Shown here: piece by piece, positions 1 to 64,000 of the stretch
Layout: every line of letters starts with the position of its first letter
Numbering within the stretch: position 1 is the stretch's first letter
Assembly: GCA_032622095.1 (NCBI GenBank)
Contig: CP136061.1
Coordinates: 21,702,991 to 21,766,990, forward strand
Length of the DNA stretch: 64,000 nt
Direction: 5' to 3'
Source: Siphonodentalium dalli
Taxonomy: Eukaryota > Mollusca > Scaphopoda > Gadilida > Siphonodentaliidae
The notes under the pieces: generated by a model
The model's input: only the letters and a program-made list of their open reading frames with translations
Database searches by the model: none
Told to the model about the DNA's origin: nothing
Position numbers and translations under genes: made by a program

Positions 1-381
1 AGTACAACGAAAACGAAAGTAACTTTTAATTATTTTTTTGTTTGAGAAGATTGTTTCAAACCGTGAGATTAGGAGGTGTCGCGTGACACTGTGAGATGCA
101 TGCTGAAAGCGGGAGTCTCACGGCGAATCCGTGACAAGTAACAGGTCTGACTGGGGCATATTTTGGCTGAGAAAATGTTTTGAGAATATTAGGCAGACAG
201 TTTTACTCCCAAATTTCAGTAGACTTTGTAAGTTTTCGATACAATATCTTGACTTCCCTTTGTTGGATGCTATCGACTTATACATTAAAAGAAAGGAAAT
301 TTCATGGCCAATAAGACACATTGAAATATATTGTGACGGAGATGAATATTTTTGAGAATCTATGAGGAATATTATAGCTGG

Positions 382-550
382 TGTGTTTTCAAGCCTTGAA
401 ATAGTGAGTCTTGTCATTTGCAGAATGAGGTCCCCAGAGGGTGAATTTAGTGATGCTACCCCGCATAGCGGGCTAGCATCACCAAATTCACCCTCTGGGA
501 ACCTCATTCTGCAAATGACAAGACTCACTATTTCAAGGCTTGTGTGTTTT
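382..550. mobile_element. Family A palindromic MITE (hAT-like), copy A1
   Basis: This is a near-perfect foldback (390-542) with ends CAAGCCTTGAAAT / ATTTCAAGGCTTG. It is flanked by a perfect 8-bp direct repeat TGTGTTTT (382-389 and 543-550). The 8-bp target duplication is what hAT transposases leave. The hairpin core begins GCAGAATGAGGTCCCC and ends with its complement. It has no coding capacity, so it is a non-autonomous element. Both arms carry the same copy-specific variant (GTGAGTCTTG where other copies read G(G/T)GTGTCTG). Confidence 0.85.
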
Positions 551-602
551 TCACAAAATCAAACTTGTGAACCTTGTCACTGAAGTATATATATAGAATA
601 TG

Positions 603-739
603 TACAGTAATTCCCTAAGTAATCGACTCCTTAAACACAGCAGAATTATGGGTAACTTTTCAGGATTTAGTCGGAAATATGGCTTATTGCCATTCATCGG
701 AAAGCTCTCCCCGAGTCGATTACTTAGGGCATTACTGTA
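603..739. mobile_element. TA-flanked MITE (mariner-like), shortened copy M1
   Basis: The inverted ends read TACAGTAAT.CCCTAAGTAATCGACT and are bounded by TA, consistent with a Tc1/mariner-type TA duplication. A longer, fully palindromic relative sits at 56917-57120. Compared with it, this copy has lost most of the right internal arm. Confidence 0.7.
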
Positions 740-856
740 GCTAGTGTCGTCGCTTAAAATGTTTATGTCCGTGAGGGGGATTTGAGCATCTATTAGCCTC
801 GCCCAATAGATGCCAAATCCCCCGAGGGACATAACAGTTTTAGCGACAACATTAGC
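740..856. mobile_element. TA-flanked palindromic MITE abutting M1
   Basis: A foldback with arms GCTA.TGTCGTCGCT... and its complement, flanked by TA at 738-739 and 857-858. The left TA is also the right TA of the neighbouring element. It is non-coding and no second copy was seen. Confidence 0.55.
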
Positions 857-1542
857 TACATATTTTATTTATCCATCGCACAAAACATGCATTTTGTTCG
901 GTAAATCTGTCATTTTCCTCAGTTTTACATTCGTTACTTCGATGACGCCCTTACATTTATTAGGTCAAGCAAACTAATTAGTATTCATGACGTGGCAAAA
1001 CCGGAGTGCAGCTTAGAGAGAAATAGTTCATTGGGTTTTTTAATAGTTATTCTAAGCTGACCTTCAGCTAATGATTTATAGATGTTTTAGAGCGAAAACA
1101 CATATCCGATTACGAATTTTGTATCAATTGCGGTGAATTATGGACGATAAAAAGGTCCCAAAATCACAATGACGTCATTCAGGTCGGTTGATGTCCCTAG
1201 TTACCTGTGCAATTTGCATATAGAATTACGTCATGAAATTAGTACTAACCTAATAAGATACGTTGACCTAATAAAGCTACTTTGACGTAATAAACGTAAC
1301 GTTTATTAGGCAGGCTTTATGTAGGCAATAGAGGTAGTGAGCGGTGGATAAATTGGTATATCTGGTATTTCCCCCAGGGGCCTGTGACTAAACCTTGAAG
1401 ACTTAAAAAAATAAGAACATATTTAACCCAATAATTGACCAGGAAGTATGAACCATGCAATAACTCCCAGCGTGTACATACTAACAACAATTATTAAATA
1501 TTGAGAGAAATATTCCAAGTAAGAGTAATTTTCAGAACTGAT
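857..1542. other. Unassigned intergenic DNA
   Basis: AT-rich DNA with no recognisable gene, exon or full element. A few short TTATTAGG-type inverted motifs lie near 1245-1310, but no element boundaries could be drawn. Confidence 0.4.
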
Positions 1543-1589
1543 TCAGTGAATTATATACAAATATTCGATATTTGTATATAATTCACTGA
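1543..1589. repeat. Perfect 22-bp-arm hairpin
   Basis: The arms TCAGTGAATTATATACAAAT(AT) are exact complements separated by TCG. It is AT-rich and isolated, with no TIR or TSD beyond the hairpin. It may be a residue of a small foldback element. Confidence 0.6.
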
Positions 1590-1876
1590 TGCTATGAAAT
1601 CAGAGATGACAATTATGTCATTGAGAGTGCATAATTTTGCGTTTCTTAACACATTTTTATTGCGTTGTCATGCAGGATAAATTTCCCATAATATTTGTAC
1701 ATGCTTGGAATTGAGAGATAGAAGAAATCTAAAAAGTTACAAAATATAAATATATTAAGTATAAAATTGTTTACTATATTGATTACAATAACTATAGTAT
1801 TCAAATTTATTGAAAACTGATCCAAAGATATCATTTAAAAAAATATGATTAGATTTAGAAGAAAAAAAGTTTCAAC

Positions 1877-2274
1877 TTAACCCTTTACCCAACAGAAGGG
1901 CCCTGTGCCAATGCATTATCTTATATATGCGAGTCGACCATAGGTCGCCTCGCATATATAAGAGAATGCATTGGCTTAACAGATTAAAAATTATAAAATT
2001 GTTAAAGAATGTAAAATAAATGGTAAAAAGTGTTAAAAAAAGATTTTTTTAGGCCAATGTATTCTCTTATATATGCGAGGCGACCTATGGTCGACTCGCA
2101 TATATAAGAGAATGCGTTGGCACAGGGCATAACTGTAACCATCACAATGTGGTCAATGAACCGGTTCTAATGATATCCATATTTGTATGGTTTTATTGAG
2201 ACAGACCCAAGATATTTTAGGCTGTTGAAGCTTTATTTGGCCGGTTTTGGCCGGTTTGTTGGGTAAAGGGTTAA
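1877..2274 (+). mobile_element. TTAA-flanked twin-hairpin MITE, family B1, copy a
   Basis: The ends are TTAACCCTTTACCCAACA and its complement TGTTGGGTAAAGGGTTAA, so the target duplication is TTAA, as in piggyBac and Kolobok. Two internal ~70-bp hairpins (about 1907-1977 and 2053-2127) both read CCAATGC.TTCTCTTATATA..., and an AT-rich spacer separates them. The right arm contains GGCCGGTTTTGGCCGG. It is non-coding. Confidence 0.85.
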
Positions 2275-2520
2275 AGTTAATAATGTAGCCAATAAGGGTT
2301 TTTCAATTGATAACAATTTTCAAGATTGAACTGAAATACTGTCATATGAGTTCCTAAATGAATAGATAAACTATTAGTACTGTACACAATTGTTAACTGA
2401 TTACTTAGAGATTAGAATGAGAGTTTCTTGATAGTATTATTTACAAAGTCTGAAGTTATAAATGTTGAAATAGAACATGTGCTTGTATTGAAAACCAGCA
2501 GGATCTGCTGGGACCACTAT

Positions 2521-2920
2521 TTAACCCTTTACCCAACAGAACGGCCCTGTGCCAATGCATTCTCTTATATATGCGAGTCGACCATAGGTCGCCTCGCATA
2601 TATAAGAGAATGCATTGGCTTAACACATTAAAAATTATAAAATTGTTAAAGAATGTAAGAAAAAATGGTAAAAAGTGTTAAAAAAAGATTTTTTTTAGGC
2701 CAATGCATTCTCTTATATATGCGAGGCGACCTATGGTCGACTCGCATATATAAGAGAATGCATTGGCACAGGGCATAACTGTAACTATCACAATGTGGTC
2801 AAGGAGCCGGTTCCAATGATATCCATATTTGTATGGTTCTATTGAGACAGACCGAAGATATTTTAGGCTGTTGAAGCTTTATTTGGCCGGTTTTGGCCGG
2901 TTTGTTGGGTAAAGGGTTAA
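2521..2920 (+). mobile_element. TTAA-flanked twin-hairpin MITE, family B1, copy b
   Basis: Same structure and orientation as the copy about 250 bp upstream, with TTAA at both ends, two ATGCATTCTCTTATATATGC hairpins and a GGCCGGTTTTGGCCGG right arm. The two copies are very similar, which suggests recent activity or a local duplication. Confidence 0.85.
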
Positions 2921-3266
2921 ACTAACTTTTGTTTTCTAAAGAAGCAATACGTAATGAAAGACATATGGTGAAATATGATAAGTTAGTATCCAACACTATC
3001 CCCATTTGAAGAATGTAGCAATGAACTAAGATTTCGAAAATTTCAACCACATCGACTAACATTTCAGAGAAAACAACGGTTGCACTACGCACAAAAGTAA
3101 ATATTTACATAAACATCACGGTAATGATTCCGCAAATAATAAACAGTCCATGTGATTTGTTTACAACAATGACAATGTTTTCTGTCTACATGGACATAAC
3201 AAAATGTTGAACTGACTAGCTGATATTGGTGTAAATTTTCTGGTTAAGTTGTTTTAGATATTAGTC

Positions 3267-3433
3267 ATTAGACACAAGCCTTGAAATAGTGTGTCTGTCA
3301 TTTGCAGAACGAGGTCCCCAGAGGGTGAATTTAGTGATTGCGGGCTAGCATCACCAAATTCACCCTCTGGGGACCTCATTCTGCTTACACCTCTGCAAAT
3401 GACAGACACCCTATTTCAAGGCTTGATTAGACA
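3267..3433. mobile_element. Family A palindromic MITE, copy A2
   Basis: The element (3275-3425) is flanked by the perfect 8-bp duplication ATTAGACA. Ends and hairpin are as in A1, but part of the loop is missing and a TTACACCTC insertion follows the right end of the hairpin, marking derivation from a longer parent with two hairpins. Confidence 0.85.
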
Positions 3434-3696
3434 ACAATAATTAGGACATTGCAAAGTCAATTTCCCCATTTGTCAGAACAATTTTTTAAGCATGCGAGAG
3501 CGCAGTTTTTTATTTCTGGGGTGCACGCTAACCAAGCTACCTCTGGGTTTAATATCAGTTGCCTGTGGCCATTATTACCCAAACAAATGTCCACAAAAGT
3601 TAGTTGATAGACGCCATATGATTTATTTCATCCAATAAAGTATCATTGACACATTTTTAATGAGTTTGCAGATGCAATCATTATGACTGTTGTGTA

Positions 3697-4169
3697 TTAA
3701 CCCTTTCAGTGCCAGGGGCCGATATCATCGGCCCTAATTTACGGTCTGTAAAATCGGCCCTAAAAAAATAAAAAAAATAAAAAATGTTTTTTTTTATTTT
3801 TTTAGATTTTTTTGGGTATGCTTAAGCATGCTATAGCGATTTTAAAAACAAACTGGATAAAACCTTAGGGGCACGTTATAACTCAAAACTATCACCAAGT
3901 ATTCATAGTAATAATGTTGATGCCCATGAAAAACGTAATATTTCCCTGGCACTAAACCTACAAAATAAGTCTGTTAAAGAATATAAGAAATAATTATTAA
4001 AATTGTAAAAAATTGTAAAAAATAATAACAAATGATGAAAAATTGTTAGGCCAATGCATTCTCTTATATATGCGAAGCGACCTATGGTCGACTCGCATAT
4101 ATAAGAGAATGCATTGGCACAGGGTATATGGGTTGATACAAAAATCGGTCCTGGCACTGAAAGGGTTAA
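3697..4169 (+). mobile_element. TTAA-flanked MITE, family B2
   Basis: The ends are TTAACCCTTTCAGTGCCAGG and its complement, with TTAA at both sides. The interior carries one hairpin of the family B type (about 4051-4122). The left interior has GGCCGATATCATCGGCC. A truncated second copy is at 56600-56703. It is non-coding. Confidence 0.8.
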
Positions 4170-4494
4170 TCAGAAATTTGAATCCATAAACGGGTAAGTT
4201 TTATCTTATTTCGGATCAAATTTGTATAAACTTACCACAATTATTTCGTACGATTAAATTTTTTTTTGACATATAAACATTGAATAAAAAGGTATGCAGG
4301 GTATCGGGACCAAGTATGTGGGAAATTGAATTTGCGTGTCCTTACCATGTTACAGAATGAGTTAGAAGTTATTTAAACAGAATGTACAATATAGAGTTTC
4401 TTCAAATAGTTAAGTTCAGATAAATAAAACTTTATTTATCACAATACTTTCCATTAACCTCAACACTGCAGGAGGTCCATACACAGAGCACAAA
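4170..4494. other. Unassigned AT-rich DNA
   Basis: I see no gene, exon or repeat boundary here. Confidence 0.4.
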
Positions 4495-4782
4495 TGTCAT
4501 GTCATGTCATGTGCTACATGGCTATGTCATGTGTTATATCGCTATGTCATGTGCCATATGGCTATGTCATGTTCCATACGGCTATGTCATGCGCTATACG
4601 GCAGTCATGTGCTATATGGCTATGTCATGTGCCATATGGCTATGTCATGTTCCATACGGCTATGTCATGCGCTATACGGCAGTCATGTGCTATATGGCTA
4701 TGTCATGTTCCATACGGCTATGTCATGTTCCATACGGCTATGTCATGCGCTATACGGCAGTCATGTGCTATATGGCTATGCT
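4495..4782 (+). repeat. Minisatellite with 78-bp higher-order unit
   Basis: The basic unit is 20 bp, GCTATGTCATGTTCCATACG and variants, alternating with an 18-bp form GCAGTCATGTGCTATATG. The 20+20+20+18 pattern recurs three times as a 78-bp higher-order unit after a degenerate start of TGTCA repeats. All three plus-strand frames are open only because of the repeat; no protein is implied. Confidence 0.85.
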
Positions 4783-5325
4783 GAGTATGTAATTATTTCA
4801 TTGTAATCACAATCAGTCAAAACATTTATCAGCTAATCAGAATTGTGTGCCATGAAAAGAGTATCTTTAAAGTTTTGCATGATAGATGTTCAAGCAGAGT
4901 TTGTGATAAATCTTTAATAATATCGCCATTATACCCATGATGCATACATTTCGATAATGTGTATGAATATATATTTACATACTAAGTGTTGTCATCACTA
5001 AATCCAGCATTCTGATTGGTCGGCGCCCACGTGGCTAGTTGCAGTTATTTCTCGGTGAATGCGCTACGGCTCATAACACCAAGCTCATAACACCATTGAT
5101 ACGTCATTGGGTTTGGAAAGACGAACGCGTAATGTTTTGGGCGCATTTGGACTCGCACAGGATTGACTTAATACATCATCGGGTTTCAATATGAAGAGAA
5201 ATTGTTCCAATTAACTTTTGCCAAGAGTGCTATTGGGTATTTTGGGCTGTTTTTGTCACGATACACTTTTCGATTTAAATACATTTACAAAAGTGGCTTT
5301 TTCGCTACTGGTAAATGTATATAAA

Positions 5326-5489
5326 TATAAGGATTAACTGTCATGTGGACTATTTTTTATGGAGATGTAACCGTGAGGTAAGTGGTCATAACTTGTATGT
5401 AAAACCCTTCGGGTTTTACACAAGTTATGTCCCCTTACCTCACGGTTACATCTCCATAAAAACAGTCCACATGACAGTTAATCCTTATA
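5326..5489. mobile_element. TA-flanked palindromic MITE, ~160 bp
   Basis: A foldback starting TAAGGATTAACTGTCATGTG and ending with its complement, flanked by TA. The loop is centred on AAACCCTTCGGGTTT. It is non-coding. Confidence 0.65.
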
Positions 5490-5590
5490 TAACGCTAGTT
5501 AAAGTGACATAATTCACTAGTAAAATAATTGTTTATAATCACTCAAGAAATCAAGGTCAATCACACATAGGAATGTAATAAATAGAGAGT

Positions 5591-5738
5591 AATCTATTGG
5601 TTTTGATGATTACGTGAAATAATTCACGAGGAGAGCCGGGTCTGGTAAAACCAGAGCGAACGGAATGAACGAGGGTTTTACAAATAGAACAGGTCCCCTG
5701 AGTGAATTTTGTCAGACAATCATCAAAACCAATTGATT
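5591..5738. mobile_element. Small TIR element, ~148 bp
   Basis: Inverted ends AATC.ATTGGTTTTGATGATT (about 21 bp, one mismatch) enclose a non-coding interior with a GGTAAAACC / GGTTTTAC pair. No target duplication could be fixed. Confidence 0.55.
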
Positions 5739-5994
5739 ATTCTGTTTATTACACATTTTCCACCACTGAAAGGCAGTAATCCTAAAGAAAATGTGAACAA
5801 ATAGTCCCTGATCTGCTGATCTTATGAGCTCACCCGGGACATAATTCACAAGTGTGACATTATCACCTTTAATTCACATTTAAATCTATTATATTTTTCA
5901 CTGCAAAATGGCCTTTATGCAAACGACATGGCACAACCTCATTCAGCAGTGAAATGGTTAAGAGTGTCGTTAATGAATATTATTATGAAGAAAT

Positions 5995-6458
5995 ATGTAG
6001 TACAAGACTGATTATGGCGTGCCTGTCATTTACAGAATGAGGTCCCCAGAGGGTGAATTTAGTAATGCTATCCCGCACAGCAGGCTAGCATCACCAAATT
6101 CACCCTCAAGGGACCTCATTCGGCATGGCCTCATATGCTATGGGAGACATAGACTCAGATTGAAGATCCCAAATGGTGAATATTGTGATGTACACCCATT
6201 GGGAATATCTATTATGCAATGTGTCGTCTGCTAATTTGGGGACATAGAGAAACTAAACTAAAAAAGGAATATAATCTATGTGAATATGTTTCTATAGAAA
6301 TTTGATAATAAAAAAACTTCCCAGAGAAGATGAGGCCGAAGCAGAATGAGGTCCCCAGAGGGTGAATTTAGTGATGCTAGCCCAGCGTCACTAAATTCAC
6401 CCTATGGGGACCTCATTCTGCAAATGACAGGCACACTATACTCAGGCTTGATATAGTT
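5995..6458. mobile_element. Family A long MITE, copy A3
   Basis: This copy (6003-6450) shows the longer parent form. Each end carries a GCAGAATGAGG...CCTCATTCTGC hairpin, and a ~200-bp unique interior lies between them. The flanks ATGTAGTA / ATATAGTT are a degraded 8-bp duplication. The interior contains ATGCTATGGGAGACATAG and a run near CTAAACTAAA also present in copies A9 and A10. Confidence 0.8.
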
Positions 6459-8862
6459 AAAGACTATAAAGAATGTAGGTTACCTTATAAAGCAGAATGA
6501 TAAGTCTTTCATTGAACCACATTCAGTGATTGTCATAACAATAGAAATAACATGAAGTGAAATAATGTCATTATCACCCCTGGTCCAGTAGTCCTGCTAT
6601 TGTGGTATGGTATTGGTGGGTCCTGCTGAATATCTACGACGCTGTTAGGGCAAATTGATGCTGTTAAGGAAAAGTAGTTATTTTTGTTTCAGTTGTCATC
6701 ATCGCTGTGTACGAAATAATCTGATTATATCCAGGCAAAGCCAACACGTGTATGAAACATTCAAAAACACATATTGGGAACTAGTTCAATACTGGTTGTA
6801 TTAGTTGTTGCAAATCGACAATAATCAAGATGGCTGTTCACGTCCATTTGCAAACACCAGCGCAGCCATTATTACATTTTTCAAAAATATATATGTTCTT
6901 GAATGTTTCATACAGACACAGGCTTTGCTCAAATTAGCCAAACAGCGCAAAAATGTCAACTTTAGAAAAAAATAATCGTACTTTTTCTTAACGACATTAG
7001 TTTGTCATAACAGCATCATAGCAATTCAGCAGGCACCACCAGCATAATAGCACATTAGCAGGACCACTTGGCCAGGGTGAGTATGCACACAAGGACTGTC
7101 ATGAAAACTGAAAGCTAATCTGCTCAAAAGAGCACAAAATTTCACATGCTTTGTGTATTTTTATCACCGAAGCTTCATCTGCCGATATATGATATGATTA
7201 CATTTTATTAATCAGTCATTGTCTTCATCATGGACACCACAGGTCAAGTGAGATATTTTTTGGCAGGCAATAATTTGCATAGATCAGTTTTAGACACATA
7301 TTCAACCATATTTATATAAATGAACACCTCATCTTTGTCATAGCCGGAGTTGATCCAAAATTTATGATGGGATGGACAGGAAGACAGCCATTTACATGGC
7401 TATGTCCATTGCAGGCAAAATTCCACCAAGTTGGGAGTAAGTGTGATGTATTTTTTTATATAACACTTGCTCTCAAATGGGCGAGAAATTGGTTTGCAAA
7501 CAAATATCTGAATCCATTTTATATATATATCCATGCCTTGTATTTAATGTGTAACGTTCTTTTGCCAATAAATCATCTCTCTATCTTTAATAGGTAGCAT
7601 CATAATTTTAAAGCAGATGGAACAAAAATTGCACTAAAAGCATAGGCAGAGAGACAATCATAGAAACAATTAATTGACAGTGACCACATCAAAACTGCAT
7701 GCCACAAGAAGAATGTAATTACAGCGATATGCTGTACGAATATAACTTAGTGGGATATCTCAGATCTGCTCCCGGCTTCAATATTCAAGTGCAAATTAGG
7801 CCACGAAAAGTCAATTTCCAGTTTCTCAGGCCAAAAATATTTAAAATCATGTATGTGCGCGGTTTTAATTTTATCATTTATTTCCTGACGCACACACGAA
7901 CGATCATTGCACCGGTGGATCGGCTAGCTCTGAGGGTTTTATTGTTATTTTTTTCTACTCACCGACTGGCATCGAAAGCATGGGTTATTATACCTTCCCA
8001 GGTTCAGAAAATGTTGGGAGAACTTTGTAATGGATATAAACTAATTTAATCTGATATTAAGAATGACAAATTATGACATTGTACTACCCGTACATCATAT
8101 AGGGATTACCTAGAATGATATATTTTAATATCAGCACAATCACTTTTCCAGATAGCAGATTCATATAAAAAAAAAGATAAAGTGATCTTCCAAACTTCAT
8201 AGAAAGTCTTGGTTAAGTTATTCTGCTGACCAATTAGAGACTGTATATGTACCGCAATGGATGATAGACAATAAAACTTTTTTTAAAACATGGCCAATAT
8301 ACACTGATTGTCAAACTGAGTTTTTATTGCGTTCCGGTTTGCATTCCAGAACTTGTTTTTTATACCTTTTCGATTGATCCAACTTCCTGCTGACTGCAGT
8401 TTGAAATATTCAACACATTTGACCAATAAACAAGGGGGGTTTGGACAGCCTGTGGTGACAATATACATGATAGTTATCGTTGCCAATGGTCTTTTGTTGA
8501 ATATCCAAATCGTAATAAAATAGTCCAACGCGGGCCAACGCTATGCCTGAGAATCAAAACCCTTTTTTTTTTGGCCTTACAGTAATAAATCAAGAATCTC
8601 AATTGGGAATGTTTGTATAAAAAATATAACACAAATATATTCGTACAGGTATAAAAAAAAAATTCCCAGCAGATTGAACGCGAATAAAAATGTTGCACAC
8701 GTTGGGTTTTGTGACCATGCGCAAAGGCCTGAGAAACGTGAATTTGACTTGGTGTGGCCTTATGGGGAAGATTTCCATATATATCACTGATGATTTGCCA
8801 CCAACTGCATGAGATATTCCACACAAAATAAATCCCACCTGATCTGACGGACTATAACTCAC
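6459..8862. other. DNA downstream of the last visible STRIP exon
   Basis: This lies on the 3' side of the STRIP exons (minus strand) and is presumably intron. No further STRIP exon was recognised. About 8665-8765 resembles 11301-11410 (shared GCAGATTGAACGC.AATAAAA-type sequence), an old dispersed repeat. The remainder has no feature I can support. Confidence 0.4.
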
Positions 8863-9051
8863 TCTTTTGCCGCCTCGTAATGGCCGTCGGGGGAAATTCT
8901 GTTCGACCAAGTCTGTAGTGGATGCTGGAGGTGAAGACGCCCGCATGTTACGACACACTTCCAGGGGGTCTTCAGTTAATATAGGTAGATCGTGGTTCAA
9001 CCTCACCTGGTTTTTGGCATGATACTGATCCTCCATGCCGCCCAGAGACAT
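8863..9051 (-). CDS. STRIP1: STRIP1/2 exon, eighth seen (residues around RNMRASSPPAS)
   Basis: The 63-codon exon has acceptor TTCAACAG at its upstream (high-coordinate) side and donor AGA|GTGAGT at 8862, both in phase 0. The product runs from MSLGGMEDQ to LRGGKR and contains RNMRASSPPASTTDLVEQ, which aligns with the RNMRAASPPASASDLIEQ stretch of human STRIP1 just after the N1221 core. STRIP scaffolds STRIPAK, which joins PP2A, striatins, MOB4 and GCKIII kinases and controls Hippo signalling and the cytoskeleton. The following exon was not found, so the C-terminal DUF3402 half is outside the window or unseen. A family A MITE begins 38 bp upstream of the acceptor. STRIP1 versus STRIP2 cannot be decided. 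Confidence 0.92.
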
Positions 9052-9081
9052 CTGTTGAACAAATGTAAATATTACAGATGT

Positions 9082-9499
9082 ATTCAGGGCAAGCTTGGAT
9101 ATAGTGTGTCTGACATTTGCAGAATGAGGTCCCCAGAGGGTGAATTTAGTGATGCTACCCAGCACAGCGAGATAGCATCACCAAATTCACCATCTGGGCA
9201 CCTCATTCTGCTCAGGCACATTGTTTTGGTTACTTTTTCCCTTCTGTTCAGTATCTAGATCGCCTGATTTGCAGAAGATAAATTGGATAATCGAGGGGAC
9301 AAATGGGTGAAAATCACTAACTTGGGATTTTCAATCTGATCCTAGGTCTCCCATAGCAGTTGACGCCTAAGCAGAATGAGGTTCCAGAGGATGAATTTGG
9401 TGATGCTAGCCCAATGTGTGAGATAGCATCACTAAATTCACCCTCTGGGGGCCTCATTCTGCAAATGACTGACACAGTATATCCAGGTTTGATTCAGGG
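9082..9499. mobile_element. Family A long MITE, copy A4
   Basis: The element (9090-9491) is flanked by a perfect 8-bp duplication ATTCAGGG. It has two terminal hairpins and a ~200-bp interior in the opposite orientation to A3. It lies in a STRIP intron, 38 bp from an exon. Confidence 0.85.
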
Positions 9500-9765
9500 T
9501 TCAAGCCTTCAATATGAATCAGCCAAGGACATTATCCTAAACAAAATTTGAAATGACCTCGACTGAGTTTGTGTAGACAACAATGACTAAACTTCATTTT
9601 CCTCTGGTCTACGTAGGTTTAGCTATATTATAAAGAGATGACACATTTTGAAAAAACAAAGATATCCCCACTAATCCTGAATTCATTTCCTGTAAATTAT
9701 TATTTTAGTTTGAAAAAGAGGTCTGGTCATGACAGTGTTCTGCGGTATTAAGCTTATCTCAGACT

Positions 9766-9935
9766 TTAACCATTCCATGATGGGAGTTGCGCTGGGGCAG
9801 CATTAAAGATCCTATGCCAGCACATTCTCTTACACATGCGAGTCTCCCATTGGGAGCCTCGAATATATAAGAGAATGCTCTGGCTTGCAAGGCCAATGTA
9901 TTTTCTTAGATATGCATTGGCCGACTCCATGAGAA
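9766..9935 (+). mobile_element. TTAA MITE family B3, left-end fragment
   Basis: Starts TTAACCATTCCATGATGGGAG like the left end of the intact copy at 20128-20390 and contains a degraded TATATAAGAGAATGC hairpin. The right half is missing or rearranged. Confidence 0.65.
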
Positions 9936-10106
9936 CAGATGTAAACAGACACAGCCTATTTATATAGCTAAAAGTGGCTTACTTATTTCTATAAAGAATC
10001 TAAATAGGTTTATATCAAATCCCGTCACAGCAGTCTAAGCAATTCTAGGAACTAAGAAAGAATTGTGTAAACAAAGAAACAGGGAACTTTATCCAAACAC
10101 ATCGAT

Positions 10107-10583
10107 TTAAAGGTACTCAACCCGTAAAGAGGGTCCCCATCTCAACAGATTCCAACAACAACAATCCGATCGGAGGGTCCTATATTACTATTTCTTTGGC
10201 TTTGGGGGTAAAAAATATTTGATTCGAGTCGAGGAACCCATCAAACAAAGCTCAGAGTTATTAGATATTGATTTTTGAAATTTGTTATAAACTCGAGATC
10301 AGTACTACTAACTGCCGTAATCTGCTCTGGATGTGTACTCCAAATCTATTCAAACAGACAAGGATGAATAACTCTAAAATCAAGTGGTAATTTTAACGCA
10401 ATTTTGACTGAGTTCTGGGCCAGATAGTATTCCCGATAATGAAAAATAATAGATTTCTAAAATCGATATCTAACAAATCTGAGCTTTGATGGGTGACTTC
10501 CTCGACTCGAATCAAATATTTTTGACCCCCGAAGCCATTGAAATAGTAATTGAGAGGAGTTTTATCGGGTTGAGTACCTTTAA
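10107..10583 (+). mobile_element. TTAA-flanked element, family D, copy D1
   Basis: The ends TTAAAGGTACTCAACCCG and CGGGTTGAGTACCTTTAA are exact complements with TTAA at each side. The interior is non-coding. Shared internal sequence (around ATCAAATATTT and GCTCAGAGTTA) appears in D2 at 50328-50798. Its right TTAA is also the outer TTAA of the next element. Confidence 0.8.
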
Positions 10584-10712
10584 CCTTTTTATGATGGGAG
10601 CTTCCTAACTTTTTGCAAAAAACCCTGTGCCAATGCATTCTCTTATATATGCGAGTTGACCATAGGTCGCCTTGCATATATAAGAGAATGCATTGGCCTA
10701 ACAAAGAATGTA
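10580..10712 (-). mobile_element. TTAA MITE family B3, right-end fragment, inverted
   Basis: Starts at the TTAA shared with D1 and matches the right end of family B3 in reverse (ATGATGGGAGCTTCCT... then a CCTGTGCCAATGCATTC hairpin). The far end is missing. It stops 26 bp from the donor of a STRIP exon. Confidence 0.7.
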
Positions 10713-10738
10713 AGAAATAATGATAAAAAAATACTTAC

Positions 10739-10869
10739 TAAAACAATCTTCCATAAGAGCAGCAAGACTTTTTTCATTGGAAAATGTAATGCATTGCCAC
10801 TACAGAAGCGAGTAACCATTCCAAACAAACTAATGGCTAGGATCTCTTCTCCAGCTACCAGAGGAGTGG
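10739..10869 (-). CDS. STRIP1: STRIP1/2 exon, seventh seen ([11 protein letters not shown])
   Basis: The 131-bp exon is entered in phase 1 and left in phase 0, with acceptor AATTTCAG and donor TTA|GTAAGT. It encodes [24 protein letters not shown] and [13 protein letters not shown], matching human STRIP1 [28 protein letters not shown] almost residue for residue. This is the end of the N1221 domain. The acceptor and the first 19 exonic bases lie in a 49-bp tandem repeat, so an intact acceptor copy sits 49 bp upstream (see 10851-10980). Confidence 0.95.
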
Positions 10870-10980
10870 CTGAAATTAATACATACAGAATTAGATTGTC
10901 CAGCTACCAGAGGAGTGGCTGAAATTAATACATACAGAATTAGATTGTCCAGCTACCAGAGAAGTGGTTGAAATTCATTG
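10851..10980. repeat. 49-bp tandem repeat spanning a STRIP splice acceptor
   Basis: Units start at 10851, 10900 and 10949 with CCAGCTACCAGAG.AGTGG. On the minus strand each unit holds an acceptor (TTTCAG) followed by the first 19 bases of the exon. The unit nearest the exon is the one that keeps frame. The middle unit also has AG; in the third it is mutated to AA. Confidence 0.9.
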
Positions 10981-11300
10981 ATATGGATTTAGAAAATGTT
11001 GATTCCTTGCTCTTGATTCATAATAATGAGTTTGATTCCAGTACTCAGAGCATCAGTTTACCTTGGAGATATTTTGTCCACACTTTTGGACTTTTTCAAT
11101 CATCTGAACGAAAAATAACTCACATCACCTTTGGAAGGTCATGTGACATCATGAGGCCACTGGAGATAGAAGGGAGCTCCAGTTAAATATTTGAACATAG
11201 TTAGCAATGACATTTATGAATCGGAAACCTGAACTGGGAATCTGTTCAATCTCAATTCTGCACATGTTTTTTACTGTAATTATTTCATGCCGATTAAAAT

Positions 11301-11410
11301 TTTCACCGACAGATTGAACGCAAATAAAAATGTTGTATGCACGATGTTTTGTGATTATGTGCGCGGGCATGAGAATTGGGAAATACATATTGACTTTGCA
11401 TGGCCTTATA
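11301..11410. repeat. Old dispersed repeat
   Basis: Resembles 8665-8765 (common GATTGAACGC.AATAAAAATGTTG, then GTGTGGCCTTAT-like sequence) with substantial divergence. A weaker reverse-strand relative lies near 7790-7860. The class is unknown. Confidence 0.4.
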
Positions 11411-11425
11411 CCAAAAACGTAGGGT

Positions 11426-11835
11426 CAAGCCTTGAAATAGTGTCTGTCATTTGTAGAATGAGATGAATTTAGAGATGCTACCTCGCAAGTGCGCAAGCAT
11501 CAACAAATTCAACCTCTGGGGACTTCATTCTGCTTATAACTTATCTTCTGGGAAGTACCTAGAGTCTCAAATTAACATTGTTTTTAGTAACTTTTTCTGT
11601 TCAGTTTCTATATCGCCTAATTTGCAGAAGATAAAATACATAATCGAGGTGACCAATGGATGAACATCATCAACTTCAACTGGAGAACTTCAATCTGATC
11701 CTACGTCGCCCACAGCAGTTTTGAGGCCTCAGAATGAGGTCCCCAGAAGGTGAATTTAGTGATGATAGCCCTTTTGCAAGGTAGTGTCACTAAATTCTCA
11801 TTCTGAATATGACAGACACACTACTTCAAGGCTTG
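11426..11835. mobile_element. Family A long MITE, copy A5
   Basis: The ends are CAAGCCTTGAAATAG and CTACTTCAAGGCTTG. The left hairpin is partly deleted. The interior matches A4 (TTCAGTTTCTATATCGCC, GATCCTA). The target duplication is only weakly visible (ACGTAGGG / ATACAGGG). It ends 26 bp from a STRIP donor site. Confidence 0.75.
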
Positions 11836-11861
11836 ATACAGGGTATAACTTCCTGACTCAC

Positions 11862-11965
11862 CTAGATCCTGTATGAGTAATTCTGCAATCTCCTTCATTT
11901 CCTCCGAACTGTCATCGGTCGTCCTCACAGTCTCAACCATGGTGTAGAGCACATTAATAATTAAC
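11862..11965 (-). CDS. STRIP1: STRIP1/2 exon, sixth seen (LIINVLYTMVETVR)
   Basis: The 104-bp exon has acceptor TTTCGCAG and donor CTAG|GTGAGT and is entered in phase 2 and left in phase 1. It encodes LIINVLYTMVETVR followed by an acidic stretch TTDDSSEEMKEIAELLIQDL. It aligns with VLLNIMYLIVETVHQE of human STRIP1 in the N1221 domain. The introns on either side are short (281 bp upstream) to moderate (992 bp downstream). Confidence 0.93.
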
Positions 11966-12246
11966 CTGCGAAAATAATATGTGAACCAAATTGAATAATG
12001 ATGATGAAGAGTCTATTCATCATATTCTGCTGACTTGTTCATACCTGCAACCAGTTTGTGATCATGTTATTACGAGGTTAGCTGAAAGCTACAACTGTAA
12101 ATGTATTTTCGACACAGATTTCTTATCAAAACCAACTGAAGTCAATCTACAGTTCTTGATCCGTCTATGTTCGACGACTTCATGTCTAGGCATGACAAAG
12201 CAATCCCAGTACGAAGAGGCCCTATGATTGGAAATTGATATCTTAC

Positions 12247-12315
12247 CTGAGATCTTTACTGTCAGCTATAGACACTGCAGGCTTCCGTAAAGCTGATGTA
12301 GCAGCTGTCACGTTC
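12247..12315 (-). CDS. STRIP1: STRIP1/2 exon, fifth seen (SALRKPAVSIADS)
   Basis: The 69-bp exon has acceptor TATTACAG and donor CAG|GTAAGA, entered and left in phase 2. It encodes NVTAATSALRKPAVSIADSKDL, matching AACSSAVRKPAISLADSTDL of human STRIP1. The RKPA.S.ADS.DLR block is a strongly conserved part of N1221. Confidence 0.93.
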
Positions 12316-12372
12316 CTGTAATAGTCATTACTACATTAGACCAAGTCTCCTTTATTTTACAAGAGGTTCCCA

Positions 12373-12633
12373 CAAGCCTTGAAAAAGGGACTAGGGTGTC
12401 TGTCATTTGCAGAATGAGGTTCCCAGAGGGTGAATTTATTGATGCTACCCTGCATAGCAGGCTAGCATCACCAAATTCACCCTCTGGGGACCTCATTCTG
12501 CTTACACCTCAGCAGAATGAGGTTACCAGAGGGTTAATTTGGTGATGCTAGCCTGCTATGCGGGGTAGCATCACTAAATTCACCCTCTGGGGACCTCATT
12601 CTGCAAATGACAGACACCCTATTTCAAGGCTTG
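12373..12633. mobile_element. Family A twin-hairpin MITE, copy A6
   Basis: Two complete GCAGAATGAGG hairpins lie back to back, joined only by TTACACCTCA, between the usual CAAGCCTTGAAA ends. This looks like an intermediate between the ~400-bp and ~150-bp forms. The flanks GGTTCCCA / GATTTCCT are a degraded 8-bp duplication. Confidence 0.8.
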
Positions 12634-12845
12634 GATTTCCTAAATATTCATTGGTGGGAGGAGCTTACAGTGGGTAGGAGACAAGGCAATTAATTTCTTG
12701 TTCAGACTGGTTCAGGTGAACATTTCAGTCAGATAGATTAATATAGAAAGTTTCATAAATGTTCATTAACTGGCATTTTGACATTATTAGTAGGTGTTCA
12801 CAAGCAGTAAAAATTTGGCCAAATGGATTTTTTTTGGGCCAAATT

Positions 12846-13411
12846 AACAAGAGGTGTGCACTTGAGTGCTAGCATACCCCCACCGTGGCAAATTCAACCC
12901 GCATTATCCGTAAACCCAACAAAAAAGATTTTTAACTTTAAAGAAAAATTTGGACTACTAATATCGATATGGTGTCACAAGAAGCTTGTACAGAAAAAAT
13001 TATTCAAATTGGTTCATATTTGTTAAAGTTATTAAGTTGGACAGAATTTTCTAAGTCAAAATAAGTCGAAAATGAAGTGTAATATTACGAAAAACAGTCT
13101 GAGCCAATCCCTAGCCGCATCATGTAGAGAGGGTATTGTGAGCAGCATGTATACCAAATATTATTGAAATCGGTTCATATTTGTTAAAGTTATTAAGTCA
13201 AAATAAGTCGAAAATGAGGCGTAACTTTAAAAAAAAAAGTCGGACCAAACCACAATTAGCCTCATGCTGAGAGTCAGTCCTAAGGAGATTGCATACAAAA
13301 AATTATTGAAATCGGTTCATAGTTGTTCGTGTTATGAGGTCGGATGGACGGCTCGACGGACAAACGGAAGGATAAAGCGTGACGGACGGACGGACACAGT
13401 CAATCCAGTAT

Positions 13412-13445
<34 letters not shown>

Positions 13446-13470
13446 TTTTCTTCGAAAGTGGGGGTATAAA
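12846..13470 (+). mobile_element. HINE/pearl-like non-autonomous element with poly-C tract
   Basis: Starts AACAAGAGGTGTGCACTTG with a short GCACT-TGA-GTGC hairpin. It continues with CATACCCCCAC, whose complement GTGGGGGTAT is near the end at about 13458-13467. Diverged internal units share ATT.AAATCGGTTCATATTTG. These are followed by GGAC-rich sequence (about 13339-13396) and 32 consecutive C (13413-13444). The architecture matches Helentron-associated / pearl elements of bivalves. It is non-coding. Confidence 0.65.
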
Positions 13471-14318
13471 AAAATTTGACCAAATTCTCATTTTCTGGGC
13501 TCACAATTAATGACTAAAATTTGTTTTAATTTATTTGTCACTCAGGATAAAATCATTATTTAAACAACATGAAAACAACTTTAAGAACCTAACATTATAC
13601 GAACATAGGTATGCGTTGTTATAAATCAACTTAAACAAGTGCAAATTAGCTCTATGTCGCTGGTCACCGTGTTCGCCAACTAATTAGCTGTATTAGTGTC
13701 ACCACTATTTTCGCGAAGATAAAAAATATGTTGCTTATGATCATGAGGTGTCATCTATGTGTTGGATTAAATCCTGCACAATGTGAAGCCAGGTTGTTGT
13801 TATTGTTAATCCTTAGCTAAATGGGAGGCAATTTATAACACATTATGTAACTGACATGCCATTGAGTGGTGCTGTTCCATGGTACATCCAATTATGGGAC
13901 AATGCATTAACGTATTATATCTTAGAGACAGACCAATCAACAAAAAATTACATAACGAGTGCATAGATTTAATCTTTTCAAGTTAACGAAGTGTTTAAAA
14001 GCCAATGCTAAATGAAGCATTTGGTTAAATGTTAAAGCTTAACTTCAATTAGAGTTTTCATGGTATGATGTTTCCGAAGTACGAAACTTGCATGTTCAAG
14101 ACCGGAGTATTGCGATACTGTTTGTCATCTAATTTCGTCAAGCTATTCGTCAAAATTGGCCATTGGCCAGCTTGAACACTGTTCACCAGGGCAACAGACA
14201 TGTCACTAGGTGTTAATGAGTTAACCCTCATAAAAAGATAAGAAAAATGAAAGGATAAACATAGATAAACCTCGATAAACACCACATTTTGTAGATGTAA
14301 ATTGATCTGTTGTATTAT
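13471..14318. other. Unassigned STRIP intron DNA
   Basis: AT-rich intronic sequence; I see no element boundaries, exons or RNA genes. Confidence 0.4.
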
Positions 14319-16379
14319 TATACTTCCATGGTGTAACCAAGGAAGTATATTGTTTTTCTACTGCGGCCGTTTTCTGTTTAATTGGAAATACTCAGAAACT
14401 AATGTGAGGAGGACCGCGAAATCTCTAGCGAATATAGGCATCTAAGGTCTACTAAAAATAATGGTATCCGGATGTTGGTCCAATATCTTTTGACAGAGTT
14501 ATGGCCCTTTTTCGATTATTTTTCATTGTTATTATTATTATTATTATTATACTGGACACTTTTGCAACCCTTATTACTCGAAAAGTACCAGGAGTATCAC
14601 ATTAAAACTTGGCACGTATCTTGGGGTCAAAGAGTTGTATGCCATCGTCGCATAAAGAATATTGTCCGCGTTTTCCCCAAGGAGTTATCTCCCTTTATCT
14701 GAAAAAATGTCATTTTATTATCTCGGAAATTATAAGGAGCAGAGCATCGAAAATTGGACCGTATGCACACCTCGATATGCCCTACTGTCCACGGGCATCA
14801 AAACTTGTGTCCGCGCTTTCCCTGAGGAGTTACCGCCCACAAGTAGAGACACACTATACACCAGAATGAATAAACCAAGGTTTTTTTTTGTTTTTTTTTA
14901 TAAGTATAGAGCTCTAAATTTTTTATTGCAATATTCCGAATTGGACGATTAATCCTGACTCGAATATACCACCTATACACGTTTTTACCCAGGAATTTCT
15001 GCGTTACGGGGTACGGAAATATTGCAACTATTCTTCCCGCCAAATCCAAACCTGGTGATTAAAGAGCAAGATTGTGTCGTAGCAGGTACGTTGACATACT
15101 TTATGTACATCCCAGAAGTTTGACGGCTATACTATAAATATAACATACCCAACGGAGAATGCGTGTCAGGGTGGGTTGAGACTTTAGGAAAATTCCACGA
15201 AAATTGCAAAGGGGGGAAAATTCAAACATCGAGATAATTTTGTTTGATGAGTACATCTGATGGCTAGTGTTCACGCGCATCTAGAGGGCGATTTTCTAAT
15301 TTTTAGATGGAACGGTTTACTTGTGACAACACTATATATCATAAATATGTATACCTATGTAGTCTATCACTAACCGATTTTTAGCCCAAAATCAAAACGG
15401 GCTAATGTAGGAACGAGTTTCACGCAGGAGCATGTAAGCCGGTATACTGTTGGTACGCCTACAAAATTTGACCACTCTACTATAAACGCAACCTGCTCAA
15501 GGGAGTGTTTGTGTCGGGTGGGTTCAGATTTGGCAAATTCCACCGAAGATCAAATGGGGAAAATTACTCCGAAAATCAGATATTGAGATAAAAAATTTTC
15601 GACGAGTGGATGTGATAAGTAGTATCTAAACGCAAGATTAGTACGCTTTATAAAGATTTAGAGTGGACGGTTTAACCCTGGTAGCCTATAACGTTGTAAC
15701 GGGTGATATATATTATTCAAATTCAAACCCTCTCTTCATGACGCAAATTCAAACGGACTTGTCAAGAAGCAAGGCAAATGCATAAACATTCTCACCGATA
15801 TACTATATAGGTATGTCCGCTCTACTATAAAAGTAACCTGTTGTCACGATTTGACCTGTCCAAAACACTCCTCGGACAAAAGTTGCCCTAGGTATCAAAT
15901 TTTTTCGAAATCCGTTCGTTCTACCAGATTTGACCTTGAACTGACCATTTCGAAGGTCAATGTTAGGTCGGGGCAACAATTTGACCCATCCAAAAGACTC
16001 CCCGGACAAAAGTACCCCTACCTAGGTATCAAATTTCGTTGAAATCAGTCTGTTTTTCCCGATTTGACCTTGGATTGACCTTTTTGAAGGCAAAGGTCAG
16101 GTCGGGGTCACGATTTGACCCGTCCAAAACACTCCCTGAATAAAAGTATCCATATTTATCAAATTCTGTCAAAATCCGTCCAGCAGTTTTCCCGGTCATA
16201 GCTAACAGACAAACAAACAAACAGACAGAAGTCCCAAAATATATATTAAATTTAGAAATGACAATGCAAGTGCACCATCGATCATAAGGCACCAATATGC
16301 ATTCGCATAAAGAGGAACACACATATAAGCATAACACTCGCATGGGATGGGATGGGATGGGATACCATGGAAGTATATC
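14319..16379 (+). mobile_element. ~2.06-kb element with internal tandem units
   Basis: The ends TATACTTCCATGGTGT and CCATGGAAGTATA are inverted repeats. The left end also folds on itself (ATACTTCC...GGAAGTAT). Inside are ~146-bp repeats (GTCCGCG.TTTCCC, near 14663 and 14809), ~355-bp repeats (CTATAAA.G.AACCTGC, near 15115, 15470 and 15825), and GATTTGACC...GACCCGTCCAAAACACTC units also present at 48120-48400. A (CAAA)n(CAGA)n tail lies near 16205-16230. There is no transposase. Confidence 0.55.
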
Positions 16380-16488
16380 TGATTCCATGGAATCTGACCT
16401 CTAGTTTATATATAATTTTCACCATCGCCAAAATGACAGGTTAATTGTTAACATATTGAAGCTGAATGGTAACTAGTTATCAACATAC

Positions 16489-16609
16489 TCAATCTCCATA
16501 CATAGTAGTTCAACGAAGGAGACAAACAGTCCTTGTTTGTAAGCCAGTGCAATGTTGGCCCTTGTCCAATTAATCTGATCTTCAGCATTCTCGCTTTCAG
16601 CAAACACAC
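16489..16609 (-). CDS. STRIP1: STRIP1/2 exon, fourth seen (FVELLCMEIE)
   Basis: The 121-bp exon has acceptor ATTATAG and donor GA|GTATGT, entered in phase 1 and left in phase 2. It encodes VFAESENAEDQINWTRANIA and LAYKQGLFVSFVELLCMEI. Human STRIP1 has TFGECSSEAEVQSWMRYNIF and ALVELLNMEID at the same place in N1221. A family A MITE starts only 28 bp upstream of the acceptor, so the branch point must lie in this short strip or inside the MITE. Confidence 0.93.
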
Positions 16610-16629
16610 CTATAATAATCGTAAACATA

Positions 16630-16821
16630 CATATAGATAAGCCTTGAAATAGGGTGTCTGTCATTTGCAGAATGAGGTCCCCAGAGGGTGAATTTAGTGA
16701 TGCTACCCCCGCATAGCGGGCTAGCATCACCAAATTCACCCTCTGGGAACCTCATTCTGCTGAGGTGTAAGGTGAGGTGTCTGCAAATGACAGACACCCT
16801 ATTTCAAGGCTTACATATAGA
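16630..16821. mobile_element. Family A palindromic MITE, copy A7
   Basis: The element (16638-16813) is flanked by a perfect 8-bp duplication CATATAGA. The terminal C/G is replaced by T/A at both ends. A GAGGTGTAAGGTGAGGTGT insertion lies to the right of the hairpin. Confidence 0.85.
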
Positions 16822-16999
16822 TAAAAATCGATAAGAACCTTGGATTAGATGTGTAAAATATTAGTAAAAAGTCCTTCATTTATATCAGGAGAGGACTTAG
16901 GAATAATCTTAGTATTCATTACTTTTGCTTTATTTTCTGAGGTTAAGTTTTTGTACATCAGTGAATTCTGTACAACGTCAGTGAATCAACCAGAGGGTA

Positions 17000-17083
17000 A
17001 ACACAAAGCAACAAGAGGTACAGGGTAATAAACTGAATATCATAAACACAAAACAACAAGAGGTACAGGGTAATAAACTGCAT
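17000..17083. repeat. Short tandem duplication (~42 bp x 2)
   Basis: AAACACAAA.CAACAAGAGG and the following TACAGGGTAATAAACTG occur twice in a row with very few differences. Confidence 0.75.
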
Positions 17084-17262
17084 ATATAGCATTAACCCTT
17101 TCTATACTAAATGGATTCTCCCATTCAGTTATAAAAGTATACATTGGAATGGTCTATTATTTATTTGAAGGGGTCTTCACATACATGTAATAAAATCAGA
17201 TGACAGACAGAAAAAACAGATAATACAAGAGGCGAATAATTCATATTCATAGGTGGGAAATA

Positions 17263-17496
17263 TTAACCCTGTCATGATGGGAGCTGCGCTGGTGCAGCAT
17301 TAAATATCCTGTCCCAGTGATTGCATTGGCTAACGTTATACACCTTGATCTTGTAAGCCAGTGCATACTCTTATATATGCGAGGCTCCCTATGGGAGACT
17401 CGCATATATAAGAGAATGCATTGGCACAGGGTTTTCGCAAAAATTCAGGAAGCACCAGTCATGAACGAGAGGCCGATCACGATCGGCAGATGTTTA
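17263..17496 (+). mobile_element. TTAA MITE family B3, copy c
   Basis: The left end TTAACCCTGTCATGATGGGAG and the family hairpin with AGGCTCCC.ATGGGAGACTC loop identify it. The right end is altered: GGCCGATCACGATCGGC precedes the final TTAA. The first hairpin is largely deleted. Confidence 0.65.
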
Positions 17497-18059
17497 ACCC
17501 ATCCCTTGGCGATAGTAAATTGTTAAGATCAGAATCATAATCTTTTAATGTTGAATTATAGAGTATACTGTTATGATCTAAAGTAGTATATGACAAATGT
17601 ACATAATAACCAGTAATAACACAAATTATTGGAATGTATGAGTCAATATAGAAGGGTTAATATAACATCTAAACTCTAGAGCCTGTCACCACTATCATAG
17701 TGTGAGCAGTTCTATTCATGTTGTTGCAAATTGCCATGTGAGATATCAAAATAATATAATTATTTATTTAATGGAAAAGGTTAAAAGACATGGAATGGGT
17801 AAAAGGGGTTAAATCACCTATCTCTGCCCTGTTTGATCCAATGTAGTCCCATCATCCAAGGACTTAGAGAGCTCCATTGGTCTAGTTAAATAAATTCACC
17901 TGGCTAAGTTGTGGTTAAAAAGATAGCTAAATCAATTTATCCAATAATTCACTGTGTCTCTTATACAGACCTAACATATGAGGGCTATAAATAACTCTCA
18001 AAGCAATAAACTATATTGTCTTTTATCTTGCTCACAGAGAAGCAGGTATTCATTAATTG
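17497..18059. other. Unassigned STRIP intron DNA
   Basis: AT-rich sequence without a recognisable element or exon. Confidence 0.35.
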
Positions 18060-18960
18060 TAAGTTACTTGGGTTATAATCTGGATAATTCTTAGTTTAAA
18101 AAGGGCCATATCTCTGGTATAACAAATTGGATCTAACCCATATTCAAACTCGTTCTGTATTTTGAGTTGAGAAACTCACATACCAAATTTGGTTCCTATC
18201 AGATGAAAAATGGTTGATTTATCGAAGTACATGTATGTGTGATTCATATGTCAAAGGACCATAACACCATTAAAAAAAATCAGATCAAACCCATATTCGA
18301 AATTAATCTGTATGTTGGTCTGAGAAACTCATACACCAAATTTGGTTCCAATCAGATAAAAAATGTTTGAGTTATGGCAGAATTCATGAATTCTAAGTCG
18401 AAAAAGGGCCATAACTCCGTAAAAAAAACTCCGATCAAACCCATATTCGAACTCGATCTGTATTTTGGGTCGAGAAACTCACATACGAAATTTGGTTCCG
18501 ATCAGATAAAAAATGTTTGAGTTATGGCAGAATTCATTAATTCTAAGTCGAAAAAGGGCCATAACTCCGTAAAAAAAACTCCGATCAAACCCATATTCGA
18601 ACTCGATCTGTATTTTGGGCCGAGAAACTCACATACCAAAGTTGGTTCCGATCAGATAAAAAATGTTTGAGTTATGGCAGAATGCGTGAATTCTAAGTCG
18701 AAAAAGGGCCATAACTCTGTCAAAAAAAGTTGGATCAAACCCATATTCGAACTCGATCTGTATTTTGGGCTGAAAACCCCATATACAAAATTTGGTTTTG
18801 ATCAGGTAAAAAATGTTTGAGTTATCGCATTACACGTAAAGTGTCTACGGACGGACAGACGGACGGACAGACGGACGGACGGACAGACGGCTCGACGCAC
18901 GACGAGTGGTCAATCCGGACAACGACACTATGTTTACCATACATGGTATGGGTAAACATA
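18060..18960 (+). mobile_element. Tandem-cored HINE/pearl-like element, 150-bp units
   Basis: Units repeat every 150 bp (AAAAAGGGCCATAACTC at about 18391, 18541 and 18691), with ATCAAACCCATATTCGAACT and CAGATAAAAAATGTTTGAGT in each. The array ends in a GGACAGACGGAC tail and a hairpin TTTACCATAC-ATG-GTATGGGTAAA. A single degraded unit is present near 26715-26895. The left boundary is uncertain. Confidence 0.6.
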
Positions 18961-19094
18961 AAAAGTTAAGTTGATTAGTTCAACAAAAGACCTATGGTCA
19001 GTTGTTGAACTTATTATCTGAACATTTCCTAAGAGAACTACTAATCAATGAGTATTTAGTATAGAATGGGTTAACTACCAACTGATTTGCTATA

Positions 19095-19271
19095 CTATGA
19101 GCCACATGATTTCTAATTTTCCCACTAGGAATCAATCATGTGGCTTGGTGTATGAGTAGCATCGAGGAACATAACTGCTATTGAGCCATGTGATTTCTAG
19201 TTTTTCCACTAGGAATCAAATTCAATCATGTGACTTGGTGTATGAGTAGCATCTCGAGCAACATAACTGCT
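19095..19271. repeat. Two tandem copies of a ~90-bp hairpin unit
   Basis: Each copy contains GAGCCA.ATGATTTCTA, CCACTAGGAATCAA and the near complement TCATGTG.CTTGGTGTATG, followed by GAGTAGCATC. Each copy could fold. Confidence 0.65.
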
Positions 19272-19475
19272 ACAATACCACACCAATTGCCTGAAGTAAT
19301 TGGTGTTATATTATATATACAAATACACATTAACAGCCATGTCACATGTGTGTCTTAGATTCCAATGCACCAGTTAATATATTAATGTTTCGCTTGAAAT
19401 GTCAACTATGTTGGGACAAGGAGAATAAAGACAAGTTCTGATGAGAGAAGTGGCTGGTATGATCTCAGCTATACC

Positions 19476-19625
19476 CAAGCCTTGAAATAGGGAGTCTGTC
19501 ATTTGCAGAATGAGGTCCCCAGAGGGTGAATTTAGTGATGCTACCCCGCATAGCGGCTAGCATCACCAAATTCACCCTCTGGGGACCTCATTCTGCAAAT
19601 GACAGACACCCTATTTCAAGGCTTG
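19476..19625. mobile_element. Family A palindromic MITE, copy A8
   Basis: Complete ends and hairpin as in A1 and A14. No matching 8-bp flanks were found, so the surroundings changed after insertion. Confidence 0.8.
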
Positions 19626-20127
19626 AGTGACACCTGGGCTCGTATTCACCAACTGGTTTTTTATATAATCCAGGTAGTTTATAACGGTTGGCGCTCACAC
19701 GCGAAGCTATCAGTGGTTGTCATTGGGAGAGAAATCGCCAAGGTATAAAATCAAGGGGATTTGACGGCGATCATAGATTGACAATTGATTATTGTTGATA
19801 GATTTCGCATAGCAGTATACAACATACTTGGTTCATTTAAAAGATGAACAGCATAAATTTGTTTGTGTTCTTATGTCCATATTCTTGACAACAAAGAGAC
19901 GGGAAATATCCACAATGCACAAGCCCAGTTATATACTCAGCACTAATTCCGCAGAAAGATTTAGTCTGAGTGTCTACTGCTAATTGATTGTTATATCGGG
20001 TGAATTTTCATGATTTAGTCGTGAGACATCGGCCGCTTCCATATAGACTACTCAGTTTATAAAATAAACCCAGCTGGTGAAGTTCCCTACTGGTCACCCA
20101 TAAATATACAGACAAGACTAGTCTTGC
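19626..20127. other. Unassigned STRIP intron DNA
   Basis: No exon or repeat boundary recognised. Confidence 0.35.
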
Positions 20128-20390
20128 TTAACCCTTTCATGACGGGAGCAGAGCTGGTGCAGCATTAAATATCATGTGCCAGTGCATTCTCTTATATATG
20201 CAAGTCTGGCATAGGGAGCATCACATATATTAGAGAATGCACTGGCTTACAAGGTCATGGTAATATTGTTAGGCCAATGTATTCTGCTATATATGCAAGA
20301 CTCTCAATGGGAGACTCGTATATAATAAGTGAATGCATTGGCACAGGGTTTTCTCATAATTTCAAGAAGCTCCAGTCATGGAAGGGTTAA
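20128..20390 (+). mobile_element. TTAA MITE family B3, most complete copy
   Basis: The ends are TTAACCCTTTCATGACGGGAG and CTCCAGTCATGGAAGGGTTAA-type sequence with TTAA at both sides. Two hairpins containing TCTCTTATATATGC and its relatives flank a short spacer. The sequence CACAGGGTTTTCTCATAATTTC on the right defines the family. Confidence 0.8.
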
Positions 20391-20484
20391 CTTCACCGAC
20401 TGTTGCAGGCCAGCCAACCACTGTCACCAACAATAAACATTTAACACATAACAAGATTGCTATGAAACTATATAATTTAAATAC

Positions 20485-20616
20485 CCTGAACCAAGTATAG
20501 GCAGGCTTGTACAGCAACTATGCGTCGTTGGTGGCTGGCAACTTCAAGTTCATTTTGGAGGTAAATGAAGAACTTCTTTCTTTTCTCGAGTGAAAGTGTA
20601 GTCCACTTCTCAATTT
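20485..20616 (-). CDS. STRIP1: STRIP1/2 exon, third seen (HQRRIVAVQACLYLVQG)
   Basis: The 132-bp exon has acceptor CTTTGCAG and donor CAGG|GTATTT, entered and left in phase 1. It encodes IEKWTTLSLEKRKKFFIYLQ and NELEVASHQRRIVAVQACLY then LVQ. Human STRIP1 has KKWTELDTNQHRTHAMRLLD and REKRLKVARAILYVAQG here. This is the helical N1221 region. The donor is weak at +5. Confidence 0.9.
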
Positions 20617-20694
20617 CTGCAAAGAAATGTGGATTATGTGTGAGAACCGACTACTCCAGTGTCTCATACATATTATTAGCCCTCAATATATGGT
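20617..20694. repeat. Segment duplicated at 21127-21217
   Basis: ATGTGGATTATGTGTGAGAA, CTACTCCAGTGTCT and TATTATTAGCCCTCAATATA recur at 21127-21217. The copies bracket MITE A9, so flank and element were duplicated together. Confidence 0.7.
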
Positions 20695-21122
20695 ACTGCA
20701 CATTTGAAGAATGAGGTCCACAAAGGGTGAATTTAGAAACGCTATCCCAGATAGTGGGCTAGCATCACCAAATTCACCCACTGGGGACTCATTCTGCATG
20801 GCTTCATCTGCTATGGGAGACACAGACTCAGATTGAAGTTCCCAAATGGTGAATATTGTGATGTACACCCATTGGGAACCTAGATTATGCAATGTGTCAT
20901 CTGCCAATTTGGGGATATAGAGAAACTAAACTAAAAAAGAAATAGAATCTATGTGAATAAGTTTCTATAGAAATTTGATAATAAAGAAACTTTCCAGAGA
21001 ATGAGGTTCCCAGACTGAGAGGGTGAATTTAGTGATGCTAGCCCACTATGCAGGATAGCGTCACTAAATTCGCCCTCTGGGGACCTCATTCTGCAAATGA
21101 CAGACACACTATAATCAGGCTT
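20695..21122. mobile_element. Family A long MITE, copy A9
   Basis: Two hairpins with an interior matching A3 (GGGAGACA.AGACTCAGATTG, TAGAAATTTGATAATAAA). The left end has lost its CAAGCCT terminus; the right end is intact (AATCAGGCTTG). Confidence 0.75.
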
Positions 21123-21217
21123 GTGCAGGAGATGTGGATTATGTGTGAGAACGGACTACTCCAGTGTCTAACTGTGTCTTATACATATTATCAGGCCTCA
21201 AAATATGGTGCTGCACA

Positions 21218-21380
21218 GTGGGCTGGCATCACAAACTTCACCCTCTGGGGACCTCATTCTGCATTGCCTCAACTGTTATGGGAGACCTATGCACAGGTTT
21301 AAGGTCTCAGATGGTGAAGATGGTGATGTGCACCCATTGAGGACTTCGATTATGCATTGTGTCACCTGCCAATTTCTGTT
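21218..21380. mobile_element. Family A partial copy in duplicated segment
   Basis: Begins within the right side of a hairpin (GGCTGGCATCACAAACTTCA), then runs into the family interior (TATGGGAGACCTATGC, GATGTGCACCCATTG) and stops. It is a partial duplicate related to A9. Confidence 0.65.
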
Positions 21381-21437
21381 TAAACATCAGACTATCAAAA
21401 AATAATATTATGCCCCTGTATTCAAAAAACTAAACGA

Positions 21438-22345
21438 AAGTGTCAATTTAAATGGCGCGATAAGGAATGCCGAAAGTTTAAATGTCTAAGTAATACCAGA
21501 GGTCAATCCAATAAGAAGTTTGGGATCAATTGAATTTAAAATGTTGGCTGTAGAACATGCCATAATATTTAGGATGCAAAGTGTAAAATCCATTGATGGC
21601 TACCATCTGAAGATTCGTATAAAGTTTGGTGATGATCGGATGAGGGCAGTGGCCTGTAAAGGTGTACTGAAGGATTTAGTAATGCAAATAGTAAAATCCA
21701 AGATGGCCACTGGCGCCCATATTTTTCAACTTCAATTCTGAAAATTTTTATGCCCCCCCCCCCCCCCATCTACTAGTATTAGTCACCCAGAAGATCTGTA
21801 TGAAGCGGGTGAGAGATGTGGGCTGTAGAGTGTCCCAAAGGATTTAGTCATGCAGTCCAGTAAAATCCAAGATGGCCACTGGTGGCCATGTTTTCTACGA
21901 AATTCGGAAACATTTGGTGTTTTCCCTCTAGTGGTCACCCAAAAGATCCATATGAAGTTTGGTGACAATCGGATGAGGGATGTGGTCAGTATGGTGTGCC
22001 AAAGGATTTAGTCATGCAAAGAGCAAAATCTAAGATGGCTGCCAGTGGCCATGTTTTTTATTGAACATTTTTCAATTTCCCATCTAGATATTATCCTAAA
22101 CATGTCCATTAATTTTCAAAAGAATATTCCAATAAATGCGGGCCACAGGGTATGCTGATGGATTCAAATTTTAAATCAAAGATGGCTACTGGCAGCCATT
22201 TTTTTTTTATTTTGGAAAAATCAATATCTCCCATCCAGAGGTCACCCCGAAGATCCTTATGAAGTTTTGTGGTGATCGTATGAAGAATGTGGCATGTAGG
22301 CTGTGACGAAGGATTTAGTCATGCAAAGAGTAGAAGCCAAGATTC
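21438..22345 (+). mobile_element. Diverged tandem-cored HINE-like element
   Basis: Degenerate ~165-bp units contain AAATCCAAGATGGCCACTGG and GGATTTAGTCATGCAAAGAG, related to the array at 32837-35451. The left part has AAAGTGTCAATTTAAATGGC, like the 5' end of that element. A short poly-C lies at about 21753-21767. The 3' end is not clear. Confidence 0.55.
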
Positions 22346-22870
22346 GATGCTAGAACAGCTGGAAGGGAGATTTCTATCTGAACTATTATTTGAGGAAGGT
22401 TATGAAGTGAAACATCAGCTCGTGACATCAGGGTCATGAGCTTTTGTGTGGGCGCCTTTGTTGTAAATTTTGAATTGCGAGCTCTTTTGTTCTGTCGATA
22501 ACACTATGTCCCCAAGGTGCTACTGTTGTGACCTATTGTCTGAGACATTTGATACCTCCACAGTTACGCACAGAACAAATGCTACAGCTTTAACAAAACA
22601 TAATACTCTACTAACGTTCTAATGCAATTATTGGCCAAGTTATGAAAGAATTTATCACACTAACATCATAATACGATATCCCGCATCGAACACTCCATGA
22701 AACAAATGACCCTGGTCCGAAATTCATCATGAAATGTCTTATTTTCACTTTGCAGAGAGAATTTTTCTACACAATGCAAATTCTTTACTGATCACATATG
22801 CTTACAACTCGTCTTATGACGAGCTGTGCTAAAACTTCCAAAGTTGGAAAGACTACCAATAGTTTCATAC
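22346..22870. other. Unassigned STRIP intron DNA
   Basis: No exon or element recognised. Confidence 0.35.
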
Positions 22871-22945
22871 CTTGAGATTTGGCTAATGTCTCGAAACATT
22901 CTTGATTGTGTACAAATTCTGCTTCTTCAGTGTAGCTGTATAACT
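22871..22945 (-). CDS. STRIP1: STRIP1/2 exon, second seen (ELYSYTEEAEF)
   Basis: The 75-bp exon has acceptor GATTTACAG and donor CAAG|GTATGA, entered and left in phase 1. With the G carried from the previous exon it encodes ELYSYTEEAEFVHNQECFET then LAKSQ. This matches the STRIP signature ELYSYTEGPEFLMNRKCFEE at the start of N1221. Splicing joins the frame without a break. Confidence 0.95.
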
Positions 22946-23342
22946 CTGTAAATCAGAAATTGTTAGAAGTTGTTTTAATATATTCTGCCATCAAGATAGT
23001 CACCAAAGTATCAGTTTTGATTGGATGGTCATTGAATATCAATTAAGTACCAAAGTTATGATTAGCCCTACACCCAGAAAGCCATTCAACAATTATAGAC
23101 TGTCCAAAGTTCTAACAAGTATTAAATACATAAAAGAGTGTGCCTAAACATTGGAATAAGGTAGCGACAGGAGGAAATGATTTTCCACCAGTCTAAACAT
23201 TGAATGTCAATTATCAGCTCATGTCAAATAAAATAATCTGAAAGTTTTAAATCTCATCAAATATCGAATCTCTGATAGTTACTGGAGGGTGTTACTAGAT
23301 TTTAGATGAATATCACATACACAGGAAAAGAGTATTAAAGTA
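22946..23342. other. Unassigned STRIP intron DNA
   Basis: No recognisable element; AT-rich. Confidence 0.35.
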
Positions 23343-23781
23343 TTAACCTTACATGATGGGAGAACCGCTGGTGCAACATTAAAGTTCCACTGCCAGTGCA
23401 TTCTCTCCCATTGGGAGCCTCACATATATAAGAGAATGAACTGGCTTACAAAGTCAATGTAAATATAGTTAGGCCAATGTATTCTCTTATATATGCGAGG
23501 CGACATATGGGAGACTCACACATATAAGAGAATGCATTGGCACAGGGTTTTATATATAAGACAATGCATTGGCACAGGGTTTTATATATAAGACAATGCA
23601 TTGGCACAGGGTTTTATATATAAGACAATGCATTGGCACAGGGTTTTATATATAAGACAATGCATTGGCACAGGGTTTTATATATAAGACAATGCATTGG
23701 CACAGGGTTTTATATATAAGACAATGCATTGGCACAGGGTTTTCACAAAATTTCAGGAAGCTCCAGTCATGGAGAGGTTAA
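23343..23781 (+). mobile_element. TTAA MITE family B3, expanded copy
   Basis: The left end is TTAACCTTACATGATGGGAG. The right end is CTCCAGTCATGGAGAGGTTAA, whose TTAA (23778-23781) is also the first TTAA of the adjoining B1 copy. The segment before the right end is expanded by six 32-bp units (separate entry). Confidence 0.8.
23541..23732 (+). repeat. Six 32-bp tandem units inside a TTAA MITE
   Basis: Unit CACAGGGTTTTATATATAAG plus ACAATGCATTGG, essentially identical six times. Each unit is one hairpin flank plus the start of the right arm. Near identity indicates recent expansion. Confidence 0.9.
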
Positions 23782-25084
23782 CCCTTTACCCAACAAACCG
23801 GCCAAAACCGGCCAAATAAAGCTTCAACAGCCTAAAATATCTTGGGTCTGTCTCAATACAAGACAGTCAATGACTGTGGGGTCGCTCACCAGACTGCAAA
23901 GACTGATAAGACTGGGACTCTGGAGACCACAACAGTCAGAACTTTTCATAATCACTTTAAAAGAAGTAGATATCTAAAGAGATAAATCTAAAACAACAAA
24001 TTTGGAGTTATGTCCCTGGCCCCGCCCACATTTGACCCAGTGACCTGATTTGAACAAATCTGAACCCCAGTCACCCAAGGATCCTTCATACCAAATATGA
24101 ACCCATATAGCCTGATGGTATTTGAGAAGAAGTCACTTTAAGAATACTATGGAGGGAAAGAGTTATGGCCCTGGCTTCGCAACTATTTCAAGTAAACTCA
24201 TTTGAACAAATCTGAATGTGAGTCACCTAGGGAACATTCACACCAAATATGAAACCATTCGGTCTTATTGTTCTGAAGATGTTTAAAAGAATTACTATGG
24301 TGGGAAAGAGTTATGGCCCTGGCTTCGCAACTATTTGACCCAGTGACCGCATTTGAACAAATCTGAATGAGAATCACCTAGGGAACATCCACACCAAATA
24401 TGAACCCATTTGGTATTATGGTTCCAGAGGAGAAGATGTTCAAATAATTGTTGTCGGACGGATGGACGGACAGACGATAGACGGACGAGGAGTGATGACT
24501 ATAGCTCCGCCGGAGCACAGGTAGGGTGGCTGTTTGATAATTAAATCTCTTATCTCCGCCCCTATTTGAACAAACGTGAATCCCCATCTATGAGATCCAT
24601 TCATTTGGTAATTTCAGACATTAGATTTTAAGAGTTGAACTGAACTGATTTTCCTAAAATGACCCCAAATCTGAAAAAATCTAAACCCAGTCACCGAAGG
24701 ACCATCCATACCAAACATAATCTAAATAGTCCAGATGGTTCTTGAGAAGAAATTGTTTTAAGAATTACTATGGAAGGAAAGAGTTATGGCCCTGACTTCT
24801 CACATATTTGACCTGATGAACTCATTTGAACAAATCTGAATGTGAGTCACCTGGGGAACATCCACACCTAAATATATAAACCCATTTGGTCTTTAATATG
24901 TATCTGGAGAAGAAAACAATTGATGGACGGATAGAGACATAATGACAGATGGATGGATGGGAGAACAGTCTGACATAGAGACTGACAAATTCAAACCAAT
25001 ATACCCCCCAAGTTTTCTTTGCAAAATCAGGGTATAATGAGTTCAACTGGATACTGGTGGTTAAGAACATAATATTCTAACAGA

Positions 25085-25510
25085 CAAGCGTGAACATAGT
25101 GTCTGACATTTGCAGAATGAGGTCCCCAAAGGGTGAATTTAATGACACAATCCTGCAATGCGGGCTAGCATCACCAAATTCACCCTCTGGGGACCTCATT
25201 CTGTGTATGCCTCAACTGCTATGGGAGACATAGCATTAGATTGAAGTTCTCCAGTTAATGTTGGTGATGTGCACCCATTGGGCACCTCAATTATGCATTT
25301 TATATTCACAAATTAGGGGATATAGAAACTAAACAGAAGGGCTAAAGTAAGTAAAAATGTCAATTTAAGTGCCTATATACTTCCCAGAAGATGAGGCCTA
25401 AGCAGAATGAGGACCCTGGCTGGTGTATTTGGTGATGCTAGACTGCTGTGCAGGGTAGCATAACTAAATTCACCCTCTGGGGACCTCATTCTGCAAATGC
25501 CAGATAGAAG
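25085..25510. mobile_element. Family A long MITE, copy A10 (right end lost)
   Basis: Starts CAAGCGTGAACATAGTG. Both hairpins are degraded and the interior is like A3/A9. The right terminus stops after GCAAATGCCAGATAG. It lies inside the 3.7-kb insertion. Confidence 0.7.
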
Positions 25511-25617
25511 ACAAATTTAATCCAATATATACCCCCCCCCCCCCCCATTTTTCTTTGAATATTAGTCGTATGATTTCATCTGGATAAGTGGTGATTAAAA
25601 CAATAATATGAAATGGC

Positions 25618-26053
25618 CAAACCTGAATTTAGTATGTCTGACATTTGCAGAATTAGGTCCCCAAAAATGTGGATTTAATGACAATATTCTGTAAGGCAGG
25701 CTAGCATCACCAAATTCATCCTCAATCTGATTAGGCCTCAATGGCCAATAAAACCAAGGAACAGATTGAAGTCCTACAGTTGAAGTTGGTGATACACACC
25801 CATTGAGCACCTCAATTATGCATTTTATCTTCTGCAAATTAGGGGGACATTGAAACTGAACAGGTGGAAAAAGTGACTAAATCAAACTGTCAATTTGATA
25901 CTTAGGATACTTCCAAGAAGATGAGGACTAAGCAGAATTAGGTCCCTGGCAGGTGTATTTGGTGATGCTAGCATGCTGTATGGAATAGCAACACTAAATT
26001 CACCATCTGGGGACCTCACTATGTAAATGTCAGACACACTATTTCCAGACTTG
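25618..26053. mobile_element. Family A long MITE, copy A11
   Basis: A diverged long form with ends CAAACCTGAATTTAG and CTATTTCCAGACTTG and a recognisable interior. Flanking duplication not visible. Confidence 0.65.
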
Positions 26054-26375
26054 AAGAAATCAAAGCCATTCACAGTATCATTGAATGTCAGTCATTAAAT
26101 TGCTACAGATATGTTTAGATTAGAATAATACATGTCATCTGGCCAGTTTATATAATTAACATATATGGCAAATTTTGTATTAAATTGAGAGGTGATATGG
26201 CTTGGAAGGGATGTTGGTTGATGGCAGGGTTGGCCCTGGGCCATATGGGAGGGGGTGGGTGGGGGAGGGTGGAATGTTTCCATAATTTCATTAAAGAGTA
26301 AAGTTTCATAACTCTGCAGATGTTATATATAATGGTGTCACTTTTTTTCAAATTTAAAAAAAAGTTTTAAAACAA

Positions 26376-26519
26376 ATTGTCCCAGAAGATGAGGCCTAAG
26401 CAGAATAAGGTAATTGAGGTGTATTTGGTGATGCTAGCCTGTTGTATGGGGTAGCAACACTAAATTCACCATCTGGGGACTTCATTCTGCAAATGTCAGA
26501 CACACTATGTCCAGGCTTG
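26376..26519. mobile_element. Family A right-half fragment, copy A12
   Basis: Contains CCCAGAAGATGAGGCCTAAG, the right hairpin and the terminus GTCCAGGCTTG. The left half is missing. Confidence 0.65.
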
Positions 26520-27869
26520 GAGAAATGAACAATGGACTATTCCTTGTAGACTCTGGTAGTTGTTTAGCTAATGTCATGTCTTGTAATGACAGATGATAAA
26601 CTGGTCTGAAGCAAGCAGTATTCAGCAAGAGGATCGGGTGACCACACTATGATAAATTGGCTTTTTCAATAATACAGGCTAGAGTGTCCTCTTAAAAATT
26701 AATAGTGCATAGCAAAGGGGTGTGAATTATAAAGGGCCATAACTCTGTTAAAATATATCGGATCAAACCCATATTTTAACTTGATCTGTATATAAGCGTC
26801 AAAAATTCATATACCAAATTTGGTGTTGATCAGATGAAAAATGTTTGAGTAATCCTGTCTTGGATGAATTCTATATCAAAACAAGAGTGGAAGGGGTTAA
26901 ATAAACAATACCAAAATCCATACAGATGAAGAACATGCTAAGAAAAATCTAGGTAAGAAATATGAGGCTGTGATGTGTCCTAAACAAAAATTAAAGGTCA
27001 AAATGCAAAAATTAAATTTTTTGTTTTTAAAGTTATGTCCCTGGCTCTGCCCCTATTTGACCCAGTGACCCCATTTGAACAAATCTGAACCCCAGTCACC
27101 CAAGGTATATCTGTACCAAATATAAGCTAAATCGGCCAAATATTTTTTTAGAAGAAGTCATTGTAATAATCACTATGAGTTATGGCCCTGGTTTCTCAAC
27201 TAATTGACCGGGTGACCTCATTTGAACAAATCTGAACACCAGTCACCCAAGGACTCTCCATACCAAATATTAGCTAAATTGGCCCAATGGTTATGGACAA
27301 GAAGTTGTTGTAAGAATTACTATGGAGGAATAGAGTTATGGCCCTTGTTTCGCAACTATTTGACCCAGTGACCTCATTTGAACAAATCTGAATGTGATTC
27401 ACCTAGGGAACATCCACACCAAATATGAACACGTTAAGTCTAACGGTTCGGGACGAGAAGATGATTGTTGACGGACGGATGGACGGACGGACGGACGGTC
27501 AGACGGACGGACGGACGGACGACGGACGAGGAGTGATGACTATAGCTCCACCGGAGACTTCGTCTCAGGTGAGCTAAAAACCATACAAATATGGATATCA
27601 TTGGAACCGGCTCATTGACCACATTGTGATAGTTATAGTTATGCCCTGTGCCAATGCATTCTCTTATATATGCGAGTCGACCATAGGTCGCCTCGCATAT
27701 ATAAGAGAATGCATTGGCCTAAAATTTTATCTTACATTCTTTAACAATTTTATAATTTTTAATGTGTTAAGCCAATGCATTCTCTTATATATGCGAGGCG
27801 ACCTATGGTCGACTCGCATATATAAGAGAATGCATTGGCACAGGGCCGTTCTGTTGGGTAAAGGGTTGA

Positions 27870-28203
27870 ATATTAAATCACCAAAATAATATCAATGAAA
27901 CTTTGTTAGACACATGATGAGACTAATTTCTGATTGCAGCTATTCCAAGTCACCAGTCAGTCCACTCAGTTATAGTTCATAGCATGGCACAGACTTAAAA
28001 CTTAAAAGTATAAATGTATGCTACTTGTTTCTCTTATATAGTACTGTTTCTATTAGAGACAAACAAAAATTCTCAGAACAGTACTTTATAATACACATGT
28101 ATCCAGAGCAGTATCTTTCTTCTCCGATATGAAAACATATTCTGAACTCATATACAGGAATTGGATTGGAAGTTCATTATCACCCAGCTGCATCACACAT
28201 AAC
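27870..28203. other. Unassigned STRIP intron DNA
   Basis: No feature that I can support. Confidence 0.35.
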
Positions 28204-28965
28204 CAAGCCTTGAAACATTGTGTCTGTCAATTGCAGAATGAGGTCCCCAGAGGGTGAATTTAGTGACCTTACCCCACACAGCAGACCAGCATCACCAAAT
28301 CCCCCCTCTAGGGATCTCATTCTGCTTAAGCCACATCTCTGGGAAGTATCTACATGTATATAATAGTCTCAAATTAACATTGTATGTAGTCACTTTTTCC
28401 CTTCTGTTCAGTTTCTATATCCACTAATTTGTAGAAGATAAAATGCATAATCGAGGTGACTGATGGGTGAACATCACCAACTACAACTGGGGAAATTCAA
28501 TCTGATCCTAGGTCTCCCATAGCCAATGAGACTTCAGCCAGGGTTTCCTCTAGGGCAGCACATGCTCCATAAAATAGAGTTTAATGGACCCAGTTTCGAT
28601 TGTTAGACCTATAGATATAACCATCTGACAGTTCTGTTGAAGCATATAAAACAATACTTGCAGAAATAACGAGTATATTCAGGGGATATATCGATCTTAA
28701 ACTTCAGTACTCAAAGTTACATAACATAGTTCATTTCTAAACATGAATTCATAGAAAGATATATCATTTAAACCCAACCCACCCCGCTATGTTCGAGGAG
28801 TGATAACTCTATATTTTTGTCAATCGAATGACTTTGGGATTTTTTAAATGGAGGTGAAGAGCGAAACGCACATCAGCAGAATGAGGTTCCCAGAGGGTGA
28901 ATTTGGTAAATTAACCCTTGGGGGACCTCATTCTGCAAATGACAGACACAATATTTCAAGGCTTG
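28204..28965. mobile_element. Family A long MITE, copy A13, with internal insertion
   Basis: Intact ends CAAGCCTTGAAACAT and ATATTTCAAGGCTTG. The interior matches A4 up to CTAGGTCTCCCATAGC. About 340 bp of foreign sequence then separates it from the right hairpin, which itself lacks its loop. No matching flanks were found. Confidence 0.7.
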
Positions 28966-29102
28966 ATAGTGTTCATGTATTGAAATGTATCTTAGTTGAT
29001 TGTAAGTGATAAATAGTGATCAAATAACACATGCCAAACTGTTATTTGCGACATTGTGGATAACATTCAGTTGGTTAACTGAAAACCTAATGAGGCATAT
29101 TT

Positions 29103-30266
29103 AACAAGAGGTGGCATCAGAGATGCTGTGTCTCGTTTTCGGTGGCTTGCCGCCGGTGGCTACCGCCAATTGGTGTGCATCAGTATCGGTAGACTAATTA
29201 ATAGGTAAAATCGGTTAATATTTGTTCAAGTTATCGCGCTAACGAGCTCAAAATTCGTGAAAAATGACTAATTAAGGGCCATAACTCTATCAAATTTTAT
29301 CGGACCAGGCCGGTTTTCAAACTCGTCCGAGATATTCTTGGGAGACACATATATCCCAAAGTTCAATCGAATCAGATAAAGTTTGTTGAAGTTATCGCGC
29401 TAACGAGCTGAAAATTCGTGGAAAAATGACTAATTAAGGGCCATAACTCTATCAAATTTTATCGGACCAGGCCGGTTTTCGAACTCGTCCGAGATATTCT
29501 TGGGAGACACCTATATCCCAAATTTCAATCGAATCAGATAACGTTTGTTGAAGTTATCGCGCATAGAGCTGAAAATTCGTGAAAAATGACTAATTAAGGG
29601 CCATAACTCTATCAAATTTTATCAGACCAGGCCGGTTTTCGAACTCGTCCGAGATATTCTTGGGAGACACCTATATCCCAAATTTCAATCGAATCAGATA
29701 ACGTTTGTTGAAGTTATCGCGCTAACGAGCTCAAAATTCATGAAAAATGACTAATTACTTAAGGGCCATAACTCTATCAAATTTTATCGGACCAGGCCGG
29801 TTTTCGAACTCGTCCGAGATATTCTTGGGAGACACCTATATCCCAAATTTCAATCGAATCAGATAACGTTTGTTGAAGTTATCGCGCTAACGAGCTGAAA
29901 ATTCGTGAAAAATGACTAATTAAGGGCCATAACTATATCAAATTTTATCGGACCAGGCCGGTTTTCGAACTCGTCCGAGATATTCTTGGGAGACACCTAT
30001 ATCCCAAATTTCAATCGAATCAGATAACGTTTGTTGAAGTTATCGCGCTAACGAGCCTAAAATCAGTGAAAAATGGCAAAGGGCCATAACTCTGTAATAA
30101 ATGTGGGGACGAACCCGATTTTTTGTCTGCAGCTTACGTGCATGGATATGTACTCACACACCAAAAAAAAATAAACGGTTGAGTTATAAGCAAAACACGC
30201 CGCCCGTCCGCCGCCTGCCGTCCCTCATCAAACTATAAGTCGAGTTTTGGAAAAAAACTCGACTAA
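29103..30266 (+). mobile_element. HINE/pearl-like element with 163-bp tandem core
   Basis: Starts AACAAGAGGTGGCATCAGAG with a GCATC-AGA-GATGC hairpin. About five 163-bp units follow, each with TTAAGGGCCATAACTCTATC, GGACCAGGCCGGTTTTCGAA and AGTTATCGCGCTAACGAGC. The 3' end is a CGCCGCCTGCCGTCC stretch, a GAGTTTT...AAAACTC hairpin and terminal CTAA followed by T. This matches the pearl/HINE plan. It ends 30 bp from a STRIP exon donor. Confidence 0.75.
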
Positions 30267-30295
30267 TAAAGTAGATGCTTGACACTAATACTGAC

Positions 30296-30365
30296 CTGCT
30301 ATTTCATTGTTCCATGTGTCTGCATCATCATATATAAATTCCAAGTCTGGAGTATCACAGAAACT
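30296..30365 (-). CDS. STRIP1: STRIP1/2 exon, first seen (PDLEFIYDDADTW)
   Basis: The 70-bp exon has acceptor CTACTTGCAG and donor GCAG|GTCAGT, entered in phase 0 and left in phase 1. It encodes SFCDTPDLEFIYDDADTWNN then EIA, followed in the next exon by ELYSYTEE. Human STRIP1 has SPDLEFEYADTDKWAAELSE and ELYSYTEG. The exon that should precede it, carrying the start codon and a basic ...RKDSE tail, was not found in the remaining 33 kb. It may be short, diverged or outside the window. Confidence 0.93.
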
Positions 30366-30551
30366 CTGCAAGTAGAAATATTTCATTTTGACACTCAAAT
30401 TATTGATTTGCAACTGGAAACTTGAAACCATAATTAAAGGTTGTTTGGCTTCAGCAATTCACTATGGCAACACTTTGCCGTGGCCCAGTTTGCTGCAGCA
30501 AATGGCATTGCTGATTGCCATAGCAATTATGAGGGTGACCGACTGACCCAT

Positions 30552-31836
30552 TTTTGTCAATGAAACTATAGCTCAAATTGGAGGGTGGATAATTTCATGT
30601 GTTACAGTCGTCAATAGAGTGATTAGGAATGCGGAAAGTTGAAATGTCTGAGTAATACTAGATGCCAACTTGTAGAGATAAATACATATAGTAAAATCCA
30701 AGATGACCGCTGGCGGCCATGTTTACCAATGAAATTCCAAATTATTTGATAGTTCCCATCTAGTGGTCACCCTGAAGATCAATAAGAAGTTTGGTGACAA
30801 TCAGATGAGGGATGTGGTCTGTAGGGTGTCAGGGCCTGACCCAGCCCGTTTTCGACTCCCGTATGCCGGGTTTGGGGACATTGAGTTTGGGCGCCAAACA
30901 AATTGAAGGCAAATTTTTTTTTTTTTTTTTTATAAAATTCAGGTCCCAATTCATATTATAACAAGATACACAGCATTTATGTATTTATATATATTGACAC
31001 AAGACATTTAAGTTTACAAAAAGATTTAAGTTTAACAGTTTGAATCATACTGTAAAGTATGTTTGGTTCTATCTAGCTTTCATCTGTGAAAACTTCAAAT
31101 AGTTCAGGTTTGTTACCATTCAGCCTTCAGACTTTAGTATTTCAATCAAATTAAAGCGAAATTACACAATACAGTATAGGAACAGTGACATTTTTGATCA
31201 AATCAACCTGGTTATCAGGTGGGATCTCATAATACCAAATGAATAATTAACGTAGAGATTAGTTCTAATTACTAGGGCCCTAACATATACTGGTATATCA
31301 ATTAGAAACAAATAGAACAACACAACATAATTTTGAGAGTGTTTAACTACAAACCTAGAAATAAGAAATAATGAAAAATGTTGCAGGACTATTCATTCTA
31401 TCTTTTTCATCTCAGTCATACAATGGGGCATATTATACATTATTAGATTATATTATGCATTATTATGATAATATATTAATCTGTTATCATTATGTGTGAT
31501 TGTTTAATTCTGTTAAAAACAATGTTATCTTGTAAGTTGAAATAAATATGTTGGTTCATTGTGTCTTTTCTTTTGTGTATAAATATAAATTGACATCATG
31601 TATTAAATGAATTTTGTTTTCTAGCTTAAGTGACTCTGGTCATATTAATAGCTATTGAAAGTATAAAATTCTCTTTGGTTAAAAAATGAAAATCACCCTT
31701 CAGATATGCCCAAGATCACTCTCATACTCTCACCGGCTCCTGCCTTCGGCTGTTGGCGATGACCTTTGGTCATCGGGAGGTGTCCCCAAATAAAACCTGG
31801 ATCAGGCCCTGGGAGTACCAAAGGATTTAGTATAAG
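30552..31836 (+). mobile_element. HINE-like element interrupted by a CAGGG transposon
   Basis: The 5' end TTTTGTCAATGAAACTATAG then CTCAAATTGG resembles the 5' end of the element at 32837. One AAATCCAAGATGACCGCTGG unit follows. The body resumes after 31811 as GGAGTACCAAAGGATTTAG, then degenerates. Confidence 0.6.
30830..31811. mobile_element. 982-bp non-autonomous element with CAGGGCCTGA ends
   Basis: Terminal inverted repeats CAGGGCCTGACCCAG and CTGGATCAGGCCCTG. The flanks GGTGT / GGAGT are a likely 5-bp duplication with one change: removing the element restores GTAGGGTGT.CCAAAGGATTT, as in the sister array near 21826. CAGGG ends suggest a hAT relative, but 5 bp is not the usual hAT size, so the class is open. 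It is non-coding and very A/T-rich. Confidence 0.65.
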
Positions 31837-32091
31837 TCGCACGGGACTTCATTTTGTTTGTACGAAAAGTTGTTGTATTTGCATTTCACTTTTATGTTTT
31901 GATTTTGGTATGGGGAAAATATTTGTAGTCGGAAAAAAGTTTAGGGTTCGCATCGAGAAATAGGGTCGGTCAGGTAACCGGAAACACACCATTTTTTTTG
32001 CCTCAGCCTGGACATCATTGACGGCATGGCGAACTAGGGGCAGCACATCCATAGGTTGCTTTCGCTGAACCCTTTTTGGCTTGGGATCTCG

Positions 32092-32386
32092 CCACATTTT
32101 GGTGTGTTGGGCACCCAGCTTTATGAAATGGTGTTTTGGGTACCCGCTTGATCTTTGCTGCATATACAGCACACATTTGACAACAAAATACTTCATGTAA
32201 TGACATGGCGCATGTGTAGTCATTTTGAAAACTGTTATTCCTGCCTCACAATCGCTTTTTATCAGCGACAGAACCGAAGAAATGTGATAATTTCTATAGC
32301 ATAAACCTGCAAAGGTCAAGCTGGGTACCCAAAACTCCATTTTGTAAAGCTGGCCCTTAGCTGGGTACCCAACACACCAAAATGTG
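32092..32386. repeat. Inverted repeat with ~65-bp arms
   Basis: CCACATTTTGGTGTGTTGGG, CACCCAGCTTT and TTTTGGGTACCCGCTTG on the left (about 32092-32155) pair with the complement at about 32310-32386. Homology stops outside the arms, so no element ends are defined. A 184-codon minus-strand frame here is open but resembles no family I know. Confidence 0.6.
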
Positions 32387-32836
32387 GCCCCTTCAGCTGA
32401 CACTCTCTCAATGATGGAAATCTCCGAGGGAACCCCAAGGTCATTTCTAATTTTAAACTATTTTGGAGTGGAACTTGAAACTGTTTGTTAAATATAATAA
32501 TTAATAATATTAAATCTATATACTATAGAAATACCAGTTGGGCAAGTAAACATTTTGTGATCTGGATTGTCATTGGCAGATCAACCGAACGAAATTAGAC
32601 AGTACGAATGTTCATGCCATACTGATACACACATTCACCCATTCTGAGTTTATATAATCATATTCCGTATTTTTTTCTTAAAATGCTGGTGTATTCAGAT
32701 TGTTACTATCTTTCCCCACTTACCAGAAAATGACTGTTAGTTACTCAAATATTCATTCAGGTCTAAGTGGTCGGGATTCCTCAGCATTTTTGAGAAAACC
32801 ACCCAATCACGAATAGCCAACCAGTGATAATCTGAA

Positions 32837-35451
32837 TGAAAGTGTCAATGACACTGTAGCTCAACTTGGAAAGGGAATAATTTAATGTATTACAGTCAAT
32901 GGAGCCATTAGGAATGTGGAAAGTTGAATATCTAATACATGTTTATAGACATGAAGAGAAAAGTAAAATCCAAGATGGCTGCTGGCGGCCTTGTTTTCGG
33001 CCGAATGACCCCAAAATGAGTCGTTCCCATCTACATGTCATCGTTAACATCCATGACAAATTTTATGACAATCAGACTAAAGGTACGACCTGTAGCCCAT
33101 GCTAAAGAATTTAGTCATACAAAGAGTAAAATCCAAGATGGCTGCTGGCGGCCATGTTTTTTGGCCGAATGATCCCACAATGACTTGTTCCCATCAACAT
33201 GTCATTATTAACATTCATGACAAATTTTATGATGATCAGACTAAAGGTATGACATGTAGCCCGTGCTAAAGAATTTAGTCATACAAAGAGTAAAATCCAA
33301 GATGGCTGCTGGCGGCCATGTTTTCTGCCGATTGACCCCAAAATGAGTCGTTCCCATCTACATGTCATCGTTAACATCCATGACAAATTTTATGATGATC
33401 AGACTAAAGGTACGACCTGTAGCCCATGCTAAAGAATTTAGTCATACAAAGAGTAAAATCCAAGATGGCTGCTGGCGGCCATGTTTTTGGGCCGAATGAC
33501 CCCAAAATTACTCGTTCCCATCTACATGTCAATATTATCATCCATGACAAATTTCATGATCATCAGACAAACAGTACGACCTGTGGCCCGTGCTAATGGA
33601 TTAAATTTTTTAATCCAAGATGGCCACTGGCGGCCATGTTTTTTGTCCGAATGACCCCAAAATAACTCGTTCCCATCTACATTCCAATTTCAACAACCAT
33701 GAGAAATTTTATGATGATCAGACTAAAGGTACGACCTGTAGCCCGTACTAAAGGATTTAGTCATACAAAGAGTAAAATCCAAGATGGCTGCTGGCGGCCA
33801 TGTATTTTGGCCGAATGACCCCAAAATGACTAGTTCCCATCTACATGTCATTGTTAACATCCATGACACATTTCATGATGATCAGACTAAAGGTACGACC
33901 TGCAGCCCGTGCTAAAGGATTTAGTCATACAAAGAGTAAAATCCAAGATGGCTGCTGGCGGCCATGTTTTTTGGCCGAATGACCCCAAAATTACTCGTTC
34001 CCATCTACATGTCATTGTTAACATCCATGACACATTTTATGATGATCAGACTAAAGGTACGACCTGCAGCCCGTGCTAAAGAATTTAGTCATACAAAGAG
34101 TAATATCCAAGATGGCTGCTGGCGGCCATGTTTATTGGCCGAATGACCCCAAAATTACTCGTTCCCATCTACATGTCAATATTATCATCCATGACAAATT
34201 TCATGGTGATCAGACGAACAGTACGACCTGTGGCCCGTGCTAATGGATTAAATTTTGAAATCCAAGATGGCTGCTGGCGGCCATGTTTTTTGTCCGAATG
34301 ACCCCAAAATGACTCGTTCCCATCTACATTCCAATTTCAACAGCCATGACAAATTTTATGATGATCAGACTAAAGGTACGACCTGTAGCCCGTGCTAAAG
34401 GATTTAGTCATACAAAGAGTAAAATACAAGATGGCTGCTGGCGGCCATGTTTTTTGGCCGAATGACCCCAAAATGACTCGTTCCCATCTACATGTCATTA
34501 TTAACATTCTTGACAAAATTTATGATGATCAGACTAAAAGTAGGACCTGTAGGCTGTGCTAAAGGATTTAGTCATACAAAGAGTAAAATCCAAGATGGCT
34601 GCTGGCGGCCATGTTTATTGGCCGAATGACCTCAAAATTACTCGTTCCCATCTACATGTCAATATTATCATCCATGACAAATTTCATGGTGATCAGACGA
34701 ACAGTACGACCTGTGGCCCGTGCTAATGGATTAAATTTTGAAATCCAAGATGGCTGCTGGCGGCCATGTTTTTTGTCCGAATGACCCCAAAATGACTCGT
34801 TCCCATCTACATTCCAATTTCAACAGCCATGACAAATTTTATGATGATCAGAATAAAGGTACGACCTGTAGCCCGTGCTAAAGGATTTAGTCATACAAAG
34901 AGTAAAATACAAGATGGCTGCTGGCGGCCATGTTTTTTGGCCGAATGACCCCAAAATGACTCGTTCCCATCTACATGTCATTATTAACATTCTTGACAAA
35001 ATTTATGATGATCAGACTAAAAGTACGACCTGTAGCCCGTGCTAAAGAATTTAGTCATACAAAGAGTAAAATCCAAGATGGCTGCTGGCGGCCATGTTTT
35101 TGGGCTGAATGACCCCAAAATTACTCGTTCCCATCTACATGTCAATATTAACATCCATGACAAATTTCATGAAGATCAGACAAACAGTACGGCCTGTAGC
35201 CCGTGCTAATGGATTGAATTTTGAAATCCAATATGGCCACTGGCGGCCATGTTTTTTTTCCGAATGACCCCAAAATTAATTATTCTGGTCTAAATGTTGA
35301 TGTCAACAGCTATGACAAATTTCATAATGATCCGACGAAAGGTACGACCTGTAGCCTGCATTGTTGACGCCTTACGTACACACGTACACACAGACGACGG
35401 ACGACAAAGCCATGGCAATAGCTCAAACTTTACAAAGTAAAGTTGAGCTAA
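32837..35451 (+). mobile_element. 2.6-kb HINE/pearl-like element with ~165-bp tandem core
   Basis: About 14 units of roughly 165 bp, each with AAATCCAAGATGGCTGCTGG, CGGCCATGTTTTTTGGCCG and GATTTAGTCATACAAAGAG. The 5' end folds as AGTGTC-AAT-GACACT then GTAGCTCAACTT. The 3' end folds as ACTTTAC-AAA-GTAAAGT and finishes TTGAGCTAA, so GCTCAA and TTGAGC are subterminal inverted repeats. Exact ends come from the unfilled duplicate at 39678/39679: insertion is between A and T with no target duplication, as Helitrons do. No Rep/helicase is encoded. Confidence 0.85.
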
Positions 35452-35673
35452 TAATAGGGGTTACGGGTGCGAGTAAACGGACATCGGATGTGCAGAAACT
35501 GGCTCTATTAACTACAAGTGCTAACTCCTTTGCATAACTATATGCAACTAAAATAAAAAAAATTCAAGTAGGGGGTGGTGGGTACCTTGAGATAGGAATG
35601 AAATTGTTTGGGCCTTGTGTCAGCAAATTTTTTCCAGATCCCCCCCTCCACACTGGTGATGTTGCGAATATGC

Positions 35674-36846
35674 ATTAAGGATAGTGATGAGCCGATAATC
35701 GGGAACGACAATCGGAATCGGCCGATTGTGGCCCATCGGATGACAATCGGTACTCGGGTTTGAACATCGGGATTTCCGATTGTCTAAATAATAAATGAGT
35801 GCTTGTTTTTCTTTAATAAACTGTTTTAAATATGACGATGTTTTGTTGAATAAATGACCAGTAAATATGGGGAAAGTGATACCAAACACAAACTTGATAT
35901 ACATACATGCCCTCTGCAATACCCCGGCCGTACCTGGGTCCATGTGTGAACAATATATTAGTGGGGGTCGCCGGGAAGCACGTGACACTTTGAGTTAGAG
36001 TGAGGCAGCGAGCATGACGCCGTGATTGCGCATAATAATTCGATTGATTTCTTTAGCATTGTGATGTACACAACGTACATGTCATGTAACTTTATTGTTC
36101 GTCAACATGTAGACATTTTGATTTATGTATGTCAAACTATCAAAAATCAAAATGTATGCATACGCAGTACAACAAAGGTATCTATATAGTACATACAGCG
36201 TAACAGGTATAAACACTACTATAGAAACCGAAAGTGCATGTCACGTGACTTTAAATAGTTGAAGACAACACCTAATCATGGATAGCAGCTATCCTCTACC
36301 CATCCAGTCAGCCTCGTGTGACGTCACGTATATGTCACCACAAATGATTATTATGATGACCACGCCGAAATCGAATCGTGTCTGTGAAATTGACATGAAC
36401 ATGGTGTAACATGCAACTAGTTCAGTCGGCTCATTTCCTTTGACGTGATGTCTTTGAATTGGGATCAAAGAAAAATGCCGTTTGATGAATTGTTATCAAA
36501 AACGGACCATGGACATGTCGTCATGCACGTGGCTACATCAAACTTTCAAAAAATTTGTTGTGGAATAGCCTAGAATACATGGGTATGTTGCCTGTATTCG
36601 ATCACTAGTCTGCCCATACCCACCTATCTACTTACCCAAACATATACTTATGTATACAGTGTACTGGCATATTACTACGTTTGTTGATAGCTTCTAATTC
36701 TAAGTATTATATAACACATATAACATATTCTGCTATATATTATTGAAATAATCGGAATCGGCACCTGAATCGGCCGATTGTGATCTCAAATAATCGGCAA
36801 TCGGCGCACGGCTCTATTTGACAATCGGCTCATCACTAATTAAGGA
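35674..36846. mobile_element. hAT non-autonomous element 1
   Basis: Element 35682-36838 with TIR TAGTGATGAGCCGATAATCG and its complement, and a perfect 8-bp duplication ATTAAGGA. Subterminal sequence is rich in ATCGG repeats, typical of hAT transposase-binding regions. No transposase frame. Confidence 0.9.
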
Positions 36847-37426
36847 ATGTGCAATAGGTAACTGAATAAATAACTTCCTACTTTTGCAGAATTGTGTCAA
36901 CCGAAGGATCAATGCCACTTCATAAAATGTGAATTAAGCAGAATATATGGATGAAAAATTATGATTTCTGTACAACTCCGACAAGGTAGAGATTATCTGA
37001 CCTAACGAGCGCATCAAAAGTAATTTACTTAATTCACATATGTCAAACGAAAAAATCGACTTCTACATTTTAGTGATAATCACGGTGGGTGGTCTTCAGC
37101 CAATCAGATGATGGTACATAGTAACAACATCTGTAGCTGGCTATTAAACTGATATCTCTCTCTATGTAGTAGAGGTAAGGCCAAAAAAAAAAGTGTTTTG
37201 GTTCTCGGGCAATTTTTTTTTCAAATCAATGAGGGATGGAGGATTTTATTTTTATTTTTTATTTTTTTCTGTGCATAGTAAGCATGGACAAAGATACCTT
37301 CCTCTGCCTAGTAATAACCAGAAAGGTAGAGGGAACTGTTATACATATAAACTCATTTGGTCTTATATAAAAATGACATTGTACTACCAGTGTATGACTG
37401 GGATTACCTAACAATATATAATGCCC

Positions 37427-38659
37427 CTGACATTTAGGGCTGCCACGATGCGGAGGGGTCACGATGCGATGCGCATCGCGATTATTTGTCCACGATGCGA
37501 CGCGCATCGCGATGCAAGTTACCGGCAAAAACAGGTCTGCCGATTCAGAGTCATGACAGCGGCACTGTATCCCAGAAAGTCTATTTGAAAAATTAAATAC
37601 CATTCATGTATTGTGTCATGATACTGTCATCTATACTGCTATGTATGTATCCAATATGTAAATACTAAACAGCACTCGAGTTTTTAAACACTGTTAGTAA
37701 ATCAATTACCAAAAGCATTTCCAATGGTACGGTACCATTTACTTTTAGAGATGTTGTTCAATGTTCACGTATTACCCGGAATTTACCCCATAATGGCCAT
37801 ATGCCCATACTTGGGACTGAGTATGTGCGAGTCGACAGGTCCAATATCTCTGAATAACATGTACATGTACTTCTGGGATCCAATATTAAATTAAACCATA
37901 CTGTACATTGTGCAAGTGCCAACTTTCAAAGAAAGCCATGAAAGTGAGGTCCAGATTTGTATTTTTTGCAATTGATAAATGTAAATCCTCATTTTTTATT
38001 CAAATTTTATTGAATGATAGATATTTCGGGCTTATTTTCAGCAGACATTTTGATATCGCACACTGTGACTGCAGATAGTAAAACAACACGCATAACCATG
38101 CATTGGTTTATCGAGTGTGACCTTTGAGCTTTTGACCTATCAGAGCTCCGCTCGCAAAAGATTTTGAGTGTGTCACGTGTTTGACCCCGATTACCCGGTC
38201 GACTTTTAAAACAGGGCAGGTCATTGGTCAATAGTATGCACATTACCGAAATCAGCCTATCAAATCATTCTTCTCATGTTAGCTTTCGTCTGCACACTGC
38301 GGCAATTAGATAGCAAACGAAACTGCATCTATATTTAGAGTGGGAAATTCCAACGAAAATGGCGACAGTTACCGTATCGCAACGCCTATTCCAAACAAAT
38401 AAAACAGATCTCGTTTCACAAAAATTTCATCATATGGCTATACTTACCGATACACAGATACCTTCATAATTCGTACATAAAATAGGGGTGTCTTTATACA
38501 CTAGTAAATCACAAAAGATCGACTTATGCACCGGCCGGTGCGGTTCCATCCGCATCGAAACTATTCGATTATGGTTTTGGATAAATCGAAAATCGAATCG
38601 AAGCAAGCGCATCGCGATGCATCGAAATCTCGATGCATCGTGGCAGCCCTACTGACATT
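37427..38659. mobile_element. hAT non-autonomous element 2
   Basis: Element 37435-38651 with TIR TAGGGCTGCCACGATGC, a perfect 8-bp duplication CTGACATT and GATGCG/CATCGC subterminal repeats. Non-coding. Confidence 0.9.
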
Positions 38660-39334
38660 AACTACTGTTATTGTTGTCTAAAAACTGATACCTCCCCATT
38701 CTAATATGTGATCCTGAATTTAGTCCTGTGCCTTTCAATTGTATAAGTTGTTCACAATGACTAATTGTAAGAAGAGCATGAGGATCAGCTAATCATTTTC
38801 TTAATTGTAGTCACCTACTTCATGTTGTAAGCCTGCAAGTCACTTTTTAACACATTACATGTTAGAGCTCAATGCACACATATCAGCTATGGACATGTTG
38901 ATAAAATCCAACAAAAAAAACAAAACTTTTTTGGTTTTTTTTCTCCTAAGTCTTTTTGTCATAACATCAGGCATTGCAATAAAAAGGCCTAATGCGGCCC
39001 TTTTTATTCAATGCGGCGGGGCCTGAGAACCAAAACCTTTTTTTTTTTGGCCTAATATACTTAATTATTATATTTTAATCAAGTTGAATATTACATGGAC
39101 AATGACTCCCAGGTCTGTGATTGAAGGCGTCGGAGTAATATGTAGAAGTAGAAGGCAGGATCGTTTATTGAAAGGTGACTTCGACGAATCTTCAAGAATA
39201 TTGTAAGGTAAGTTTTCTTTTACATTCTTTGACTATTGCTTATAAAGTATAAAGCCTACACAACACAATTAGACTTTTATATTTTAGCTGAATTTTCACA
39301 TTTCTCAGACATTTTAGCACAGTCCCTAGGAATC

Positions 39335-41830
39335 AGTTTGTTAAATCAATATACTATAGTAATACTAGTTGGGCAAGTAAAAATTTTGTGATCTGGATTG
39401 TCATTGGCAGATGATTTGAACGAAATTTCACAGTACAATTTTTTATGCCACATACACATTCACACATTCTGAATTTATATAATCATATTCCGTATTTTTT
39501 CCTTGAAATGCTGGTGTATTCAGATTGTTTCTATCTTTCCCCACTTACCAGAAAATGGCTGTTAGTTCCTCGAATGTTCATTCAGATCTAAGTGGCGGGG
39601 ATTCCTCAGCATTTTAGGAGAAAACCAACCAATCTACAAATAGTTCATTCACGAATAGCCAACCAGTGATAATCCGAATAATAGGGGTTACGGATGCGAG
39701 TAAATGGACATCGGATGTGCAGAAACTGACTCTACTAACTACAAGTTTTAACTCTTTCACATAACTAGATGATGTAGGAATGGCCATTTCAAACTAAAAT
39801 AATTCTTTTTTCAAGTAGGGGGTGGTGGGTGCCTTGAGATAGGAAAGTATTTGTTTGTGCCTAGTGTCTGTAAATTTTTTCTAGCAGCATACATGTAACT
39901 CAGCGGATCAATGGGAGATAACTCTACCATTATGCATTAGGCCTTAAAAAAAAAAATTAACCGAGTTTCTGCTAACCCGACCGACCCATGTTCAACTGAA
40001 ATTTTATTTTTTTCCTGGACCACCTGGGACCACGGTAATTTCTTTGCTTTCGCCTGTCCAAATATGCAAAATCATCTTCCATTTTCTATTACTTGCAGTC
40101 ATTAATTTAATTCAATCAGTCATTAGTCTAATTAACTGTGAAAATCATGCTCACAAAACCCATGAAAAAAACCATGGTTAATTGGAAACAAACTTCCAAA
40201 AATGCAAATTTTCATCGCTGAACGGACTACCTCGAAAATAGGGATCATTAAACAAAAATAAAACAAAGTCTTTTGGTCCATATTTGGACCTACTATATAT
40301 ACCTTTATTAACTTTGATATGTGAAGGGGTGTTGGTTAATAGAACTTAAATGAGTTTGGACATATATGACAAGTGATTGTTTGTCTGTATTGTTTGTAGA
40401 GGTGCCACGATTATTGATTTTGATAGTCGATAATCGGTTGTCAATAATCGACTATCATCGATTAATATTAACAACATCAGTGGGAAGTATTCCGTAATAT
40501 GGCCTATTGGCTGGGTGCTGGTTAACTCAATAACTGCACGGTCGCTGGTTATTTGAGGCATCGGCTGATGCAATTTTTACGTTAATAAAATGCATCATAA
40601 ACCACTGTTAATGACGAATGAGCACAATGTATTGAATACCAGCACAGTTCTCGGCGATGTTATGGTTATAATAATTGTGAGTTCATTAGAACGAATGTAG
40701 CGATTAATTTCAGATTTATGAATAGCCAAATATACAAACAATATAAAAGTAGGAATGAACGATGGACCGCCGAAATAAAATGTTATGGAAACTATAAGTT
40801 TCATCAAAGTTCCAGAGAGTGGTTAACAATCACAAACGTGTGGCCCAACCCCCAAATTGCAGTACTCAGAACAAGCTAAGCATTTGATAATAGTCAGTTT
40901 CATTCAGCATTCACCACACGATATGCGATAGCTTTTACTAGTAACTTCTAAGTATACATGTACATTTGTACTTATGCAAACAAAGTACACTCACAATTAC
41001 ATTGGGAAGAACATCGCTGATTAAAATGACGTATATATTTGTTCCCTGGTTTTAGAGAGAATGTCAATCAACTTCCCATTGGTCCAATCAGATTCAAGGG
41101 CGAGTGCATTCAGTTCATTGAACACGGTGACAGTCGGCACATTTCAAAGACATAGTGTCACCTTTCATGTATAAATATACAACGACGTCGCAATGTGTTC
41201 AAATCTGCAGTGCCGCCAATTTGAAGAATATACAACGACCCGACAAGAAAACATGTTGCATCATCAAATGAACTGCCGACTGTTTGCAACATATATTAGT
41301 AGTACTCATGTTATTGGAATCTCTTTGATATGTGTTCAAAGGATGTTAACACCTTGGATGTAGATTAAACTGTGTAAAACAAACACGGTATTCAATAATA
41401 CCGGCATTTTCTGACGTCCGAAATAAATAACGCAGATTAATCGATGATGGAAATGGTAATCGATTATCGGCTTTATCAACGGTTAATCGATTAATTTATA
41501 AGATTAATCGTGGCACCCCTAATTGTTTGTAAATTTTGTCTGTCTATTTCAAATAAAATATTGTTTAAACTAAGTGATTGTTTCATACAATTTCTCGGTT
41601 TTACTAACTGGCTGAAGACATCAAATTATCACTAAAACTTTTAGTGTCAGATATAAATCACGGTGGGTCGTCTTCAGCCAATCAGATGATGGTGTACATG
41701 ATTAATAACAGCATCTGTCGTTTGCCTAACTGGTTGCTCTCTCAATCTAGTAGAGGTAATATATTTAATTATTATATTTTAATTAAGTTGAATATTACAT
41801 TGACAGTGATTCCCGGGACTGTGGTTTTAG
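39335..41830. repeat. Segmental duplication, unit 2
   Basis: Second copy of the 32479-39115 segment. Without its own hAT insertion it is about 1.4 kb. It preserves the empty site (CCGAA/TAATAGGGG, 39678/39679) of the 2.6-kb HINE in unit 1. Confidence 0.8.
40389..41529. mobile_element. hAT non-autonomous element 3
   Basis: Element 40397-41521 with TIR TAG(A/G)GGTGCCACGATTA, a perfect 8-bp duplication ATTGTTTG and ATCGATTA/TAATCGAT subterminal repeats. Non-coding. Confidence 0.9.
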
Positions 41831-42687
41831 TGTTATTTATTTGTTTTTTTGCAACAACATTTTTTTATATATCATTTTTGCAAATTTTAAATGCATTCTG
41901 GTGATTTAAATTTTTTTTTTTCGTTTAAAACATCGTTAACTTTGATCAAATATTGAAATTACATCACATTCTTCTCTTTGCCTCCGTAGTATTTCGCGTA
42001 ACTTTGGAACGCCTTTTCTTGTCGGATCTCCGCCGTCCATTTTTTAAGGGAAATAACTCTAGTTTTCTCACCGGAAATTCTATGGATTAGGAAAATGTAC
42101 TCTTGAAAAACGTACCAGTTGGTTAGTTAACGCGCACCTGCCAGGAACTTATATTGTGCATCGGTCTAAACAGAATTTATTCTTACCGAATCGTATAAGT
42201 ACAATATTTTATATGCACAATTTAAAAGTAAGATATATGGGAGGCCAAATTCACATTTAATAATTAATTGCACTTAAGCGCAATCAATTGCGTTTAAGTT
42301 TGTATTGCGCTTAAGTTAAGCGCTATTAATTGCGCTTAAGCGCAAATAATTAATTTTAAAGACCAGCTGAATAATACAATTAATTTAGCTCCAACATATC
42401 TAAATATGTCTTAACTCATGCTAAATAAGGTTTATAACATGTATCCTTTCCATTTTGTTCACATTTTTACAAAAAAGTACTATTTCCAGACATTTGAATA
42501 AAACGGCTTCTTTGTTTACAATAGTCATTTTTGAATCGGGTGTTTCCGTCGCGACTCGGAAATGACGTCACCGAGGGTACACAGACGGGAGAAATTTTAT
42601 GCGCCGTTTTTAAAATCACGTATTTTAAAATCGTCTTTTTTTTATTGTTTTTTATTTTTTTGAAGAATAAAACGTATTCGTCGATGC

Positions 42688-42840
42688 ATGGCTGCAAACT
42701 GTAGCCATAAATGTTCAAGTGGCACAAGAATTAATGCAGCCATTCAACAACAGTGGACGGCGTTTGTCCACAACCAGAGTTTGGAATGGACTGTCACAAT
42801 ACAGCTGCTTGTGTTCCAAGCACTTTGAAGAAGATCTTTC
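42688..42840 (+). pseudogene. THAP-type zinc-finger remnant, frameshifted
   Basis: From ATG 42688 the frame reads MAANCSHKCSSG...QQQWTAFVHNQ; it shifts about 30 codons later to LCSKHFEEDLS. THAP domains have C-x(2-4)-C near the start, a conserved W and C-x2-H-F near the end; here these are CSHKC, W and CSKHF. The middle F..FP motif is not seen. THAP domains occur in P-element and Kolobok transposases and host factors. Low to moderate confidence. Confidence 0.4.
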
Positions 42841-44739
42841 ACAAATATTGTGAAATGCAAGCTGGGACATACAACAGTGTGATTCACATTGTCAAACAAA
42901 ATGTTATCTACGTGAATACCGGTACCAATAAACACCCATGCACTCACGGTCCTTGTGGTGGGGGTGGGGGGGGGGTATCAGTATAGTCTAGTAGACCTAC
43001 GGCTACGTCGTAGTACATGGATCAGTTCATACATGAGGATTTACTTTCAGCGATGTGTAAATCGTGACTTGTTCTACTCAAGCGTGAATACATAAATCGG
43101 CACCTTGACAATACAAAATGTCAGCTATGCATGACAATATGCAAAATTAAGCATGATTTACAAGGCTACCAATCAACAATCAATCAGTGTAATATAAGTG
43201 ACTGTTCTACGTTAATTCTAGTCTAACATGACTTAAACATCGATTAGAACCTGAACTTGAAATGTAATGATTCAATGAAAATCATTAGTAAGTCTACTCA
43301 CCAGATTGAATGTTTCGAATAATTAAAATCCAATACGAATCACCAATGTATTAATCCATTTGTGAAAGCATATAAATGAAATCAGACGAAAAGGTACCGC
43401 ACTGCATCCACCGTGATTCCACGTGTTACGAGCTGTGACCTGTGTCGATCATCATCATGTCAGTTTGTCACGAATTTTCGCCAATATTTCCACCAACAAA
43501 ACATAAATTCCTTGTATTCCAATCGAATTGTTCAGAGAAATTCTTGACGGTACTTCGAATTATATACATGGCTACGAATTTATATGACTACATCAGTCAT
43601 TAAGCAGTAACCGAGCATTAACAAACTGGTATTTGAACTATAAACACAAACAAATATTATGCAGGTGATGTGACCTATACATCTGACCTTACCTCGACGT
43701 CATACACGTGCGTGTGCATATCCATACTCGACAATAATTTGTCTAAAGTTGACTATGAAACACCTACTATCGTAGAAGATAGATCAATTATGGAATTATG
43801 TTACCTTTTAACATGCCTTCAGTCCACTGCATGTATGGGTATTATTTTTAAAATAAGAACAGCAATCGCGAGGGACTATTTTGTTTTTGCGAACGTAGCT
43901 TGCGTAAAATATCGTTCGATTTGTGATCAAAGCGCAGTACCGTAGGCCTCGTAAGTACTACGTTCGTCATATGCACAGGAACGCCCACATTTCCACCGAG
44001 TGTGGTAGATATATAGGCCCTAGATAGTTGGTCCGTGTGGAGATTGTGCGTTACTGGTCTTGATTCATTTGAAACAATAAATTGAATAAACATAATACAT
44101 ACTGAAAATAATATAAATACGTACGCCTTTTGTGGTTTTTGTTTTGTTGACAGATTGTCAAAAAATGTGTTTTATATGATAATCTAAAGGCCATGCATGA
44201 TACTGCATTTATACTTCAGGTCAGTATCGGTACGTAGACAGCAGTTTGGAAATTCTTGATAGTATAAAATGTTTGATGTTTCACACTTATACCTATACCA
44301 TTAGTGACAAGACATTCTCAATGAGAACTTGGGTGTCTATATAAAGCCAGTTGAAAAATTTAAACATAAAGAGCATTTAATTGGAGGATTATAGGGTCTA
44401 CTAGTAATGGAATATATAGGTCAAGCTTTTGCGGATTTCTGCTCACTATGTTCATGACTGACTAGATGAAATAATTACATACCAACAAATCTAATACCCA
44501 GTATCGTGAATATCAAGTTAAAACATAATTGTTTATTTAATCATGGAGCGATCTACTTGTGATATGCAGTTTCTGCATAAATGGTGAAAGGGTGTCCCCC
44601 CCCCCCCCCCCCCCACCCGCAGTTAACTGCTTGACGTACACAACATAAGTTGAAAATTATACACCACATACAGCCATGATACAGGCTGAACTGTCTAACT
44701 GTTTGAATTTCAATTCAGTTATTGTTGAGGATTGGGAAA

Positions 44740-45110
44740 TGTGTTGACGTTTAGACCAACGTACAACAGCCTATCTTTCTACTTTTGGTCCGAAAGAGGG
44801 GGAACCGGTGCAAATGCATGCGATGATTTATTGTCGGATCGTCGGTCACCGGTCTCTCGCCGATATGTGGAGGATCATTGTCATCAGGCTCGAATGCAGC
44901 AAGATCAAAATCATCTTTACAGCGTTAGCGCTGACCTGCCATCGCCATTATAGCCGCACGTTGCCAATGACGCAAAGCAGAACTGTGCATTTGTGTTCCC
45001 TCCGTGACGTCATGTCACGTGCTCCTCCAGTAGCCATGTGCGCGCAGTGCAAAATGAAAACAAATCTTCGGCGACTGTTTCGTTCCCAAGATATAAAAAA
45101 TAATTGCAGG
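44740..45110. promoter_or_regulatory. GC-rich patch with CRE and E-box motifs
   Basis: Much richer in CpG than its surroundings. It contains TGACGTCA (45005-45012) and CACGTG (45016-45021). A similar TGACGTCA is at 42563-42570. It could be a promoter, for example for the missing STRIP first exon on the minus strand, but no coding exon could be tied to it. Confidence 0.25.
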
Positions 45111-45242
45111 ATATTTTGACGGGATTTTTTGCGGATTTGTGTTAAGGGGACTTAGATACACACGGGATGATATATCAATACTCAAATTAGGTTACAGTTC
45201 AGCTGGACTTTAAGCGCAATCAATTGCGCTTAAGCGCAATTC

Positions 45243-46385
45243 ATGGTTATATGTAACTAAACACCCCTGGTGAATGAATAGGTTTATCCATAACTTAACC
45301 TTAACTCCTATTGACATATCACCTCTTGTTTTCATTGATTTGGATGGGTAGGGAGCTAGGCTCAGCTAGCCCAACATCTTTATCAAAATGGTTGACTCGC
45401 AATATTATCACCTTTTGTTTTAGTTGGAGCGACTCGTGATAGCATTATATTATCTTCGGTATATATTAGTTGGGGCTATTCGCAATAGCATTACTTTCTG
45501 TATTAGTCGAGGCGACTTTGATTTTCTTCAATTTTCGAGTATACAGGCACACCATATGAGGGAAGCAAGCCCTCGGTGACACCACATTCACACTATATGA
45601 CCATGGAAATACTATAGATTTGTGCAAGAGATGCTGATTTAATAAATAAAAAACTAGAGCTCGAGGACTGAGACAGTGCACCAAAGCTCCATGAATGAGA
45701 CTCCAATTTTTTGGGACAGGGATGCTGATAATATGAAAATATGTCCCCCCCCCTGATTTAAGTCAATAAGTAAACCATATGAGGTAAGCAAGCCCTCGTG
45801 CAGTGACATCACATGCATGCTATAGTATATGACCATAGTAATGGCCCAAACATGTGAACAATAATGAAACCTTACTCTCACTTTTCTCTCCTCCTCATGT
45901 TGCACTCTATACTTTTACACATGAAATGATTATGAATTCTGCAACTTCTGCCCACATAAATATATAACACATATTATTAATATTATGTAATCAGATCACA
46001 GACAAAATCTCAAGAAATAACCATTATTCTAGCGGTAAGCGAATTACCGTAAACAATCATCTAAAACTTATCTAAATTAGAAAAAACGGGGAATAGGGTG
46101 GGTGGGAAAACTTAATCGAAGTGCCATGTCGAAGAATTCGAAATCGAGTGAATGTTTTCGGCGCGAAAAGTATTTTATACCCGATATTAGAATTATGGGA
46201 AATCCAAGAGAATCATGGGAAGTTCAAAGGTCACTATAGTTCGTGTAAGAAATTTCGCATTTTTTATTTCAGATTTGTGTAGGCTACAATTAATTCTTCA
46301 TTATTCTGAGAAACTGAACTGTCCATATTCATTTGATAATGGGCCTCTTTTGTCAACTCATCTTTATTCTCCATTTCAAGGGGTG
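45243..46385. other. Unassigned intergenic DNA
   Basis: Contains a diverged direct duplication (AGGGAAGCAAGCCCTCGGTGA near 45561 and GAGGTAAGCAAGCCCTCGTG near 45781). No gene recognised. Confidence 0.4.
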
Positions 46386-46597
46386 CGTCGAAATACCAAG
46401 CTGAACCAAGCTGGGGGGAAATAAGGCGGACCATGACATTTAAAGCATGTTTTGTGTATGTATAATCAAGAAATAAAACAAAATAATGCAACATGGCGTA
46501 ATTTTATTTGAGTTTTGATGACATATATATAGCGAGCGTAAATCTATAGCAAACAGTGCGGCGATCGCGAAAACTTCAGCTTGTATGGCATTTCGTC
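46386..46597 (+). mobile_element. ~215-bp TIR element, family E, copy 1
   Basis: Ends CGTCGAAATACCAAGCTGAA and TTCAGCTTGTATGGCATTTCG form terminal inverted repeats. The interior includes GCGGCGATCGCGAAAAC and ATTTTATTTGAGTT. Homologous over its whole length, in reverse, to 49517-49740. Confidence 0.7.
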
Positions 46598-47173
46598 ATT
46601 AACAGATGCTGTTTGGTACATACTACTTCGGCGATATATGTGATAATTGATGTCGGCCCACTATGACTGTGCAAACTCCCTTCATCGTCCTTTATCTGGG
46701 TTTGGGTCCGGCAGATATGATTTTCGGGAATTAACTGATCGACTTTAAGACGTACCAATCGTATCAATGGTCATTCCTGTCCGGGACAACGCGCCATTGG
46801 AATCAATTATCTGAACACAAAAAAGAATGAATTGAAATTGTTTTCTGACCTCCTATATATACCTGCATGCAGCCGTATAATTATAACAACACTATCATGG
46901 CCCTAAACTATTCAGATCGATCCAAAATCATTGTGCAGTCCCTTCGTGAATCCATCGCGAAAGAATCACCGAAAACGATGGAAACTCTATGTTCTATATA
47001 CCTGGTTCTATATACCCCTATATATAGATAATGTAGATCATCCGCGTGTCGTAAAAATTAACTAGTCTTTTATGTATCACTCACCATCTTAACGTCGAAT
47101 CAACGACAAAATAAAAATATGGAAGTATAGGGATCTTCAACTGACAGGAGAAATATTCAACTTTATATATAAA
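46598..47173. other. Unassigned intergenic DNA
   Basis: Between family E copy 1 and the 122-bp array. No feature recognised. Confidence 0.35.
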
Positions 47174-48687
47174 ACTAGCCGATGAGCCCGACGTTGTCCG
47201 GGCTATTCAAAAACCAAATTTCAAGTCGATAGCTCCACCCGTTTCCGAGATCTGGTCTGCGCATGCGCGAAGCTGGCGTCGCACGGGCTCGGCGACCCGA
47301 TAAATTTCGTATCCGGGGCAAGATACATTCACATATCAAATTTCAAGTCGATAGCTCCACCCGTTTTCGAGATCTGGTCTGCGCATGCGCGAAGCTGCGA
47401 CGTTGTCCGGGCTATTCAAAAACCAAATTTCAAGTCGATAGCTCCACCCGTTTCCGAGATCTGGTCTGCGCATGGGCGAAGCTGGCGTCGCACGGGCTCG
47501 GCGACCCGATAAAATTCGTATCCGGGGCAAGATACATTCACATAGCAAATTTCAAGTCGATAGCTCCACCCGTTTCCGAGATCTCGTCTGCGCATGCGCG
47601 AAGCTGGCGTCGCACGGGCTCGGCGACCCGATAAAATTCGTATCCGGGGCAAGATACATTCACATACCAAATTTCAAGTCGATAGCTCCACCCGTTTCCG
47701 AGATCTCGTCTGCGCATGCGCGAAGCTGGCGTCGCACGGGCTCGGCGACCCGATAAAATTCGTATCCGGGGCAAGATACATTCACATACCAAATTTCAAG
47801 TCGATAGCTCCACCCGTTTCCGATATCTCGTCTGCGCATGCGCGAAGCTGGCGTCGCACGGGCTCGGCGACCCGATAAAATTCGTATCCGGGGCAAGATA
47901 CATTCACATACCAAATTTCAAGTCGATAGCTCCACCCGTTTCCGAGATCTCGTCTGCGCATGCGCGAAGCTGGCGTCGCACGGGCTCGGCGACCCGATAA
48001 AATTCGTATCCGGGTGGACCCGACTTCGTCCGGGCTGTTTCCCCTCTGCTTTTCGGCGAATTGCGCGATTTGGCAAATTAATAGGCTTCGTCCGGGCTGT
48101 TTCCCCTCTGCTTTTCGGCGAATTGCGCGATTTGACCTTGAATTGTCCATTTTGAAGGTCAAGGTCAGGTGGGGTCACGATTTGACGCGTCCAAAACACC
48201 GCCCGGACAAAAGTACCCGTCGAAATCCATCCGGGTTTACCCGATTTGACCTCGAATTGATCGTTTTGAAGGTCAAGGTTAGGTCGGGGTCACGATTTGA
48301 CCCATCCAAAACACTCATTGGACAAAAGTAACCCCACGTATAAAATTTCGTCGAAATCCCATCAAAATTCGCGATTTGACCTTGAATTGACCAGATTTCA
48401 AGGTCAAGGTCATGTCGCACGGGCAAACGAAGAGGCTTAAGACACTAATTTTCATCGAAATCCCGTGATACTCGGGCGTTTGACCTTGAAATGACCAGAT
48501 TTCAAGGTAAAGGTCACGTCGCACGGGCAAATTAATAGACCCATGCCAGTCCCCGGCCGAAAGTACCCCCACATAACAAGTTTCATCAAAATTGGGTCGC
48601 CGTTTTCGAGATCATCACACACACACATACACACACCCTCACACACACACACCTCCACACACACATATCTTCCAAAATATATAATAG
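47174..48687 (+). repeat. 122-bp tandem array in a transposon-like repeat
   Basis: Starts ACTAGCCGATGAGCCCGACG, then repeats a 122-bp unit (TCCACCCGTTTCCGAGATCT, GCGAAGCTGGCGTCGCACGG, CGACCCGATAAAATTCGTAT), with starts near 47263, 47385, 47472 (after an internal restart), 47594, 47716, 47838 and 47960. Downstream are GATTTGACC...AAGGTCAAGGTCA units like 15930-16180 and a (CA)n tract. GC content is far above the background. Overlapping open frames on both strands come from the stop-poor unit and its non-multiple-of-3 length and are not taken as genes. Confidence 0.8.
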
Positions 48688-49243
48688 ACTAGCCGATGAG
48701 CCCGACGTTGTCCGGGCTATTCAAAAACAAAATTTCAAGTCGATAGCTTCACCCGTTTCCGAGATCTAGTCTGCGCATGCGCGAAGCTGGCGTCGCACGT
48801 GCTCGGCGACCCGATAAAATTCGTATCAGGGGCAAGATACATTCACATAGTAAATTTCAAGTCGATAGCTCCACCCGTTTCCGAGATCTCGTCTGCGCAT
48901 GCGCTGCACGGGCGTCGCACGGGCTCGCCAATACAACAACGACGACCGCCTGGTCAAACTACACACACGTACCAAGTTTCGTCCCGATCGGTCGAGAATC
49001 GTAGATTTGTATAAATGACATACAGACATACAGACAGACATACAGACATACAGACATACAGACAAACAGACAGAGGTCTTCAAAATATATATGAGATGAC
49101 ACCAATTATATGTGAAATTCAGTGTGGCGAGAGTGTTACGTTTTGTATTTCGTGACGGAGTCACACAGGTGCCATGACAGCATATAGACGCTCATATAGG
49201 CATGTTTCGGTCCGCCCGGACAAAGTCGGGTAGATTAGCTAGT
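48688..49243 (+). mobile_element. Non-autonomous element related to the 122-bp array
   Basis: A second start ACTAGCCGATGAGCCCGACG with one and a half 122-bp units. A (ACAGACAT)n tract lies at about 49018-49070. The end CCCGGACAAAGTCGGGTAGA then TTAGCTAGT is the inverse of the start (29 bp with several mismatches). Flanking duplication is unclear. Non-coding. Confidence 0.6.
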
Positions 49244-49516
49244 ATCTAATATTTTATACCCATTAACTATATAATTAGCTATATAGTATCTAATATTTTA
49301 TACCCCGGTAACCATATAAGACATGTTTATAAAGAGATATAGAAGAAACCTTAATTGCATGATTACACATTACTGTCAAAACGTCCCCGAAATCTTATTG
49401 GTATAAGCCAGCTAATCTGCGATGGCACACTGGTAATTATTCAACAACAAAGGCTACCATTATGCTGAGGAAAATTAATTATCACCTGTATGGTGCACCA
49501 AGAAGTACCGGTAAAT
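49244..49516. other. Unassigned AT-rich DNA
   Basis: Short tandem GTATCTAATATTTTATACC repeats near 49240-49305; otherwise nothing recognised. Confidence 0.4.
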
Positions 49517-49740
49517 GACGAAATACCAAGCTGAAGTTTTCGCGATCGCTGCATGCACTGTTTTCTATAGTTTTACGCTCGATATGTCATCAGAACTCAA
49601 ATAAAATCACGCCATGCATGTTGCTTATAATTTTTTTTTATTTCTTCAGTAAACACTACAAAATATGATTAAATATGTTCTGCCTTATATTCTTTTCTCA
49701 GCTTGCATGGTTCTGCTTGGTTCAGCTTGGTATTTCGACG
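49517..49740 (-). mobile_element. ~224-bp TIR element, family E, copy 2 (inverted)
   Basis: Ends GACGAAATACCAAGCTGAA and TTCAGCTTGGTATTTCG(ACG). Reverse-oriented homologue of 46386-46597, about 2.9 kb away, with the same GCGATCGCGAAAAC motif. Confidence 0.75.
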
Positions 49741-49953
49741 TTCCGATTTCAAGAGCTAATTTGGAGAACATTGTCTTTTGAAGGTATTTATGAACGTGTC
49801 AGGTAAATTTGTTTAAGGGATGGAATGTCCATGGTTGTATAAGCAAAGCAAAGTAAACTAGGCTCAAAATTAACTTGAATGTCGCCTATGCCTAAACCAA
49901 CATACCGGTATCAAATATTAGGGCACAAGACTCCTGTGCAAGTTTCCTACAAC

Positions 49954-50327
49954 CATGGTCATTGGGTGTGAATATTTATATTTTACATCGATCGATCGTT
50001 CGCCGATACAACACAGCCCAAAAAATGTCAATCAATCATAAAATCAGCACCCAGCCCTATATTTTATTGTCAATATCGATATGATACTAAACATACGATA
50101 AGTGTTCAAAGTATCCCCGCATCTGACGTAAATTGTTTCCCCAAACATACAACCATGGTCATTAATTGTGCGTGAATATTTAGGCCTATATACCGTACAT
50201 CGATCGAAAAAGCCCAAAAAATGTCAATCAATCATAAAATCAGCACCCAGACCAAATTTTGTCGGCAATATCGATATGATTCTAAAAATACGATAAGTGT
50301 TCAAAGTAGATCCACATGCATCTGACG
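49954..50327 (+). repeat. Tandem duplication (~200 bp x 2)
   Basis: ACCATGGTCATT, AATGTCAATCAATCATAAAA and TACGATAAGTGTTCAAAGTA occur in both copies, which start near 49954 and 50152. The second copy is interrupted by element D2. The first keeps the uninterrupted sequence GACGTAAATTGTTTCCCC. Confidence 0.75.
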
Positions 50328-50798
50328 TTAAAGGTACTCAACCCGATCAGACGGTCTCCATATCATCAAGATACAACAAGAACAAGAACAAGATTTCTTC
50401 ATAATACACTTTAGTTATCAGAATCGATTTATTGCAACAAAATAATGCTAACTGTCCACTATGGCATCAAATTTCCCAAAGCCTGTTATTTATCAACATT
50501 TTGTTCAACCAAATATGGCCGTATTATCACTTAAGTGTCACGTAATTTGGCCGTATTACCACTTGATTTTAGAGTTATCTATCTTCATCCACAATTTTGT
50601 CCTAGACCGTCCGCTTGACCACGTGTTCTCTGGGCCACATATAATTGCACATCTCGAGAAATAACAAACTTCAAAAATCGATATCTGATCACTCTGAGCT
50701 TTGATGGGTGGGTTCATCGACTCGAATCAAATATGTTTTACACCGAAGCCAAAGAAATAGTAATTTATGAACGCTAATTAAATTCGGATAATCTTTAA
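50328..50798 (+). mobile_element. TTAA-flanked element, family D, copy D2
   Basis: Left end TTAAAGGTACTCAACCCGA as in D1. The right end is diverged and finishes at TTAA before TTGTTTCCCC. The interior shares ACTCGAATCAAATAT and GCTTTGATGGGTG with D1. The neighbouring duplicate shows the site before insertion. Confidence 0.75.
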
Positions 50799-50929
50799 TT
50801 GTTTCCCCAAAAAATTCCACTGTAAACAGTTTGTGACACCATTACATGTGAATGGTAATCAGTTGTTTACAGTTGACAGTTCTTGAACACGTGGGTTCCC
50901 AGGAATGTAAACAATGATGTAATAGAATA

Positions 50930-51160
50930 TTCCACGTGAGTACTAAGTATGTGGGTGTGTTCATCTTCTCTTCCGCGATTGGTTTACCGATTATTTTCTT
51001 GGCGGATATTCAAAGCACCCGGTTTCGCATTGCTTCGAGTGTTCATTGCGACATTTTTACAACAAACAATTGTGATCAGCAAACGACAAGCGTACATCAG
51101 ACTCCGAGATTCGACGATTGGAACATCGCGCATGAGACAGTGTCGCACTGCAGGTAGAAT
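50930..51160 (+). promoter_or_regulatory. Possible AASS upstream region / non-coding first exon
   Basis: A stretch with raised CpG density 1.1-1.4 kb upstream of the AASS coding exon, ending in CTGCAG|GTAGAATA, a possible donor. It would pair with the acceptor at 52191-52192. No TATA box or start site can be defined from sequence alone. Confidence 0.25.
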
Positions 51161-52192
51161 AATTATAGCTTTCGATTTTCTTGTATTGCATCAAATTGTT
51201 ACCGTAATCTGCATGTGGGTTGTGTGAAGGTCGTATCATTGAGAGGGGTTCACGGAGGGAGATTGTTTACGTCGATCATGTGTTTTCTCTGATTGCTCGA
51301 CCGACTTTCGCTTTGACACTGCAGTGCACTGTTAACTGCACAAGTGTTGGCTTATCGACTATTTTAATCCCCAGAGCTTGTTGATTCTAATTATCCCTTA
51401 ACTTAAAAATTAATGATGTTATGGATTGACAGTTTTTAAAACATATGCGTATAATAATATCTCGAATCAACTTATTGAATCTTGAATTAATGTGGAAGGT
51501 ATGTGATATACCATAATCATATACATGTATATTATATTTTTCAGGATGTTGAGACCTTCTTAATTAATTGAAATGTTCAATATTAAATATTGTTAATCTT
51601 GAATTAGTCAGAGCACAAGACTAATACAAATTATAAATGTTTGTATAGCCTCATATATAGGAGAGTTTTGAAAATGGGTAAGATACCTTTCGATGCCCTT
51701 CCCACTGAGCAAAAAATAATTATCTGTGTCTACAGTCCAATACAAACTTTAGGGTAGGCACCCTTTTCTTGGGTAGGTAGGGAAACCCTGAACACAGGTA
51801 TTTTTTTTGGCCTGATGTATTTTACGATGTGAAATATTGATATTTCTTCTTTTGATATATTAATTCACACCATGGGATTTTTAAATCATCATCATCATTG
51901 TATTGTCAAATTGTCATCATCAACATTGTAATTGTCCTCAACATCATCTGCATATATCATCATCATCATCATCATCATTATCATATATCATATCATCACG
52001 TACCATTTATATATCATCATTATAGCGTCATCATAAATTTATAATCATCACTGAAAATGTTTTTCAATTTATTTTCTGTTTTGATAGACAATGAAATATT
52101 CAAGAATAACTTTCTAACACTATATAACAGCAATTTCTCATGCACAACATTATTTTCTATGTACAGTTGAAACTTATAATTTTTTTTTTCAG
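51161..52192. other. Possible AASS 5' intron
   Basis: AT-rich; contains ATC/TCA microsatellite (about 51886-51990) and ends in a poly-T tract followed by CAG at 52190-52192, a good splice acceptor. Confidence 0.4.
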
Positions 52193-52306
52193 AAAAAATA
52201 CTGTCCAGGTGTGCATGACTGAAAAACTGTGGAAAATATCCAATTTCGATTTTGAAAAAAAAAATTGAAATTAAATTGACACTCAGAAGAAATTTAGAGA
52301 GTTAGA

Positions 52307-52528
52307 ATGCTCAGAAGGCCCTTGTCAGCAACATGTCGTAAAATTCGCCTGCAACACCATCTTGGTCAGATACGCTACCACTCACAACGTGTGCTTGCTA
52401 TCAGAAGAGAGACGGTTAATGTGTGGGAAAGAAGAGCACCGCTTTCACCAGCTCATGTCGGAAGACTTGTCAAGAAAAATGTCAAGGTCATTGTACAGCC
52501 GTCTAACAGACGGGCATACAACATGCAA
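52307..52528 (+). CDS. AASS: Alpha-aminoadipic semialdehyde synthase, first coding exon
   Basis: The exon encodes 74 residues and stops at donor CAA|GTAAGT in phase 0. Residues 1-28 (MLRRPLSATCRKIRLQHHLG onward) are rich in arginine with no acidic residue, typical of a mitochondrial presequence. Residues 29-69 (VLAIRRETVNVWERRAPLSP and VKVIVQPSNRR) match the start of the lysine-ketoglutarate reductase domain of AASS. AASS is the bifunctional enzyme that turns lysine into saccharopine and then aminoadipic semialdehyde. The exon probably begins at 52193 after a poly-T/CAG acceptor, giving 114 bp of 5' UTR. Later exons were searched for by eye up to 64000 and not found. Confidence 0.9.
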
Positions 52529-53128
52529 GTAAGTTGTATATTTATTAATAATTTTGTGAAGGTTCCTTTACAGACTGGGGCTTCAAGTTAGTTCATATAA
52601 CATTATGTTATGTCCTTATGCGATTGACTTCAGGCAGAAAACCCCCCAAAAATGAATATGACTACCCAACCCAGGGACAACATCTGACCCAATGAACCCT
52701 GTAGGCCTACAGTCCAAACAGCAGGGATCTAAATGGGGGGGGGGGTCCAATTTCCAACTGCACCCCCTGTTTAGAAACATGGACGCTTGCGGCAATCTTG
52801 GATTTTACATTTGAACTCATTGGCACACCCTGCAGCTAATATTTACAGATGCAGGGATATTACTCTTTGCATCACAAAATACTTTGGCATGCCCTACAGC
52901 CAACATGTTTCATTCAATTGATCAAAAAATTCTTATGGCTTTTCGGTTTGACATCTGGTATTATTTAACCATTTAAAATTTCCGCATTCATTATCGCCCC
53001 TTTGACTGTAATGTAAGTAGGCCTAGGACATTTTCTCCTCCCCAAGTTGAGCTACATTTCATTGACCATTTTATTTTCACTTCATTTTTGTATGCAGACA
53101 ATTATTACATTGTGATAGAATAATTTAC
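52529..53128. other. AASS intron 1, unassigned part
   Basis: Contains a short poly-G (about 52736-52745) and a weak TTGGATTTTACATTTG / GGCACACCCTGCAGCTAA repeat related to the HINE cores on the opposite strand. No exon. Confidence 0.4.
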
Positions 53129-55232
53129 TTGTGTCTAACGTCATCAACTAACTGGCATATAATAAATGGTAAAATGTTCATCAACAAAAGCTTGATTAGA
53201 AAAGATGTTTATTTTATGAATGATCTTGTGGATGCCACCTCCACCTTTCTGGATTATAACACATTTTGTCAAAACTATGACATTAAAATTCCTTTCACCA
53301 CCTACCAGGGTCTTTTAGCAGCTTTACCTAAAACATGGAAAACATGCATAAGGGAAAATCAATTGAGACTCTGCACCGTGACATCCAAAAATGTTGAGAA
53401 ATTGAAAATTTGCGAAAAAGCATGCAGAACCTTTTATCCCAGTTTTTTGAGTCATTCCATCACATTTCCTGAAATATCTAAAAAAAAATTGCAGGAAAGA
53501 CTTGGGCAAACTTTCATGCCCACAGAATGGAAATCAATTTACAAAATGGCAAGTAGGATTACTAATGACACTAGTCTATTGTCTTTTCAATTCAAAATAA
53601 ATCATGATATTTTACCGGTATGTACTACCTAACTCCAAACTTATGAAATGTAAAATATCAGAAACAGAAATGTGCTCTTTTTGTCACACAGGAAAAGAAA
53701 CATGCCTACATCTATTTTATGAATGTCCGGTAACAAAATCTGTATTATTAGAATTTCAGCAGACTATTAAAGATAAATGTAACCTGCAATTTGAAGTGTC
53801 ACAAAATAATATTATATTTGGTGTACCTGATGGAAATCCAAATGAAGGAATAATAGAAATTGCTATACTTCTATTAAGAGATATATCTACTCATGTAAGA
53901 TAAGAACTATTAACCCTAATTCACATGGTTTTACAGAATGGTTAAAAACTTATAAGACAATTGAAACTGTGCCATTAAAGGGCTATTCCACAAAAAAGAT
54001 ATTTTATTCCAAGAGAGATGGAATATAATTGATGAATTATTTTTAGCATAAACGTGAGAGATGAAAAACCCACAAAAGTATCAACGGTGCAGAGTCTGAA
54101 TTGATCAATATCTTATACCATCTATTATAGACTATACTCATTCATATAAAATGATTTGAATATGTTTATTTCAGCCTATGACAAAACACTTTATATTTTA
54201 TAAGAAGAGAGGTGACTAAAAAGTCCTTCCTATTCAAGCCATAAGGAAATAGCATTCTGAGTAAAATGTAAAGTGTGTTTCCCTAATTTCGCAGACTTTG
54301 GTGTTTGTGTCATTATCTGAGTCCCCAGGCAGTATATCAATGATTTAGTATGTAAGGTGGGATATACTGTGACCGACTTGGTTGCAGTCCAATGCGACAA
54401 GTGTTGTCTGTCATGTTTGCAGCAGATATAATGTTATAATGAGTCTGTGATGTCATTAACTATCTCCATACAATCGTACAGGATCTCGTTGAAGTGTTCT
54501 CTGGTTATGTCCGGGGTGGGGGCTTTCCCTGGTGGTGTATTGGCGGTTAGCCCTTTGGGGCTTACTCCATTTGGAAGTGCATAATTCTAGGAAGCTGGAC
54601 TGTATGTTCAGTATCATTTCCTTTGCTGTCTTGTTGCCAATGGCTTTATACAGATTGATAATGTCTGTGGATATATCTGCCTTTGTGTAAAAATGGCGGG
54701 TTACAGACCATTATCTGGTGTCTGGTCAGTGCACTTAGTTTGTTCCTTGTTCTCAATAAAGGTAGTTTCAGAGGCACTCTCTAGTAGAGAGTCCATGCTA
54801 GTTTCGATGCTGGTTGGCTGTGATGTGGCCATTAACTGATGGTGGGTAAAGTGAATAAATATAAGGAGAGGTGAGAGGTTAATCTCCAGGGAAGATCACC
54901 ATCAACGAATAATCCTTTGCTAGAAATGGTCTACTAGTTTCGGATTGTTATTATCCTTCGTCAGGACCTGTGGGTGTGAGAAAAATAGGTTGCTGACTCC
55001 GTTTATATAGCCCTTGGTGCGGCATCCTTCCATGTGATTGGTTGAAACCGTATTATATTTTGAAACCATATTATATTTTATCCCACTCCTATTAATATCT
55101 TTGAAATATTTTTTTTATGATTTAACCAAGTGTATGTATTGTGTCCTTGATTCCTCACATGTCTGTATGTATTTATTTGTTTAGACCCGAATAAAAAAAA
55201 ATAAAATAAAAATAAAAAAAAAAAAAAAATTA
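53129..55232 (+). pseudogene. 5'-truncated LINE retrotransposon, 3' end of ORF2
   Basis: The first 167 codons end near FQFKINHDILP. After a frameshift (about 53618) the frame continues KLMKCKISETEMCSFCHTGK and HLFYECPVTKS. C-x2-C-x(9)-H-x4-C is the zinc knuckle (zf-RVT) at the C terminus of non-LTR retrotransposon ORF2 proteins. The reverse-transcriptase core is missing, so the copy is 5' truncated. An A-rich tail at about 55191-55230 is a likely 3' end; part of the segment between is a different, Penelope-like fragment. Inactive, inserted in AASS intron 1. Confidence 0.75.
54937..54964 (-). ncRNA. Hammerhead-ribozyme-like core in Penelope-like fragment
   Basis: On the minus strand CTGACGA (54958-54964) is followed by GGAT-loop-ATCC and GAAAC (54937-54941). 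This is the CUGANGA-stem II-GAAA core of hammerhead ribozymes, which Penelope-like retroelements carry in their terminal repeats. A TATA-like CTATATAAACGG lies about 40-50 bp upstream on the same strand. Stems I and III could not be paired convincingly, so activity is doubtful. Confidence 0.4.
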
Positions 55233-56599
55233 ATAACTGGCATCAACATCACATCTTATATTTAATCCCCATGGCTCTATCTATGGTGTTGTAAACTGAG
55301 TCACAGCCTTTTCTGTTTTAGCCTTTTCTGTTTTTTTGTGAGACAGGAATTCTTCGGAATGGAGACTATTGCTTGCTTTAAGAAATTGTGTAATTAATTG
55401 GTGTTTGATAATTTAACATTTTGAAGAAATTGTCGCAAATACAATCAAAAATAGTTGCAAAAAAATTCTTTAAAATACTGATACCGGTAAATCATAGGAT
55501 CATAGAACCTTTTAGTAGAGAGAAATTGTTGTCACTCAATACAATATGACATGTAATTGAAATGCTCATTGCTGAATGAAACTGTTCTATTCTTATATTC
55601 TATGGGTTTTGTAACTTTATTGTAAATGTTTGTATGCCCCATCATTCAGATTTGTTCCTGGTATAATGCTTGAGTGATTTTTTTGAGGGCTGGTATCAGC
55701 ATGAACTTGACAAATAATAATTGAAAAAAAAACTTTTACGAATGTCTATCAGTTCAAGCAGAGAGGTACCCATTCAAACTTGTCATGTGACTTTATCAGT
55801 ACCCACAAACTCAGCTGCAATGATTTGTAATGGTAAGGCCAAATGTTAAGGCCTAAAAACAATGCTTCCAGTATTAACCCACCACCCATAATTCGGACCT
55901 CGGAGCCTCTACTGATTTTATTGACAACCCCACCCCCACCTAAAAAACTAAATAACCAAGCTCTAATTACTTATCACATTATTTTTTGTTAACTGTTTTA
56001 AAAGTTAAAACAAAACAAAAAGTCAACCTATAGTTTGGCAAGGTCAGTTTGCAGGCAGGTGGTACGTTTTTTTTTTGGTTTTGTGATACCCATAATATAT
56101 GAGCAGGGGAATGCTCATATCCGGTCCCACAGTAGAGGCACCCCTGTCTTGGACTCTGGTAGTGGAAACTTCACTAATGGTGTCCAGAGCAGTCTACCTT
56201 GCGGCAGTTTACAATTGTCAGGATAAGAGTAACAAAAGCATAGAATATAACAGTCCAGACTACCTCGGATTAACCGATCTTTATCATATTCCTGTTTAAA
56301 AGCAACTGATAAATTAAATACTCTTTATTAAGGGCGTGGCATATTCCAAACTCGAAATTGACCCATACCACATACAGTGGCGAGAGTCTATAGATGAGGG
56401 ACCAGCCTAGAGGTTTAAAATTGGGAGAAGTCCCTATTTCATTATGAGGCAGAAGTGAATACTTATCAGGGAGAAGTAACAACAGCTGAAGTTTTAATTT
56501 ACACCCCAAACATCACCCTTCTATGATCCAATAAGTATAATGCAACACAAAAGCACGATTATAAAACCAGTATAGCATATATAGAAAGTAAGAACACCA
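55233..56599. other. AASS intron 1, unassigned
   Basis: No recognisable exon or element. Confidence 0.35.
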
Positions 56600-56703
56600 T
56601 TATAATCATTAAATACTATGGTCGACTCGCATATATAAGAGAATGCATTGGCACAGGGTATATGGGTTGATACAAAAATCGGACCTGGCACTGAAAGGGT
56701 TAA
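56600..56703 (+). mobile_element. TTAA MITE family B2, right-end fragment
   Basis: Half of the hairpin (GGTCGACTCGCATATATAAG), then CACAGGGTATATGGGTTGAT and the terminus CCTGGCACTGAAAGGGTTAA, as at the right end of 3697-4169. The left part is missing. Confidence 0.8.
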
Positions 56704-56819
56704 GCATGCTGCTGGGACATATGTATACTGGTATATTGGTGAGAAGTCACTTCTCCCTGGCCCAAAAATAGGGAGAAGTGCAGCTGAGAAGTGATACATT
56801 TTAGGAAGAAGATGTCACC

Positions 56820-56910
56820 CAAGTCACCCTCTATTCTGGTCCCTGTCACCCAAGTCACCCTCTAGGCTGGTCCCTCTCACACAAGTCACCCTCTAGTCTG
56901 GTCCCTGCAT
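56820..56910 (+). repeat. Short tandem duplication, three ~35-bp units
   Basis: CAAGTCACCCTCTA.(T/G)CTGGTCCCT repeats three times just before the next element. Confidence 0.7.
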
Positions 56911-56916
56911 TACAGA

Positions 56917-57120
56917 TACAGTAATGCTCTAAGTAATCGACTTCTTAACCACAGAATTACGGGTAACTTTTCAGGATTTAGTCGGAAATATGGCTTGTTG
57001 CCATTAATTGGAAAGCTCTCCCCGAGAGCTTTCCGGTGAATGGCAACAAGCCATATTTCCGACTAAATCCTGAAAAGTTACCCATAATTCTGTAAGTCGA
57101 TAACTTAGAGCATTACTGTA
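56917..57120. mobile_element. TA-flanked palindromic MITE, full copy M2
   Basis: Ends TACAGTAATGCTCTAAGT.ATCGA and complement, folding along its whole 204 bp around GAGAGCTTTCC/GGAAAGCTCTC. Full-length relative of 603-739. Confidence 0.8.
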
Positions 57121-57800
57121 GCAATAGTGCGATAACTTGAACAACAACAATGTCATGATCGAGTTTTAAAACTGGCCAGGTCTGTCTATTTTGGGCTGAG
57201 TTACGGCCCTTGAGGTGTTTCCATGCGTAGCCTATCCCCGGATGTGGAAAGATTAGATGGACTTATACGAAAACATATTTAATTGTTAAGCTAGTACACC
57301 ACCTGAAGGAATCTTTTCTATCTGAAGAACACATCATGCATATTGTAATAATTATATAACAATACAAATGTCAAAAAGATGACTTTGATAATATTTTTTT
57401 AAGAGAAAACTTGGGAAGAGCATTTTAAGCCTGTATACAAATGATTGGAAATTAATAACTGCCATAAAAAGTACATGATCTGAACTAGTGAAAGGCTCAA
57501 ATGACTATTTAGTTGAGAGTAACACTGCTTCAAGACAGTTAACATAATGAGCAGTCCAGATCATACATGTATGCTGGTACACATGTATGTGGTATCTTCA
57601 TGTAACAATCCACTCCTCCTACACTGTAGAATATTGAAACTTTTGTATAACGTTAACCACATATTTAAGATGCGCTCTATGTATAGATGACAAAAAAAAT
57701 CAATATTCTTACCGGTAACTATTACTGCCTCTTATCATTATGTTGAATGTGTAATTGGGTTACTTTTATGGTGAAATCAATGTTTGGTGAGCCAACCTTT
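57121..57800. other. AASS intron 1, unassigned
   Basis: No feature recognised. Confidence 0.35.
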
Positions 57801-57939
57801 TATTATTTTATTGAAATACCAGCTGAAACAGGCTCACTTTGGGAGCCTTTACTCAGTGTCAGAGGGGCATGTGGCCCCATTGTGTGTTGGAACCTGCAGC
57901 CCCTGTGTGTACTTTGCGCACATGACAGACAGACCCTAC

Positions 57940-57972
<33 letters not shown>

Positions 57973-58160
57973 TAATATTTATTATGCTTTTTCAAATTAG
58001 ACTTCAATATATCCTCATGCAAATAGGTTCAAAATTTGCCAGGGTACCCCAAGTTACCACACCAAATTTGGTTGAAATCGGACCAGCAGTCTGGGAGAAA
58101 ATCCGGACAGACAGACAGACAGATAGACAGATCCTACTATTTTATATATATATAGATTCA
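57801..58160 (+). repeat. Dispersed repeat with (AT)n and ACAG tails
   Basis: Two related tails: GACAGACAGACCCTACTCTT + (AT)n (about 57942-57971) and GGACAGACAGACAGACAGA.. + TCCTACTATTTTATATATA. Between them lies ACCACACCAAATTTGGTTGA / AATCGGACCAGCAGTCTGGG, a phrase typical of tandem-cored invertebrate repeats. Boundaries uncertain. Confidence 0.45.
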
Positions 58161-58259
58161 GGGAATCAGGCCAGGGGGCACATAGTGTTTGCCAAACTCC
58201 AGGCAGAGTTATCTCCCATCGCTCTGCTGAGATACCACTGCCATAAGGACATTTGGTAA

Positions 58260-59108
58260 GGATTTCTTATGTGTTCTTAGTTCTTATGTTTTATGATTAA
58301 AATTTTCGATGTCTGGCTCAGTTCATATTGTTCTTATCAATACTGAAAGAATTACCATTATTGCAAACTTTTGGTGGTCAAAATAAGACATAGGTGACTA
58401 AATATAGTTCCGACGATACGTAAAAATAGATGTATCGGTCCACAAAGTACCATCCTTGTGGCAGTGCTATATCGCAGTGATAACATAGAGGGTGCTGCAT
58501 GGAGTTTGAGTGTTTGCTGGTATATAAAATACTAAAACTAGAATCAACATGTGAATGGAAATCATTTCTCTGGCAATTATTCAAATAACTTTCTTTAAAT
58601 TACTTGGCTGATTAATTTAATATTGTGTATGTGGAATATTTTTCATATGGTGGGGTCAGGGTCTGCACTGCATGACGCAAAATATTTTGTTGTTAACTGT
58701 TTTACCAAATGAAATATTATTTTCAAAATTTTCTAATAAGTTGCCAAATGATATCTGTGGAATATTGTTTTTTTTTAGGTTTTGATAACAGGCATTTCAA
58801 ATACTGCTGTTGTTATTAGCGGGGTCGTCCTGTTCACCTGGCGGCTATTGTTTCGGGTAGGTGTTGGGGCAGGTGTGATAATCCTCAACATCACAGAGCT
58901 GCCGACTATAGTTTTTATCATAATTGTTACGATGGCTAATTTCGACTGCGATGAGCGGCCGGACGATGAGGATAATTGGGGTTTTTGGAAAATTCAAAAC
59001 TCGAGGAATACAGCGCGTAGAGGGCTCATTTTGGTGTCTAACGAAAGGCCGATATTCGCCCTATCCATACATATTAACCCCGCCACTGAAAGGACACCGG
59101 AAGTTGCA
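58260..59108. other. Unassigned DNA
   Basis: No exon or complete element. A 110-codon plus-strand frame overlaps the 3' part and has no recognisable domain. Confidence 0.35.
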
Positions 59109-60133
59109 TTATGAACTCTCTTGAAATGTCTGATGGATGTTCGTGTGTGAGCAAGATAACACCAACTGCAGTTTTCGGTTTGTCGTTCTTGGACCAATTG
59201 TGTCGTGGTGATTCCATAGCTGGCGGCCATGGCTCCCTTCCACCCAGAACTCGGTGATGTAATCCGTGAACTTGGTGACGTTTTCTTCGAGACCTGTGTT
59301 GCTTGTCGCAGGGTAATCGTCCAGCGCTTCGAACCAGGCATCACCAACCATCTCGACAGGAACCATAGGGAGGGCTAGAGCTCTTCTTATGAGGGTCTTT
59401 TGGTCGTTGCCTTCAGTGTCTTCGTATAGCTGCTGTAGGTGGCATTTCTTAACATTCTTCAGCACTGCTTGGCCGTAATGGAATAGGCATCCTTTCATTG
59501 TAGCTGACGGAAATGTAGCTGCCAGGGCGTTTTGGGCAGCTGTCTCACGTTCCATCACAGAAGATCGTTCCGGCAACAGCTAAATTTTCTAGATTTTCTC
59601 TGGTTGCGAATATCAGAATCTTTTCAGCATGGTTAAATTATAAACATTAATAGAGTTATTACTTGCTTAGTATTCTCTATTCTTTAATAATAATTATAAT
59701 ATATATAATATAACATTACACCAGTTTTACTTTAGTTATTACTTGCTTAGTTTTCTTTCTGAATACTAATATAAAGAGCGTTGCCAGATTAATGAGAATG
59801 CGAAATTAAATTTACTCAGTACATACTTCCTATTTCTTCCTGGTATAGCGTTGTTACTGGCTTGTTACTTGTCTTAACAAGCTTTTTGAGGTCTGCAATC
59901 CAGGAATCTGCTGCTACTTGGTTGAAATCAAGTTCGTGGTTATGGTTGCCGCTGTTGGATATCACCATATCGTTCTCAGTGTTGGTGGTTGCACGGCAGT
60001 CTTTCTTGCAACATCGCCAATGAATTCGATCATTTCTCCTTGATTTAACGGAGAATTTGTAGTCATCATATACCAGATACTTTCCACCTCTAGTATTTGG
60101 AATATAATTTACGTTCACTTGTGTGCTTGCCAT
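59109..60133 (-). pseudogene. Decayed MULE transposon with FLYWCH zinc finger
   Basis: The upstream frame (60133-59816) has GGKYLVYDDYKFSVKSRR, HWRCCKKDCRATTNT and GNHNHE: the C..C...H.H FLYWCH zinc finger. The downstream frame (59576-59109) has NALAATFPSATMKGCLFHYG, QAVLKNV and ...PRTTN, matching the later part of the MULE transposase domain (fP..../gC.FH..QA, then a TNN-like motif). The first catalytic region between them is absent and the frames are separated by stops, so the gene is broken. FLYWCH-MULE fusions are a known transposase arrangement. TIRs not located. Confidence 0.7.
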
Positions 60134-60408
60134 CGAGTTTATGTCAGACCAGGGAATCTAACAGTATATATATTCAGTAGTGAACTCTACTTAAAACACT
60201 GATAATAATTCATAATACATCTTTACAAACAAATAATAAAACGTGTAAAATAAATAAACTGAATGTGGCTCACGCTATTAAACGTTATTCACCACCAACA
60301 GATATGGACTGTGACAACACTGGACCGCAGGTGTTTTGATATGGACTATAATCTCCGTCGGCCAAGTCGTTAATCTCTGCCTGCCGGGTAGACAGGATAT
60401 ACCCGTTA
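60134..60408. other. Unassigned AT-rich DNA
   Basis: Nothing recognised. Confidence 0.35.
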
Positions 60409-60662
60409 TTAGCTGAACTTTACTTTGTAAAGTTTGAGCTATTGCCATGGCTTGGTATCCGCCGTACATGTCTGCATGTGTGAGGCGTCAACAATACAGG
60501 CTACAGGTCGTACCTTTGGTCGGATCATTATAAAATTTAGATGTAGATGGGAACGAGTCATTTTGGGGTCATTCGGAAAAAAAACATGGCCACCAGCGGC
60601 CATCTTGGATTTCAAAATTCAATCCATTAGCATGGGCTACAGGTCATACTGTTCGTCTATTA
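60409..60662 (-). mobile_element. 3' fragment of a HINE-like element
   Basis: Reverse-strand copy of the end of the 32837-35451 family: TTAGCTGAACTTTACTTTGT (terminal CTAA and hairpin), AGCTATTGCCATGGCTTGG, then one core unit with ATGGCCACCAGCGGCCATCT. The 5' part is absent. Confidence 0.8.
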
Positions 60663-60801
60663 CATTTACCTTTGCATGTATCAATTTTAAGCATGTCTAT
60701 TGAGAAAACTTGCTTTATACTAAAGTATACAAAAATAATTGTTCAAGTTACCGGTATTAAATATTGAAAAATGTCTATCTTCCACATGATATTGATTTTT
60801 G

Positions 60802-60945
60802 TGTGAGAATTGATATGTTTCCGCCACACGATGACCACACACTTCTATTCGGCCTGCACTATTATTACATTTTTCTGTGAGAATTGATATGTTTCCACCA
60901 CACGATGACCACTCTATTCCGGCCTGCACTATTATTACATTTTTC
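60802..60945 (+). repeat. Tandem duplication, 74 bp x 2
   Basis: TGTGAGAATTGATATGTTTC, CCACACGATGACCAC and CGGCCTGCACTATTATTACA are present in both copies, with few differences. Confidence 0.85.
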
Positions 60946-61162
60946 AGAAATTTCCACTCTGCACTGCTCTGCACTTCTATTTGACACACAAGAGTACACG
61001 AAAAAAGAGATTGACTTTGTTCTTATTTTCATTATTAATAATTTTTCAATAATGCAACAGAACGAGGTACGCCCATTTAATTACATCCCTTAAATTAGGA
61101 TGGGGACAGCTATTCATTGGAGATATATTGAAAATATTCCTAATTACATTTTATACCAATGT

Positions 61163-61329
61163 ACTAAAAGCAAGCCTTGAAATAGGGTGTCTGTCATTTG
61201 CAGAATGAGGTCCCCAGAGGGTGAATTTGGTGATGCTAGCCCGCTATGCGGGGTAGCATCACTAAATTCACCCTCTGGGGACCTCATTCTGCAAATGACA
61301 GACACCCTATTTCAAGACTTGACTAAAAG
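61163..61329. mobile_element. Family A palindromic MITE, copy A14
   Basis: Element 61171-61321, almost perfect foldback, with perfect 8-bp duplication ACTAAAAG. The youngest-looking copy in the window. It sits in the opposite hairpin orientation to A1. Confidence 0.9.
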
Positions 61330-63527
61330 TACCCTGTTGTCCCCACAACTGATAGTGTGGTCGTTGAAGCAGAATTTGGGGATCAACCCGGAATGAATTG
61401 GATACAAGCTGATGTTGGTGTCAATCGACACGGAAAAGCCTCAGGAACAACATATCCAAAATCCGCAAAAATCCGCTGTGGGGAAACTTTGTTATCCAAG
61501 ATGGCGTCCAACATGGTTGTCTATACTACATCAGTTCTCGAAACAAGTCATTATACGATATATTGTGGCATCGGAATTACGCCGTTATACCAGTTTGTGT
61601 TAAATTATAGCACGGGAGCGAATAGAGTGACACGCACAGAAAATTATACAATCGTGGCCATGAAATGGCTGTCAAAGTGGCCACAACTGCAAGCAATACA
61701 ACAAAGAAAGCAACATATTGGATAACCACATATGAGTGAAAATATGTATTGATAATATACAAGTCGGTTGTTGAATATCTTTAAAGGTACATACATCATT
61801 AAACAGATCCATCTGAAGGATTTATTGGCCACTGCACCGCAAGTCAAACCCCAATGATTTGCGTCTTTAAAGTTTGGGTGTTCTGCTTATCCAACATCCA
61901 ATTGTCGGGCCAAAAATAATAATATCGGACATGCAACACACGAACTAATGTTTCGCCTCACAGTTCATGGTAGTTTCATTCGGAATGATGATTAATTTTT
62001 GAATGTAACGCCGAAATTTAAGTGCACACTCTAGCGGTCTAAATGTTAGTTATATTTCCGGAATTGTCAACACTCCCGGTGATATTAAACAATACATATC
62101 TGTAGCAATGCTTATTATACTGTAAAGAAACACTCATATCTTCAATAGATTAGCACCACGTCTCACCAGATCAAAGAGACGGTACAACACACATTGTATA
62201 TAAGACTAATTTTCATGCTGCTAACAAACCGTGTTCTTAGTAGACAATTTTGTTCAAATTACTTCAATCACAACTTTACAACTGGAATATGCAGCTACGC
62301 AATGCACACTATTAGTTTTCAGTATATTTTTGTTTGAAAATATCTTACCATTACCACCCACATAATCATGCTAAATATCGAGTGATCACCGTTTAAGATG
62401 TTATTTCAACGTTAAACATTCACGCAATAGTATTAATTGTGGTTCTGTGTGTAGCAGCTATGTGTAACATTAGGGAGAAGGAGTAAACGTGGTGATGCGG
62501 TTGAAGAAAATGTAAGTTTCGCGTAGATGTGGCCTTGGTGAATTCAACCAAATATAATTTCCAGGTATAAACACAGTCTTTGTCACAGAGTATGTAGGCA
62601 ATTTTGGTCAAGTTTAGAATTTATTGACGATAGTCTATGGTACTCCTTCGTGTTTTAATATATTTAGTTCATGGTATACCACCATGCATTCTTGTGATAA
62701 AAGCGAAATATTCGTGTTTTATCACTTGATCTGAGGCAACTATGACCAATATTTTGAGACACGACAATGGAATATACGCATTTTACCCAGTACTATATGA
62801 ATATCTTTCATACCGTTTTATATCAGTTAATTTTTAAAGGTTTCATGCTGTAGATATCAAAATAAATGATGATCGGTCACATTCGTGAGACTGCTCGGAG
62901 TACACATTTTTCTGCTTCTAGAAAAAGGTCTCATAGTCAATACATCTCTACTAAATCCCATTTAGCTGTTTAATTACACATACATCACACGATTCAAGAT
63001 AAGCAGTACAGAAAAAACTGCGTTATGTTTCCGTTTCTGGGCGTACAAGAGTCAAGATTTAACCGTTTCATAAGACCCTGGTTTCGCTTGCTCTCTCGTG
63101 AGATACATCAGAGATATTTCGTACATCTCTAATCAAAGGTTTCTCTTATACTCTGCAATCATTCTTCCTCGCATAATTCGAGAGTTTGTTCACTCGTATA
63201 GGACTAGCTCATTCGATTTTGTCCATTTTGGTGGCCATTTTGGGAAATACATTCTACAGATATGGTTTACGACTAAGCATTGTTTGTATATATTTCAATT
63301 TATTACGAATTTGGCATTAATTGGAGCGCCTACCGCAGAAATTCAGTATTTTGCGATAACAACAGACATTATGGACGCCATCTTGGATCCTGAATTTTCC
63401 CATGAGCGGATTTTGGATATGTTGTTCCTGGTGTTTTTCCGCGTCGAATAACACAAAAATCAGCTTGTATCCAATTTATTCCGGGTTCAACTCTCCAACG
63501 ACCACACTATGAATAGGAAACCCTGTA
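61330..63527. mobile_element. ~2.2-kb element with long inverted ends
   Basis: About 200 bp at the left (ATAGTGTGGTCGTTG, AACCCGGAAT.AATTGGATAC, CAACATATCCAAAATCCGC, ATCCAAGATGGCGTCCA) recur in reverse order and complement at about 63355-63525. Outer tips are near TACCCTGTTGTCC and GGAAACCCTGTA. The interior has no transposase. Target duplication not resolved; the left tip abuts the right duplication of A14. Confidence 0.65.
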
Positions 63528-64000
63528 GCAGAAGTCTGATGTGCTTAATCATGGTGCAAATGGTCTCGTGGAGTTGACTCTTGGTCAGATTTCAGGGATA
63601 TTGTATGATAATGTGCGGATCATGATTCATGAGTCAAGTAGGAACCTCTGTAGAAATTAGTAATATTAAACTTAGTCACCTGCGGTCACATGTGATCACA
63701 TGTGGTCATGTGCGGTTATGACCTACACATGACATCACTAGATTCCATGTTGGATTAGTGATAGTATGACCAGCATGTGATATCATGTGATGTCAGGTGA
63801 TGTTATGTGATGTTATATGATTGGTCAAAATCATGAGGGCATTTTTCTCCTGCATAAAAGCATTGGTAAAATGACCATTGGTGTGTTCAGTTCAGCTCGC
63901 CTTACCTTACTTACAAGAGGTTTCATACTGTGGTCTGAAATACACAGAGAGAGCTATTCAGTCATCCTTAAATATACATATTGAAAACTCAAAAGACTTA
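63528..64000. other. Unassigned DNA with simple GTGAT-type repeats
   Basis: About 63679-63830 is low-complexity CATGTGATCACATGTGGTCA / TGATGTTATGTGATG sequence. No gene recognised. Confidence 0.4.

Follow-up and report, generated by a model that had tools for sequence, protein, structure and literature searches.

Most of the segment at 32837-35451 of the 64,000-nucleotide stretch of Siphonodentalium dalli DNA analysed here (the window) is a tandem array, which raises the question of whether it is satellite DNA or the inside of a mobile element and, if the latter, of which kind. With a probability of about 0.9, we read it as one young copy, on the minus strand, of a very abundant family of Helentron-associated interspersed elements (HINEs). 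HINEs are a known kind of element, as in oysters and fruit flies, and the family in the window is a further member.

The empty site and the host repeat

The segment interrupts a repeat of which the window holds a second, uninterrupted copy. Aligned to that copy (unit 2, 39341-39881, plus strand), the flanks form the left (32510-32836) and right (35452-35634) parts of unit 1, also on the plus strand. Unit 1 reads ...ATCTGAA|TGAAAGTGTCAATGACACT...AAAGTTGAGCTAA|TAATAGGGG and unit 2 reads ...ATCCGAATAATAGGGG, with the empty site between 39678 and 39679. Identity was 88% over 309 columns for 32510-32816 against 39341-39643, 97% for 32807-32837 against 39649-39679 and 80% over 205 columns for 35452-35634 against 39677-39881. 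The insertion thus sits between GAA and TAATAGGGG of the host repeat, with positions ambiguous by at most three bases because AAT is present on both sides. The exact insertion, its empty site and its coordinates had been proposed in a preliminary description, and the flank alignment bears them out to the base.

The same description had taken the two units for a segmental duplication, whereas the flanks turn out to be a dispersed repeat. Used as a query, the 541-bp unit 2 returned 527 candidates, and among the 42 matches listed of these, unit 2 included, 40 crossed the junction uninterrupted. Ten further copies fetched from the 42 listed matches were all, like unit 2, uninterrupted at the junction; one (L081) had three extra bases there, repeating AAT, and two (L077 and L083) had one altered base directly after it. 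Across these ten copies, unit 2 was closest to L077, on contig C2 (92.6% identity), compared with 88.9% to unit 1. In a tree of the host-repeat copies, unit 1 stood beside the pair of unit 2 and L077 (support 0.98), the pair itself being weak (0.39). A local segmental duplication is ruled out by the dispersal of the host repeat and by the closer kinship of unit 2 to L077 than to unit 1. Judged by sequence comparison, units 1 and 2 are best described as two copies of a dispersed 0.5-kb repeat, a caution that nearby copies of one such repeat can mimic a segmental duplication. The insertion is younger than the split of the two units because its first 164 bp are identical to those of other copies, whereas the host copies differ by 11%. 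The earlier dating therefore stands in a weaker form, with respect to the unit split but not to a segmental duplication.

Copies across the genome

We searched the genome, 2,226,750,531 bases in 9 contigs, for both ends of the segment. A 25-nt pattern of the left end had at least 11,248 exact copies and a 22-nt pattern of the right end at least 5,026, both counts being lower bounds (in each pattern, one flanking base may not be G), and neither reversed pattern occurred at all. The left end (164 bp) matched at 100% identity in the best 40 of 747 candidates, and the right end (100 bp) at 99-100% in the best 40 of 1,483. Twenty of the 40 left-end matches were fetched with ~3.2 kb downstream (8.2 kb for L008). 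The right end was present in 14, all of which read A|TGAAAGTGTC ... GAGCTAA|NAA; in these complete copies the left start is uniform by selection, the right end not. The right end was not found in the other six fetched stretches: the element extends up to the limit of what was fetched in L004, L005 and L014, and its core breaks off sooner in L002, L015 and L019. When 20 right-end matches were fetched with their flanks, using a query that contained the AA, all 20 ended in GAGCTAA followed by NAA. The same ends thus recur in other copies, as the preliminary description had proposed to check.

The distance between the two ends was 1,482-3,125 bp in 13 complete copies, with a core of 8 to 18 monomers, and 8,048 bp in the fourteenth (L008), which is interrupted. 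The additional 4.85 kb in L008 is nested and has inverted arms of 191 nt; that this copy might be a coding version is ruled out, as no open stretch in the additional sequence exceeds 127 aa. Shorter copies also exist, with end pairs only 0.8-1.1 kb apart. Flanks vary between copies but are common to L001 and L003, with the same last bases in L002. Among the 40 identical left ends listed, six cluster in a 2.9-Mb stretch of a single contig (C7:19.07-21.94 Mb); because L001 and L003, two of the three copies fetched from this cluster, share flanks, part of it reflects local duplication or a shared host repeat.

A non-mobile origin, in which a satellite array expanded in place inside one host-repeat copy, would account for a tandem array making up most of the length. 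Non-repetitive ends that are identical at thousands of places, and flanks that differ among the fetched copies, speak against it; the exact empty sites refute it, and we give it next to no chance. The proposal that the true ends of a repeat otherwise taken for satellite DNA had been fixed is therefore upheld, the array being the core of a transposon.

Insertion into other repeats was seen, in one case (L011, C4:75010500-75014089) into the core of another copy, together with a 560-bp tandem duplication that includes an element end. Elsewhere, element ends occur in tandem runs with units of 279 bp (L061), 843 bp (L062) and 633 bp (L063). Rolling-circle concatemers were considered for these runs, but as the units include host flank (L062, L063) or a piece of the core (L061), local tandem duplication fits them better. 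At L062 (C7:64407500-64409500) and at listed places near C7:64.40-64.41 Mb, the 843-bp unit holds the element end plus the same host flank, so that a fragment of the element has given rise to a new local repeat.

The window itself holds four partial or diverged relatives with ends and/or core (21451-22343, 30555-30724, 52777-53066 and 60406-60658), and so, with 32837-35451, at least five members of the family. Arrays of ~150 bp followed by ACGG/GACG microsatellites lie at 18086-18890 and 27031-27528; having the same plan, they are perhaps other HINE families. A further tandem array, with periods of 122 and 209 bp and 97-98% matches, occupies 47189-48014, and ORFs at 59109-59579 (minus strand) and 53066-53632 (plus strand) resemble, by eye, pieces of a MULE transposase and of a retrotransposon protein.

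Target and terminal bases

Because AAT is repeated across the junction, the window site could by itself reflect a short target duplication, of either AA or AAT. For other copies, we joined the two flanks in silico and searched for the uninterrupted form. Seven such chimeras were built and five searched, L016 and L012 being left out. The joined flanks of L017 matched at 100% across the junction in the best 40 of 1,239 candidates; L013 and L009, run in the same query, gave no row among the scored candidates. Among the best 40 of 54 candidates for L020 and L007 together, 32 rows crossed the L020 junction at 94-100% and 8 the L007 junction at 90-96%. The L007 rows were mostly one base longer than the query, and in the two that were fetched the extra base lay off the junction, which was exact. 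For L017, each of the 40 places also gave a second, shorter match, inverted and adjoining the first (40 further rows), which means that its host repeat itself includes an inverted half. This repeat, at 100% over 177 bp in all 40 scored places with its inverted half adjoining, would by its sequence itself be a young, abundant element.

These sites bear on a further reading, in which the element is of the foldback or MITE-like cut-and-paste type, has short inverted repeats and duplicates 2-3 bp of its target (AA, TA or AAT). An inverted 11-mer is indeed common to both ends, and the window site, L020 and L007 are all compatible with a duplication of AA. At L017, however, the left flank ends in TA and the right end reads GAGCT-AA-TAAGG, and the joined form without an extra base was found intact. 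The end bases point the same way. In the first 100 listed places, positions -2,-1 of the left flank were AA in 83, TA in 11, CA in 4 and AT in 2 (A at -1 in 98), so that 17 left ends are not AA, yet each of the last two bases of the element was A in 99 of 100 listed right ends. This difference assigns the AA (TT on the element strand) to the element. In the same 100 right ends, the first host base was A in 56, T in 34, C in 9 and G in 1, followed by A at +2 in 97 and at +3 in 98. The listed places are partly non-independent, with 82 distinct left 8-mers and 57 distinct right 8-mers; counted by these, AA stood at -2,-1 in 69 of 82 and at +4,+5 after GAGCT in 52 of 57. One of the inverted repeats, moreover, lies 20 nt inside its end. 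On the strength of L017 and the end statistics, we reject a MITE or a short target duplication, to which no more than a very slim chance attaches.

Insertion of the HINE family thus entails neither duplication nor loss of target bases, and takes place at TTN^TT as read on the element strand (AA^NAA on the plus strand). The absence of a target duplication had been noted before from the window site; it is L017 and the end-base statistics that establish it, not that site by itself. TTN^TT is sharper than the published 'TT dinucleotide' target, and the parts of the Helentron and HINE literature that we consulted, reached by family and not by motif, held no statement of TTN^TT for Helentrons. We somewhat favour the view that a fixed five-base target TTN^TT together with an element-owned terminal TT is the integration rule of the family.

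Anatomy, class and mobility

The empty sites and the recurrence of the same ends in other copies delimit a complete HINE-type element of 2,615 bp (32837-35451) with minus-strand sense. One base from its 5' terminus lies the 5' subterminal inverted repeat (subTIR) TAGCTCAACTT (35440-35450, minus strand), which with its complementary inverted repeat (IR) forms the arms of a snap-back hairpin (35419-35450, minus strand; -10.5 kcal/mol as DNA, z -4.53, equalled in 0 of 200 shuffles). A short, degenerate GTC-type microsatellite, its bounds set by eye, adjoins this end (35374-35405, minus strand). Tandem Repeats Finder (TRF) and a monomer map place the central array at 32962-35356 (minus strand), with 14.8 copies of a 164-bp monomer; TRF also scored it at periods 319 and 483, and the monomer adjoining the microsatellite end has diverged, with 81% identity to the query monomer. 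The 3' subTIR AAGTTGAGCTA (32857-32867, minus strand) lies 20 nt from the 3' terminus, and the 3' palindrome AGTGTCATTGACACT (32841-32855, minus strand), read in the sequence, 4 nt from it. The subTIRs are an exact inverted match of 11 bp between the two ends, reached in 0 of 5000 shuffles of the outer 45 bp. The palindrome is part of the 25-nt end counted at least 11,248 times in the genome; by energy it is weak and not significant (-3.8 kcal/mol, z -1.58, equalled in 17 of 200 shuffles). On the minus strand the order is 5' TT-AGCTCAACTTTAC-loop-GTAAAGTTTGAGCTA-...-GTC-type microsatellite-tandem core-...-AAGTTGAGCTA-C-AGTGTCATTGACACT-TTCA 3'. No coding capacity is evident in the window copy, whose longest open stretch is 74 aa. 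The satellite-like array is the core, or cargo, of a transposon.

In the published HINE layout, the 5' end is marked by a subTIR, a complementary IR and a GTCY microsatellite, and the other side by a 3' subTIR and then a palindrome, with tandem repeats between, a TT target and no target site duplication (TSD) (PMC4067079, PMC7492417). The window element shows each of these: subTIRs of at least 11 bp near both ends, the complementary IR and a same-side microsatellite (short, and recognized by eye), a palindrome after the 3' subTIR (by sequence, with a folding z of only -1.58), a T-rich/TT target without duplication and no coding capacity. Its subTIR-to-terminus distances, 1 and 20 nt, are both somewhat shorter than the 2-4 and 38-60 nt printed for mite HINEs (PMC4067079). 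Set against this layout, the polarity in the preliminary description is reversed: the CTAA end after a hairpin, given there as the 3' end, is the 5' end. The layout is our one guide to polarity and argues for minus-strand sense, on which CTAA would be the complement of a 5' TTAG and not a Helitron CTRR terminus.

The rolling-circle, Helitron-type behaviour proposed earlier agrees with this anatomy as to rolling circle, but the layout is that of a HINE/Helentron and not of a Helitron. A canonical Helitron on the plus strand would have a 5' TC, a 3' hairpin followed by CTRR and an A^T target. A hairpin does adjoin a CTAA end, a target duplication is absent, and Rep ORFs of the Helitron sort, with the RGLPHAH signature, occur in the genome (L041, L050). 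The canonical Helitron hairpin, though, stands 10-12 bp inside the 3' end, whereas here its arm reaches 35450, one base from the end. The other end starts with TGAAAG, or TTAGC on the opposite strand, instead of TC, and the target AA^NAA has T as its free base in only 34 of 100 listed places, which is not A^T. The two ends have a subTIR in common, which canonical Helitrons are not known to have. A subTIR is given for Helitron2 only (PMC5148889). Finally, published HINEs have their 5' end where subTIR, IR and microsatellite lie together. Ends, target and subTIR lead us to reject the canonical Helitron, which keeps a slim chance.

Among described HINEs, Cg_HINE of the Pacific oyster resembles the window element in its 5' subTIR, complementary IR and GTCY-type microsatellite, in its central array (with oyster monomers of 140-180 bp) and in a 3' subTIR followed by a palindrome; like the window family, it has no TSD, a T-rich target, both orientations and insertions into other repeats (PMC7492417). 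The comparison is by layout, not sequence, and there are differences: oyster arrays have 'mostly up to 5' monomers, against 8-18 in 13 of the 14 complete copies here, and a T-rich target, against the sharper TTN^TT (PMC7492417). The Pearl family of bivalves, likened by description and not by sequence, likewise has HINE architecture and ~160-bp central repeats, up to six of them (PMC7492417, PMC11136912). DINE-1 and the mite HINE/Helentron have subTIRs, a 5' IR, a microsatellite, a 3' stem-loop and a TT target that is left unmodified (PMC4067079). In these, the number of terminal Ts is variable, and whether they belong to the element or the host could not be decided (PMC4067079), whereas in the window family the terminal TT can be assigned because the free base N separates the host TT from that of the element. 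Helitron2/FoHeli of Fusarium likewise has asymmetric terminal inverted repeats, hairpins at its ends and a target motif with a free base (TNAT), and a circular intermediate is reported for it; it differs in having known autonomous copies and termini TCAG... or TGCCT..., and the portions of the source consulted mention no tandem core, against the 164-bp core in the window element (PMC5148889).

Autonomous partners are known for DINE-1 and mite HINEs (PMC4067079), while none for the window family was found in the loci examined; for oyster Cg_HINEs the partner is likewise described as unresolved (PMC7492417). The genome has at least 151 PF14214 (Rep) matches, with the best 150 of 457 candidates scored. 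Two of the seven long Rep ORFs, of 2,739 and 2,590 aa, were scanned for domains: both carry OTU, DUF6570, Helitron_like_N and PIF1, and each also has an endonuclease match that falls short of Pfam's cut-off (E 0.006 and 6e-5). By sequence these OTU-Rep-PIF1 ORFs look Helentron-like. The published Helentron Rep motif 2 was absent, allowing up to 2 substitutions, from four long ORFs checked, and the subTIR was not found, allowing up to one substitution, in the 10 top-scoring PF14214 loci, over 3.5 kb each. None of the seven long-Rep-ORF loci, examined in part, was bounded by HINE ends in the right order. Upstream of the ORF, five of the seven have pieces like the HINE 3' end; as these face the ORF, they look like nested copies and not the ends of the locus itself. 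The pieces all run in the same direction and by alignment represent about four independent insertions; downstream, loci H2 and H8b additionally have the 5' end and core of a HINE. No match to HINE ends was found at the two remaining loci (L073-L076).

At the H1 locus (L053 start, C1:214414025), a HINE 3'-end-like piece is followed by a pyrimidine run and CAG before the ATG of the 2,739-aa ORF, by eye a possible splice acceptor. Behind the ORF (L065, L071), a 1.7-kb unit occurs in tandem, at ~99% to a second locus.

By analogy with known HINEs, the family would be moved by a Helentron partner acting in trans. Its Rep-helicase(-endonuclease) protein may nick the T-rich target as well as the 5' TT of the element through its Rep/Hel(/EN) activities; rolling-circle replication would then peel off one strand as far as the 3' palindrome, and this strand would be joined into the target nick. 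With a single strand transferred into a nick, no target duplication would arise. The tandem core would be carried along, and slippage or unequal exchange would change its length. The 560-bp (L011) and 279-bp (L061) tandem duplications could also be products of unequal exchange between cores; the 843-bp (L062) and 633-bp (L063) duplications need another cause because host flank is included.

Exact empty sites at four targets show that a satellite-like array is carried in this genome as transposon cargo. More than 11,000 exact ends provide a large data set for the question of where Helentrons cut. If general, the integration rule favoured here would settle the ownership of the terminal Ts of Helentrons, whether by element or by host. 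It would also imply that the nick is site-specific and leaves one base free, as opposed to the indiscriminate cutting in T runs proposed earlier (PMC4067079).
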